From Candidatus Lactobacillus pullistercoris (GTDB lineage Bacteria; Bacillota; Bacilli; Lactobacillales; Lactobacillaceae), in NCBI GenBank assembly GCA_018883635.1, contig JAHLFT010000018.1, forward strand, positions 1 through 47,949: 47,949 nt of DNA. Direction: 5' to 3'. Both the position numbers and the translations under genes were made by a program. Positions within the stretch are counted from its first letter, which is position 1, and each line of letters begins with the position of its first letter. The notes beneath the pieces are model-generated. The model searched no databases, was not told where the DNA came from, and saw only the letters and a program-made list of their open reading frames with translations. Below, one piece after another: positions 1 to 47,949 of the stretch.

Positions 1-41
1 CAACTTTACTTTAAAATAAAACATGATATTGGGAGGTACAT

Positions 42-1247
42 ATGTCAGAAAACAGTAATCAATTTTTAGACGCATTAAAGCAAATGCAAGGAGTTGAGGT
101 CGGAGATATTGTCGATGTCGAAGTATTAGACGTTGAAGACGGCCAAATTGATGTCGGTGTTGAAAATGCCGGTGTCGAAGGTGTTATTACTCATCGTGAA
201 TTCACTTCAGATCGTAACGCAGATTTAGGTGATTTAGTAAAATCAGGTGACAAGTTCAAGGCTTTAGTTTTAAGAAGAGCCGGCGGCGATAAGGAAAATG
301 GTGAATTCTTCTTCTCAGTTACTCGTTTGAAGGAAAGAGAAGTTTACGACAAGTTACAAAAGGACTTTGAAGCAGGTACTCCAATTGAGGGTACTGTAAC
401 TTCATCAGTTCGTGGTGGTTTACTTGTTGATGTTGGTACTAGAGGTTTCTTACCAGCTTCATTAATTTCTAACCGCTATGTTTCAGATCTTAAGCCATAC
501 ATTGGTAAGACTATGAAGCTTAAGATCACCGAAATTGATCCTAACAAGAATCGTTTGATTCTTTCACACAAGGATTTAATCGAAGAAGAACGTGAAGAAG
601 CATTTGATAAGGTTGCATCACAATTAGTTGTTGGTGATGTTATCGAAGGTAAGGTATCACGTTTAACCAACTTTGGTGCATTTATTGATGTCGGTGGTGT
701 TGACGGTTTAGTTCACATCTCAGAGATTTCTTACAAGCATGTTGATAAGCCTAGTGATGTATTAAAGGTAGGTCAAGATGTTAAAGTTAAGGTCATCGGT
801 ATTGATGATGATAGACACCGTATCTCCTTGTCAATTAAACAAACAGAACCTTCACCATTTGAACAAGCAACTGCTGGTTTAAATGAAGGCGATATTTTTG
901 AAGGTGAAGTTAAATCTTTAACTAACTTCGGTGCTTTTGTTGAAGTAGCTGATGGAATCCAAGGTTTGGTTCATGTTTCAGAAATTTCAAGCAAGCACGT
1001 TGACAAGCCTAGTGATGTATTAAAGGTAGGTCAAAGCGTTAAGGTTAAGGTCTTAAATATCGATCCAAGTGATAGAAGAATTTCACTTTCAATTAAGGCT
1101 GCTGATTCAAACGCTTCTTCAAATGAAAGTTCTCGTCCACGTCGTTCACGTAATGAGAATTCAGTAAACAAGAAGTACATGGGTAACGATGACAACGGCT
1201 TTGCTTTAGGTGACATTATTGGTGACCAATTAAAGGACCGTAAATAA
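42..1247 (+). CDS. rpsA: 30S ribosomal protein S1 (four S1 domains)
   Basis: RNA-binding protein of the S1 family, which helps the small ribosomal subunit engage mRNA. The 401-residue protein has four S1 (OB-fold) repeats at about residues 19-92, 108-177, 196-267 and 281-352, followed by a basic, Ser/Asn-rich tail. This is the shorter Gram-positive architecture; the enterobacterial protein has six repeats. The start follows GGGAGG at 31-36. Repeats 3 and 4 share a nearly identical 14-residue stretch (KHVDKPSDVLKVGQ), also very similar in DNA. The gene is followed by a strong terminator and then der, an arrangement common in Firmicutes. The family is certain. How far Firmicute S1 acts as a true ribosomal protein is less clear. 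Confidence 0.96.
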   Translation: MSENSNQFLDALKQMQGVEVGDIVDVEVLDVEDGQIDVGVENAGVEGVITHREFTSDRNADLGDLVKSGDKFKALVLRRAGGDKENGEFFFSVTRLKEREVYDKLQKDFEAGTPIEGTVTSSVRGGLLVDVGTRGFLPASLISNRYVSDLKPYIGKTMKLKITEIDPNKNRLILSHKDLIEEEREEAFDKVASQLVVGDVIEGKVSRLTNFGAFIDVGGVDGLVHISEISYKHVDKPSDVLKVGQDVKVKVIGIDDDRHRISLSIKQTEPSPFEQATAGLNEGDIFEGEVKSLTNFGAFVEVADGIQGLVHVSEISSKHVDKPSDVLKVGQSVKVKVLNIDPSDRRISLSIKAADSNASSNESSRPRRSRNENSVNKKYMGNDDNGFALGDIIGDQLKDRK

Positions 1248-1255
1248 TCGTTTTT

Positions 1256-1288
1256 AAAAAGAGCCGGCATATGTCGGCCCTTTTTATT
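1256..1288 (+). terminator. Rho-independent terminator after rpsA
   Basis: A GC-rich hairpin with an A-tract on its 5' side, GCCG/CGGC pairing and a following TTTTT run sits just after the rpsA stop codon and before the der ribosome binding site. Confidence 0.85.
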
Positions 1289-1307
1289 TATAAAGGAGGC
1301 TGAAAAA

Positions 1308-2618
1308 ATGGTTTTACCAGTGGTAGCAATTGTTGGCCGTCCCAATGTGGGTAAATCAACACTTTTCAACCGGATAATTAAAGATCGTCTTGCAATTGTA
1401 GAAGATAAACCAGGAGTAACTCGTGATCGAAATTATGCTAAAGCTGAATGGATGGGGCATGACTTTGATTTAATCGATACTGGTGGAATTACATGGGAAG
1501 ATGGCAAAATAGAAGAAGAAATTCGGGCGCAAGCTGAAATTGCCATTGAAGAAGCAGATGAAATTGTGATGCTTTGTAGCGTAGTAAATGGAGTAACTGA
1601 TCTTGATGAAAAAGTAGCTCGTTTATTATATAAAACCAATAAACCCGTAATTCTAGCAGTAAACAAAGCAGATAATCCTGAACAAAGATCAGAAATTTAT
1701 GATTTTTACAGCTTAGGCTTAGGTGACCCAATTCCAGTTTCAAGCAGTCATGGTACGGGAATAGGTGATTTGCTAGATGAAATGGTAAGTAATTTTCCTA
1801 AGGAAATTGATAATAAAGCTGATAACACTATTTCATTTAGTGTGATTGGTCGGCCGAATGTTGGAAAATCTTCAATTGTCAATAAATTACTTGGTGAAAA
1901 TAGAGTTATTGTTGCAAATCAAGAAGGAACAACTAGAGATGCAATTGATACCCCTTTTACAGCAAGTGATAAAACTAAGTTTCGCTTGATTGATACTGCA
2001 GGAATTAGAAGACGAGGAAAAGTTTACGAGAAAACTGAAAAGTATTCTGTATTACGTGCATTGCGTGCTATTGATCGATCTGACGTTGTTTTATTAGTTC
2101 TAGATGCAAGTACAGGGATTAGAGAACAAGACAAACACGTTGCTGGTTATGCTCATGATGCAGGGCGCGGACTTATTATTGTTGTTAATAAATGGGATCT
2201 CCCGAAAAAAGATAGCAATAGTGGTAAAGATTTCGAAGCCGTCATACGTCAGGAATTTCAATATTTGGATTATGCACCAATTCTATTTGTTTCTGCTAAA
2301 ACCGGTCAAAGAATTGATCAAATTCCTGAAATAGTTAAGAAGGTTTACGCAAATCAAAATCAAAGAATCCAGTCTAGTGTCCTAAATGATTTGTTGATTC
2401 AAGCAAGTAAATTAGTCCCAACTCCTTTAGTAAAAGGCAAGAGATTAAGAGTTTATTATATGACCCAGGTTAAGAGTAACCCACCAACACTTGTTGTCTT
2501 TGTCAATGATCCTGAATTAATGCATTTCTCATACCAGAGATTTTTGATCAATCAATTAAGAGAAAACTTTAATTTTGAAGGAACACCTATTAAAATAATT
2601 CCAAGAAAACGTAAATAA
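1308..2618 (+). CDS. der: Ribosome biogenesis GTPase Der (EngA)
   Basis: Essential double GTPase needed for maturation of the 50S ribosomal subunit. Two tandem G domains are visible. The first has a P-loop (GRPNVGKS) at residues 10-17, DTGG at 57-60 and NKAD at 119-122. The second has its P-loop at 181-188, DTAG at 229-232 and NKWD at 294-297. A C-terminal KH-like domain spans about 350-436. The length of 436 is normal for the family. The ATG follows AAAGGAGG at 1292-1299. It lies between rpsA and hup, the usual lactobacillar context. Identification is secure. Confidence 0.97.
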
Positions 2619-2756
2619 TATCCTGGGAAAGCTTGTTGTAACAGGTGGTTTGTGATATTTTATTTTTTAGGAAAACATTGATTTCAAGATCATGATTCCT
2701 TATTCTTGTTAAAAGGAATAAAAGTTAAATAAGTTTGATTCAGGAGGTGAAAACTA

Positions 2757-3032
2757 ATGGCAAATAAAGCTGAATTAGTTTCTGAAGTAGCTTCAAAGAC
2801 TAACTTAACTAAAAAAGATGTAAATGCTGCAGTAGAAGCTCTTTTTGGTTCAATTCAAGAAGATCTTTCTAAAGGTAACAAAGTTCAATTAATCGGCTTT
2901 GGTACTTTTGAAGTACGTCACCATGCAGCACGTAAAGGACGCAATCCACAAACTGGTGCTGAAATTGAAATTCCAGCAAGTGAAGTTCCTGCATTTAAAC
3001 CAGGTAAGGCACTTAAGGAAGCTGTTAAATAA
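2757..3032 (+). CDS. hup: DNA-binding protein HU
   Basis: Small histone-like protein that bends and compacts DNA as a dimer. The 91-residue length and the family signature at residues 47-66 (GFGTFEVR then RKGRNPQTG) are diagnostic. The ATG follows AGGAGGTG at 2742-2749. The 138-bp leader after der carries a plausible promoter (TTGTTG, 17-bp spacer, TATTTT, near 2633-2661). It also has a small hairpin (ATTCCTT at 2695-2701 with AAGGAAT at 2713-2719) just ahead of the ribosome binding site. A strong terminator follows, so hup is probably a single-gene, highly expressed transcript. Confidence 0.97.
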
Positions 3033-3050
3033 ATATAACGGCAAAGATAG

Positions 3051-3089
3051 TAGAACGTTGGCTTTTCTTTGACCAACGTTCTATTTTTA
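3051..3089 (+). terminator. Terminator after hup
   Basis: Perfect 11-bp inverted repeat (TAGAACGTTGG at 3051-3061, complement at 3073-3083) followed by a TTTTT run, directly downstream of the hup stop codon. Confidence 0.9.
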
Positions 3090-3120
3090 TGTCAAAATAT
3101 GTGTTTGAATGGAGGTCATT

Positions 3121-4374
3121 ATGACATATTCTGAACAATTATTAGATGCTATTGAAAAACACGATTTTTCTCAAGATAAAATTTTAATAAAAAAGGCGTT
3201 AGATCATGATCAACCTGAAATCTTATCATCACTTGCAGAAAATTTGACAGATTATGGTTTCACTGACTTAGCTAAAGAAGTTTATCGCTCTTTAATTGCA
3301 AAGTTTCCACGAGAAGATTTGTTTAAAGTTTATCTTGCAGAGATTCTTTTAAATGATGGTAAAGATGATGATGGCTTAACCCTTTTATATAATGTATCCC
3401 CAGATTCTAATGCATATTTAGATAGTCTTTTGGTTCAAGCTGATTATTATCAAACTAATGGTTTGATTGAAACTGCTAAACAAAAGCTGTTAGAAGCCTT
3501 AAAATTGTCTCCTGACGAAGATGCAATAAAGTTTGGTTTAGCGGAACTAGATTTTACTAGTGGTAAATACGAAGAGGCTTTGCCGCTTTATAGGGATCTA
3601 AATACGAGACAAGACACTTTTGGTGAAGTCAATTTAATTCAAAGATTATTCCAAACAGAAGCTAAAATGGGCCAATATGAAGAGGCAAGTAAAGTAATTA
3701 AGCAGCAAAGTAATGCAATTTTAGATATTGATAGTAAGTATCAAGCTGGATTAGTAATGTTAGCAGTTGGTAATGATCAAGATGCGATAAAATATCTGGA
3801 TGAGGTAATTGATCAAAGTCCGGACTATGTCAATGCTTATCCTTTATTGGCAAAAGCATATGAAAATAAAAATGATAATGAACAAGTGTTGCGGTCAGCG
3901 CAAGCTGGGTTAGCATATAATGAATTAGATGAAACACTTTATTCAATGGGGGCCATGGCTGCTGCTAAATTAAATGATTCATCAATGGCGGAAGATTTAC
4001 TAAAAAAGGGACTTAAGATAGCGCCGGACAATACTGATTTAAGATTACAATTGTCAAATCTTTATCTTCATGAGCGAAAATATCAAGAGAATATTGACTT
4101 ATTCAGTAACTTAGATGAAGAAAGTTTGGAACCGCAAGCACATTGGAATTTAGCAGTTTCTTATGAAAATTTAAATCAAGGAGAAAAAGCTAAGAGTGAA
4201 TTCTTGCTAGCTTACCCTGAATTTCAAAATAATGCGGATTTCTTAAAAGAAATGATATATTTCTTCAATACTGAACCAAATAGTACTGATATTGTAAAGC
4301 AATTAATAGATAAGTATTTAGCAATTGAACCAGCTGATGATGAAATCCAAGATTTAAAAAATAGATTAAACTAA
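3121..4374 (+). CDS. Tetratricopeptide-repeat protein
   Basis: A 417-residue soluble helical-repeat protein of unknown specific function. Repeated 34-residue-type units with the TPR pattern run along the length, for example around YYQTNGLIETAKQKLLEAL and AVGNDQDAIKYLDEVI. There is no signal peptide or membrane segment. I start it at ATG 3121 because GGAGG at 3111-3115 lies 5 nt upstream. The in-frame ATG at 3109 overlaps that ribosome binding site and has none of its own. It follows hup and ends in a bidirectional terminator. TPR proteins usually scaffold protein-protein contacts, but no partner can be inferred here. Confidence 0.9.
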   Translation: MTYSEQLLDAIEKHDFSQDKILIKKALDHDQPEILSSLAENLTDYGFTDLAKEVYRSLIAKFPREDLFKVYLAEILLNDGKDDDGLTLLYNVSPDSNAYLDSLLVQADYYQTNGLIETAKQKLLEALKLSPDEDAIKFGLAELDFTSGKYEEALPLYRDLNTRQDTFGEVNLIQRLFQTEAKMGQYEEASKVIKQQSNAILDIDSKYQAGLVMLAVGNDQDAIKYLDEVIDQSPDYVNAYPLLAKAYENKNDNEQVLRSAQAGLAYNELDETLYSMGAMAAAKLNDSSMAEDLLKKGLKIAPDNTDLRLQLSNLYLHERKYQENIDLFSNLDEESLEPQAHWNLAVSYENLNQGEKAKSEFLLAYPEFQNNADFLKEMIYFFNTEPNSTDIVKQLIDKYLAIEPADDEIQDLKNRLN

Positions 4375-4406
4375 AAAATAATGCAACGTGCGTTGCATTA
4401 TTTTTT
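4373..4406. terminator. Bidirectional terminator, TPR gene / yitT-like gene
   Basis: Perfect 16-bp inverted repeat (4373-4388 and 4391-4406) with an A-tract on one side and a T-tract on the other, placed between two convergent genes, so it can stop transcription from both sides. Confidence 0.9.
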
Positions 4407-5288
4407 TATGAATAAAGGCCTTTTTTTCTGTTTATAAGTAAATCCTTCACCTAAAGCTTCATAGACATCGATGATTGTTACAAAAGCGTTGGAATCAATG
4501 TCATAAATCAATTGCTTAACAGCGGGAATTTCTCTAGGAGAAACTACTAGATAAACCACTCTTTTTTCTTCTTCTTTGTATCCACCTAGAGCTTTTAAAT
4601 ATGTGAAACCACGATCTAATTTTTGATCAATCATTTCGCCTATCTTAGAATATTGATCAGAGATAATTAATAATCCTCGTGCCTTGTATGCTCCTTGCTG
4701 AACAGTATCCATGACTCTAGCTAAAATAAATGATGCTAGCAGAGTATACATCATATGCTTAATATCCAAATAAGAAAGAGAAATAAATAAAACTATTGCA
4801 TCACAGGATAATAAAACTTTTCCTGAAGAAATCCCATATTGTAATTGGAAAATCCTAGCAATAATATCTGTTCCACCTGAAGTGCCATTGTAACGAAAAA
4901 CAAGACCGAGTCCGAAACCTGAAAGTAGACCAGCTAACGCAGCAGAAAGAAAGAGGTCGTGCTCTAGATTTAGTTGAGTTATAATTGGAATAAGGTGCCA
5001 AAACCACAAAAAGAAGGAAAGCGAAAGGGTTCCCCACATAGTGTAAGCTAGTAATTTTTTACCTAAGTAACGATAGCCTAAAATAATCAGTGGAATATTT
5101 AATAATAGGGTTGAAAATCCCATATTAATGTTGAAAAAGTGTCTTAATAACAATGCTATTCCGCTGATTCCGCCATCTGCTAGACGATTAGGGACAGAAA
5201 TCATATCTAGACTAAGTGCATAAATTGCACAGCCAATAGCGATCATTATTAATTTAAAACAGGTTCGTTTATTTATGATTCGTTTCAT
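4398..5288 (-). CDS. YitT family membrane protein (DUF161/DUF2179)
   Basis: Integral membrane protein of the YitT family; the function of most members is not established. The N-terminal two thirds (about residues 10-200) contains five or six hydrophobic helices with the family's glycine-rich segments (GGISGIALLL, YNGTSGGTDIIA). The last about 80 residues form the soluble C-terminal DUF2179 domain. The length of 296 is typical. The ATG follows AAAGGA on the minus strand. It is one of few minus-strand genes in the left half of the window and shares a bidirectional terminator with the TPR gene. A transport role is often guessed, but the sequence shows no substrate. Confidence 0.9.
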   Translation of the reverse strand: MKRIINKRTCFKLIMIAIGCAIYALSLDMISVPNRLADGGISGIALLLRHFFNINMGFSTLLLNIPLIILGYRYLGKKLLAYTMWGTLSLSFFLWFWHLIPIITQLNLEHDLFLSAALAGLLSGFGLGLVFRYNGTSGGTDIIARIFQLQYGISSGKVLLSCDAIVLFISLSYLDIKHMMYTLLASFILARVMDTVQQGAYKARGLLIISDQYSKIGEMIDQKLDRGFTYLKALGGYKEEEKRVVYLVVSPREIPAVKQLIYDIDSNAFVTIIDVYEALGEGFTYKQKKRPLFIKK

Positions 5289-5363
5289 GTTAAATCCTTT
5301 CTTTTAGCTCTCAATTTAAGTTAACATATTAAGATTATAAATACATATAAATGAGTGAATAAA

Positions 5364-6566
5364 ATGAAAATAAATAAATTACCAGATGTTTTTCAGCAAG
5401 CAATGCCGGTTTTAAAAAAGTTAGAAGATGCTGGATTTGAAGCATATTTTGTCGGTGGTAGTGTTCGAGATATTTTATTGCATAGACATATTCATGATGT
5501 AGATATTGCAAGTAGCGCATACCCGGAAGAAGTTAAAAATCTTTTTGAAAAATCAATCGATACGGGTATTCAGCACGGCACAGTTACTGTTTTATTTGAT
5601 GGTAACAGTTATGAAATAACTACTTTTCGGACAGAATCGGGCTATCAAGATTATCGCAGACCAGATCACGTAACTTTTGTACAAAATTTAGATGAAGATT
5701 TAAAAAGAAGAGACTTTACTATCAATGCCTTAGCAATGGATACCCAAGGAAATATTATTGACTTGTTCAATGGCTTAGATGATTTGGATAAAAAGATCAT
5801 TAGAGCAGTTGGCGATCCAGAGAAGAGATTTCATGAAGATGCATTAAGAATGATGCGGGCTGTGAGACTTATGAGTCAATTGAATTTTAATCTTGAAGAA
5901 AATACCAATCAAGCGGTAGCAGATCATCATCAATTACTAAAGAAAATTTCCGTTGAAAGAATTAGAGAAGAATTCGTTAAGATGGGACTAGGTAAAAATG
6001 CTCGTCAAGCCTTTAAAATCTTCTTGGAAACAAAATTAAGTGAAGATGTACCTGACTTTGAAGGAAAAAAGAAACTTTTATCAGTTTTTCCAAAATTAAA
6101 ATTTTCACCAACTGAAGAAACAAGTTTGTGGGCAATCGTGATTATTTTGTTAAAATTGCCTAATGAAAAAATTCATCGTTTTATGCGTGATTGGAAGAAT
6201 TCTAATTCGATGACTGATGAAGTTGAAAGAATAGTTAACTTTTTTGACACTTTGAGTGGTCATACGCCAACAGATTATGAATTGTTTCAGGTCGGAAAAA
6301 AGACATTATTAAATACGATTGATGTTGCCAACATTTTAGGACAACCAGTTGATTCTGAAGCTTTAGTAGATCGATATGTTGCTCTTCCTATTAAAGAAGA
6401 TTCAGAACTAGCAATTGATGGAAAAGATTTAATAGATTATGGTATCAAACCAGGACCAAAATTAGGAAGTCTATTAAATGAAATTAAACAAAATGTAATT
6501 GAAAGAAAATTGCCTAATAACGAAAACTCTATCAAAGATTTTTTAGAAAAAAAGACAGAATTATAA
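5364..6566 (+). CDS. cca: CCA-adding tRNA nucleotidyltransferase
   Basis: Adds or repairs the 3' CCA end of tRNAs using CTP and ATP without a template. Class II nucleotidyltransferase head motifs are visible: GGSVRD at residues 31-36, the catalytic pair in HDVDIA (D45, D47), and [10 protein letters not shown] at 115-124. The neck and body helices follow. The length of 400 matches single-polypeptide Firmicute enzymes. I start at ATG 5364; a GTG three codons earlier (5355) is possible. No strong ribosome binding site is visible for either. The 66-bp gap to the divergent yitT-like gene must hold both promoters. Confidence 0.95.
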
Positions 6567-6571
6567 AAAGC

Positions 6572-6617
6572 TAAAAAAATAGGAATGATTTACGATCCTT
6601 TGTAAATCGTTCCTATT
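6572..6617. terminator. Bidirectional terminator, cca / hemolysin III-like gene
   Basis: Hairpin with 16-bp arms (6579-6594 and 6602-6617, one G-U pair). The A-run at 6573-6578 gives a U-tract for the minus-strand transcript; the plus-strand tail (AAATTTTG) is weaker. It lies between two convergent genes. Confidence 0.75.
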
Positions 6618-6627
6618 AAATTTTGCT

Positions 6628-7308
6628 TTAAACATATAATAAAACAGAAAAGTACATTAAGATTGAGCCGAGCATTACGAATAGATGCCAAATTACGTGA
6701 ATGTATGGAATATTTTTCATTGTATAAATTAAGGCACCAACAGTGTAGGCGATTCCCCCACTAACTAATAACCAAAATCCTGTAGGACTAAGTCTCACGT
6801 ATAAATAACTACCTGATAAAATTACCAACCAGCCCATTAAAACATATATTATTGTGTCAAAAATGACGTGCTTTCCGCGGTTAAAAATATAATAAATTAT
6901 TCCAAAAACTGTTACTCCCCAAATCAGGCCAAATAAAGTCCATCCCCAAGCACTACCAATAGCTACGAGCGAGTAGGGAGTGTAGGAACCTGCGATTAGA
7001 AGGAAAATAGACGAATGGTCAAAAATTTGAAATACATTCTTAGCTTTAGTAAAAATTAAACTGTGATAGAGAGTTGAGAATAGGTAAAGTAGTACTAAAC
7101 ATGAGCCATAAATTGAGAAAGTAACAACTTTTAAGGCATTTCCAGATGCAACTGCTCTTACTATTAAAATTACTAGACCAGCCACAGATAAACCAAAACC
7201 AATTCCATGTGTGATTGCACTAAAAACATTATCTAATATTTTATACGTCTTTGTCTTTTGTATAGGCTCTTGCCAAATTCCTCTTATTTTCAAAATAAAA
7301 CATTCCAA
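6628..7308 (-). CDS. Hemolysin III / PAQR-family membrane protein
   Basis: Seven-helix membrane protein of the hemolysin III (COG1272, YqfA-like, PAQR) family. Family marks include the N-terminal SAITHGIG, then YHSL, FDHSSIFLLIAGSYTPY, and a C-terminal histidine in the last helices (IWHLFVMLGS). The conserved His and Asp residues probably bind metal, as in other PAQR proteins. Hemolytic activity is not implied. The start is uncertain: the longest frame begins at a TTG (7308), no good ribosome binding site precedes it, and another TTG six codons in is possible. It is divergent from the first degV gene. Confidence 0.88.
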   Translation of the reverse strand: MECFILKIRGIWQEPIQKTKTYKILDNVFSAITHGIGFGLSVAGLVILIVRAVASGNALKVVTFSIYGSCLVLLYLFSTLYHSLIFTKAKNVFQIFDHSSIFLLIAGSYTPYSLVAIGSAWGWTLFGLIWGVTVFGIIYYIFNRGKHVIFDTIIYVLMGWLVILSGSYLYVRLSPTGFWLLVSGGIAYTVGALIYTMKNIPYIHVIWHLFVMLGSILMYFSVLLYV

Positions 7309-7322
7309 TCAATTTGTTTTTT

Positions 7323-7362
7323 TGAGCAATTTTTTTGTTATACTAACAATATATATTGCTCA
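7323..7362. promoter_or_regulatory. Inverted repeat in the divergent hemolysin III / degV region
   Basis: TGAGCAAT at 7323-7330 and its complement ATTGCTCA at 7355-7362 flank an AT-rich core containing a TATACT -10-like element (7339-7344). The position between two divergent genes suggests an operator or promoter element. No regulator can be assigned. Confidence 0.4.
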
Positions 7363-7426
7363 GCTTAACATTTATCATATTTTATCATAAAAATATTTAA
7401 GCTTTTAGAAGTGAGGGCGAATTAAG

Positions 7427-8278
7427 TTGTCAAAAATAAAAGTTATGACGGATTCCTCCGTTCAATTAACTCAAGAAGAAGTTGAAAAATACGATATTAC
7501 TGTTGTTCCGTTAACCATTACTATTGATGGCGAATCTTACATCGACGGAATAGATATTAGCAGAAGCGACTTTGTGAAAAAAATGAATGAAGCTGAGAAC
7601 TTGCCCAAGACAAGTCAGCCACCAATTGGTCGTTTTGTAGATACTATCAAAAAAATGACGGCAGATGGCAGCCAAATCATTGGGATCTTTTTGGCAAAAG
7701 CATTAAGCGGTACGATTGATGCTGCTCGACAAGCCGCTGAAATTGCCGGCCAGAGTGATAATATCACTATTATTGACTCTGAATTGACTGATCGAGCAGA
7801 GGGGTTTCAGGTTCTCGCAGCGGCTAAAGATGCACAAGCCGGAAAGAGCATGGACGAAATCGTAGCACATGTAGAGAAGATTAGAGCCAATCAAAAGTTA
7901 GAAATGATGGTTATTAATCTGCAAAATTTGATCAAAGGCGGTCGTTTAGGCGCTTTATCTGGTCGAATTGCTACTATGCTTAATATCCGAATTGCTTTAC
8001 AAATGCCTCAAGGCAAGCTGCAAGTTGCTAAAAAAGGGCGAGGCAAGAAATTTACAAAGGCTTTTAACAAGCGAGTTCTAAAAGAAATTGCGGATAATCA
8101 AGACAGAATTAAGCACGTAGGGATTTCATATGTTGATACGCCTGAGCCCATGCAAGAATTAGCGCAGGAAATTAAAGAAATTAATCCTGAGATTGATGTT
8201 CTGGTGGCAGAAACTAGTCCAATTATTGCTACTCATGCGGGTAATGGGGCTTATGCCATCTTGTATTATATGGAGTAA
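7427..8278 (+). CDS. DegV family fatty-acid-binding protein (FakB-like), paralog 1
   Basis: DegV proteins bind a fatty acid. Family members called FakB present it to the kinase FakA for incorporation into phospholipid. The N-terminus has [10 protein letters not shown] and the ligand-site TSQPPIGRF, and the C-terminal half has the GGRLG segment. At 283 residues the length is normal. Translation starts at TTG 7427, preceded by GTGAGGG at 7411-7417. It is more diverged from the other two DegV proteins in the window than they are from each other: [12 protein letters not shown] replaces the usual IKP(L/I)L segment. The YozE-like gene follows after 2 nt, so they are cotranscribed. Confidence 0.92.
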
Positions 8279-8280
8279 TT

Positions 8281-8511
8281 ATGGCCTATCGAGAAAGTTT
8301 TTATCGATTTTTAATGACGCAACGAGATCCAGATTCAACGGATGAAATTGCCCAGTTTGCAAACGATGCTCAGCATGATCAAACTTTTCCAAAGCAAGAA
8401 GAAAATTATGAAAAGCTTTCTGATTATTTGGAATTAAACGCGGGTTATTTAAGCAGTATGACAATTTTTGATCGTGCCTATGAAATGTATAAAGAAAAAA
8501 TGAATTATTAG
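8281..8511 (+). CDS. YozE-like protein (UPF0346)
   Basis: A 76-residue soluble protein of the YozE/UPF0346 family, which has a small all-helical SAM-like fold and no established function. The family pattern is the opening SFYRFLM, then [18 protein letters not shown], and a C-terminal helix starting FDRAYEMY. It starts 2 nt after the DegV stop codon, so it is translationally linked to it. A terminator follows. The family assignment is good; the role is unknown. Confidence 0.88.
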
Positions 8512-8515
8512 TATT

Positions 8516-8538
8516 GAGCCCTAATTGGGGCTCTTTTT
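8516..8538 (+). terminator. Terminator after yozE-like gene
   Basis: Short GC-rich hairpin (GAGCCC at 8516-8521, GGGCTC at 8528-8533) followed by TTTTT. Confidence 0.85.
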
Positions 8539-8557
8539 GGTCAAAGGATGATTTTAT

Positions 8558-10127
8558 ATGCATGCGATGATAATTGGAATAGGCATGTGCTTAGTAGCTA
8601 GTCTAGCAATGATCATTCAAAACTGGTTTTTGCGAAAGCTATCAGTTAACTACATTGCATTATTAATTGGATGATTTTGGCTTTATTTGTAGGATCAAAA
8701 ATTTTTGATTTCGAACCATAATTATTTATGGGAATAATTATTGCACCGCTATTATTTTTTGAAGGACAGCAAAATCGGATTTATAATATCACTCGTAGCT
8801 GGAAATCAATTGTTAGTATGACGGTTGTAATGATTATTATCGCCACAGTTTTGACTAGTTTTAGCCTTAAATAGCTTTTAAACTTGTCCTTACCGTTTGC
8901 TTTTATTTTAGCAGCGATTTCTACGCCAACGGATGCAACAGCGACAGAATCAGTTATTCATGGATTAAAAATGTCCAAAAATGTTCTACATTTTTTAAGA
9001 AATGAATCTCTGTTTAACGATGCTTCAGGTATTGTTTTATTAAATATGGCTGTTGGCTGGTATTTATCACGCCATCTTCAAATTGGTTATACTTTTGCAG
9101 GTTTTCTTTATTCGGCTCTTGGCGGGATAATTTTTAGTATTATTGTTTCATCAATTCTAGTTCTTTTAAGACAAGAGCTATTACGTAAAAACTTAAAGTT
9201 TTTGGTCAATAATTATAATCCAACAAGTGCGCTGTTAATTATTTATATCATGACACCTATTCTTATTTATTATGCTGCCGAAGCAATTCATGTCTCTGGT
9301 ATTATTGCAGTTGTTATTTCAGGTTTGATTCATAATGCAGAAAGCGAAAGAATTCGCTTGACCAATTTAAATTTTATTTATAATGGTTCTCAGACCAAAC
9401 ACCTTTTGACAGATGTATTGAACTGCATGTTTTTGTAGGATTGGGTGCAAGTTTAGTTTTAGCTATGCGCGGAAATCTTTTGCCAAGCAGAATTGATTTA
9501 GCTATAATAATTGGAATCATCCTGTACTTATTGAATTTACTTGTTAGATTTTTATACAGTAAGTTAATCATGAAAATGACCAACTATAGTGCATTAGTTT
9601 TTTCATTGGGTGATATTCACGGAGCTGTTACCTTTACTTTAGCTTATACACTGGATAAAAATCTGATTAGTAGCAACAGTTTTCATTTAATTCTTTTTAG
9701 TGAAGCAGTATTAATAATTCTAACAGTGATTTTTCAATTTATTTTAACTAAAAAAATCAGATGAAGAAAAGGAAAAGGCAATTGACCAAGTTAAAGAAAA
9801 AATGGTTAATTATGCTCTAGATGCTTTGCAAAATATTTATTTACCCAAAAAGCTAAGAAAGTAACTTGAATTTGATCTTAAAGCTCAAATAGATGAAACT
9901 TCAATGAAAGATTTTTTGAATGAACTAAAAAAATCGATCAAACAACACAGGCAAGTTATGATGAAATAGAATTCAGAAATGAAATCTATCGTTATGCCTT
10001 TCGACTGGAAACAAATTATCTTGGCCAAATTGCTCAGCAAGAAAAAGAATATCGCAATGAGTTTATTTCGTTTTATCGAGAGATTCTATTAGCAGAAGTA
10101 CTATTTTTGCATTCTGAAGAAGAATAA
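8558..10127 (+). pseudogene. Degenerate Na+/H+ antiporter (CPA1/NhaP type)
   Basis: Remains of a CPA1-family sodium/proton antiporter, broken in many places. Translation can start at ATG 8558 but stops at TGA 8672. The reading frame then shifts, resumes at about 8722, and meets TAG at 8872. It continues through a well-preserved core: TPTDATATESV, and NESLFNDASGIVLLNM with the transport-site Asp. Further frameshifts fall near 9430 and 9757, with TAA at 9862 and another frameshift near 9932. The last piece ends at TAA 10125-10127. Together the fragments cover a full antiporter with a C-terminal cytosolic tail. With at least six lesions it cannot make a functional protein. The core 8884-9438 is still open but lacks the first helices. 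Confidence 0.9.
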
Positions 10128-10154
10128 GTTATAAAAATCATGGAGGAAGAAATT

Positions 10155-10994
10155 ATGGCAAAAATTCAATGGTATCCAGGGCATATGAACAAAGCCCGTA
10201 ATCAATTAGAAGACAAATTAAATTTAATTGATGTATTTGTTGAAGTCCTTGATGCGCGTATCCCAGAATCGTCTCGTAATCCGATGATTGAGGACCTAGT
10301 TGGTAATAAACCACACGTAATTATTCTAAATAAGGCGGATTTAGCTGATCCCGTAATGACAAAATTGTGGCAAAAAAAGTTGCAAAAACCTGGAAAATTT
10401 GTCATGGCAATTGATTCTTTACATAACACGAATATGAATGTATTAATTAACATGATTAAAAAAGCTGCCACGGCTAAAATTAAGAAGTTAGAGGCTAAGG
10501 GTGCAGCGCATCCAACTATTAGAATTGTTTTAGCAGGTGTGCCAAATTGTGGTAAGTCAACTATTATTAATCGTTTAGTCGGGAAGAATGTTGCCGCTGT
10601 AGGTAATAAACCTGGAGTTACTAAAGGTCAGTCATGGTTGAAGACAAAGGTAAATATTCAAATTTTAGATACACCTGGAATTTTATGGCCTAAATTTGAA
10701 GACCAAGAAGTTGGCTTTAAGTTAGCAGCTTTTGGAGCAATCAAAGATACTATTTTTCATGCCGATGACGTTGCACTTTTTGTTTTAAAGAATTTACGGA
10801 AATATTATCTAAATGATTTGGTCAAATTTGCGCGTTGTCCTAAGGAAAAAATTGATAATATTTCTGATCCAGATCTTTTATTAGCGATGACGCAAGTTTA
10901 TGGTATGAGAGATGATTATGATCGTTTTAGTCTTTACATGCTTCAGCGTTTACGTAAAGGAAAGATTGGAAGGATTACTTTAGATAGACTATGA
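10155..10994 (+). CDS. rbgA: Ribosome biogenesis GTPase RbgA (YlqF)
   Basis: Circularly permuted GTPase needed for late 50S subunit assembly. The permutation is visible: NKAD (G4) at residues 59-62 comes before the P-loop GVPNCGKST (128-136) and DTPG (172-175). The family N-terminus WYPGHMNKA is intact. The 279-residue length fits. I start at ATG 10155, with GGAGGA at 10142-10147. The in-frame ATG at 10140 overlaps the ribosome binding site. The stop codon overlaps the rnhB start by 4 nt (ATGA), the conserved rbgA-rnhB pair of Firmicutes. Confidence 0.96.
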
Positions 10995-11746
10995 AGATAA
11001 AAGAAATTAAAGAGTTATTAGTTCAAGACCATATAGATTCAGATCTTTTAAAGGAATTAAAACTAGATGAACGTGCTGGTGTGAAAAAACTTTTGGCAAG
11101 TTATGAACGCAAGCAAGAAAAATTAGCAAAGAAAAAAGCTGAATTTTTGAACCGTTTTACCTATGAAAAAAGATATTGGAAAGACAAGGTGATAGTTGCA
11201 GGAATAGATGAAGTAGGTCGTGGCCCGCTAGCTGGACCTGTAGTGACAGCTGCAGTTATTCTTGACAATGATTTTGATTTAATAGATGTTAATGACTCTA
11301 AAAAATTAAGTCCTGAACGACGACTTGAACTATATCCAGAAATTCTGAAGCAAGCGGTTAGTGTAGGTATTGGTGTAAAAAATGCAGATGTAATCGATCA
11401 AATTAATATTTATGAGGCGGATCGATTAGCGATGGCCGACGCGGTTAAGAATTTACATTTAAAACCTGATTTACTACTGGTAGATGCAATGGACATTCCA
11501 ATTGATATTACACAAATTAAATTAATTAAAGGGGATGCCAAGTCAAATTCAATCGCTGCTGCTTCGATTGTAGCTAAAGTGTTCAGAGATAAGTTAATGG
11601 ATGATTATGCTAAAGTTTATCCGCAATATGATTTTCCACATAATGCAGGATATGGTACTGCCAAACACATTGCTGCTTTAAAAAAATATGGTCCGACACC
11701 AATTCATCGTAAAACTTTTGCTCCTGTCAGTGATTTTTTTAACTGA
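10991..11746 (+). CDS. rnhB: Ribonuclease HII
   Basis: Cleaves RNA in RNA:DNA hybrids and at misincorporated ribonucleotides. The catalytic domain starts with [14 protein letters not shown] at residues 71-84 (D73, E74). LLVDAMD and the [17 protein letters not shown] block follow, with the C-terminal HNAGYGT segment. The N-terminal about 65 residues form the lysine-rich extension found in Firmicute RNase HII. The 251-residue length is normal. It overlaps rbgA by 4 nt and is translationally coupled to it. Confidence 0.96.
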
Positions 11747-11819
11747 TTTATAAAAATTTTGACTTTTTTGTTAAAAATACTCTCTTTTTGCGTAATTAAT
11801 ATTGGAGGGTATTTATTTA

Positions 11820-12671
11820 ATGAATAAGACAGAATTTTTATTAAGATTAAAATTGCAAAAGGGCGTTGGTTATGTAAAAATGTTACAAATTGCTACGCAG
11901 TTGGATGCAGAAGAAATTGATTTAATTCAGTTAAATGCGCTTGATTTACCATTGGCCTTGCGGGAAATTTGTTTAAAAGCTTATCGCGATGAACAAGCCG
12001 AAATCATTATTGAAAGAATTAAACAACAAAGTGAGATTATCAGCTTTTTTGATGATTCATATCCAGAAAAATTACGCCAAATTTACCAGCCGCCTTTGAT
12101 TCTTTTTGCTCGTGGTGATTTATCGCTTTTAAAGAAGCCAATTATGACAATTGTTGGTGCCAGAGCAGCAACTAATTACAGTCAGGAAATTATTCAAAAA
12201 TTAGTCCCGAGCTTAGTTAAACAAAAATACATTATTGCCAGTGGCCTAGCTAAAGGTGTCGATGCGATGGCTCATCATGCTACTTTAAATAATAATGGTA
12301 AAACAATTGCTGTAATTGGAAATGGATTAAATCATTTTTATCCGATGCAGAATCATTTTTTACAAGAGCAGATAATTGATCAGGGGTTAATTATTAGTGA
12401 GTATTTACCTGATACACCTCCGCGTCCATATAGGTTTCCGCAACGTAATAGGATAATATCTGGTATTAGTGAAGGTGTAATCGTAACGGAAGCAAAAGAA
12501 AAATCAGGTTCATTAATTACAGCTAGTCTTGCTTTACAAGAAAATCGCGATGTTTATGCGGTTCCAGGGCCGATTACGAGTAGTCTTTCTAAAGGACCTA
12601 ATCAGCTAATTGAAGCTGGTGCGACTCCAATTGTTGATTTTGAATTTAAAAAAGAAAGATTTGACAATTAA
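11820..12671 (+). CDS. dprA: DNA processing protein DprA (Smf)
   Basis: Binds incoming single-stranded DNA during transformation and loads RecA. It has a helical N-terminal region and a Rossmann-like domain with IVGARAAT, SGLAKGVDAMAHHA and IGNGLNHFYP, followed by RNRIISG and EKSGSLITASLA. The 283-residue length is normal for lactobacilli. I start at ATG 11820 after GGAGGG (11804-11809). A TTG six codons upstream is in frame but overlaps that ribosome binding site. It lies between rnhB and topA, as in many Firmicutes. No other competence gene is in the window, so it does not show that the strain is transformable. Confidence 0.95.
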   Translation: MNKTEFLLRLKLQKGVGYVKMLQIATQLDAEEIDLIQLNALDLPLALREICLKAYRDEQAEIIIERIKQQSEIISFFDDSYPEKLRQIYQPPLILFARGDLSLLKKPIMTIVGARAATNYSQEIIQKLVPSLVKQKYIIASGLAKGVDAMAHHATLNNNGKTIAVIGNGLNHFYPMQNHFLQEQIIDQGLIISEYLPDTPPRPYRFPQRNRIISGISEGVIVTEAKEKSGSLITASLALQENRDVYAVPGPITSSLSKGPNQLIEAGATPIVDFEFKKERFDN

Positions 12672-12735
12672 GAGTCTAATATCTTATTCTCTGATTAGTA
12701 TTTAATTTTATAAAAAATTTTGAAGGAGGCATTCA

Positions 12736-14853
12736 ATGCCTACTAAAACAAAAACTAGGAAAAGAAAAAGTAAAATCAAAAAGAATTTAGTTATAGTGGA
12801 GTCTCCTGCTAAAGCTAAAACAATTGAAAAATATTTAGGTCGTAATTATCACGTAATTGCTTCTAAAGGTCATATTCGTGATTTGCCGAAATCACAAATG
12901 GGAATAGATTTTGATAATAATTATAAGCCAAAATATATTTCTATTCGTGGTAAAGGCGAAACCATAAAGGAATTAAAGAAAGAAGCAAAAAAAGCTAAAA
13001 ATGTTTATCTTGCTTCAGACCCGGATCGTGAAGGAGAAGCAATTGCTTGGCACGTCGCCCATGCTTTAAACTTAGATGAAAAGCAGAAGAATCGTGTTAC
13101 TTTTAATGAAGTAACCAAAGATGCTGTTAAAGAAAGTTTTAAAAATCCGCGTACTATTGATATGGATACGGTAGATGCACAGCAAGCAAGACGTGTCTTA
13201 GATAGAATTGTTGGTTATTCACTCTCGCCAATACTTTGGGCAAAAGTTAAGAAAGGTTTGTCAGCAGGTCGTGTTCAATCAGTAGCCTTAAAATTAGTAA
13301 TTGATCGTGAAAAAGAGATCAAAAACTTCAAACCAAAAGAATATTGGTCCATTGATGCGGAATTTGAGAAAGGTAAGCAAAAATTCAAATCAAGCTTTTA
13401 TGGGGTAAATTCTAAGAAAAAAGAATTACCTAACATTGATGCGGTAAAAGAAATTTTAGCTAAAATTGATAAGAAGAAAGCCTTTACTGTTGAAAAAGTC
13501 GTAACTCGGCAAAGACGTAGACAACCTGCAGCTCCATTTACGACTTCTACAATGCAACAAGAAGCTAACAAACGCTTAGGTTACCGTACTAGAAGAACAA
13601 TGAGCATTGCTCAGCAATTATATGAAGGTATTAGTCTTGGAAAACAAGGGACAGTTGGTTTAATTACTTATATGAGAACGGATTCCAAGCGAACATCTCC
13701 TGTTGCTCAACAAGAAGCTTCAAAGTTTTTGCATGAAAAATATGGTGCTAGTTATGCAGCTAAGAGCCAAAGGCATTTTAAAAACCAAGAAGATGCTCAA
13801 GATGCCCATGAAGCTATTAGACCGACAAGTGTTTATCGGACGCCTGAATCACTGAAAAAAGTTTTGACAACGGAACAATATCGTTTGTATAAGTTGATTT
13901 GGTCAAGATTTTTAGCTAGTGAAATGACACCGGCTGTTTATGATACTGTTAGAGCCGATATCAGACAAAATGGAGTAATTTTTAGAACAACTGGATCAAA
14001 GCTTAAGTTCGCCGGTTTTACTAAGGTTTATGATAATCAACAAGAAAAGAATATCGATCTTCCAGAATTAAATGAAGGCGATAAAGTGAAGATGATTAAA
14101 TCTGACAATAAGCAGCACTTTACTTTACCACCAGCTCGTTACACAGAAGCTAGCCTAGTTAGAGCACTTGAAGAAAATGGTGTTGGGCGTCCATCTACCT
14201 ATGCGCCAACTATTGATACTATTCAACGACGTTATTATGTTAAATTAGAAGGTCGATCAATAGTTCCAACTGAATTAGGAGAAATTGTTGATGGTTTAAT
14301 TGAAGAATTTTTCCCTGACATTACAGACGTGGACTATACAGCTCGGCTTGAAAGTGATTTGGATAGCGTTGAAGATGGTCATAAAGACTGGGTAAAAGTG
14401 ATCGATGAATATTATCATCCCTTTAAGAAGGAATTGGATAAAGCAGATAGCCAAATTGAAAAAGTCCAGATCAAGGATGAGCCAGCAGGCTTTAATTGTG
14501 ACATTTGCGGAGCTCCAATGGTAATTAAAATGGGAAGATATGGTAAATTCTATGCTTGTTCACGCTTCCCAGATTGTCGTAATACTAAGCCAATCGTTAA
14601 AAAGATTGGTGTAACTTGTCCTAAATGTGGTAAAGGCGACGTTGTCGAGAAGAAATCTAAAAGAAATCGTAAGTTTTATGGTTGTTCACGTTATCCTGAA
14701 TGTGATTTTGTTTCTTGGGATCAACCTATTGGACGTAATTGTCCAAATGATGGTCACTTCTTAGTTCAAAAGAAATCAAAGAAAGGTTTAACTGTACTTT
14801 GTCCGAACAGTGATTATCGCGAAGATCCAACTGAAGATAATACAGATAAATAA
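12736..14853 (+). CDS. topA: DNA topoisomerase I
   Basis: Type IA topoisomerase that relaxes negative supercoils. A basic N-terminal leader precedes the Toprim domain ([15 protein letters not shown] at 21-35, DPDRE at 95-99). The catalytic tyrosine is Y312 in [10 protein letters not shown]. The C-terminus carries two CxxC zinc ribbons (CDICGAP...CSRFPDC and CPKCGKG...CSRYPEC). A third copy (NCPNDGHF...LCPNSDY) keeps only one Cys on each side and is unlikely to bind zinc. The length is 705. The ribosome binding site is GAAGGAGG at 12721-12728. It is a standard member of the dprA-topA-trmFO-xerC-hslVU cluster. Confidence 0.97.
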
Positions 14854-14871
14854 TTTAATAAATTTAAGTTA

Positions 14872-14908
14872 ATATCATCAAACTTTTTAGGGTTTGATGA
14901 TATATTTA
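14872..14908 (+). terminator. Possible terminator after topA
   Basis: Perfect 12-bp inverted repeat (14872-14883 and 14892-14903) with an AT-rich tail (ATTTATAT). The U-run is imperfect, so termination may be partial and trmFO may receive some readthrough. Confidence 0.6.
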
Positions 14909-14943
14909 TATAAGAAAACTTTTTTAGAAAAAGAGATGATTTA

Positions 14944-16263
14944 ATGCCTGAAAAAATAAGAGTAATTGGTGGAGGCCTTGCTGGTAGTGAAGCTGCTTGG
15001 CAAATTGCTAAAAGAGGATTTACAGTTGATTTGTATGAAATGCGGCCTAAAAAATTAACTCCCGCTCATGAAACTGGAGAATTTGCGGAATTAGTATGTA
15101 CTAATTCGATGCGCTCTAATCAGTTATCTAACGCAGTTGGGTTGTTAAAAGAAGAAATGAGAAACTTAGATTCTCTAATTATGGAAGCTGCAGATAAGAC
15201 ACAAGTTCCTGCAGGTGGTGCTTTAGCAGTTGATCGTGATAGTTTTAGTGCTTATGTCACTGAAAAATTACGCGGTATGGACAATATTACCGTTCATGAC
15301 GAAGAGATCACAGAAATACCTAAAGATGGCATCAATATCATTGCAACAGGTCCATTAACTAGTGATAAGTTAGCTGAACAAATTCAAAAATTTTCAGGTA
15401 TAAATAGTTTGCATTTCTTTGATGCAGCAGCTCCAATTGTTGCAGCAGATTCAATTAATATGGATATTGTCTATAAGAAGTCACGCTATGATCGTGGAGA
15501 AGCAGCATACTTAAACTGTCCGATGAATAAAGAGCAGTATCTGAAATTTACTAGTGAATTAATAAAAGCTGAAACTGCAGAATTACATGGCTTTGAAAAA
15601 GATAATGTTTTTGAGGGATGCATGCCAATTGAAGTAATGGCTGCCAGAGGCGCAAAAACAATGTTATTTGGACCGCTTAAACCGGTAGGCTTGGAAGATC
15701 CACATACGGGTAAATTACCATATGCGGTAATCCAGTTGAGACAAGACAATGCTGCTGCTTCGATGTACAATATCGTTGGTTTCCAAACTCATCTTAAGTA
15801 TGGTGAACAAAAACGTGTCTTTTCGATGATTCCAGGATTAGAAAATGCTAGATTTGTTCGGTATGGTAAGATGCATAGAAATACATATATGGCTTCGCCT
15901 GAAGTTTTAACCGCTAGTTATGAAGCAAAGGCACAAAAAGGATTATTCTTTGCTGGTCAAATGACTGGTGTTGAAGGATATGTAGAAAGTGCTGGATCCG
16001 GATTGGTTGCAGGAATAAATGTCGCTAGAGAAGCTGCAGGTAAGGAATCAGTGGCTTTCCCTAAAGATACAGCATTAGGTTCGATGGCTAATTATGTTAC
16101 GACAACTAATGCTAAGCATTTTCAACCTATGAATGCCAGCTTTGCCTTATTACCAGCTCTTGAAGGTAAGAAAATCAGAAATAAAAAAGAACGACATGTA
16201 AAAATTAGTGAACGTGGATTAGCTAGTTTGGAAGATTTTAAAAAAGATGTACTCTCTAAATGA
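14944..16263 (+). CDS. trmFO: tRNA (uracil-54-C5)-methyltransferase, folate/FAD-dependent
   Basis: Makes ribothymidine at position 54 of tRNAs, using methylene-tetrahydrofolate and FAD. The N-terminal dinucleotide fold is [12 protein letters not shown] at residues 7-18. The cysteines used in catalysis appear in [11 protein letters not shown] (C52) and [10 protein letters not shown] (near 225). The C-terminal [16 protein letters not shown] is typical. The 439-residue length is normal. It overlaps xerC by 4 nt, starting a tightly packed xerC-hslV-hslU set. Older annotations call it gid. Confidence 0.97.
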
Positions 16264-17186
16264 AACGAGAACAAAGTGAATTAGATTTATTTATTTCTTA
16301 TTTGAAAAACGAACGACAATATAGCGCAAAAACTATTAAAGCTTATCAAACCGATTTGCTTGAGGCAGAATTGTTTTGGCAAGAGAATGGTGGTTTTCCC
16401 GGTTTTAAAAAAATTGAGTCAAGAGATATTGAGGTTTATCTTCAATCACTGACTGAAAAGAATTTTTCAAGTTCTTCACAAATGAGAAAAATATCTAGTT
16501 TAAGATCTTTTTACCGTTTTTTAAAAAAGCGAAAAATTATCAAAATTAATCCAACACAAACCATAGTTTTACATAAAAAGGCAAAACTATTACCACAATT
16601 TTTTTACCAGTCAGAAATAGAAAAGGTCATTACATCACTGCAGAATGGTTCTTCGCTTTTAGAAAAAAGAAACCTAGCATTGTTTGAATTGTTTTATACA
16701 ACAGGGATGCGTGTAAGTGAAGTAAGTAATCTTAAAATTTCACAAATTGATTTTGATTTAAACTCTATTTTGGTCCATGGTAAAGGAAATAAAGACAGGT
16801 ATGTCGTTTTTGATCAAAAGACTAAATCCGCATTAAAAACATATTTAAATGAAGTACGTAATACCCTGATTAAGGGTGATAATAATAATTATGTATTTTT
16901 AAATAGTCGCGGAGGAAAGCTAACTACACGCGGAATTCAATATATTATGCAGACTGTTTTTAATAAAGCTGGAATTAGTGGGAAAGTCCACCCACATGAA
17001 TTGCGTCATTCTTTTGCTACGGCAATGCTAAATAATGGTTCTGATTTAAGAACTGTTCAAGAATTACTGGGACACGAGAATTTATCTTCAACGCAAATTT
17101 ATACACATGTAACGATGGCTCATATTCAGTCAGAATATGAAAAATTTTTCCCAAAAAATTTAGAAAAGGATGATCAGACAAAATGA
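16260..17186 (+). CDS. xerC: Tyrosine recombinase XerC
   Basis: Site-specific recombinase acting at dif to resolve chromosome dimers. All six catalytic residues are visible: R151 (TTGMRVSEV), K175 (HGKGNKDR), H246 and R249 (HELRH), H272 ([10 protein letters not shown]) and the nucleophile Y281 (IYTHV). The N-terminal SAM-like core-binding domain covers about 1-100. The 308-residue length is normal. It sits directly before hslV (codV-codW order, as in B. subtilis), overlapping trmFO and hslV by 4 nt each. A plausible dif target lies at 29612-29639 in this window. Its expected partner XerD is not in the window. Confidence 0.94.
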
Positions 17187-17707
17187 CAACGATATGTTCT
17201 GTAAAGTTTAATGGAAAAACTGCAATAGCAGGTGATGGTCAAGTTACCTTAGGTGAAAAATTTATTGCAAAGGCTAGTGCTAAAAAAATTAGAAGAATTT
17301 ATCATGATCGTGTAATCATTGGCTTTGCTGGTGGTGTAGCGGATGCAGTTAGTTTGCAAGAAATGCTTGAAGGTAAACTTGAAACTTTTAGTGGTGATCT
17401 AAGAAGAGCTGCAGTGGAAATGGCACAATCGTGGCGTAAAGATCCAACTTTGCAAAAATTAAATGCGATGTTAATTGCCTTTAATGAAAAAGACCTTCTA
17501 TTGATATCTGGTAATGGTGAAGTTCTAGAGCCAGATGAAAATGTTGTTGCAATTGGATCTGGTGGTAATTTTGCTCAAGCTGCTGCAATTGCGATGACTA
17601 GACACTCGGATGATATGGATGCTAGTCAGATTGCTCATGAGGCTGTAAAAATCGCCTCTACAATTGATGTTTATACAGATGATCAAATAACCACTGATGA
17701 ATTATAG
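17183..17707 (+). CDS. hslV: ATP-dependent protease subunit HslV
   Basis: Peptidase subunit of the two-part HslVU (ClpQY) protease. After removal of Met, the N-terminal residue is Thr (MTTICSV), the usual nucleophile, unlike B. subtilis ClpQ, which uses Ser. The family blocks IAGDGQVTLG, GFAGGVADA and AIGSGGNFAQAAA are intact. The length of 174 is normal. It overlaps xerC by 4 nt, and hslU follows 11 nt downstream with GGAGAG as its ribosome binding site. Confidence 0.96.
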   Translation: MTTICSVKFNGKTAIAGDGQVTLGEKFIAKASAKKIRRIYHDRVIIGFAGGVADAVSLQEMLEGKLETFSGDLRRAAVEMAQSWRKDPTLQKLNAMLIAFNEKDLLLISGNGEVLEPDENVVAIGSGGNFAQAAAIAMTRHSDDMDASQIAHEAVKIASTIDVYTDDQITTDEL

Positions 17708-17718
17708 GAGAGTTAAGA

Positions 17719-19113
17719 ATGACAATTAAAACTCCAAAAAAGATAGTAAATATTCTAGATGATTATATTATAGGGCAAGATGAAGCTAAAAAATCTGTTT
17801 CAATTGCTTTATATAATCGTTATCGCCGGATGAAATTATCAAAAGAAATGCAAAAAGAGATTACACCAAAAAACTTGCTGATGGCAGGACCAACTGGTGT
17901 AGGTAAAACTGAAATTGCTAGAAGATTAGCTGATATTGTTGAAGCACCATTTGTAAAAGTAGAAGCAACTAAATTTACAGAGGTTGGTTACGTTGGGCGT
18001 GATGTTGAATCAATGGTTAGAGATTTAGCAAATAAAGCCGTTCAAATGGAAGAAAAAGATCAGTTTGCTAAAATTCGACCTCAAGCGACAAAAGAAGCAA
18101 ACAAAATTTTAGTCAGATTGCTTGTTCCAGGTATTAAAGAAGATAATCGTGAAAGTCAATTACAAAATATGTTAGGCATGTTTAACTTAACTGGACAAGA
18201 TTTAGATGAAGATGAGCCTGAAGAAAAAGTAACTGATGAAATTCGAAATCAAAGAATGACAGTTGCTGAACAATTAAGTAAAGGTTTATTAGAAGATCGT
18301 GAAGTTACGATCAAGATTGAAGAGAAGCCTAAAGCAAGTCCGATGGGTGACATGATGGGGCAAATGGGAATGAGTATGAGCTCTATGATGTCTAATTTAA
18401 TACCAAAAAAGAAGGTTAAAAGAATCTTGCCTGTTAGAGAAGCTCGTGAACTTTTAATTCAAGAAGAATCTCGCAAGATGGTCGATTATGATACTTTATA
18501 TCAGAAGGCGATTGAACGTGCAGAAAATAATGGTATTATTTTTATCGATGAAGTTGATAAAGTGATTGCTGGAAATAAGAAAACTTCTGGTGAAGTATCT
18601 CGTGAAGGAGTTCAACGTGATATTTTACCAATTGTTGAAGGATCAACTGTTCAAACAAAATATGGTCCATTAAATACAGATCATATTTTATTCATTGCAG
18701 CAGGTGCTTTTGCCGAAGCAAAACCAAGTGATTTGATTCCTGAATTACAAGGTCGTTTTCCAATTAGAGTTCAATTGAATCCCTTAAGTAAAGATGATTT
18801 TGTCAAGATTTTAAAAGATCCAGAAAATTCTTTATTAAAGCAATATATTGCCTTATTGAAGGCAGATGGTATTAAGCTTATCTTTACAAAAGAAGCAGTT
18901 GATCGGATTGCTTCAATTGCGTTTGATGTAAATCAAGGAACTGATAATATCGGGGCCAGAAGATTAGCTACCATTTTAGAGAAATTATTAGAAGATGTCT
19001 TGTTTGAAGGCCCTGATATGGAGATGGGTGAAATTACGATTACTGAATCCTATGTAGAAGATAAGTTAAAAGATGTAATCATGAATAAGGATTTAACTAA
19101 ATTTATTCTCTAG
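17719..19113 (+). CDS. hslU: ATP-dependent protease ATPase subunit HslU
   Basis: AAA+ unfoldase that feeds substrates to HslV. The Walker A motif GPTGVGKT is at residues 57-64. The pore loop GYVGRDVE is at about 93-100, Walker B is IIFIDEVDKV near 272, and sensor II is GARRLATILE. The Met-rich insertion (GDMMGQMGMSMSSMMS) belongs to the intermediate I-domain, which is variable in this family. The length of 464 is normal. It is the last gene of the trmFO-xerC-hslV-hslU run; no clear terminator follows. Confidence 0.97.
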   Translation: MTIKTPKKIVNILDDYIIGQDEAKKSVSIALYNRYRRMKLSKEMQKEITPKNLLMAGPTGVGKTEIARRLADIVEAPFVKVEATKFTEVGYVGRDVESMVRDLANKAVQMEEKDQFAKIRPQATKEANKILVRLLVPGIKEDNRESQLQNMLGMFNLTGQDLDEDEPEEKVTDEIRNQRMTVAEQLSKGLLEDREVTIKIEEKPKASPMGDMMGQMGMSMSSMMSNLIPKKKVKRILPVREARELLIQEESRKMVDYDTLYQKAIERAENNGIIFIDEVDKVIAGNKKTSGEVSREGVQRDILPIVEGSTVQTKYGPLNTDHILFIAAGAFAEAKPSDLIPELQGRFPIRVQLNPLSKDDFVKILKDPENSLLKQYIALLKADGIKLIFTKEAVDRIASIAFDVNQGTDNIGARRLATILEKLLEDVLFEGPDMEMGEITITESYVEDKLKDVIMNKDLTKFIL

Positions 19114-19157
19114 TTTTAAACATTTTTTACATAAATTTATCCTGTAATTGTCCTGTA

Positions 19158-19166
19158 TGATACAAT
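19158..19166 (+). promoter_or_regulatory. Extended -10 promoter before aldose-epimerase-like gene
   Basis: TGATACAAT, an extended -10 (TGn plus TACAAT at 19161-19166), about 55 nt upstream of the start codon. No convincing -35 is visible. Confidence 0.5.
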
Positions 19167-19221
19167 TATCACAAAGGGTCATCTTTATTATTTTAGTATT
19201 CAGATGGATAAGGGTAATAAA

Positions 19222-20109
19222 ATGAATTATACAATTAAAAATAATATGCTAGAGGTCAAGATATCTAGTAAAGGTGCAGAAATCCAAAGTGTTAAAGGAA
19301 GGCATAGCGGCTATGAGTATATCTGGCAAGCCGATCCTAAGATATGGAATAGACATGCACCCGTGCTTTTTCCAATCGTTGGTCGACTAAAAGACGATGA
19401 GTATACCTATCAAGGTAAAAAGTATCATATGACACAGCATGGTTTTGCTCGTGATCGTGAATTTGAAGTTGAAAATCAATCGGAAGAAAGTATTACTTTT
19501 TTGCTCAAAGATGACGAACAAACACATGAAATTTATCCATTTAACTTTGAATTGCGAGTAAATTACAATTTAATGAATAATTTACTTGAAGAAAATTTCA
19601 CGGTCACTAATAAAACTAATGGCGAAATGATTTTTGGTATTGGCGGTCATCCCGGCTTTAATTTACCAGTGAATGAAAATATTTCTAAGCAGGATTATTA
19701 TTTTACTACCCAGCCTTCAGAAGCACGTGTTAAGATTCCTTTAACTGATAGTTTCTTAGATTGGGAAAATCGTTCTTTAGCTTCTACTGATAGCTTAATT
19801 GGAATTAGTGATGAATTGTTCAAAAATGATGCTTTGATTTATCAGCTTCGTGGACATGATAATAAGATTTCACTCAGGACTGAGAAAAATAAGTTTCATA
19901 TTAATGTTTGGACGCGTAATGCACCATTTGTGGGTATCTGGTCTCAATATCCTAAGACTGCTAATTATGTCTGCATTGAGCCTTGGTGGGGGATTGCAGA
20001 TCGTAATGATACAAGTGGCAAACTTGAAGAAAAATATGGAATGAATCATCTTGCAAAGGGTAAAAGCTTTGATGCAGGATTTAGCATAACTTTTCATGGA
20101 AAAGATTAA
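19222..20109 (+). CDS. Aldose 1-epimerase family protein (LacX-like)
   Basis: Galactose-mutarotase-like protein of the aldose epimerase superfamily. It is closest in character to LacX/YeaD-type proteins, which are thought to act on free or phosphorylated hexoses. The 295 residues form a single beta-sandwich domain. Visible marks are the N-terminal KGAEIQSV, RHAPVLFPIVGRL, TQHGFARD and GIGGHPGFN (the likely catalytic His region). I start at ATG 19222 with AAGGG at 19209-19213; an ATG at 19204 lies upstream of that site. A terminator follows. The family is clear but the exact sugar is not. Confidence 0.88.
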   Translation: MNYTIKNNMLEVKISSKGAEIQSVKGRHSGYEYIWQADPKIWNRHAPVLFPIVGRLKDDEYTYQGKKYHMTQHGFARDREFEVENQSEESITFLLKDDEQTHEIYPFNFELRVNYNLMNNLLEENFTVTNKTNGEMIFGIGGHPGFNLPVNENISKQDYYFTTQPSEARVKIPLTDSFLDWENRSLASTDSLIGISDELFKNDALIYQLRGHDNKISLRTEKNKFHINVWTRNAPFVGIWSQYPKTANYVCIEPWWGIADRNDTSGKLEEKYGMNHLAKGKSFDAGFSITFHGKD

Positions 20110-20137
20110 AAAACTTGGCTAAGACCAAGTTTTTTTA
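20108..20137 (+). terminator. Terminator after aldose-epimerase-like gene
   Basis: Inverted repeat with an A-tract and ACTTGG at 20108-20118, paired with CCAAGT and a T-run at 20125-20136. It lies just ahead of the next gene's ribosome binding site. Confidence 0.85.
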
Positions 20138-20153
20138 CTTATTGGAGAAATTT

Positions 20154-20798
20154 ATGAAAGAAATAAATATTGGATATTTTAAGTATTTTGGTAATCAAGA
20201 AATAAATAAAATTAAGAAGAAGTTTGAAGAAGAAAACGCAGGCTATTTATTAAATCTACATGCTCTTTCCCATGATTATCTTTATCACGAATTAAATGAA
20301 AAGAAGATTTTATTAGCTCTAACAGATCCACGAGATGATGATCTAGCTAAGTATCAAGTTTATCCAGTTATTTCAGCTGGAATAATGGCTATTTTGCAAA
20401 AAGGTAATTTTATGAGTGGACAGCAAACAATTGAACTAAACGATTTATCCAAAATACCAGATATTTTAATTGCTAAAACTGATGATGAACAAAGTGAATT
20501 GCATTTTCATAAAGATATTTTGAAAATTAAAAGTCCATTTATTGCCGTAGAAAATGTGAATGAAGCTTCTTTAATGGCTGAATCAGGGTCAGGCTTTTTT
20601 ATTATGAATGAACTAACTGCAAATCTGTTAAAGAATAAAGATAAATTGCAGCAGCTTTTTCTTTTAAAGAATGGAAAACAATTAAGACAAGATTATGTTT
20701 TACTTCATCAAAAAGATGAACAGCAAAACCAAGTTTTACAAAAGCTGGTCACAATGATTAGCTCAGAGTTCAAGAAAATAATTTCTTGCGAACAATAG
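20154..20798 (+). CDS. Stand-alone LysR effector-binding-domain-like protein
   Basis: I do not recognise this as a named protein. The 214 residues read like the periplasmic-binding-type effector domain of LysR regulators: a first strand INIGYFKYFG, then KIKKKFEEENAGYLLNLHAL, a middle ALTDPRDDD...YPVISAGIMAIL lobe crossover, and a late ESGSGFFIMNEL. The helix-turn-helix that normally precedes such a domain is absent. Upstream is a terminator and an unrelated gene, so it is not a simple truncation in place. The start at ATG 20154 has GGAG at 20144-20147. The product may be a ligand-binding modulator or an evolutionary remnant. The LysR resemblance is by eye only. Confidence 0.6.
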   Translation: MKEINIGYFKYFGNQEINKIKKKFEEENAGYLLNLHALSHDYLYHELNEKKILLALTDPRDDDLAKYQVYPVISAGIMAILQKGNFMSGQQTIELNDLSKIPDILIAKTDDEQSELHFHKDILKIKSPFIAVENVNEASLMAESGSGFFIMNELTANLLKNKDKLQQLFLLKNGKQLRQDYVLLHQKDEQQNQVLQKLVTMISSEFKKIISCEQ

Positions 20799-20826
20799 TT
20801 CTGTTTATTATAATTAAAATATAACA

Positions 20827-20858
20827 AAACCAACAAGTTTAAACTTGTTGGTTTGTCT
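20827..20858. terminator. Bidirectional terminator before plsY end
   Basis: Perfect palindromic 14-bp arms (20827-20840 and 20841-20854) between two convergent genes. The tails are T-rich on both strands though interrupted. Confidence 0.75.
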
Positions 20859-20861
20859 TTA

Positions 20862-21491
20862 TTATTTACTATGTGATTTTTTATACCAATAGTAGATTCC
20901 AAATGGAACCATATTTTCTTGTTTCTTTTCAATTCTGTTAATATTGCTTCTATGACTCCAAAAGATCAATATAACAAGTAATCCACTGATAATGCTCAAG
21001 GCAATATCGTGAAAAAAGAAAGATGCAATGAAAATCAGAACTATTGAGATTAAGCTAGATAGGGAAACCATACTAGTGATAAATAATAAGGGGAAGAAAA
21101 TTAATGCACATATTAAAAAGAAATGGACATTATATCCTAATAAAAAACCAGCTGATGTTGCGACAGCTTTTCCACCTTTGAATTTTAAAAAGATTGAAAA
21201 TGCATGTCCTAAAATAGCTACAAATCCAAAAATAAGGCAAAGATAATGTGGGTGTAGATTAAAGAAAACGGGAATTAAAGTAGCAATCGTTCCTTTAAAA
21301 AAATCAATTAAGAAAACAATGATACCCGCTTTAGGCCCCAATACTCTAAAGGTATTAGTGGTTCCGATATTTCCCGATCCAAATTTTCTTATATCTTTAT
21401 TGAAAAAAACTTTTCCAATAATCACACCGGTCGGAAATGACCCTATCAAATATGCTAAAATAATTAACGATATAGTTTTTAATATTGACAT
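20862..21491 (-). CDS. plsY: Acyl-phosphate glycerol-3-phosphate acyltransferase PlsY
   Basis: Membrane enzyme that transfers an acyl group from acyl-phosphate to glycerol-3-phosphate, the first step of phospholipid synthesis in Gram-positive bacteria. Five hydrophobic helices are visible. The conserved cytoplasmic motifs are GSFPTGVIIGK, GSGNIGTTNTFRVLGPKAG and LGHAFSIFLKFKGGKAVATSAG. The length of 209 is normal. It is divergent from parE, the same arrangement as yneS-parEC in B. subtilis. The DegV/FakB proteins elsewhere in the window feed the same acyl-phosphate pool. Confidence 0.96.
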   Translation of the reverse strand: MSILKTISLIILAYLIGSFPTGVIIGKVFFNKDIRKFGSGNIGTTNTFRVLGPKAGIIVFLIDFFKGTIATLIPVFFNLHPHYLCLIFGFVAILGHAFSIFLKFKGGKAVATSAGFLLGYNVHFFLICALIFFPLLFITSMVSLSSLISIVLIFIASFFFHDIALSIISGLLVILIFWSHRSNINRIEKKQENMVPFGIYYWYKKSHSK

Positions 21492-21594
21492 AATTTAACA
21501 ACTCCATTTAATCTATGGATATTTTAGCAAAATTTTACTTGTAAATATATGAAGTTGTCAAAATTTACTAAACTAAATAAGAGAGGGAATTTTA

Positions 21595-23541
21595 GTGGCT
21601 AAAGCTAATACATATGATGATTCTTCAATTCAAATATTACATGGACTAGAAGCGGTTCGCAAACGCCCAGGAATGTATATTGGTTCTACAGATATACATG
21701 GATTGAATCAATTGGTTTATGAAATTGTCGATAATTCAGTTGATGAAGCAATGGCTGGATATGGTAAAGAAATAGATGTAACTATTCATAAAGATAATAG
21801 CGTTACTGTACGGGATTTTGGTCGAGGAATGCCGACAGGTATGCATAAATCAGGCAAACCTACTATTGAAGTAATTCTTACCGTTTTACATGCTGGTGGT
21901 AAGTTTACTGAGCAAAATTATAAAACTTCCGGAGGACTTCATGGTGTAGGTTCTTCTGTTGTAAATGCTTTATCTAGTTATATGAAGGTGCGAGTAGTTC
22001 GTGGTAGTAAAGCTTACGAAGAGGAATTTGAAAATGGTGGTCACCCGGTTGGCACCTTAAAATGTTTAGGACCAACTAAAGATAAGACAGGAACAACAAT
22101 AACCTTTAAACCTGACCCAACAGTTTTTTCTACTGTTAAATATAAATATGAAACTATTCAAGAACGGATCAGAGAATCTGCATTTTTGCTTAAAGGGGTT
22201 ACGTTTAATTTAACTGATGAACGTGAACCCGAACATCATGATAGTTTCAAATATGATGACGGCATTAAATCATTTGTTAAATATCTAAATGAAGGTAAAG
22301 GTACCATTAGCGATGTTTTTTATTTTGAAGGCAAGCAAGATGGTATGGAAATTGAATTTAGTGGTCAATATAGCGATGGTTATTCTGAGAGTTTAGTTTC
22401 TTTTGTTAATAATGTTAGAACTGCTGATGGTGGTACTCATGAAGTGGGTGCTAGAAGTGGTTTTACAAGGGCATTTAATGATTATGCCAAAAAACAAGGT
22501 TTGTTTACAAAAAAAGATAAAAACATTGATGGTTCAGATTATCGTGAAGGTTTAAGTGCGGTTTTATCAATTAAAATTCCAGAAGAACTGCTTGAATTTG
22601 AAGGACAAACTAAAGGAAAATTAGGTACCCCTCAAGCTAGATCCGCTGTTGATTCATTAGTTTATGAAAAAATGTCTTATTATCTAATGGAGAATGGTGA
22701 ACTAGCACAAGATTTAGTTAAAAAGGCACAAAGGGCTCGTGATGCTCGTGAAGCTGCGAAAAAAGCTCGAGATGAAAGTCGAAATGGTAAAAAGCGGCGT
22801 AAGAAGGAAGTTCTATCGGGTAAATTAACCCCCGCGCAATCAAAGAATCCTAAGAAAAATGAACTATTTTTAGTTGAAGGGGATTCCGCTGGTGGTTCTG
22901 CAAAACAAGGGCGCGATCGCCGTTTTCAAGCTATTTTGCCTTTACGTGGAAAAGTATTGAACACCCAAAAAGCCAAGTTACAAGATATCTTCAAAAATGA
23001 AGAAATAAATACGATGATTTATACCATTGGTGCTGGGGTCGGAACGGAATTTAAAATTGAAGATTCTAATTACGATAAAGTTATTATTATGACAGATGCC
23101 GATGATGATGGTGCTCACATCCAAATTTTATTGCTGACATTCTTCTATCGATATATGCGGCCAATGATTGAGCAAGGCAAAGTTTATATTGCTTTGCCTC
23201 CTCTTTATCGTTTGCAAAAAGGTCATGGTAAAAAGGCACAAGTAAAATATGATTGGACCGATGAAGAATTAGCTGATGATGAAAAGAAAATGGGACGTGG
23301 TTATGCTTTACAACGTTTCAAGGGTTTAGGAGAAATGAATGCTGAACAATTATGGCAGACTACTATGAATCCTGAATCAAGAATGTTGATTAGAGTAAGA
23401 ATCGATGATGCAGCTTTAGCTGAGAGAAGAGTCACGACCTTAATGGGTGATAAAGTTGCGGCTAGAAGAAAGTGGATAGAAGATAACGTTAAGTTTAGAA
23501 TGGGCGAAGATGGCTCACTTTTAGACGCAGATAATGAATAA
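21595..23541 (+). CDS. parE: DNA topoisomerase IV subunit B
   Basis: ATPase subunit of topoisomerase IV, which unlinks sister chromosomes. The GHKL ATPase region shows HGLEAVRKRPGMYIGST and EIVDNSVDEA. The ATP-lid G-loop is GGLHGVGSSVVNALS. The C-terminal Toprim domain has EGDSAGGSAKQGRDR and TDADDDGAHI. Start is GTG 21595 after GAGAGGG. The 648-residue length is normal, and QIL after HGLEAV region and pairing with parC distinguish it from GyrB. parC follows 20 nt downstream. Confidence 0.96.
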   Translation: MAKANTYDDSSIQILHGLEAVRKRPGMYIGSTDIHGLNQLVYEIVDNSVDEAMAGYGKEIDVTIHKDNSVTVRDFGRGMPTGMHKSGKPTIEVILTVLHAGGKFTEQNYKTSGGLHGVGSSVVNALSSYMKVRVVRGSKAYEEEFENGGHPVGTLKCLGPTKDKTGTTITFKPDPTVFSTVKYKYETIQERIRESAFLLKGVTFNLTDEREPEHHDSFKYDDGIKSFVKYLNEGKGTISDVFYFEGKQDGMEIEFSGQYSDGYSESLVSFVNNVRTADGGTHEVGARSGFTRAFNDYAKKQGLFTKKDKNIDGSDYREGLSAVLSIKIPEELLEFEGQTKGKLGTPQARSAVDSLVYEKMSYYLMENGELAQDLVKKAQRARDAREAAKKARDESRNGKKRRKKEVLSGKLTPAQSKNPKKNELFLVEGDSAGGSAKQGRDRRFQAILPLRGKVLNTQKAKLQDIFKNEEINTMIYTIGAGVGTEFKIEDSNYDKVIIMTDADDDGAHIQILLLTFFYRYMRPMIEQGKVYIALPPLYRLQKGHGKKAQVKYDWTDEELADDEKKMGRGYALQRFKGLGEMNAEQLWQTTMNPESRMLIRVRIDDAALAERRVTTLMGDKVAARRKWIEDNVKFRMGEDGSLLDADNE

Positions 23542-23561
23542 ATAAGAAGGTAACAATTTTA

Positions 23562-26039
23562 ATGGCAACAAAAGAACGAATTCGAGAAATGCCGTTAGAG
23601 CAGGTGATGGGTGAACGTTTTGGAAGATATTCAAAATATATTATCCAAGAGCGTGCCTTACCAGATATTAGAGATGGTCTTAAGCCAGTTCAACGTCGTA
23701 TTCTTTATGCAATGTATCAAGATAATAATACATTCGATAAACCATTTAAAAAGGCAGCAAAGGCTGTCGGAAATATTATGGGTAACTTTCACCCACATGG
23801 TGATAGTTCCATTTATGGTGCTTTAGTTCACTTATCTCAAGATTGGAAGATGCGTGAACCACTGGTTGAAATGCACGGAAATAATGGTTCAATGGATGGC
23901 GATGGCCCAGCTGCCATGCGTTATACTGAATCACGTTTAAGTAAAATTTCTAATAAATTACTTGAAAATATTGATAAAGATACAGTTAATATGGTTCTTA
24001 ATTTTGATGATACAGAATATGAACCAACTGTATTGCCAGCACAGTTTCCTAATTTATTAGTAAATGGTTCAACAGGTATTTCAGCGGGTTATGCTACAGA
24101 AATTCCACCTCATAATTTAGCTGAAGTTATTGATGCGACAATATATTTGCTCAAACATCATGATGCAGATTTGGAAGATTTGATGAAATTTGTAAAAGGT
24201 CCAGATTTTCCAACTGGCGCTGTTATCATGGGAACCAAAGGTATTAAAGAAGCTTATGAAACCGGACGTGGAAGAATACAAGTTAGAGCCAAAACAAGTA
24301 TTCAAGAAATTAGAGGACATCGTCAGCAAATAGTTGCAACAGAAGTTCCTTTTGACGTTAATAAAGCATTATTAGTCAAAAAGATTGATGAAATTCGGTT
24401 GAATAAAGAGATCGATGGAATTGCTGAAGTTCGAGATGAAACTGATAGGCATGGTCTATCAATTGTTGTTGAACTAAAGAAGAATGCTGACGCAAAAAAT
24501 ATTTTAAATTATTTATTTAAAAATACTGATTTGCAAGTTTCTTATAACTTTAATATGGTGGCAATTGACCATATGACGCCTGTCCAGGTTGGATTGAAAC
24601 GAATTTTATCATCATACTTGAAACATGATGAAGAAGTTATAACAAAGAGAACAAAATTTGATCTAAAAAAGGCGGAAGATCGTCTTGAAATAATAGAAGG
24701 TCTTATCCATGCAATGGATATTTTAGATCAAGTAATTAAAACAATTCGTGCATCTAAAAATAAAGCGGATGCAAAAAATAACTTAATTAAAGAATTCAGT
24801 TTTAGTGAACGTCAAGCAGAAGCTATTGTATCTTTGCAGTTATATCATTTAACTAATACAGATGTGGACGCATTAGTTGAAGAACAAGACGACTTAAATA
24901 AAAAAGTTATTGAATATAAGAAATTATTATCAGATAGAGCCACTCTTGAACGTCAAATAATTAAAGAATTAAAAGCAGTAAAAAAAGAATTTGCTAGTCC
25001 CCGTCGAACTGAAATTTCTGAGCAGAGTGCTAAAGTTGAAATTGATGAAAAAGCTTTAGTTGCCGATGAAAAAGTTAGAGTTTTAGTAAGTAAAGATGGA
25101 TACTTAAAGCGTTCATCTATTCGTTCATATCAATCTTCTGATGAAAATGAAAATGGTTTACCAGAAAATGATAAAGTTGTTTTTGAAAAGACTACTTCAA
25201 CGTTAGCTAATTTGTATTTATTTACTAATAAAGGTAATTTGATATATCGTCCAGTACACGAATTAACTGAAGTTAAATGGAAAGAAACTGGACAACACTT
25301 ATCTCAAGAAATTGGTTTAGCACCTGATGAAAAAATTATCAGAGTCTTTGATTTTGATAAATTGGATCAAAAGATCAATTTCTTGTTGGCAACTAATGAT
25401 GGATATATTAAGCAAGTTAGCTTAGAAAACTTGCAACCAACAAGAACTTATCGTTCACGTGCAATGACTGCGATGAGGATGAAGACTAAAGATAGTCGAG
25501 TATTGCAAGTAAATACATTAGCAGCAAATAGTGATAATGAAATCACTTTATTTACACATAAAGCATATGCAGTTCGCTTCGACGTCAATGAAATTCCTGA
25601 ATCTGGCGGTAAAGCTATTGGTGTGAAATCAGTTAACTTAAAAGATGATGACTTTGTAGTTGGCTATGTAGTAATTGATCCTAAGTACCTTGATTTAATT
25701 AAAGTTGGGTTAATTACTCAAAGAGGTGCCTTTAAGCAATTTAAATTAGAATTAGTAAATAAAGTTTCGCGTGCTAAACGTGGAGTTCTAGTACTAAGAG
25801 AACTTAAGACTAAGCCACATCGAATTGCGTTACTTATTTCTTATGGTCAAAATCATATTCTAAAGATGACAACTTCAAGTGATCGCCACATGGATATTAA
25901 AACTAATGAGTTCCCACTCGGTAATCGTTATTCTAATGGTTCGTTTATTATTGATCCAACGGTTGACGGAACCCCTGTTAATATTGAATTAGGGCGACCT
26001 TTGAGCAATCAAAACGAAGATGTTTCTGAACTATTCTAA
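23562..26039 (+). CDS. parC: DNA topoisomerase IV subunit A
   Basis: DNA-cleaving subunit of topoisomerase IV. The active-site tyrosine is Y121 in AAMRYTESRLS. The quinolone-resistance-determining region is HPHGDSSIYGAL (79-90). Ser82 (E. coli Ser80 equivalent) is kept, but the position of the usual acidic residue is Gly86. The C-terminal beta-pinwheel region covers about 500-825. The length is 825. It is in an operon with parE and ends in a strong terminator. Confidence 0.96.
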   Translation: MATKERIREMPLEQVMGERFGRYSKYIIQERALPDIRDGLKPVQRRILYAMYQDNNTFDKPFKKAAKAVGNIMGNFHPHGDSSIYGALVHLSQDWKMREPLVEMHGNNGSMDGDGPAAMRYTESRLSKISNKLLENIDKDTVNMVLNFDDTEYEPTVLPAQFPNLLVNGSTGISAGYATEIPPHNLAEVIDATIYLLKHHDADLEDLMKFVKGPDFPTGAVIMGTKGIKEAYETGRGRIQVRAKTSIQEIRGHRQQIVATEVPFDVNKALLVKKIDEIRLNKEIDGIAEVRDETDRHGLSIVVELKKNADAKNILNYLFKNTDLQVSYNFNMVAIDHMTPVQVGLKRILSSYLKHDEEVITKRTKFDLKKAEDRLEIIEGLIHAMDILDQVIKTIRASKNKADAKNNLIKEFSFSERQAEAIVSLQLYHLTNTDVDALVEEQDDLNKKVIEYKKLLSDRATLERQIIKELKAVKKEFASPRRTEISEQSAKVEIDEKALVADEKVRVLVSKDGYLKRSSIRSYQSSDENENGLPENDKVVFEKTTSTLANLYLFTNKGNLIYRPVHELTEVKWKETGQHLSQEIGLAPDEKIIRVFDFDKLDQKINFLLATNDGYIKQVSLENLQPTRTYRSRAMTAMRMKTKDSRVLQVNTLAANSDNEITLFTHKAYAVRFDVNEIPESGGKAIGVKSVNLKDDDFVVGYVVIDPKYLDLIKVGLITQRGAFKQFKLELVNKVSRAKRGVLVLRELKTKPHRIALLISYGQNHILKMTTSSDRHMDIKTNEFPLGNRYSNGSFIIDPTVDGTPVNIELGRPLSNQNEDVSELF

Positions 26040-26059
26040 AAAATTATAAAGTAAAATTG

Positions 26060-26098
26060 AGAGTGTCAAGGCATAAGCTTTGACACTCTTGTTTTTTA
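26060..26098 (+). terminator. Terminator after parC
   Basis: Hairpin with AGAGTGTCAA at 26060-26069 and its complement at 26080-26089, then a GTTTTTT tail. Confidence 0.9.
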
Positions 26099-26161
26099 GG
26101 TAGACAATGATTATGGTATGAGTTTTAGGTTATTAACATATAAAGAAAGAAGATAATTATA

Positions 26162-27118
26162 ATGCCAAAAACAGATACAATACTTTCAGCAAAGTCACTT
26201 AGATATTTTTTACAATTAATTGATACGATGAATTATACCCAAGCTGCACAAATTTTAGGTATTACGCAACCTGCCTTAACTCAGCAAATCAAGAAATTAG
26301 AACACGCAATTGGAGCCCCATTATTTGGTCAAATGGGTAAAAAACTTTATTTGACTGAAGCAGGTAAAGAAATGCAAACAGCAGCTGTAGAGCTTCTTGA
26401 TACGATTAATTCCGTTGTAGATAATATTCAAGAATTTACACAAGCAGACAAAGGTAATATCGCAATTGGAGTATTGGGGAGTCTCGATACTGATCTTTTC
26501 CGTCAGTTTTTGATTGCATTTAATCAAAAATATCCAAAAATAAATATTCAAATTGCTGCTTATAACCGCGAAGATTTATGGCGGAATCTAGATAACAATT
26601 CAATTGATTTAGCAATTATGAATTTGCCTGATAATACTAAGAGAGATGAAATTAATCTCCAACATCAATATAATCATGAAGCAATTTTCAAAGATCGGTT
26701 ATTAATATTAACTCATAAGGATTCTGTAGAAGCTGGAAAAGAATATCCAATTTCAAGATTTTTACGGAGAAAATGGGTTTCATATCCTGAAAATTATTAT
26801 TTAACTCAGTTAATGACTGAATATTTTGGGAATAAAAATAAACTCAATGTACCTTTAACATTTTCTAAAACCCAAAGCTTAATTAAAACTGCTCAAGAGA
26901 CTGAATATGATACTTATATCAGAAAATCATATTATGTAGCTCATAAGAAGGAAATAAAATTAACGCCAGTTTATCTAAAGAAAGATAAGAAATTTGAAAT
27001 TTCTTTGGTATATAGAAAAGGTAAATTAGAGATTCCAAGAATTAAAAACTTATTGAAAGAATGGAATATTTTCTTGGATAAAAAGGATTATTCTAGTAGA
27101 CTAGAAGAGAATGATTAA
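26162..27118 (+). CDS. LysR family transcriptional regulator
   Basis: DNA-binding regulator. The N-terminal winged helix-turn-helix is canonical ([21 protein letters not shown], then [21 protein letters not shown]; residues about 13-58). It is followed by a linker helix and an effector domain from about residue 95 ([13 protein letters not shown]). The length of 318 is slightly above the usual 300. It lies 26 nt upstream of ppaC on the same strand with no terminator between, so the two are probably cotranscribed. Its target and ligand cannot be read from the sequence; a malolactic or CysR-like role would be a guess. Confidence 0.92.
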
Positions 27119-27144
27119 GACCATATAAAGAAAGAGGAATTTTA

Positions 27145-28080
27145 ATGGAAAAAGAATTAGTTTTTGGTCATCAAAATCCAGATACTGATGCAATTGGTAC
27201 TGCAATTGCCTTTTCATATTTACAAAATAAATTAGGTTATAACACTGAAGCTGTTGCTTTGGGAGAACCAAATGATGAAACTGCTTATGCATTGAAGAAA
27301 TTTGGCTTTGATGCTCCACGTGTTATTAAGAATGCTTCTGATGAAGTTAAAGCAGTTATGTTGGTTGATCATAATGAACCTCAACAAAGTGTCGCAGATA
27401 TTGATAAAGTTAAGGTTACTCATGTTGTAGATCACCACAGAATTATGAACTTTAATACTGCAGATCCTTTATACTACCGTGCAGAGCCAATGGGCTGTAC
27501 TTCAACTATTGTTTGGAAGATGTTCAATGAAAAAGATATTGTTATTCCAGAAAAATTAGCTGGGTTAATGTTATCAGCAATTATTTCCGATACTCTTTTA
27601 TTGAAGTCACCAACAACAACTGATGATGATAAAAAGGCTGTAGAAGCTTTAGCAAAAATTGCTAATGTTGATTACAAAGAATATGGTCTTGCTATGCTTA
27701 AAGCAGGAACAAATATCGCTTCTAAGTCTGAAGATGAATTAATTGATTTAGATGCTAAGAGCTTTAATTTGAATGGTAAAAATATTCGTGTGGCTCAAAT
27801 TAATGTAGTTGATTTACCAGAAGCATTAGAACGTAAGGAAGCATTTTTAAAGTCAATGCAAAAATCATCTGATGATAATAATTATGATATGTTTATGTTG
27901 CTAATTACTAACATCTTAGATTCTGATTCTGAAGCATTGGTTGTTGGTTCTGAAGAAAACAAAGCACTCTTTGAAAAAGCTTTTGATACCAAATTAAATG
28001 ATTCTGAGGTTAAACTTCCTGGCGTTGTTTCAAGAAAGAAACAAGTTGTCCCACCTTTGACTGAAGCATTTGGAGGTTAG
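27145..28080 (+). CDS. ppaC: Manganese-dependent inorganic pyrophosphatase (family II)
   Basis: Hydrolyses pyrophosphate to phosphate in the cytoplasm, pulling biosynthetic reactions forward. It is a DHH-family two-domain enzyme. The metal ligands are visible: H9, D13 and D15 ([12 protein letters not shown]), D75, H97 within DHH (96-98) and D149. The C-terminal SRKKQ substrate-binding motif lies near 296-300. The 311-residue length is normal. The ribosome binding site is AGAGGA. It follows the LysR gene closely and ends in a terminator. Confidence 0.97.
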
Positions 28081-28098
28081 AGAAGACCTAAATATTAG

Positions 28099-28130
28099 AA
28101 AAAGGGGATCCTAGAAAGATCTCTTTTTTT
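28099..28130 (+). terminator. Terminator after ppaC
   Basis: Inverted repeat (A-tract plus GGGGATC at 28099-28110, GATCTC plus T-tract at 28118-28129). Confidence 0.85.
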
Positions 28131-28151
28131 ATTGAAGGAGTATTTTATTAT

Positions 28152-28739
28152 ATGGAAAACTACCCACAATTAAATTTAGATGCATTGTCAGGTCCAATTG
28201 CTATATTAAATACCTCGTTAGGTACAATAAAAATAAAGCTTTTTGAAAAGCAAGCACCTATGACAGTAGAAAATTTTATTCGGCTATCTGAAAAAGGATA
28301 CTATGACAAGACAATTTTTCATCGTGTTATCAGTGATTTTATGATTCAAGGTGGGGATCCTAAGGGTGATGGAACAGGCGGCTCCAGTATCTGGGGGCAC
28401 CCCTTTGAAGATGAATTTTCAAATAAAGTATTTAATCTTCGCGGTGCACTTTCAATGGCAAATTCGGGACCTAACACTAATGGTAGTCAATTTTTCATTG
28501 TCCAAAACAAGAACATGCCTAAAAGATTTATCAGAGAAATGGAACCAGCAGGTTATCCAAAAGAAATAATAAAGGCATATAAGCAGGGAGGAACACCTTG
28601 GCTTGATGGACGTCATACTGTTTTTGGTCAAGTAGTATCGGGTATGGATGTAGTCGATAAAATTGCAAAGGTTAAAAAAGATCAAATGGACAAACCTTTG
28701 AAAGATGTCACCATTAATTCTATTAAAATTAAAAAGTAA
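28152..28739 (+). CDS. ppiB: Peptidyl-prolyl cis-trans isomerase (cyclophilin type)
   Basis: Cytoplasmic cyclophilin that speeds proline isomerisation in folding proteins. Core motifs are TVENFIRLSEKGYYDKTIFH, then HRVISDFMIQGGDPKGDGTG, ALSMANSGPNTNGSQFFIV and the HTVFGQVVSGMDVVDKI segment. There is no signal peptide, so it is not a secreted lipoprotein cyclophilin. The 195-residue length is normal. An ATG start follows GAAGGAG at 28134-28140. Confidence 0.95.
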   Translation: MENYPQLNLDALSGPIAILNTSLGTIKIKLFEKQAPMTVENFIRLSEKGYYDKTIFHRVISDFMIQGGDPKGDGTGGSSIWGHPFEDEFSNKVFNLRGALSMANSGPNTNGSQFFIVQNKNMPKRFIREMEPAGYPKEIIKAYKQGGTPWLDGRHTVFGQVVSGMDVVDKIAKVKKDQMDKPLKDVTINSIKIKK

Positions 28740-28744
28740 TATAC

Positions 28745-28783
28745 AAAAAAAGACTTCGATAAAATACTTTCGAAGTCTTTTTA
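28745..28783. terminator. Terminator after ppiB
   Basis: Inverted repeat AAAAAGACTTCGA (28747-28759) with complement at 28770-28782. It can also serve the convergent XRE pseudogene. Confidence 0.9.
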
Positions 28784-28803
28784 TATATGATTGTTTTAAA
28801 GTA

Positions 28804-29171
28804 TTAATTATTACTATTATCAATTTCTTTAAGCAAGGTGATAAATGCTTTACTAATATGTTCCGCTTGTTCATTGGGTAGTTTTCTTAATCCATTGGTG
28901 ACTTTTTGAATAAAAGCGGGGGGTACTATCATAATTTTCAACAATTCTTACTTTTTTAAAACGATAAGCATTATTGATGATATCTGGCGTCGTAGTATTT
29001 AAAGCTCGAGCTATAGAATCAAGTTTTTGTATACTAATATTTTGGTTTTTCGTTCTTTCTAAACGAGAAATAAAGTTGACTGAGGAGCTCACTTAATTCG
29101 GCTAAATCTTCCTGAGTCAATTTTTGTTCACGTCTGCGACGTGAAATTTCATCTCCTAAATTAATGCTCAT
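28804..29171 (-). pseudogene. XRE family helix-turn-helix regulator, frameshifted twice
   Basis: An XRE-type regulator of about 120 residues when the frames are joined. Reading from ATG 29171 gives an HTH start (LGDEISRRRREQKLTQEDLAEL). The frame breaks at about 29085-29093; the second frame continues the recognition helix (VNFISRLERTKNQNISIQKLDSIARAL). A second break falls in a run of six C on the minus strand (28918-28923); the third frame gives a short C-terminal tail ending at TAA 28804-28806. A GGGGG ribosome binding site precedes the start. The homopolymer break could be a sequencing error or phase-variable slippage, but the first break is not in a simple run. No protein with a complete HTH can be made as written. 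Confidence 0.8.
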
Positions 29172-29611
29172 GAAGTTCTCGACCCCCTTCAATTTTATTA
29201 TAAGTAGATATCTATAGACTTATAATAAAATTTAATGGCAATATATACATGCATTTAATATAGAATTTTAACAAAATATTCTAATATATAACTAGATTTT
29301 AAAATGTAAAACAATATATCAACAATAGATGATTTTAAGATATTCAAAGGATAATTTTATTATAATTTTTGAAAATATAAACATGGCTGATTCTAGCTTT
29401 ATATAAAACTAAATAAATGATCCAAATCGTAATAAATATTTTTTATTAATGTATTTTTTATTAGTACTTTATTTTAAATTTTGCTTATTTATATTGAAAA
29501 TTTATGTATTTTTTCAGCAATTTTTTTAAAAAGACAAATTTGTTTTGCTTAATTAAGTATTATTGTTAATTAAAATACAGTAGAAGTGAATAGAGATAAA
29601 AGAGATAGATA

Positions 29612-29639
29612 ACTTCGTATAATATATATTATGTAAAGC
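29612..29639 (+). other. dif: dif site (chromosome dimer resolution)
   Basis: 28-bp site with two 11-bp arms, ACTTCGTATAA (29612-29622) and TTATGTAAAGC (29629-29639), around a 6-bp centre TATATA. Compared from memory with the B. subtilis dif site, it matches at 24 of 28 positions, including the whole centre. It lies where gene orientation switches, as expected for the terminus. XerC and XerD are the usual enzymes; xerC is at 16260. Confidence 0.85.
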
Positions 29640-29671
29640 AAATGAATAAAGAACTTGAGAATTCATTAAAG

Positions 29672-29714
29672 ATCAACAAATATTTAATTTTAATAAATAA
29701 GATCATTTGTTGAT
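29672..29714. repeat. Inverted repeat next to dif
   Basis: ATCAACAAAT at 29672-29681 and its perfect complement at 29705-29714, starting 32 bp past dif. Its role is unknown. Confidence 0.5.
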
Positions 29715-30022
29715 TGTGTGGCTAATAAGAATTGAATTTGAACTAATAACTAATACACAAAATTTATGATCAATTATGGTTTGCACACTAGATGAAACTA
29801 ACTTTTAGTTTTTAATTCCATATTGTTTTTTGTTTTTTTACTTCAATATCTTAATAAGTAAGCTTATTTAGTCAATTTATTAACTGTAGAGAATAAACTT
29901 AAGAGAATCGATCTTAGGTTTTAAATTGATTTTTAACTAGTTAATCTAATTGATAAAAATATAATAAAAAGTATGAGTATTTGCTTGGTCAATTTTAAGT
30001 GCATAAACGGGTAATTTTTAGC

Positions 30023-30061
30023 TGCTATCATTAAAACTATAATTTTAATGATAGCATTTTT
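30023..30061 (+). terminator. Orphan terminator-like hairpin
   Basis: Perfect 14-bp inverted repeat (30023-30036 and 30043-30056), 6-nt loop, then TTTTT. No plus-strand gene lies within 1.2 kb upstream, so it may end an unrecognised RNA or be a remnant. Confidence 0.6.
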
Positions 30062-30291
30062 AAGAGAAATAACTTAAAGTTATAGTTAATATTGATTAGC
30101 TGATGTTAAATTCCAGTCAAAAATTTTGAAGATAACTTGCATTGAGTTAAGTTTTGAGAGTTCCCAATTAAGAATTTAATTTATCATAAATAGGCTTAAA
30201 TTATTCAGATTTTTTGCTGAATTTTGGTATCTGACTTACTAGTTTATTTTGACTATTTTTATCAAATTCATCCTTCAATGCGAACATAGGT

Positions 30292-30320
30292 TTGCTATTT
30301 CTCCTCTTTCATGCTACAAT
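30292..30320 (+). promoter_or_regulatory. Promoter of the XerS-like recombinase gene
   Basis: TTGCTA (-35, 30292-30297), 17-bp spacer, TACAAT (-10, 30315-30320), 32 nt before the start codon. Confidence 0.7.
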
Positions 30321-30352
30321 ATGGCTAAAGAACAAGCTTAGGGAGAATTTTA

Positions 30353-31414
30353 ATGGAAACTAAAAAATATCTTGATTTAATTCAAATAGAATTATCTAAG
30401 ATGCCAGATTTTGTTAAAGAATATAATCTTGGCACTAATCATTCTTTGACCACTTCTTATCAGTATTTAACAGAAATTAGAAGATTTTTTGACTGGCTTC
30501 GTCATGAATCACTTTCAAATGCTGAAAACAATCAAGATATTAAAATATCGACATTGGAACATCTAAGAAGAAATGATATTATGCTTTATATCGATTATTT
30601 ACAACATAGCAAAAACCAGCAAGGTCGATTGAATTCTCCTACTACTGTTAATAGATCAATTAATGCTTTGCGCTCCCTATTTAAATTTTTAACTATTACA
30701 GCTGATAATAACAATGGCCAACCATACTTTGAAAGAAATGTAATGCTAAAAATTGAATCATTAAATAGCACTAAAACGTTAAATTATCGAGCTCATGTTC
30801 TTGAATCCCATATGTATACCGGTGATCTTAAATATCAATTTTTGGATTTTATAGATCTAGAATTTGAACATCGTTGTAATAAACAAGCATTGCCTTCTTT
30901 TAGGAAAAATAAAGAGCGTGATTTAGCAATAATTGCTTTAATTTTAGGTACAGGTATCAGAGTTTCAGAATGTGCTGGAGTTAATTTGCAGGATTTAAAT
31001 TTAAAAGAAGCAGTATTGGATGTAACCAGAAAAGGTGGACAAAGAGATAGTGTTCCGATTGCTGAATGGACAATTGATTATTTAATCGAATATAAAAAGA
31101 TTAGAAGTCAAAGATATCAGGCTGATAAAAAGATGACTGCTTTCTTTTTAACTAGATGGCATAATCAAACTAGAAGAATAACTACAAACGCAATTGAAAA
31201 AATGGTTAATAAATATTCCGCAAGTTTTGGCCATCCATTAACACCCCATAAATTACGTCATACTCTTGCTTCAGAGCTATATGGTGTCACAAAAGATCAG
31301 GTTCTAGTTGCACAACAGTTGGGACAAAAAGGAACTTCTGCTACAGATTTATATACTCACGTTGATCAAACCAAACAGCGCGAAGCTCTTAATAAAATAG
31401 ATAATGATAAATAA
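30353..31414 (+). CDS. Tyrosine recombinase, XerS-like
   Basis: Integrase-type recombinase of 353 residues, longer than XerC/XerD (about 300) and resembling XerS, the single recombinase that resolves dimers in streptococci and lactococci. Shared marks include YLTEIRRFFDWL, NKERDLAIIALIL, DVTRKGGQRDSV, TPHKLRHTLA and TDLYTHV. Catalytic residues seen are R203, K227, H299, R302 and Y334. The position normally His or Trp (LGH in XerS) is Gln325 (LGQKG). It has its own promoter and GGGAG ribosome binding site, and lies 0.7 kb from a dif site of XerCD type. It may be a terminus-linked accessory recombinase. The XerS label is by family resemblance only. Confidence 0.8.
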   Translation: METKKYLDLIQIELSKMPDFVKEYNLGTNHSLTTSYQYLTEIRRFFDWLRHESLSNAENNQDIKISTLEHLRRNDIMLYIDYLQHSKNQQGRLNSPTTVNRSINALRSLFKFLTITADNNNGQPYFERNVMLKIESLNSTKTLNYRAHVLESHMYTGDLKYQFLDFIDLEFEHRCNKQALPSFRKNKERDLAIIALILGTGIRVSECAGVNLQDLNLKEAVLDVTRKGGQRDSVPIAEWTIDYLIEYKKIRSQRYQADKKMTAFFLTRWHNQTRRITTNAIEKMVNKYSASFGHPLTPHKLRHTLASELYGVTKDQVLVAQQLGQKGTSATDLYTHVDQTKQREALNKIDNDK

Positions 31415-31428
31415 TAATGACAAAAAAT

Positions 31429-31461
31429 AAAAAAATGTACCGAAATTCGGTACATTTTTTT
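31429..31461. terminator. Bidirectional terminator, XerS-like gene / degV
   Basis: Perfect inverted repeat of 16-bp arms (31429-31444 and 31446-31461) with A- and T-tracts, between convergent genes. Confidence 0.9.
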
Positions 31462-32338
31462 ATTTAGTTAAATCTATTTTATCTATATCGATCATCCAAG
31501 CTATTGCAATTGATTTTTCACCTAAGTGTGTTGCGATAACTGGACTAAATTCAGCGACATCTACAGGCATACCTGGAAAGTTATTGTTAATAAATTCTTT
31601 TATACCTTCAGCTTGCTTAATATCATTTGAGTGAAAGACAAATAATCTAAGCTTATCTTTATAATCAAGCTGACTAGTTCTTTCTAAAGTAATACTTTCA
31701 ATTTTATTGACAGCTCGTTTCATTGATCGAATTTTATCAAAAGCTACAATTTTTCCATCTTTAAAAGTTAATAATGGCTTAATATGAAGCATCGTTCCAA
31801 TAAAAGCACTTGCATTACTTAAACGACCTCCACGGCTTAGATTCTTTAAATCATCGACAACAAATAATTCATCAATAGTATCTCTAATTTCATCAAGGTG
31901 CTTGATTATTTGTTCAGGAGTTAAGCCATTTTTTATCATTTTTGCTGCTGCTAAAACTAAATATCCTTGGAGTTTAACAGTCATTTTTGAATCATACGGA
32001 TGTAGATTATATTCCGGATTATTATGTGCAATATTTTTTAAAGTTTGATTGTATCCAGAAATACCACTAGATAAAGTGATATCTATGATTGCTTCATAGC
32101 CTTCATCATGGAGCTTATTATATAATTCAATCATTTTTCCCATACTTGGTTGAGAAGTCTTAGGGAAAGCAGCGCCTTGCCGTTGAGTTTCAAAAAGTTC
32201 TTCTGATGTAATATTGACGCCTTCTAGATATTCCTTATCCCCAATAATAACGGGAATCGGCATTACGATAACATTGTTGTCTTTAGCTTCTTTTTCAGTT
32301 AAAACACTTGTGCTATCGGTCACTAATGCAATCTTCAT
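31460..32338 (-). CDS. DegV family fatty-acid-binding protein (FakB-like), paralog 2
   Basis: Cytoplasmic lipid-binding protein of the DegV/FakB family. Motifs are VTDSTSVLT at the N-terminus, TSQPSMGKM (fatty-acid phosphate site), LSSGISG, and DDLKNLSRGGRLSNASAFIG followed by IKPLL. The length of 292 is normal. A MarR regulator lies 69 nt upstream on the same strand. An extended -10 (TGCTATAAT, minus strand, 32375-32383) in that gap gives the gene its own promoter. Linkage to a MarR regulator recalls FabT-type control of lipid genes in Firmicutes, though the regulator here is not shown to be FabT. Confidence 0.92.
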   Translation of the reverse strand: MKIALVTDSTSVLTEKEAKDNNVIVMPIPVIIGDKEYLEGVNITSEELFETQRQGAAFPKTSQPSMGKMIELYNKLHDEGYEAIIDITLSSGISGYNQTLKNIAHNNPEYNLHPYDSKMTVKLQGYLVLAAAKMIKNGLTPEQIIKHLDEIRDTIDELFVVDDLKNLSRGGRLSNASAFIGTMLHIKPLLTFKDGKIVAFDKIRSMKRAVNKIESITLERTSQLDYKDKLRLFVFHSNDIKQAEGIKEFINNNFPGMPVDVAEFSPVIATHLGEKSIAIAWMIDIDKIDLTK

Positions 32339-32374
32339 TATATAACCCTTTCATATTTTGATTTATATAGATGA

Positions 32375-32383
32375 ATTATAGCA
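32375..32383 (-). promoter_or_regulatory. Extended -10 promoter of degV paralog 2
   Basis: TGCTATAAT on the minus strand, about 35 nt upstream of the DegV start codon; -35 region weak. Confidence 0.55.
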
Positions 32384-32407
32384 TAAATGACAGTTAAGTT
32401 CGAATCT

Positions 32408-32848
32408 CTAGGCCATTTCAGATAAATTAGAATATTCTTTGCTTAATAATTCTAAATCATCAGTAAAACTACGCAATTTATTTTTATCAATTTTAGAAAA
32501 TATTTCTTGTTGGATTTCAATTAGGGCTTGTTTTAATTCTTTAACTTTAGTAAGACCATCTTCATTTAAATGAACATTTTTACTAGAACTTTTGTCTGAA
32601 CGAGTAATTTCAATAAGGGATCTAGTCTTTTTTTGTTGTAATTGTCTACTCAAAGTAGATAAAGAAATGTGTAATTCATCTGCGAGTTTTCCCATTGTTA
32701 ATGCTTGGTTCTGATTGTGGTCAAAGAACAATAAAATCCTTGTTTGTGAAATATTTAGTGAGCACTTGTGATTTATTTCTCTTTTAATATGATCTGCTAT
32801 AGTGCCAAATGATAAAACATCCATAAATTCAATATCTCCAATACTCAT
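32408..32848 (-). CDS. MarR family transcriptional regulator
   Basis: Winged helix-turn-helix regulator of 146 residues. The DNA-binding core is QTRILLFFDHNQNQALTMG, then ADELHISLSTLSRQLQQ, and the wing ...LIEITRSDKSSSKNVHLNEDG. Flanking helices would form the dimer. The start is uncertain: ATG 32848 lacks a good ribosome binding site, while ATG 32824 follows GGAGA at a longish distance and would shorten the protein by eight residues. A strong palindrome lies in its own promoter, suggesting autoregulation. The DegV gene downstream is the likely second target. Confidence 0.88.
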   Translation of the reverse strand: MSIGDIEFMDVLSFGTIADHIKREINHKCSLNISQTRILLFFDHNQNQALTMGKLADELHISLSTLSRQLQQKKTRSLIEITRSDKSSSKNVHLNEDGLTKVKELKQALIEIQQEIFSKIDKNKLRSFTDDLELLSKEYSNLSEMA

Positions 32849-32904
32849 TTCTGTGAAACATTTTAATTTGCATATAAGTTTTAACTAATTGCATTTAATT
32901 TAAT

Positions 32905-32947
32905 TATAGTATAACAGTTTTTCACAAATAAATCTTTGTGAAAAATA
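32905..32947 (-). promoter_or_regulatory. Promoter and palindromic operator of marR-degV
   Basis: An 11-bp perfect inverted repeat, TTTTTCACAAA at 32920-32930 and TTTGTGAAAAA at 32937-32947 (6-bp spacer), abuts an extended -10 (TGTTATACT on the minus strand, TATACT at 32910-32915). Further TTTCACA/TGTGAAA half-sites occur at 32853-32859 and 32960-32966. The layout fits repression by the adjacent MarR protein. Confidence 0.7.
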
Positions 32948-33014
32948 AAAGATAAATTTCACAAAGATAAGTACTCTATTTTAAGAATTAAAAAGCAGCA
33001 CTAAAATTTAAAAC

Positions 33015-33036
33015 TATACCAATTAATTGGTATAAT
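33015..33036 (+). promoter_or_regulatory. Promoter of rqcH with a 20-bp palindrome over the -10
   Basis: TATACCAATTAATTGGTATA is a perfect 20-bp palindrome at 33015-33034. Its right half runs into an extended -10, TGGTATAAT (TATAAT at 33031-33036). A protein bound here would block RNA polymerase. Confidence 0.65.
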
Positions 33037-33060
33037 AATTAATTGTTTAGAGGTGATATT

Positions 33061-34758
33061 ATGGCTTTCGACGGTCTATTTATATATAGTTTATTAAAAG
33101 ATTTATCTCCTACTCTTACTGGTGGACGTTTATCCAAAATTTATCAACCTTTTGATAAAGATTTGATTTTTGTTTTCAGAAAAGAAAGAAAAAATTACCA
33201 ACTTTTAATTTCTGCAAATGCGCAATATCCTCGAATGTATTTAACCAGTCAAACTATGAATAATCCAGATAAGGCTCCGACATTTGTAATGGTTTTAAGA
33301 AAATACCTTGAAGGATCAATTTTACAAAAAATAGATCAAGTTGGATTAGATCGAATTGTTAATTTTCATTTTAGTAATCGAAATGAATTAGGAGATCAAG
33401 TTAAATTAGTTTTATCAGTAGAACTAATGGGACGTCACAGTAATGTGATTTTGTATGATCAAGCAAGTGGACATATCATTGATTTACTGAAGAGAATAAA
33501 TCCTGACGAAAATAGAGCACGGATCCTGTTACCTAAAGCAAAATATGAACTTCCGCCATTAAAGCCAGGACTTAACGGTTTAGAGATTGATAAGGAACAA
33601 TTTGATAAACTAAAACAACAATATGATGATCCAGCCGAATTAGTAAAGAAAATTGATGGTTTAGATCGTGATGATCGCCAGGAATTATTAGGTTATTTAG
33701 AAGATGATTATTCGGAAAAAAGTTTTAGAACATTTTTCGATCAGTTTGAAACTCCTAAAGCTTTTGTATTGCTTTCTCCTAAAAATAAAAGAAAGATCTT
33801 CCCCTACCTTCCCTATCACCTAGATTTGCAAAAAGAAAGTTCGGACTCAGATTTAAATCATGCACTTGATGATTTTTACGAATATCAAGCAAATCGTGAT
33901 TGGGTAAAACAACGTGCAGCTAAAGTTGAAGGGGTAGTAAAAAATGAAAAAAATAAGCTTTCTAAGAAAATAATCAAACTTAAAAAGCACCTGGACTTAG
34001 CAGAAAATTCGGAGGGATATCGGATTCGTGGTGAAATTTTAAATGCTAACTTGCATTTGGTAAAACCTGGGATGAAAAAAATCGCTTTACCAAACTATTA
34101 TGATGATAATAAGCCAATAGAAGTAAAGCTAGATGAAGCACTATCCCCTGCACGAAACGCCCAAAAGTATTTTACAAAGTATAAGAAGCTTCGCGATTCA
34201 ATTAAACATGTTAATGAACAAATAAAGATTGCACAAGAAAACTTAAATTATTTTGATTCTATTCAAACTGCAATTGATAATGCGGATCCGCAAGATATTG
34301 ATCAAATTAATGTTGAGTTACAAAATCAAGGTTATATCCGTAAACAACAACGTAATGTAAGACGTAAAAAGATTACAGAAAAGAATTTAAATAAATTCAA
34401 ACTTTCATCAGGAAAGATCGTCTTAGTTGGTAAAAATAATTATCAAAATGATTGGCTGACTTTGAAAAAAGCAAATAAAACGGATTATTGGTTCCATGTA
34501 AAAAATATGCCAGGATCGCATGTGATTTTGCGGGATGACAATCCAAGTGCGCAAGATATTCTTGAAGCAGCAGAAATTGCCGCATACTTTTCAAAAGCAA
34601 AATTGTCAGCCCATGTTCAGGTTGATTATGTTCAAGATAAACGCGTTAAAAAGCCTAATGGCGCTAAGCCTGGGTTTGTAATTTATACAGGACAAAATTC
34701 TATTGAAGTTACTCCTGATGAAAAAGAAGTTATGCAAAAGAAATTAGTTGAAAAATAA
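33061..34758 (+). CDS. rqcH: Ribosome quality control protein RqcH (FbpA, NFACT family)
   Basis: NFACT-family protein related to eukaryotic Rqc2. It binds 50S subunits carrying stalled peptidyl-tRNA and directs C-terminal alanine tailing that marks the peptide for degradation. Older names are fibronectin-binding protein FbpA and YloA. The NFACT-N domain has the critical DR pair at D97-R98 (GLDRIVNF). A coiled-coil middle lies at about 270-430, and the NFACT-R domain has WFHVKNMPGSHVIL and the C-terminal FVIYTGQNS. The length is 565. I start at ATG 33061 with GAGGTG at 33050-33055; an upstream ATG at 33043 overlaps the ribosome binding site. It has its own promoter. Confidence 0.93.
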   Translation: MAFDGLFIYSLLKDLSPTLTGGRLSKIYQPFDKDLIFVFRKERKNYQLLISANAQYPRMYLTSQTMNNPDKAPTFVMVLRKYLEGSILQKIDQVGLDRIVNFHFSNRNELGDQVKLVLSVELMGRHSNVILYDQASGHIIDLLKRINPDENRARILLPKAKYELPPLKPGLNGLEIDKEQFDKLKQQYDDPAELVKKIDGLDRDDRQELLGYLEDDYSEKSFRTFFDQFETPKAFVLLSPKNKRKIFPYLPYHLDLQKESSDSDLNHALDDFYEYQANRDWVKQRAAKVEGVVKNEKNKLSKKIIKLKKHLDLAENSEGYRIRGEILNANLHLVKPGMKKIALPNYYDDNKPIEVKLDEALSPARNAQKYFTKYKKLRDSIKHVNEQIKIAQENLNYFDSIQTAIDNADPQDIDQINVELQNQGYIRKQQRNVRRKKITEKNLNKFKLSSGKIVLVGKNNYQNDWLTLKKANKTDYWFHVKNMPGSHVILRDDNPSAQDILEAAEIAAYFSKAKLSAHVQVDYVQDKRVKKPNGAKPGFVIYTGQNSIEVTPDEKEVMQKKLVEK

Positions 34759-34802
34759 ATAAAAGACACGAAATTATGATTTTAAATTTCGTGTCTTTTA
34801 TT
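34758..34802. terminator. Bidirectional terminator, rqcH / carB
   Basis: Perfect 18-bp inverted repeat (34758-34775 and 34785-34802) rich in A on one flank and T on the other, between two convergent genes. Confidence 0.9.
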
Positions 34803-34820
34803 ATTTTCGTCTTTTATTTT

Positions 34821-37800
34821 TTAAATAGGTTGAGTAGTAAGTGCTAAAGATTCTAAAACATTTAGAATAAGTTCAGCGGTTTCGATACTTGAAAATACTG
34901 GGATATGAGTATATAAAGCTTGGTCTCTTATTAAGATCGCATCCGCACTAGCAGCATCTGACAGGTTAGTTACATTAACAACCATGACAATCTTATGTTG
35001 CTTTATTTTATTTAACAAATTACGAGGATCCTCATGGACTTTATCTACCACTCCAGTAGTAATTCCCGCTTCCGCAAACATATTAGCGGTACCCTCTGTC
35101 GCGATTAATTTAAATCCCAATTTATCAAATCTGCGAGCTAAGTTAGTAACTCTTTCTTTATCTTCATCTCTAACAGAGATAAAAATCGTACCGTAACTTG
35201 GAATATGCAAATCACTTGCTTCGTAACCTTTGTATAAGGCTTTGGCTAAATGAATATCTCGTCCCATTACTGAACCTGATGACTTCATTTTGGAGTCAAA
35301 AGTATTGTCACTACTATAATCAATGTATGAAAAAACTGGCATCTTTACATGAATAAAATTATTAGCTTGCCATAATTCTTCTTTGCAGTCCAAATCTTTT
35401 AAGTTTTGTCCAGAAAGGACTTTAGTTGCATAGGCAGTTATGTCTTTGCCCAATGCCTTGGACAAAAAGGCTACATTATGCCCTGCATATGGTTTTATTT
35501 GAAGTAAATACAAAACACCATTATTTTGTAAAAAATGAAGATTATAAATTCCGCGAATCTTTAATTGATTGATTAATTTAATTGCGGCTGAGGCTAATTT
35601 TTCTTGTCCTACTTTATCCAAATTTTGAGGTTTAAACACAGCAATCGAATCTGATGCGTGAGATCCAGTTTGTTCCAAATGTTCGATTATCCCTGGAATA
35701 GTCGTTTCTGTGCCGTCTGAAATAGCAGTAACTTCATATTTATTGCCCTCTATGAAACGTGAAACGGTAATTTGATCTAATTGATTTTCGCTTAAGTATT
35801 TATTAACTGCCGGCATATCATATACAACTGCAGATTTAGGTTTGACATCTCTACTAAAACCGCCAATTAAAATTGGAAATTGATTGTGTTTTACAAAGTC
35901 TATTGCTTCAGATTCATTAGAAGTAGTTAAAGCAGGTACTTGTTTAAGACCAAAACCAGGTTTTTTTAAAATATTGGTAATTTTTTGCCTAGGATCTTCT
36001 TTAATGTTTCCTAAAATATTTAGTCCTTTTTCAATTAATTGCTTACTTAAGGCACTGATTTTTTTACCTGAGAATTGTAAGAGAATATTATTTACTTTTT
36101 CTTTTTTAGCAACTGTAACAATATTTTCTACTGTAATTGGATCAAAATAAACTCGGTCAGCATGTTTGAAACCATTTGCGACTGATTCATCATTGTTTGA
36201 TAACAAAATTGTTGCATAACCGCTATTATGTAAAGTTGTTATTGCATGATCAAGCATATAATCAAATTCGCTTGTAACCGAGATTTGTAACGGTAACATG
36301 CCAATAATTAGTACCTTCTTGTCTGCCGTTAATGGTTTAACTTCATTATCGACATCATAAGCACTGTAATATGCATCAACGTTACTTGGATATATTCCAG
36401 CTGAACCATCAATTTTCAAATAAGATGGCTCAATATTTAATTTAGACAAGAGATGTTCAATTTCTTTAGCGTCTTTTCCCGTTAGGCGGGCTAAAAATTG
36501 ATTTGAGAAACCACGTCTTTTAGCCTCTATTAATAGTTCTGATGTAAAACTGTCGTTGTTGTATAAATTTTGGGCTAAATTAACAATATTTAAAAGTTTT
36601 TGATAATAGATGGGATGCAAATAAACCACATTTTGTAATTGGTTATAAGTCATACCTTTAGCAATTGCTGCCAAGAGTTTTATTAAATGCATTTCATCGG
36701 GATGCACTAAGTCATTTAAAATTTCTTTTTCATCTTTTTGATATTCTTTTTTGAAAAGATTCCAACTGATATCAAGATCAGTTGTTGAAGCTAAACCTTT
36801 TAGAAAAGCAGCTTCAAAGTTTTGACCAATTCCCATTACTTCGCCACTAGCTTGCATGCGATTAGTTAAACTATAGTGATTATATCCTGATTCAGATAAT
36901 GACCAATATGGCATTTTAACCGATACTGCATCAAGTGTTGGCTCAATTACTGCACTTAAACCTGAGGCTGGATCAATAATTTCGTTTAAATTATAACCAA
37001 TAGCTACTTTTGCAACTATATAACCAGCGCTATATAGTCCGGCTTTTTGAATCCAAACTACACTTCGAGTCAAACGGGGTTTAATATTTAAAACTTTATA
37101 TTTAATATGAGTGCCATGATGACGGATGGCAAAATGGACACTCATTATTCCAATAAGATCTAAATTCTCAGCAATTTTTTTAACTACTGCTCTCAATTCT
37201 TGAACTTGATCATTGTTCAAAGTTAGTGCAGGCATTACCATGGTCGAGTCACCATAATTAATCCCAACAGGTTCAATTGAGCCAGCAAAATTTGTAAATA
37301 CTATGTTTCCGTTAGAGTCACGAATAACGTTAATAATCACTTCTTCCCAAGTTGAGAGATCTTCAGTTAAGCGGTAATGTTTCCAAGAAAAATTATCGCT
37401 TAAACTTTCCTTTTTAAAATATGCGATTAAATCTTCAATTGTATCAATTACAATATGTTCATTATGAACATAGCGATTATATTTTGTGACCATTACAGGG
37501 AAAGAAACTGCATCTTTAATTTGATCGACATGAGATATTAAATCATCGGAAGATAAATTAGTTAAATGCCAAGACTGGTTGACTCTGATTCCTAATCCTG
37601 ATAAGAATTCGCTTCTTTTTTGTTGATTTCCTAAAGCTAAAGTACGAGGATTCAACGTTAATAATTTTATCTTCATTTGTTGCAAGATACCGTCTTGGAT
37701 CAATTTATGTGCAACTTTTAAACCTGTAGTTGAACCATATGCGGTAATGATTGCATCTGGTTCTTCCATTCTAAGAATTCTTTTTAGAAAATCTAAAGTC

Positions 37801-38006
37801 ATTGGTTCAAGATAAACAGTAACATTATCTTTTTTATCTGTAGAAATAGTTGCAGGATTGGGATTTACAAGTATGACTTGAATCCCCTCTTCTACTAATG
37901 CATTTATTGCATCGTTAGCTAATAAATCCATTTCTGCAACACTACCTATTAAAGTTGGACCTGAACCAATAATTAATATTTTGTCTAAATCATTTTCTAA
38001 AGGCAT
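34821..38006 (-). CDS. carB: CarB-like protein, probably catalytically inactive
   Basis: Homolog of the carbamoyl phosphate synthetase large subunit: two ATP-grasp halves (about 1-400 and 560-930), a helical oligomerisation region between them, and a C-terminal MGS-type allosteric domain (about 938-1061). The 1061-residue length is close to normal, with no stop or frameshift. Both ATP sites are degraded. In the first, the glycine loop after the conserved Arg reads TKYNRYVHNEH (174-184), and the EMNPR motif has become NIKPR (N307, K309). In the second, the loop is GGFSRDVKPKS (715-725) and EVNPR is QIKPY (836-840). The allosteric domain is well kept (ATEGTA, 969-974). It probably cannot make carbamoyl phosphate. 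One nt separates it from carA. Confidence 0.9.
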   Translation of the reverse strand: MPLENDLDKILIIGSGPTLIGSVAEMDLLANDAINALVEEGIQVILVNPNPATISTDKKDNVTVYLEPMTLDFLKRILRMEEPDAIITAYGSTTGLKVAHKLIQDGILQQMKIKLLTLNPRTLALGNQQKRSEFLSGLGIRVNQSWHLTNLSSDDLISHVDQIKDAVSFPVMVTKYNRYVHNEHIVIDTIEDLIAYFKKESLSDNFSWKHYRLTEDLSTWEEVIINVIRDSNGNIVFTNFAGSIEPVGINYGDSTMVMPALTLNNDQVQELRAVVKKIAENLDLIGIMSVHFAIRHHGTHIKYKVLNIKPRLTRSVVWIQKAGLYSAGYIVAKVAIGYNLNEIIDPASGLSAVIEPTLDAVSVKMPYWSLSESGYNHYSLTNRMQASGEVMGIGQNFEAAFLKGLASTTDLDISWNLFKKEYQKDEKEILNDLVHPDEMHLIKLLAAIAKGMTYNQLQNVVYLHPIYYQKLLNIVNLAQNLYNNDSFTSELLIEAKRRGFSNQFLARLTGKDAKEIEHLLSKLNIEPSYLKIDGSAGIYPSNVDAYYSAYDVDNEVKPLTADKKVLIIGMLPLQISVTSEFDYMLDHAITTLHNSGYATILLSNNDESVANGFKHADRVYFDPITVENIVTVAKKEKVNNILLQFSGKKISALSKQLIEKGLNILGNIKEDPRQKITNILKKPGFGLKQVPALTTSNESEAIDFVKHNQFPILIGGFSRDVKPKSAVVYDMPAVNKYLSENQLDQITVSRFIEGNKYEVTAISDGTETTIPGIIEHLEQTGSHASDSIAVFKPQNLDKVGQEKLASAAIKLINQLKIRGIYNLHFLQNNGVLYLLQIKPYAGHNVAFLSKALGKDITAYATKVLSGQNLKDLDCKEELWQANNFIHVKMPVFSYIDYSSDNTFDSKMKSSGSVMGRDIHLAKALYKGYEASDLHIPSYGTIFISVRDEDKERVTNLARRFDKLGFKLIATEGTANMFAEAGITTGVVDKVHEDPRNLLNKIKQHKIVMVVNVTNLSDAASADAILIRDQALYTHIPVFSSIETAELILNVLESLALTTQPI

Positions 38007-38007
38007 T

Positions 38008-39066
38008 TTACTTCTCCATCATTTTTAAGAAATGATCAAAAACTTCCATAGCATCAAGACTTCCTGGAGCTCCTTCTGGATTAAAGGCAGTCGCAATTAC
38101 CCTATCTTCTTCTATTGTGTAACCTGCTAATAATTCAGTATGTAAGTCAAAAAATTCTTGATTCATATTAAACTTTACACTGTCTTGTAAAATTAACTGA
38201 TCAATATCCATTGAAGTTTGCCAAATTTTATCAGAATTTTGTTCAATTACAGGATAATTTATTCCATTAAAACTTTGAGGCAATTTCACTAATTCTAATT
38301 TTAAGTATTGGCTAATAGCCAAAAACCCTAATCCAATTCCTAAGATCGGCAATTTTTTGTAAAATTTATTGAGAATTGGTGAAAGAACGGATAAGACTTC
38401 ATCAGGTTCTCCAGGTCCGTTTGAAATAATAATTCCATCAGGACGCAAATTTTCAACATCTACCGGATTAGCATTATAAGGTAATACCGTAACATTGACT
38501 TTTCTTAGAGATAATTCCCTTAGCATAGAATGCTTTAATCCTAAATCAATTACAGCAACAGACTTTCCCATATTAGGCGCTGCATAAGCATTTTTAGTTG
38601 AAACTGTAGCTGATTTATTTTTGGGAAGAACTAAAGCTTTAATTTGATCAAAGGAATGTTCATCATCTGTATCCATAATCGATGCTTTAATCATGTGATT
38701 TTGAACTAAACGATGAACTAACGCACGCGTATCAACATTAAAAATAGCAGGAATCTTTTTTTCTTTTAAAAAAGAATTTAAATCTTGAAAGTTCTCATTG
38801 TCAGAAATATTGAGTGCAACATCATTAGCAATGATTCCTTTAACAGTTGGATCGATACTCTCATAATCAATTGCATTGATTCCGCTGTTTCCAATCATTG
38901 GTGTGGTAAAGACTAAAATCTTTCCAGCATTCGTCGGATCCGTTAAAGCTTCTTGGTAACCAAAGTTAGAAGTTTGAATGGCTAATTCACCTGTAGAAAT
39001 AATGTTTGATCCGATTCCCTCTCCTGCAAAGGAGCTTCCATCTTCAAGAATTAAATATCGTTTCAT
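38008..39066 (-). CDS. carA: CarA-like protein, probably catalytically inactive
   Basis: Homolog of the glutamine-hydrolysing small subunit of carbamoyl phosphate synthetase, 352 residues (normal length). The N-terminal CarA-specific domain is well conserved (STGELAIQTSNFGYQEALTD, VDTRALVHRL). The class I amidotransferase domain is recognisable (DLGLKHSMLREL, ISNGPGEPDEV). However, the nucleophile motif GICLGHQ reads GIGLGFL, with Gly245 in place of Cys, and the catalytic HPE reads NPE (Asn329; Glu331 retained). The oxyanion and substrate region (SQNHG) is also lost. It should not hydrolyse glutamine. It is 4 nt from rluD and 1 nt from carB, so it is in the same transcript. Confidence 0.9.
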   Translation of the reverse strand: MKRYLILEDGSSFAGEGIGSNIISTGELAIQTSNFGYQEALTDPTNAGKILVFTTPMIGNSGINAIDYESIDPTVKGIIANDVALNISDNENFQDLNSFLKEKKIPAIFNVDTRALVHRLVQNHMIKASIMDTDDEHSFDQIKALVLPKNKSATVSTKNAYAAPNMGKSVAVIDLGLKHSMLRELSLRKVNVTVLPYNANPVDVENLRPDGIIISNGPGEPDEVLSVLSPILNKFYKKLPILGIGLGFLAISQYLKLELVKLPQSFNGINYPVIEQNSDKIWQTSMDIDQLILQDSVKFNMNQEFFDLHTELLAGYTIEEDRVIATAFNPEGAPGSLDAMEVFDHFLKMMEK

Positions 39067-39070
39067 AGGA

Positions 39071-39979
39071 TCACTTTTCTTTTCTAAGTTCTGCTAATCT
39101 TTCTTTAAAAATTTTTGGAGGATCTATTTCAAATTCTAACCATTTTCCTGAACTTGGATGTTTAAATCCCAATACTTGTGCATGCAAAAATTGTCCGTTA
39201 CCATTTAATGTTTTTCGCGGACCATAGAGTGGATCTCCTGCTACAGGATGTCCAATATAAGAAAGATGTACTCTAATTTGGTGAGTTCGTCCAGTTTCTA
39301 GCTGGCACTGAATAAGACTATAATTTTTAAATTGTTCTAAAACTTTGAAATGAGTTATTGCCTCTTTTCCTGTTTCGACAACTCCCATTTTTTTGCGATC
39401 ATGAGGATTACGGCCAATTGGAGCATCAATTGTTCCGCTTTCTTCGCCAAAGTTTCCATGGACAATAGCTAAATATAGACGCTTATTAGTTTTGGTAGCA
39501 AGTTGGTGTTCTAAAGATTCTCGCGCTTTTGCGTTTTTGGCAATCATTAATAAACCGGAAGTATCTTTATCGATTCGGTGAACTATCCCAGGTCTAAAAC
39601 CTTCAGGACTAGATGCTAAATCACGAGTATGATATAAAAGCGCATTTACCAAAGTATGATCAGGATGACCTGCTGCTGGATGGACTACCATTCCTTGAGG
39701 TTTATTAACCACAATAACATCATTATCTTCATAGATAATATCAAGAGGGATGTTTTCAGGCTTAACGTTTAAAAGCTCTTTAGGAGGAACTGTAACTTTA
39801 ATCTGATCTTCTAAATTAACTTTATAGGAAACTTTTTCTAAATGGTTATTGACTAAAATATTTTTCGATTTAATCAATTCTTTAATACGAGTACGAGATA
39901 GATCTGGAATTTGCTCTGCAATATATTTATCTAATCTAACATTACTCTTGCTTACTGATAAATTATATTCTTTGACCAT
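39071..39979 (-). CDS. Pseudouridine synthase, RluA/RluD family (YlyB-like)
   Basis: RNA pseudouridine synthase. An N-terminal S4 RNA-binding domain (RLDKYIAEQIPDLSRTRIKELI, about 15-70) precedes the catalytic domain with HRIDKDTSG (134-142; catalytic D137) and a C-terminal GRTHQIRVHL. The 302-residue length is normal. I start at ATG 39979, which overlaps the lspA stop by a few nt; GAAGGAA lies inside the end of lspA. A TTG seven codons upstream is possible. The lspA-rluD pair precedes the pyr operon in B. subtilis; here it precedes carA-carB only. The target site is probably 23S rRNA but cannot be proven from sequence. Confidence 0.93.
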   Translation of the reverse strand: MVKEYNLSVSKSNVRLDKYIAEQIPDLSRTRIKELIKSKNILVNNHLEKVSYKVNLEDQIKVTVPPKELLNVKPENIPLDIIYEDNDVIVVNKPQGMVVHPAAGHPDHTLVNALLYHTRDLASSPEGFRPGIVHRIDKDTSGLLMIAKNAKARESLEHQLATKTNKRLYLAIVHGNFGEESGTIDAPIGRNPHDRKKMGVVETGKEAITHFKVLEQFKNYSLIQCQLETGRTHQIRVHLSYIGHPVAGDPLYGPRKTLNGNGQFLHAQVLGFKHPSSGKWLEFEIDPPKIFKERLAELRKEK

Positions 39980-39980
39980 T

Positions 39981-40436
39981 TTATTGCTTTTTTCCTTCAA
40001 AAAATAATAAGTAAATAAAGACCAAAATCACTCCGATAGTTATTGCTGAATCGGCTATATTGAAAATATTAAAATTAATAAAATCAAGTTGTAGCATATC
40101 AATAACGTATTTTAAGTGAAGCCTGTCAATAAAATTGCCAATTATTCCGCCCAGAACAAGAGAAATTCCAATATCAAAACAAACATTTTTATATTTAGAA
40201 TTAAACAAAAAATACAAACATACACCAATTGCAACTATGCTAATGCAATAAAATAGCCACATTTGTCCAGATAAAAGATTCCAAGCTGCTCCATTGTTTT
40301 GAACATAAGTTAACGATAATATACCTGGAATCAATTGGTGTACTTCACCTAAATGAAAGCTGTTATTAATATAAAATTTTAAACCCTGATCAGCAATAAC
40401 AACTAAAGTTGAAATTAATAAATATAAGAATTGCAT
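39981..40436 (-). CDS. lspA: Lipoprotein signal peptidase (signal peptidase II)
   Basis: Membrane aspartyl protease that removes signal peptides from prolipoproteins. The 151-residue protein has four hydrophobic helices. The conserved motifs are DQGLKFYI (16-23), TYVQNNGAAWNLL (43-55), GGIIGNFIDRL with catalytic D104, and FNIADSAITIG with catalytic D129. Its ATG follows AAAGGT and is 10 nt from the end of fhs, making fhs-lspA-rluD-carA-carB one likely transcript. Confidence 0.96.
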   Translation of the reverse strand: MQFLYLLISTLVVIADQGLKFYINNSFHLGEVHQLIPGILSLTYVQNNGAAWNLLSGQMWLFYCISIVAIGVCLYFLFNSKYKNVCFDIGISLVLGGIIGNFIDRLHLKYVIDMLQLDFINFNIFNIADSAITIGVILVFIYLLFFEGKKQ

Positions 40437-40445
40437 ATATACCTT

Positions 40446-42122
40446 TTAAAATAGACCACTAATTTTGCCATTATTATCAACGTCGATGTCAAGTGCAGCA
40501 GGATGTTTAGGTAATCCTGGCATATCTAAAATATGACCGGTGCTTACTACGATAAAGCCTGCTCCGTTTTTAAGCTCAATATTTTTAACATGAAGAATAA
40601 AGTTGCTAGGTGCTCCTAATATTTTTTTGTTATCGGTAAATGAATATTGGGTTTTAGCGATAATAATTGGCAATTTATCTTTATTTAGATTAATTAAATT
40701 ATGGATCTTTTCTTCAGCTTTATCACTGTATTCAACTTTCTTTGCATGATAAACTTTTTCAGCGACTTTTTGGATTTTAGTTTTTAAATCATCACTGTCG
40801 GAATAAGTAAATTGAATATTTTCTTTTTCCTTATTAGCTTCGTCAACCACCATTTGTGCAGCTTCTATGCCGCCTTTGGAGCCAACATCATGGTAATTAA
40901 CTACTTCAGTTTTAATCCCCTGCTCTTTGATTAAAGATTTCAATAAACTGAGTTCTTGATCAGTATCACTAGCAAATTTATTTATTAAAACTACAACTGG
41001 AATATTGTAGTTACGCATATTATTCATATGTCGTTCTAAATTCTTAAATCCTTGCTTTAAAGCGTCCAAATTCTCTTTATCTAAATTTTCAGTTGTTTCT
41101 TCGGCCTGATATTTTAATGCTCTAACGGTTGCTACAACAACAGAAAGATCCGGTTTTTTATCTAAATGTTTGGAGACAAAATCCATAAATTTTTGGCCAC
41201 CTAAATCACTACCGAATCCAGCTTCAGTTAAAGTATAATCGCTTAAATGCAATGCTAGATTTGTAGCGATAATTGAATTTGCACCGTGAGCTATATTAGC
41301 AAAAGGACCGCCATGAACAAATACTGGTGTATGTTCAATGGTTTGAACCAAATTTGGCTTCAAGGCAGTAGAAAGTAATGCTGCAATTGCTCCCTGAAAA
41401 CCAAGGTCTTTTACAAAAACGGGATGATTATCAGTCGAATAAGCTACTAAAATATTTCCAATTCGTTTCTTTAAATCGTCAATATCGTTAGCTAGACAAA
41501 GAATAGCCATTAATTCATTGGCTACAGTAATTGCAAAGCTGGATTTGTGTTCGATCCCATTGAACTTTGACCCTTGACCGATTGTTATCTTTCTTAGACT
41601 TCGATCATTAACATCCAGCCCTCGTTTAATCAGAATCCTTTCTGGATCAATTTTAAGACTATTATCTTGATAAATATAATTATCGACAAGGGCTGCTAAA
41701 GTATCGATTGCACTTGTTAATGCATGCATATCACCAGTAAAATGAAGATTTATATCTTCCATTGGTAAAATTTGAGCCATTCCTCCACCGGTGGCTCCAC
41801 CTTTAAGACCAAAAACTGGACCCATCGAAGGTTCTCGTAAAGCAATCATCGTCTTTTTATGTAATTGATTATTGATGGCATCACCTAAACCAATAGTAAT
41901 TGTCGATTTACCCTCTCCTGCAGGAGTTGGCGAAATTGAAGTAACAAGGATCAATTTCCCTAAATGGTTATTTTTCTTGATTTGGTTGATGGCATTCCAA
42001 TTTATTTTTGCTTTATCGTGACCATATAGTTCTAAGTCATTGCTATTTAAACCAACTTTATTGGCAATTTCTTCAATAGGTAATTCGTTAGATTCTTGTG
42101 CAATTTGAATATCTGTCTTCAT
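40446..42122 (-). CDS. fhs: Formate-tetrahydrofolate ligase
   Basis: Makes 10-formyl-tetrahydrofolate from formate, tetrahydrofolate and ATP, for purine synthesis and initiator-tRNA formylation. The ATP-binding segment [19 protein letters not shown] (65-83) and [17 protein letters not shown] are typical. The 558-residue length is normal. A strong extended -10 promoter lies about 110 nt upstream. The leader shows no folate-type or ZTP-type riboswitch that I can recognise. It appears to head the operon that continues with lspA. Confidence 0.96.
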
Positions 42123-42232
42123 TTGCTTACCTCTATTCTGATTAAAGTTTTAAATAATAATTTTAGGAAATTGTATGAAATTGATTAAAGGCGTTAGAAT
42201 TTAGGTCCCTCACTTCTTTATAATTCTTACAT

Positions 42233-42241
42233 ATTATACCA
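42233..42241 (-). promoter_or_regulatory. Extended -10 promoter of the fhs operon
   Basis: TGGTATAAT on the minus strand (TATAAT at 42233-42238). No clear -35; the upstream context TTTTGG resembles the rqcH promoter's TTGGTATAAT. Confidence 0.6.
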
Positions 42242-42309
42242 AAATTTTACTATTAGGGTGTTTATCTATTAAAATGTTATAAAGAGATATCAATGGAGGA
42301 TTAATTCAT

Positions 42310-43239
42310 ATGAAAATTGCCGTGTTAACTGATAGTTCTGCTTATCTTTCAAAAGCGCAACAAGAGAAATATAAAATTGATGTAATTCCTCTTCCAATAA
42401 TTTGGGATAATCATATATATAAAGATTTAGTAGACATTAGTTATGAAAATTTTTATAAGAAATTAAAAAATAGTGCAACTTTGCCTACCACTTCCCAACC
42501 ATCTACCGGTGAGGTAAAGAAATATATAGATAAATACGTTGCCCAAGGATATACTGATGTAATCGTAATTCCTCTTTCTAGTGGCTTATCTAGTTTCTAT
42601 AGTTCTTTAAAAAATTTTGCTTCTGAAGAGAAAAGGATAAACATTCATCTTTTTGATCCAAAAATTACCTGTGCAGGTGAAGCCGATGCTGCAATTTTAG
42701 CTGCAAGATTAGTACAAAAAGGAGCGGATGTTGACTTGATTATGCATGATTTAGAAAACCTACGGAATACGATGGGTGTTAGATTCATGGTTGATGACTT
42801 AAAACATCTACGAAGAACAGGTCGTTTATCTAATGCTGCAAGTTTTGTTGGCTCAATATTAAAAATTAAGCCAATTTTATCAATGGATGTTCAAGGAAGA
42901 GGGAAAATTTCGGCTATTGCTAAGGAAAGACAATATAAGAGAGCTTATAAACATATTCAAAATGATTTTTCAAATTTAATTAAGCCACTGACATATCCCA
43001 TTCAAAGTACAATTTTTAATGCTTTAGATCAAAAGCGAGAAAATGAATGGTTAAAAGACTATAAAGAAAAATTTCCTAATGTTAGATTTGATGAAAGTAT
43101 TATTGGTCCAGTTGTGGGAGTTCACGTTGGACAACATACGATTGCGATGATTTGGTGTCGTGATCTAAATAGCTATTTTGATCAAGATGGTAATCCAATT
43201 CCAAATATTAACTCTGAGAAAATTAATGATAATTTATAA
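42310..43239 (+). CDS. DegV family fatty-acid-binding protein (FakB-like), paralog 3
   Basis: Third DegV/FakB-type protein of the window, 309 residues. Motifs are VLTDSSAYLS, TSQPSTGEV, LSSGLSSF, and DDLKHLRRTGRLSNAASFVG followed by IKPIL. It looks closer to paralog 2 than to paralog 1. A longer C-terminal tail (about 15 residues after the last strand) is unusual. The ATG follows GGAGGA at 42296-42301. It is monocistronic, divergent from fhs and closed by a bidirectional terminator. FakB paralogs commonly differ in preferred acyl chain; the ligand here is unknown. Confidence 0.92.
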   Translation: MKIAVLTDSSAYLSKAQQEKYKIDVIPLPIIWDNHIYKDLVDISYENFYKKLKNSATLPTTSQPSTGEVKKYIDKYVAQGYTDVIVIPLSSGLSSFYSSLKNFASEEKRINIHLFDPKITCAGEADAAILAARLVQKGADVDLIMHDLENLRNTMGVRFMVDDLKHLRRTGRLSNAASFVGSILKIKPILSMDVQGRGKISAIAKERQYKRAYKHIQNDFSNLIKPLTYPIQSTIFNALDQKRENEWLKDYKEKFPNVRFDESIIGPVVGVHVGQHTIAMIWCRDLNSYFDQDGNPIPNINSEKINDNL

Positions 43240-43241
43240 AG

Positions 43242-43275
43242 AAAAAAGAATGGAATCTATTTTCCATTCTTTTTT
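43242..43275. terminator. Bidirectional terminator after degV paralog 3
   Basis: Perfect 14-bp inverted repeat (43242-43255 and 43262-43275) with A- and T-tracts between convergent genes. The minus-strand gene's stop codon lies within it. Confidence 0.88.
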
Positions 43276-43604
43276 TGTAATTTTATTCTTAATAAGTATA
43301 AGTTTTGTAATTTATTTAATCTTACTTTTTCAATCTTTATTTGCTTCCAGGACCAAGTAATTTTCGGTTCTGATGCCAATTTAACCTTATTTCGATAAGG
43401 TAAATGCAGGTATTCAGCGGTGTAATAAGAAGCAAAGTAAGTATAAATAAGAATGATAAAGAAAATAACAATAGTAATAGCTGCAGGCCAACTAAACTTG
43501 CTAACGCTTTCGTAAGCAATAATTAATCCTATAAAAAGAATCAAAAAGAGCCAACTAAAATAAATTAACCCCGCTTTACCTAAAAAAAGAAAATGTTTTT
43601 TCAA
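43257..43604 (-). CDS. Small membrane protein, unknown (possibly EbsA-like)
   Basis: I do not recognise this 115-residue protein with confidence. Two hydrophobic helices (about 9-31 and 40-62) are followed by a basic C-terminal half (RNKVKLASEPKITWSWKQIK, then a Leu/Lys-rich stretch) that could be a small cytoplasmic beta domain. The layout recalls EbsA-family proteins of lactic acid bacteria, but I cannot confirm this. It is preceded, 19 nt upstream, by the metallophosphoesterase gene on the same strand and shares its transcript. Its end overlaps the bidirectional terminator. Confidence 0.65.
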   Translation of the reverse strand: MKKHFLFLGKAGLIYFSWLFLILFIGLIIAYESVSKFSWPAAITIVIFFIILIYTYFASYYTAEYLHLPYRNKVKLASEPKITWSWKQIKIEKVRLNKLQNLYLLRIKLQKKNGK

Positions 43605-43623
43605 AGACTTAACCTCATTTTTA

Positions 43624-44856
43624 TTAATACCGAATTTTAGTTTGTAAGTTACTATGGTCGCTTGTGTCGTAAAGAGTCTTTAAATAAAGTTCAAATTCAG
43701 GATGTTGTTGAATCAAAACTTGATATTCTTTAGAAGAATGAATTTTTGCTAACTGCGTATTTTTTAGATGATTCTGTCCGGTGTAAAAGTTGTAGTTCAT
43801 TTGAGCAAATAATCTTCCCATTTTTCTTACCAGATCAAGAGAATCATGATTCTTTTCAAGGTCAGTTTGCATTAAATGAGCTGCTAATGTACCTAACTGC
43901 AAATTTTGTAAATAGTTGTGAAAATGCATTAAAGTATAATTTTGCTTTTCATTTTTATCTAAATATGGTTGCATTTTGAAAGATTTTCGAATGTAAGTAA
44001 TATGACGTTGATGAAGACGAACTACCCCATATCCTTGATCTGTTGAGCAAAAACTTGAAGTTACTATTTCAGTTGTAGGATAAGAATCGTGTGCATTTAT
44101 AATATTTTGCGCATGAATATGTCCAGAAAATGCAAGCTTCACATTAAATTTACTACATAGTCTTCTAACTTCGACGGCATTATCTATTACATAACCTTTA
44201 TTAACGGCTGGGTTGTGAGCAAATAAATTGTGATGCATAAATAAAATTGGCCGCAAATTGTTTTGGCTTGCATAAATGAATTGCTCTTTTAACCATTTCA
44301 ACTCTTTTTTATTAATAAATCCGCGTGTATGAGGAGCCGTTGTTGTTTCTTCATTACCATAATAATTTGAATCTGCTAAAACTAGGAGATAATTTGGATT
44401 CAGTTTAACACTATAAGCTAATGACGAGGAATCAGCACTTTCAGCTTGACGATAGCAATCTGAAAAAATCGATTTCCAAAACATCGGACTAATCTCTCCA
44501 GTAAAGAATTGTTTCTTCCCTCTGAATTCTCTTGCCCAACCATCAAAAATATCGTGGTTCCCAGGAAGGACTAATAATTTTGTGGTTTTTAAATCTTTAA
44601 ATATCTCTGCAAATCTTTCAGCTGATGTTCGTTCACCATTGAAAGTGACATCTCCAGTTACTACAATAGCGGCTGGCTTTTTTTCATTAGCCATTTTTAC
44701 AAATGCAGAAAGTGCAATTTCTTGATAATATAGGTCTTTACCTTGACTGGTTTTTTGCATTCGTGAGAAAGCTTGCCCATTATCATGTAAAGAATCAGAA
44801 ATTAAATGTGTATCGGATATTACCCAAATTTCAGTATTAAGATCGTTTGTGATCAT
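43624..44856 (-). CDS. Calcineurin-like metallophosphoesterase
   Basis: Cytoplasmic phosphoesterase with the full two-metal signature: SDTH (14-17, D15 and H17), TGDVTFNGE, LPGNHD, FMHHN and SGHIHAQN. The last about 130 residues form an additional C-terminal helical region. No signal peptide is present. It is 410 residues long and overlaps the end of rlmL by 20 nt, so the two are cotranscribed. The substrate (cyclic nucleotide, phospholipid or nucleotide) cannot be read from the sequence. Confidence 0.9.
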   Translation of the reverse strand: MITNDLNTEIWVISDTHLISDSLHDNGQAFSRMQKTSQGKDLYYQEIALSAFVKMANEKKPAAIVVTGDVTFNGERTSAERFAEIFKDLKTTKLLVLPGNHDIFDGWAREFRGKKQFFTGEISPMFWKSIFSDCYRQAESADSSSLAYSVKLNPNYLLVLADSNYYGNEETTTAPHTRGFINKKELKWLKEQFIYASQNNLRPILFMHHNLFAHNPAVNKGYVIDNAVEVRRLCSKFNVKLAFSGHIHAQNIINAHDSYPTTEIVTSSFCSTDQGYGVVRLHQRHITYIRKSFKMQPYLDKNEKQNYTLMHFHNYLQNLQLGTLAAHLMQTDLEKNHDSLDLVRKMGRLFAQMNYNFYTGQNHLKNTQLAKIHSSKEYQVLIQQHPEFELYLKTLYDTSDHSNLQTKIRY

Positions 44857-45976
44857 TTTTATTTGCCCAATATTGATAAAAATCTACTCTTAAATTACCG
44901 TTAAACAATTTACGTTTTTTATTTGCTTTTTTACCAAAACATTTTTCAAAATTTGGATCAGCAGTTAAATAATATTGACTAAAGCTATTTAAAGGTTTAA
45001 GTACCTCACCCATTTGCTTATAAAGAGCTTCAGCTGATTCACGATCCTTTAATCGTTTACCGTAAGGAGGGTTAGCAATGATAATCCCATTTTCTAAATC
45101 TGTTGCAAAGTCCTTCACAGCAACCTGTTTGAATCGAATATCTTGTAAAACCCCAGCATTATGAGCATTAACTTTGGCTATTTCAAGAACAGACTGATCG
45201 ATATCACTTGCCCAAATTGGCGCATGATCATCTTTCTCCTGTTCTTTTTCCATCTCTAAGGCATTTTTATGTAATTCAGGATTAAACCAGTCAAAGTTAT
45301 CATATGCAAACTTTCTCCATTTACCTGGAGCAATATTTTTGGCAATTAAAGCCGCTTCAATTGCTAAGGTTCCAGATCCTGTCATCGGATCAATAAGTGG
45401 ATGCGAGCCATCATATGGCGTTAAAAGTAATAAGCCAGCACCAAAGTTTTCTTTTAATGGCGCACCACCATGTTCAACACGATAGCCTCGCTTAAATAAA
45501 CTGACGCCGGTTGTGTCTAAAGAAACGCGAGCATGATTTTTGTAGATGTGAATATCTAATGGATACTCACTGCCACTTTCGGGCAAAAAGCCACGGCGGT
45601 GATATTGATCTGATAATTTATCTACAATTGCTTTTTTAACGATTGATTGAACATCTGGTTCAGAATGTAATTTTGAACGAACTGCTCGTCCACTTACTGG
45701 AAATTTGGCGTCTACTGGTAGTAATTGTGCCCAGTCGTAATCGTAAACTTCGTTATATAGCTTATCAAAATCCAGCGCCGTAAATTCTTTTAGCAAAATT
45801 TTGATTCGGTCAGCACTACGAAGCCAGAGATTAGTTTTTACTATGTCTTCTTGCCCACCTTTAAAAAAGACACGACCATTTTCGGTTTTTGTTTCATAAC
45901 CTAACCTATTTAATTCTTTAGCAACTACACTTTCAAAGCCTACACCCATTGTTGCATATAAATTATAGTTTTTCAT
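44837..45976 (-). CDS. 23S rRNA methyltransferase RlmL/YpsC-like (THUMP domain)
   Basis: SAM-dependent methyltransferase of the YpsC/RlmL-N family, expected to make N2-methylguanosine in 23S rRNA. Domains are a ferredoxin-like start and THUMP region (about 1-155), then a Rossmann methyltransferase with DPMTGSGTLAIEAALIA (SAM site) and the catalytic NPPYGKRL. The 379-residue length matches single-domain Firmicute proteins, shorter than the E. coli RlmKL fusion. It lies downstream of gpsB and rnpB, the conserved B. subtilis ypsA-gpsB-rnpB-ypsC order. Confidence 0.93.
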   Translation of the reverse strand: MKNYNLYATMGVGFESVVAKELNRLGYETKTENGRVFFKGGQEDIVKTNLWLRSADRIKILLKEFTALDFDKLYNEVYDYDWAQLLPVDAKFPVSGRAVRSKLHSEPDVQSIVKKAIVDKLSDQYHRRGFLPESGSEYPLDIHIYKNHARVSLDTTGVSLFKRGYRVEHGGAPLKENFGAGLLLLTPYDGSHPLIDPMTGSGTLAIEAALIAKNIAPGKWRKFAYDNFDWFNPELHKNALEMEKEQEKDDHAPIWASDIDQSVLEIAKVNAHNAGVLQDIRFKQVAVKDFATDLENGIIIANPPYGKRLKDRESAEALYKQMGEVLKPLNSFSQYYLTADPNFEKCFGKKANKKRKLFNGNLRVDFYQYWANKNDHKRS

Positions 45977-46000
45977 AAATTAACTCTTTCAAAATTATTT

Positions 46001-46036
46001 AAAAAAAGAGTTGAACTTCTAAAGAAGCTCAACTCT
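46001..46036 (-). terminator. Terminator of rnpB
   Basis: 14-bp inverted repeat (46007-46020 and 46023-46036, one G-U pair) with a U-tract encoded by A 46001-46006 on the minus strand. Confidence 0.88.
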
Positions 46037-46420
46037 ACCCGTGTGAATTTCTATAAGCCACGTTTTGTTCCAGTAGCATTGGTAAATACTACCTTGTGCA
46101 GCCATCTATCTTTATTGCTAATTAGCAATAACCTGGTTCATCGTTCATTTCCTTAAACCAGACGCCCCTACCAAATTTGGGTTACACGCTCGCAGGGTTT
46201 ACCTCGTTCCACTAAAATTGTTTCCAATTTTACTTCGTCACTGTGGCACTTTTCAGGATATTAATGCTTGTCCAAAGGATTTAGCACTTTTTCCGCCGTA
46301 ATTATAAAAATCCTCCAGCTTATTGGTCTGAATACGATCACTACAAGCATCTCAGCTTGTGCGTGCGTGGACTTTCCTCAGCTAACATTAAGTTAACCGC
46401 GACTGCGCAAAATTCACACT
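46037..46420 (-). ncRNA. rnpB: RNase P RNA
   Basis: Catalytic RNA of RNase P, which trims the 5' leaders of tRNAs. On the minus strand it contains the universal GAGGAAAGTCC (complement at 46369-46379) near the 5' end and ACAAAACGTGGCTTATAG (complement of 46051-46068) near the 3' end. The ends pair as helix P1 (46410-46419 with 46041-46050). The size of about 385 nt and the Firmicute context suggest a Bacillus-type (class B) RNA. Exact ends are estimated from promoter and terminator. Confidence 0.94.
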
Positions 46421-46427
46421 GGTAGTT

Positions 46428-46456
46428 ATTATAACAAAATTCACTATATTTGTAAG
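46428..46456 (-). promoter_or_regulatory. Promoter of rnpB
   Basis: Minus-strand CTTACA (46451-46456), 17-bp spacer, TATAAT (46428-46433). The predicted start is near 46421. The -35 directly abuts the gpsB stop codon. Confidence 0.8.
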
Positions 46457-46882
46457 CTACTTTCGTAAACCATAAACTTTTTGTTCGAGGTTATAAACTT
46501 TACGCTCCAAGGTAGAAATTCTTTGGATAATTGCCATATTAGTTGAAATTTCTCCTTCGCTTTCATTATCCGAATTAGCAAAGCTAGTTCTTTTAGCCGT
46601 TGGAGTATATGTTCTGACTTCATCAGCCCTATTTGGTTCGGTATTTTGAGTTTGGGTAAATTGACTTTCTTTTTGCTTTTGCTTAGAATCCATTAACTCA
46701 CGTTGCAATGTACCAATTTGACCATATAAATCTTCAATAATTTGTGAGAAGGTTTCATAATCACTAATAATATCATCAAGGTATGAGTCCACTTCATCTG
46801 GATCATACCCTTTTACTTTATTTCGAAATTCTTTCTTTAAAATATCTTGTGAAGATAATTTAATATCGTTTAAATTTGCCAT
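46457..46882 (-). CDS. gpsB: Cell division protein GpsB (DivIVA-like)
   Basis: Cytoplasmic coiled-coil protein that coordinates septal and side-wall peptidoglycan synthesis by binding penicillin-binding proteins. The DivIVA-type N-terminal domain is clear (LSSQDILKKEF, VKGYDPDEVDSYLDDII, about 8-65). A polar Gln/Thr-rich linker follows, then a C-terminal helix with heptads (RISTLERKVYNLEQKVYGL). At 141 residues the linker is longer than in B. subtilis (98 residues). The start follows AAAGGAG. It lies directly after ypsA, as in other Firmicutes. Confidence 0.94.
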   Translation of the reverse strand: MANLNDIKLSSQDILKKEFRNKVKGYDPDEVDSYLDDIISDYETFSQIIEDLYGQIGTLQRELMDSKQKQKESQFTQTQNTEPNRADEVRTYTPTAKRTSFANSDNESEGEISTNMAIIQRISTLERKVYNLEQKVYGLRK

Positions 46883-46981
46883 TATTGTGACAACTCCTTT
46901 ACATACTTCTATATTTTAGCAAAAAGATCTGTACTCTTAAACAAAATATGCGTTTGTTTACAAAAGTTTTAATCTACTTTC

Positions 46982-47545
46982 TTAAAAATCATTATTTTGA
47001 TGATTTTCTTGATATTCTTCTGCTGCGTCTTGTAAATCATAAAAATCAATTAAATCTAAGTCGTAATCATTATTTTCCTGATATTTTTTGATTAAATTAT
47101 AATCATACTTCGGCTTACCTGGATATTCAGGATCATAGATCATGAGTGCCCTATCTGTATGCTGTAACATAAAATTTTGATAATTTCGCAATTGAACTGG
47201 ACTTTTATAAATTGTATTAGAAGTTGAAGCAAAAAAATCAACTTTATTTTTTAAATTTAAATATTTTTCTTGATTATTCTCATTCCATCGACTTGCAAAT
47301 TCTTCGTAAGGAGTCATCATTGACACCCTCAAAGGATAATCTTTTTTTAAATCTAAGGCTGCCTGAATACTCCATTGTTCGACACCGAGGTTAGCGCCTG
47401 TAATAACCCAATCCAAGTTGTCATTTTCTAAAAATGATTCAAGATAATTCGAAATAACATATTTAATTACCGTTATTTTGGGATCTTTTTCATTAAAAAT
47501 ATTTAATTCATAACTGCGATAACCTGTGACCCAAAGACGTTGCAT
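46982..47545 (-). CDS. ypsA: YpsA-like SLOG-family protein (DUF1273/UPF0398)
   Basis: Protein of the YpsA/DUF1273 family, in the SLOG nucleotide-binding superfamily. It has the N-terminal [12 protein letters not shown] and the [18 protein letters not shown] loop, plausibly the ligand site. The 187-residue length is typical. YpsA is linked to cell division in B. subtilis and S. aureus, and its position next to gpsB agrees. The start follows AAGGAAG. It is divergent from recU. The ligand is not known. Confidence 0.92.
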
Positions 47546-47614
47546 AATACAAGAAACTTCCTTTTATTCAAAAAACTTGTCTTTATTGCTATAATGCTAT
47601 CAGGAGTGAAGTTG

Positions 47615-47949
47615 ATGGTCAAATATCCTAGCGGTAGCATGGCCGCTTTTAGAAAAACAGCTAAAAAATCAAAGTTACGTCGATCGTACCATCATCGAAA
47701 AGGTGTAAGCTTTTCAGATCGTGGTATGACGCTTGAACAGCAGATTAACGAATCAAATAAATACTATCTTCAACAGGAAGTCGCTGTTGTGCATAAAAAG
47801 CCGACTCCGATTCAAATTGTAAAGGTAGATTATCCTAAACGTTCAAAAGCAGTTATTAGAGAAGCTTATTTTAGACAAGCCTCAACAACTGATTATAATG
47901 GCGTTTATAAAGGATATTATTTGGATTTTGAAGCTAAGGAAACGAGAAA
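47615..47949 (+). CDS. recU: Holliday junction resolvase RecU (5' part)
   Basis: N-terminal about 111 residues of RecU, cut by the window end. RecU resolves Holliday junctions and modulates RecA in Firmicutes. The disordered basic N-terminus ([17 protein letters not shown]) precedes the PD-(D/E)xK nuclease core: [17 protein letters not shown], then STTDYNG (catalytic Asp) and LDFEAKET (catalytic Glu and Lys). ATG 47615 has AGGAG at 47602-47606; a TATAAT (47590-47595) lies upstream. It is divergent from ypsA, a conserved arrangement; in other Firmicutes a class A penicillin-binding protein gene follows. Confidence 0.94.

Follow-up and report, generated by a model that had tools for sequence, protein, structure and literature searches.

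The genus Lactobacillus carries a pair of CarA- and CarB-like proteins that have lost nearly all the residues of carbamoyl phosphate synthetase (CPS) chemistry and have remained intact under strong selection, and they therefore probably do another job. We consider it likely, with a probability of about 60%, that the pair is a genus-wide pseudo-CPS which has been retained because it now serves as a complex that senses ligands or regulates. Catalytic residues lost, genes intact, purifying selection and conserved orthologues together class the pair firmly, on sequence grounds, as a predicted pseudoenzyme complex. The degenerate lineage is genus-wide, forms a single clade, usually shares its genome with a canonical carAB, and persists in genomes from which the canonical pair is absent.

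Domain architecture of the pair

The pair lies in the window, a stretch of 47,949 nucleotides of Candidatus Lactobacillus pullistercoris that was analysed at its full length (Table 1). Both frames are open, as the initial annotation had stated (352 and 1061 residues), and the CarB-like frame starts 1 bp past the CarA-like stop codon. In profile searches the CarA-like protein scored above the cut-off of NCBIfam NF009475 (426.7 bits, cut-off 221) and the CarB-like protein above that of NF003671 (703.3 bits, cut-off 599), while TIGR01368 (269.6 bits, cut-off 307.35) and TIGR01369 (675 bits, cut-off 1027), respectively, were missed. CarB-like residues 1-1032 matched E. coli CPS (1bxr_A) in phmmer (E 1.7e-122), and the Pfam domain order was that of CPS II, namely preATP-grasp, ATP-grasp, oligomerisation, preATP-grasp, ATP-grasp and MGS (PF25596 and PF02786, each in two stretches, PF02787 and PF02142). 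CarA is a separate protein, with PF00988 and PF00117. AlphaFold2 modelling of the window CarB and four relatives was poor (mean pLDDT 44).

Table 1. Positions of the pair, its altered sites and its neighbours in the window.
Feature	Positions	Strand	Basis or remark
fbpA/rqcH-like gene, convergent, far border of the slot	33043..34758	+	conserved neighbour
CarB-like predicted pseudoenzyme (synthetase subunit), 1061 aa	34821..38006	-	open frame, NF003671, phmmer to E. coli CPS
MGS-like allosteric domain	34893..35150	-	Pfam MGS, residues 953-1038, E 8.9e-19
C-half ATP-grasp region, residues 646-846, new fixed residues	35469..36071	-	column comparison, residue counts
QIKPY (836-840) for EVNPR, C-half metal site	35487..35501	-	alignment
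NIKPR (307-311) for E-x-N-P-R, N-half metal site, variable in family	37074..37088	-	alignment
CarA-like predicted pseudoenzyme (glutaminase subunit), 352 aa	38008..39066	-	open frame, NCBIfam NF009475, Pfam CPSase_sm_chain + GATase
His353 to Asn329	38080..38082	-	alignment
GIGLGFL for GICLGHQ, residues 243-249, nucleophile Cys269 to Gly245	38320..38340	-	alignment
rluD-like pseudouridine synthase	39071..40000	-	directly upstream of the pair
lspA-like signal peptidase II gene	39981..40436	-	conserved upstream neighbour

In its two-gene order, domain architecture and near full-length alignment the pair is like canonical CPS II (CarAB / PyrAA-PyrAB), as it is in its MGS effector-site residues, E783 and D791; degenerate and canonical Lactobacillus CarB are 30-34% identical. 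Unlike canonical CPS II, it has neither the Cys-His pair of the glutaminase nor the metal ligands at the two phosphorylation sites, and has a new fixed set of C-half residues.

Catalytic and effector sites

Window residues were numbered by alignment with E. coli K-12 CarA/CarB (L194), and the roles of the E. coli CPS residues (nucleophile, metal ligands, effector site) are those that we take them to have. Position 269 was Gly in 76/76 degenerate CarA and Cys in 70/70 canonical CarA, and position 353 was Asn in 76/76 and His in 70/70, respectively. The Cys269-His353 pair of catalytic CPS II is absent from degenerate CarA, and two changes common to all 76 orthologues are not due to chance.

In the N half of the window CarB, E299, N301 and H243 of E. 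coli are replaced by N307, K309 and Asn250, R129 by Q, R169 by T and G175/G176 by V/H. Canonical CarB had the N-half site residues in 68/68 sequences, all 68 with Glu at position 299. Among 75 degenerate CarB (a count that leaves out those of the genus of 900 aa or fewer, G039 and G062), R129, R169, G175, G176, Q285 and E299 were kept in none and N301 in one, and position 299 was S in 36, T in 26, A in 6, G in 3, N in 2, D in 1 and M in 1. The N-half active-site residues still present were E215 (73/75) and R303 (74/75). Of the 154 formerly invariant columns of ATP-grasp 1, 15 have switched, meaning that a different residue is fixed in at least 95% of degenerate rows, and 114 are now variable. 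With a dN/dS of 0.045 this domain is itself subject to purifying selection, and neutral drift therefore does not account for its change.

In ATP-grasp 2, 26 of the 112 columns formerly invariant in canonical CarB have switched to another residue. The new fixed residues are K648 (E. coli 645), K724, S749, K756, S782, A784, S785, H824, Q836, K838, Y840, H843 and N844; S782, A784, S785 and N844 aside, each was counted in 73-75 of the 75 sequences. E841/N843/R845 read Q836/K838/Y840 in the window, and across the family E841Q, N843K, E761K, D753S and Q645K occurred in 75/75 and R845Y in 73/75. Overall, R715, D753, E761, Q829, E841, N843 and R845 have become G, S, K, H, Q, K and Y in 73-75/75, with the canonical residue at these positions in 0/75, and E783 and D791 are retained. 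Two alignments disagree at the C-half loop (E. coli 675, 715-722): the window has Gly or a gap at R715, depending on the alignment, and Thr in one and Arg673 in the other at R675, where one of the two places Arg in 17/75 relatives, window included. The loop Gly pair is lost in one alignment and matched to a window GG in the other.

The substitutions read from the window in the initial annotation are borne out by alignment with E. coli: Gly245 for Cys and Asn329 for His in CarA, NIKPR for the EMNPR metal ligands and Asn250 for the His of GIHTGDS in the N half, and QIKPY for EVNPR, in which Q836 and K838 are fixed in the family. Its statement that the Arg and glycine loop are gone from both halves holds for the N half; in the C half R675 and the Gly pair are alignment-dependent.

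These replacements bear on three readings of the pair as an enzyme. In mitochondrial CPS I (CPS1), too, the glutaminase domain lacks the Cys nucleophile, but the two ATP-grasp sites are retained and ammonia is used to form carbamoyl phosphate. CPS1 aligns over CarB-like residues 6-1050 and CarA-like residues 4-352, but unlike it the Lactobacillus pair has lost both ATP-grasp sites, and we rejected an ammonia-dependent enzyme of the CPS I kind, in which the glutaminase is dead and the ATP sites are live, as neither ATP-grasp site is intact. That the pair is still a CPS with unorthodox residues fits its full-length homology to E. coli CPS, the equivalog scores above cut-off and the retention of E215 and R303. 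It is nevertheless very improbable, given that substitutions have removed the nucleophile, His353, the metal ligands and most residues of the nucleotide loops, that the TIGR01369 and TIGR01368 cut-offs are missed, that 45/60 good genomes have a separate canonical pair, and that ATCase was not found in the window's own genome. Finally, a rebuilt C-half pocket (K648, K724, K756, H824, Q836, K838, Y840) might catalyse some other reaction, the remainder providing a scaffold and allosteric control. Such a new enzyme would be in keeping with 26 invariant positions of ATP-grasp 2 being re-fixed rather than drifting, and with the kept E783, D791 and MGS residues; we regard it as unlikely, since all 75 sequences have lost R715 as well as the Q829, E841 and N843 metal ligands, which makes ATP-grasp chemistry unlikely, and no pathway neighbour hints at a substrate.

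The MGS domain is preserved, as first claimed: in addition to the Pfam match, K954, T974, T977, K993 and N1015 (E. coli numbering), which we take to be effector-site residues, were kept in 73-74/75, the rest being gaps or one Asp. These fixed residues could alternatively have been retained for folding.

Spread and selection

Degenerate orthologues were found for CarB in 74/75 and for CarA in 73/75 genomes of the genus, and in all 60 good genomes. The pair also occurs in two further genera, and the same substitutions are fixed across the three. In a tree built from 70 of the 142 CarB rows (quick maximum likelihood, as for all trees, with SH-aLRT support), degenerate CarB formed a single clade with a support of 100; this tree has meeting long branches and its root is not established. 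In a sample of 98 genomes of the order, of which g28 and g40 are not part, a CarA query (E <= 1e-60) had no match above 43% beyond the genus, a search that would miss a distant or fast-evolving degenerate copy.

The degenerate pair is under strong purifying selection, matching that on its neighbours rluD and lspA. Median dN/dS over the same 30 genome pairs (Nei-Gojobori, on pairs that are not independent) was 0.035 for degenerate CarA, 0.056 for degenerate CarB, 0.053 for rluD and 0.059 for lspA. By domain, the medians were 0.018 (CarA CPS domain), 0.037 (GATase), 0.036 (ATP-grasp 2) and 0.039 (MGS). In each of the six domains degenerate CarB was less constrained than canonical CarB, with the largest gap in the oligomerisation domain (0.125 vs 0.062). 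Among the 60 good genomes the CarA-like frame was intact in 60 and the CarB-like frame in 59, the exception (G016) having a 3' frame break.

The initial annotation had named dN/dS near 1 and scattered disruptions in sister strains as the signs of plain decay, that is, of pseudogenes whose stops are still to come. The looser constraint in all six domains, the many formerly invariant positions that now vary and the break in G016 point that way. Against it, dN/dS of 0.03-0.06 equals that of the neighbours, the frames are intact in 60/60 and 59/60, and the same substitutions are fixed in three genera; frame integrity and dN/dS make decay so improbable that we rejected it. The same two observations, selection equal to that on the neighbours and frames intact genus-wide, support the earlier proposal of retention for another role.

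Co-occurrence with canonical CPS

Both degenerate genes were whole in 59 of the 60 good genomes and an intact canonical carAB was present in 45. Intact canonical CarB was missing in the other 15, the window's own genome included, and the degenerate pair was present in all 15 (with the 3' break in G016, which is one of them). At least six gains or losses of canonical CarB are forced on the degenerate tree, on which 14 of these 15 genomes were mapped, G016 being left out. The window's own genome (a 125-contig draft, 96.6% complete) yielded no catalytically complete carAB copy, for which a search had been proposed, no second CPSase_L_D3 protein and no ATCase match; a second, weaker CarA match was counted. 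In two genomes that are 99% complete (G038, G043) the pair was kept, the PyrR match was only 23-24%, and no match to canonical CarB, ATCase or permease was found. In G101 (one contig, 99% complete) the pair was present, and canonical CarB and ATCase were not found.

Alternatively, the pair might serve canonical CPS or the pyr/PyrR system as a subunit for regulation or assembly. A precedent is the inactive dihydroorotase of the class A ATCase of Pseudomonas, an enzyme paralogue of the pyrimidine pathway that is dead and persists in a non-catalytic role (PMC6022934). The coexistence of an intact canonical pair in 45/60 good genomes agrees with such a subunit, as do two loci of related genera in which the degenerate pair lies behind a PyrR leader (RF00515) with an NCS2 permease gene (L195; L196, which also has pyrR). 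However, 15/60 good genomes have the degenerate pair without intact canonical CarB, G038 and G043 are also without ATCase and permease, and G101 is without canonical CarB and ATCase. The Pseudomonas dihydroorotase is moreover a different enzyme that is required to assemble ATCase and works bound to active ATCase, unlike the present pair, which also occurs where ATCase and canonical CPS were not found. Regulating canonical CPS is not all that the pair does, and from the co-occurrence we rejected, as a general explanation, any partner confined to canonical CPS, ATCase, PyrP or PyrR; a subunit of this kind is improbable.

A possible role

How might the pair work as a sensor of ligands or as a regulator? 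Glutaminase activity and the two ATP-dependent steps would have been lost and the pair retained for a different job, in which the two subunits may still assemble and the MGS domain may still bind a nucleotide or PRPP-like effector. The basic C-half pocket, with four fixed Lys and two His, could bind an anionic ligand without metal or, alternatively, hold a conformational state. Binding would be passed to a partner protein, making the complex a metabolite-gated regulator. The role may be nucleotide sensing or scaffolding, as proposed in the initial annotation. More tentatively, the pair may be a genus-defining and perhaps essential two-subunit signalling hub, in which CPS allostery has been uncoupled from catalysis. 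The MGS site would take up a nucleotide or PRPP-like ligand and the rebuilt C-half pocket a second, anionic one, and the hub would control a target outside pyrimidine synthesis.

To our knowledge, a genus-fixed pseudo-CPS with a dead glutaminase and both ATP sites dead is undescribed, and among the matches listed from the open-licence literature none described a degenerate CPS in lactobacilli. The carAB label given by automatic annotation is misleading for the pair: the equivalog models NF003671 and NF009475 call it a functional carAB, so metabolic models may assign carbamoyl phosphate synthesis to lactobacilli that lack canonical CPS, including the present one. In a genus whose members live in food and on hosts, the pair separates CPS allostery from CPS catalysis, and its retention is a directly testable question.

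Gene neighbourhood and origin

The names lspA, rluD, fbpA and fhs were given by recognition rather than profile search. Around the degenerate pair, rluD and lspA were present in fixed order in 72/73 loci, the other (G032) being cut by a contig end, and rluD directly adjoined the pair in 71/72. The rluD stop lay at most 18 bases from the CarA-like frame in 71/72 loci, a gap too short for a PyrR leader, and none was found in the window between 30000 and 47949 at E up to 1. The fbpA/rqcH-like gene bordered the pair in 66/73 loci and also bordered 4/17 canonical carAB loci of other genera; in some other genera canonical carAB occupies the slot between lspA-rluD and fbpA. No PyrB was found in the stretches examined around the degenerate pair (the 75 'degenerate loci' without PyrB include L193, a misassigned canonical CarB remnant of G008). 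In two related genera (L195, L196) the PyrR leader and NCS2 permease gene around the pair are remnants of a pyr operon. The pair thus probably descends from the pyrAA-pyrAB of an old pyr operon, and the degenerate locus may be that operon itself, shrunken.

Beyond the housekeeping neighbours the 73 loci had no conserved partner gene. Occasional extra genes occur at degenerate loci and are not common to the genus. The broken antiporter that had been described as nearby does exist (a piece at 8884-9438 matches Na_H_Exchanger), at a distance of about 25 kb, for which 'nearby' was generous.

Distribution of the degenerate pair

The CarA-like and CarB-like genes are separated by a single base, and a domain search found the complete set of CPS domains in their products, which align with E. 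coli CPS over nearly the full length of both proteins. The window is one entire contig of a draft genome that spans 1.75 Mb at 96.6% completeness, in which no match for the CPS oligomerisation domain was found besides the CarB-like protein; a search of this draft for a catalytically complete carAB found none. By CarB identity, the closest named relatives were Lactobacillus xujianguonis (73%) and L. acetotolerans (69%), with Lactobacillus spp. ESL0701 and ESL0679 at 65%.

Features located in the window
Feature	Position	Strand	Evidence
CarA-like gene	38008-39066	-	intact frame
CarB-like gene	34821-38006	-	intact frame
Broken Na+/H+ exchanger gene	about 8552-9764	+	Pfam match in one frame
Putative split XRE-type regulator, two overlapping frames	28871-29219	-	by eye
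RNase P RNA class B	46049-46414	-	294.9 bits

CarB relatives at 50–73% identity, some interrupted by contig ends, occurred in 74 of 75 Lactobacillus genomes and in 60/60 good ones; the sole genome lacking a match (G045) is 59% complete. CarA orthologues (60–83% identity) were found in 73/75, the two misses being the incomplete genomes G045 and G062. In 54 of the 75, another CarB at ~30–34% identity was also present, either complete or fragmented. When 301 genomes of the family were sampled, the lineage appeared, among the matches listed, in Lactobacillus (15/15) and in two other genera, g28 (G101, G137) and g40 (G113), which we guess to be Amylolactobacillus and Holzapfelia; outside these three, the next match listed had 34% identity.

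Loss of catalytic residues

Both families were aligned with E. coli K-12 (numbering as in E. coli), including three loci from the two other genera. Across the whole lineage, residues on which the known CPS mechanism relies have been lost. In CarA, the replacement of the nucleophile Cys269 by Gly and of the catalytic His353 by Asn, initially reported for this contig, recurred in 76/76 degenerate sequences, with Cys and His in 70/70 canonical ones. Asn also occupies the His353 position in E. coli CPS entry 1a9x, an engineered glutaminase-dead mutant.

In CarB, Q645K, R715G, D753S, E761K, E841Q and N843K were found in 75/75 degenerate copies, R571Q in 74/75, and R845Y and Q829H in 73/75; the E. 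coli residue was retained at these positions in 68/68 canonical copies. In the N half, R129, R169, G175, G176, Q285 and E299 were absent in 75/75, and N301 in 74/75. The loss of metal ligands described for both halves recurs across the lineage. Loss of the Arg and glycine loop, also claimed for both halves, holds for the N half and for R715, while the call at R675 and the C-half Gly loop varies with the alignment used. Retained residues were E215 (73/75), R303 (74/75), E783 and D791 (both 75/75).

Selection on the degenerate proteins

Plain decay was weighed using Nei–Gojobori dN/dS over 30 non-independent genome pairs (degenerate CarB dS 0.05–1.0). Medians were 0.035 for the CarA-like and 0.056 for the CarB-like protein, compared with 0.053 for rluD and 0.059 for lspA, 0.039 for fhs (29 pairs) and 0.041 for fbpA (28 pairs). 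The degenerate proteins are therefore under selection, and these values, not near 1, favour the proposed retention for another role over decay. Across 28 matched pairs, dN/dS was 0.055 for degenerate and 0.028 for canonical CarB, so constraint is looser than in the enzyme but far from neutral. The oligomerisation domain was loosest (0.125) and the CarA CPS domain tightest (0.018, vs 0.06 in canonical CarA).

Columns at least 95% identical in the canonical set were classed as invariant. In ATP-grasp 1, 25 of 154 such columns were kept, 15 now had a different fixed residue and 114 were variable; the figures for ATP-grasp 2 were 28, 26 and 58 of 112. Thus the N-half site is mostly variable, while the C-half site carries a new fixed signature that includes four Lys (648, 724, 756 and 838, numbered as in the window protein) and two His (824 and 843), each found in 73–75 of 75. 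The N half is still constrained (dN/dS 0.045). Preservation of the MGS allosteric domain was borne out, with K954, T974, T977, K993 and N1015 retained in 73–74 of 75 degenerate CarB sequences. Newly invariant columns numbered 26 in this domain and 33 in the N-terminal CarA domain.

Retention without the canonical enzyme

The CarA-like frame was intact in 60/60 good genomes and the CarB-like frame in 59/60; the exception, G016, is broken near the 3′ end by a real break or a sequencing error. An intact canonical pair was present in 45/60. Canonical CarB presence required at least 6 changes on the degenerate tree, by loss or gain, and ATCase exceeded the cut-off in 52/75 Lactobacillus genomes. 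No ATCase match was found in the window's own genome. G038 and G043 gave no match for canonical CarB, ATCase or permease (PyrR matched at 23–24% identity only), and neither canonical CarB nor ATCase was found in G101 (one contig); all three carry the degenerate pair. G113 has canonical CarB, with ATCase elsewhere in the genome. Because the pair is kept without canonical CarB, ATCase and permease, it is unlikely to serve in general as a partner of the canonical pathway.

In G055 (L192) and G008 (L193), canonical carB is broken or a remnant and degenerate carB is intact. The window's own genome has, on contig C30, a PyrP-type permease beside a PyrR-like match with one internal stop, and a further PyrR-like fragment on C116; these pieces may be what is left of a former pyr operon.

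PMC3582564 describes CPS-P and CPS-A in L. plantarum, as well as the pyr genes of L. johnsonii and its requirement for CO2, and PMC6022934 mentions an inactive dihydroorotase required for ATCase assembly. The sections consulted of PMC12328491 and PMC5918772 contain nothing on a second CPS, and no report of a degenerate CarA–CarB pair was among the matches listed in our literature search.

Locus order and origin

The order lspA–rluD–CarA-like–CarB-like was found in 72/73 loci, the exception (G032) being a contig end. The rluD gene directly adjoins the pair in 71/72 Lactobacillus loci, a convergent fbpA-like gene lies beyond it in 66/73, and the two genes of the pair are 2–4 bases apart in 53/73. 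The sole locus of 72 with rluD and the CarA-like gene separated (L108, G009) has a 619-aa lipoteichoic-acid-synthase-like gene, recognised by eye, between them (10968–12827).

Canonical carAB occupies the same rluD–fbpA slot in 4/17 canonical loci of other genera (G135, G259, G312, G086), flanked on both sides by several kb of extra sequence; G210 shares the rluD border only, and the remaining 12 showed no such border within the stretch fetched. In the G312 locus (L212), a PyrR leader immediately follows rluD. Degenerate loci of the other genera read rluD–PyrR leader (RF00515)–pyrR–permease–CarA-like–CarB-like in g40 (L196) and rluD–RF00515–permease–CarA-like–CarB-like in g28 (L195). Both permeases exceed the NCS2 model cut-off; their best match, a uracil permease model, is below its own cut-off. 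PyrB lay within the fetched stretch in 45/51 canonical loci vs 0/75 of the degenerate set. From gene order, we infer that the series g40, g28, Lactobacillus may represent a shrinking pyr operon.

In a quick maximum-likelihood CarB tree (70 of 142 rows, root not established), all 26 degenerate rows used formed one clade (SH-aLRT support 100), within which g40 and g28 branched outside Lactobacillus; canonical Lactobacillus copies fell among other canonical copies. Canonical CarB of G011, G032 and G061 (L189, L186, L187) stood apart from these and grouped on long branches beside E. coli (support 91), a hint that it was acquired independently.

Proposed function

We propose, with a probability of roughly 0.6, that the pair acts as a metabolite-gated regulator or scaffold. 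Constraint on the N-terminal domain of CarA, together with the close spacing of the two genes, suggests that the subunits would still assemble into a complex, and the kept MGS site suggests that a nucleotide or PRPP-like effector may still bind. The basic, metal-less C-half pocket could either bind an anionic ligand or be frozen in one conformational state. In combination, these features suggest the regulator or scaffold; the main rival, a new enzyme activity, appears unlikely. In g28 and g40 the pair follows a PyrR leader and a permease gene, so once catalysis was lost its earliest function may have lain in pyrimidine sensing; the pair, now directly behind lspA–rluD, would later have been uncoupled from that leader. 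Promoter- and terminator-like sites around the pair were no more frequent than in shuffled sequence.

Elsewhere in the window

About 1.5 kb around the putative XRE-type regulator has no long open frame. In the broken exchanger gene, frame 8884–9438 matched Pfam Na_H_Exchanger (106–248, E 1.1e-16), a Pfam search of frame 9441–9764 gave no match, and the short flanking frames are apparent remnants by eye. This is probably the stop-riddled antiporter gene of the initial annotation, which is indeed broken but lies about 25 kb from carAB rather than nearby.
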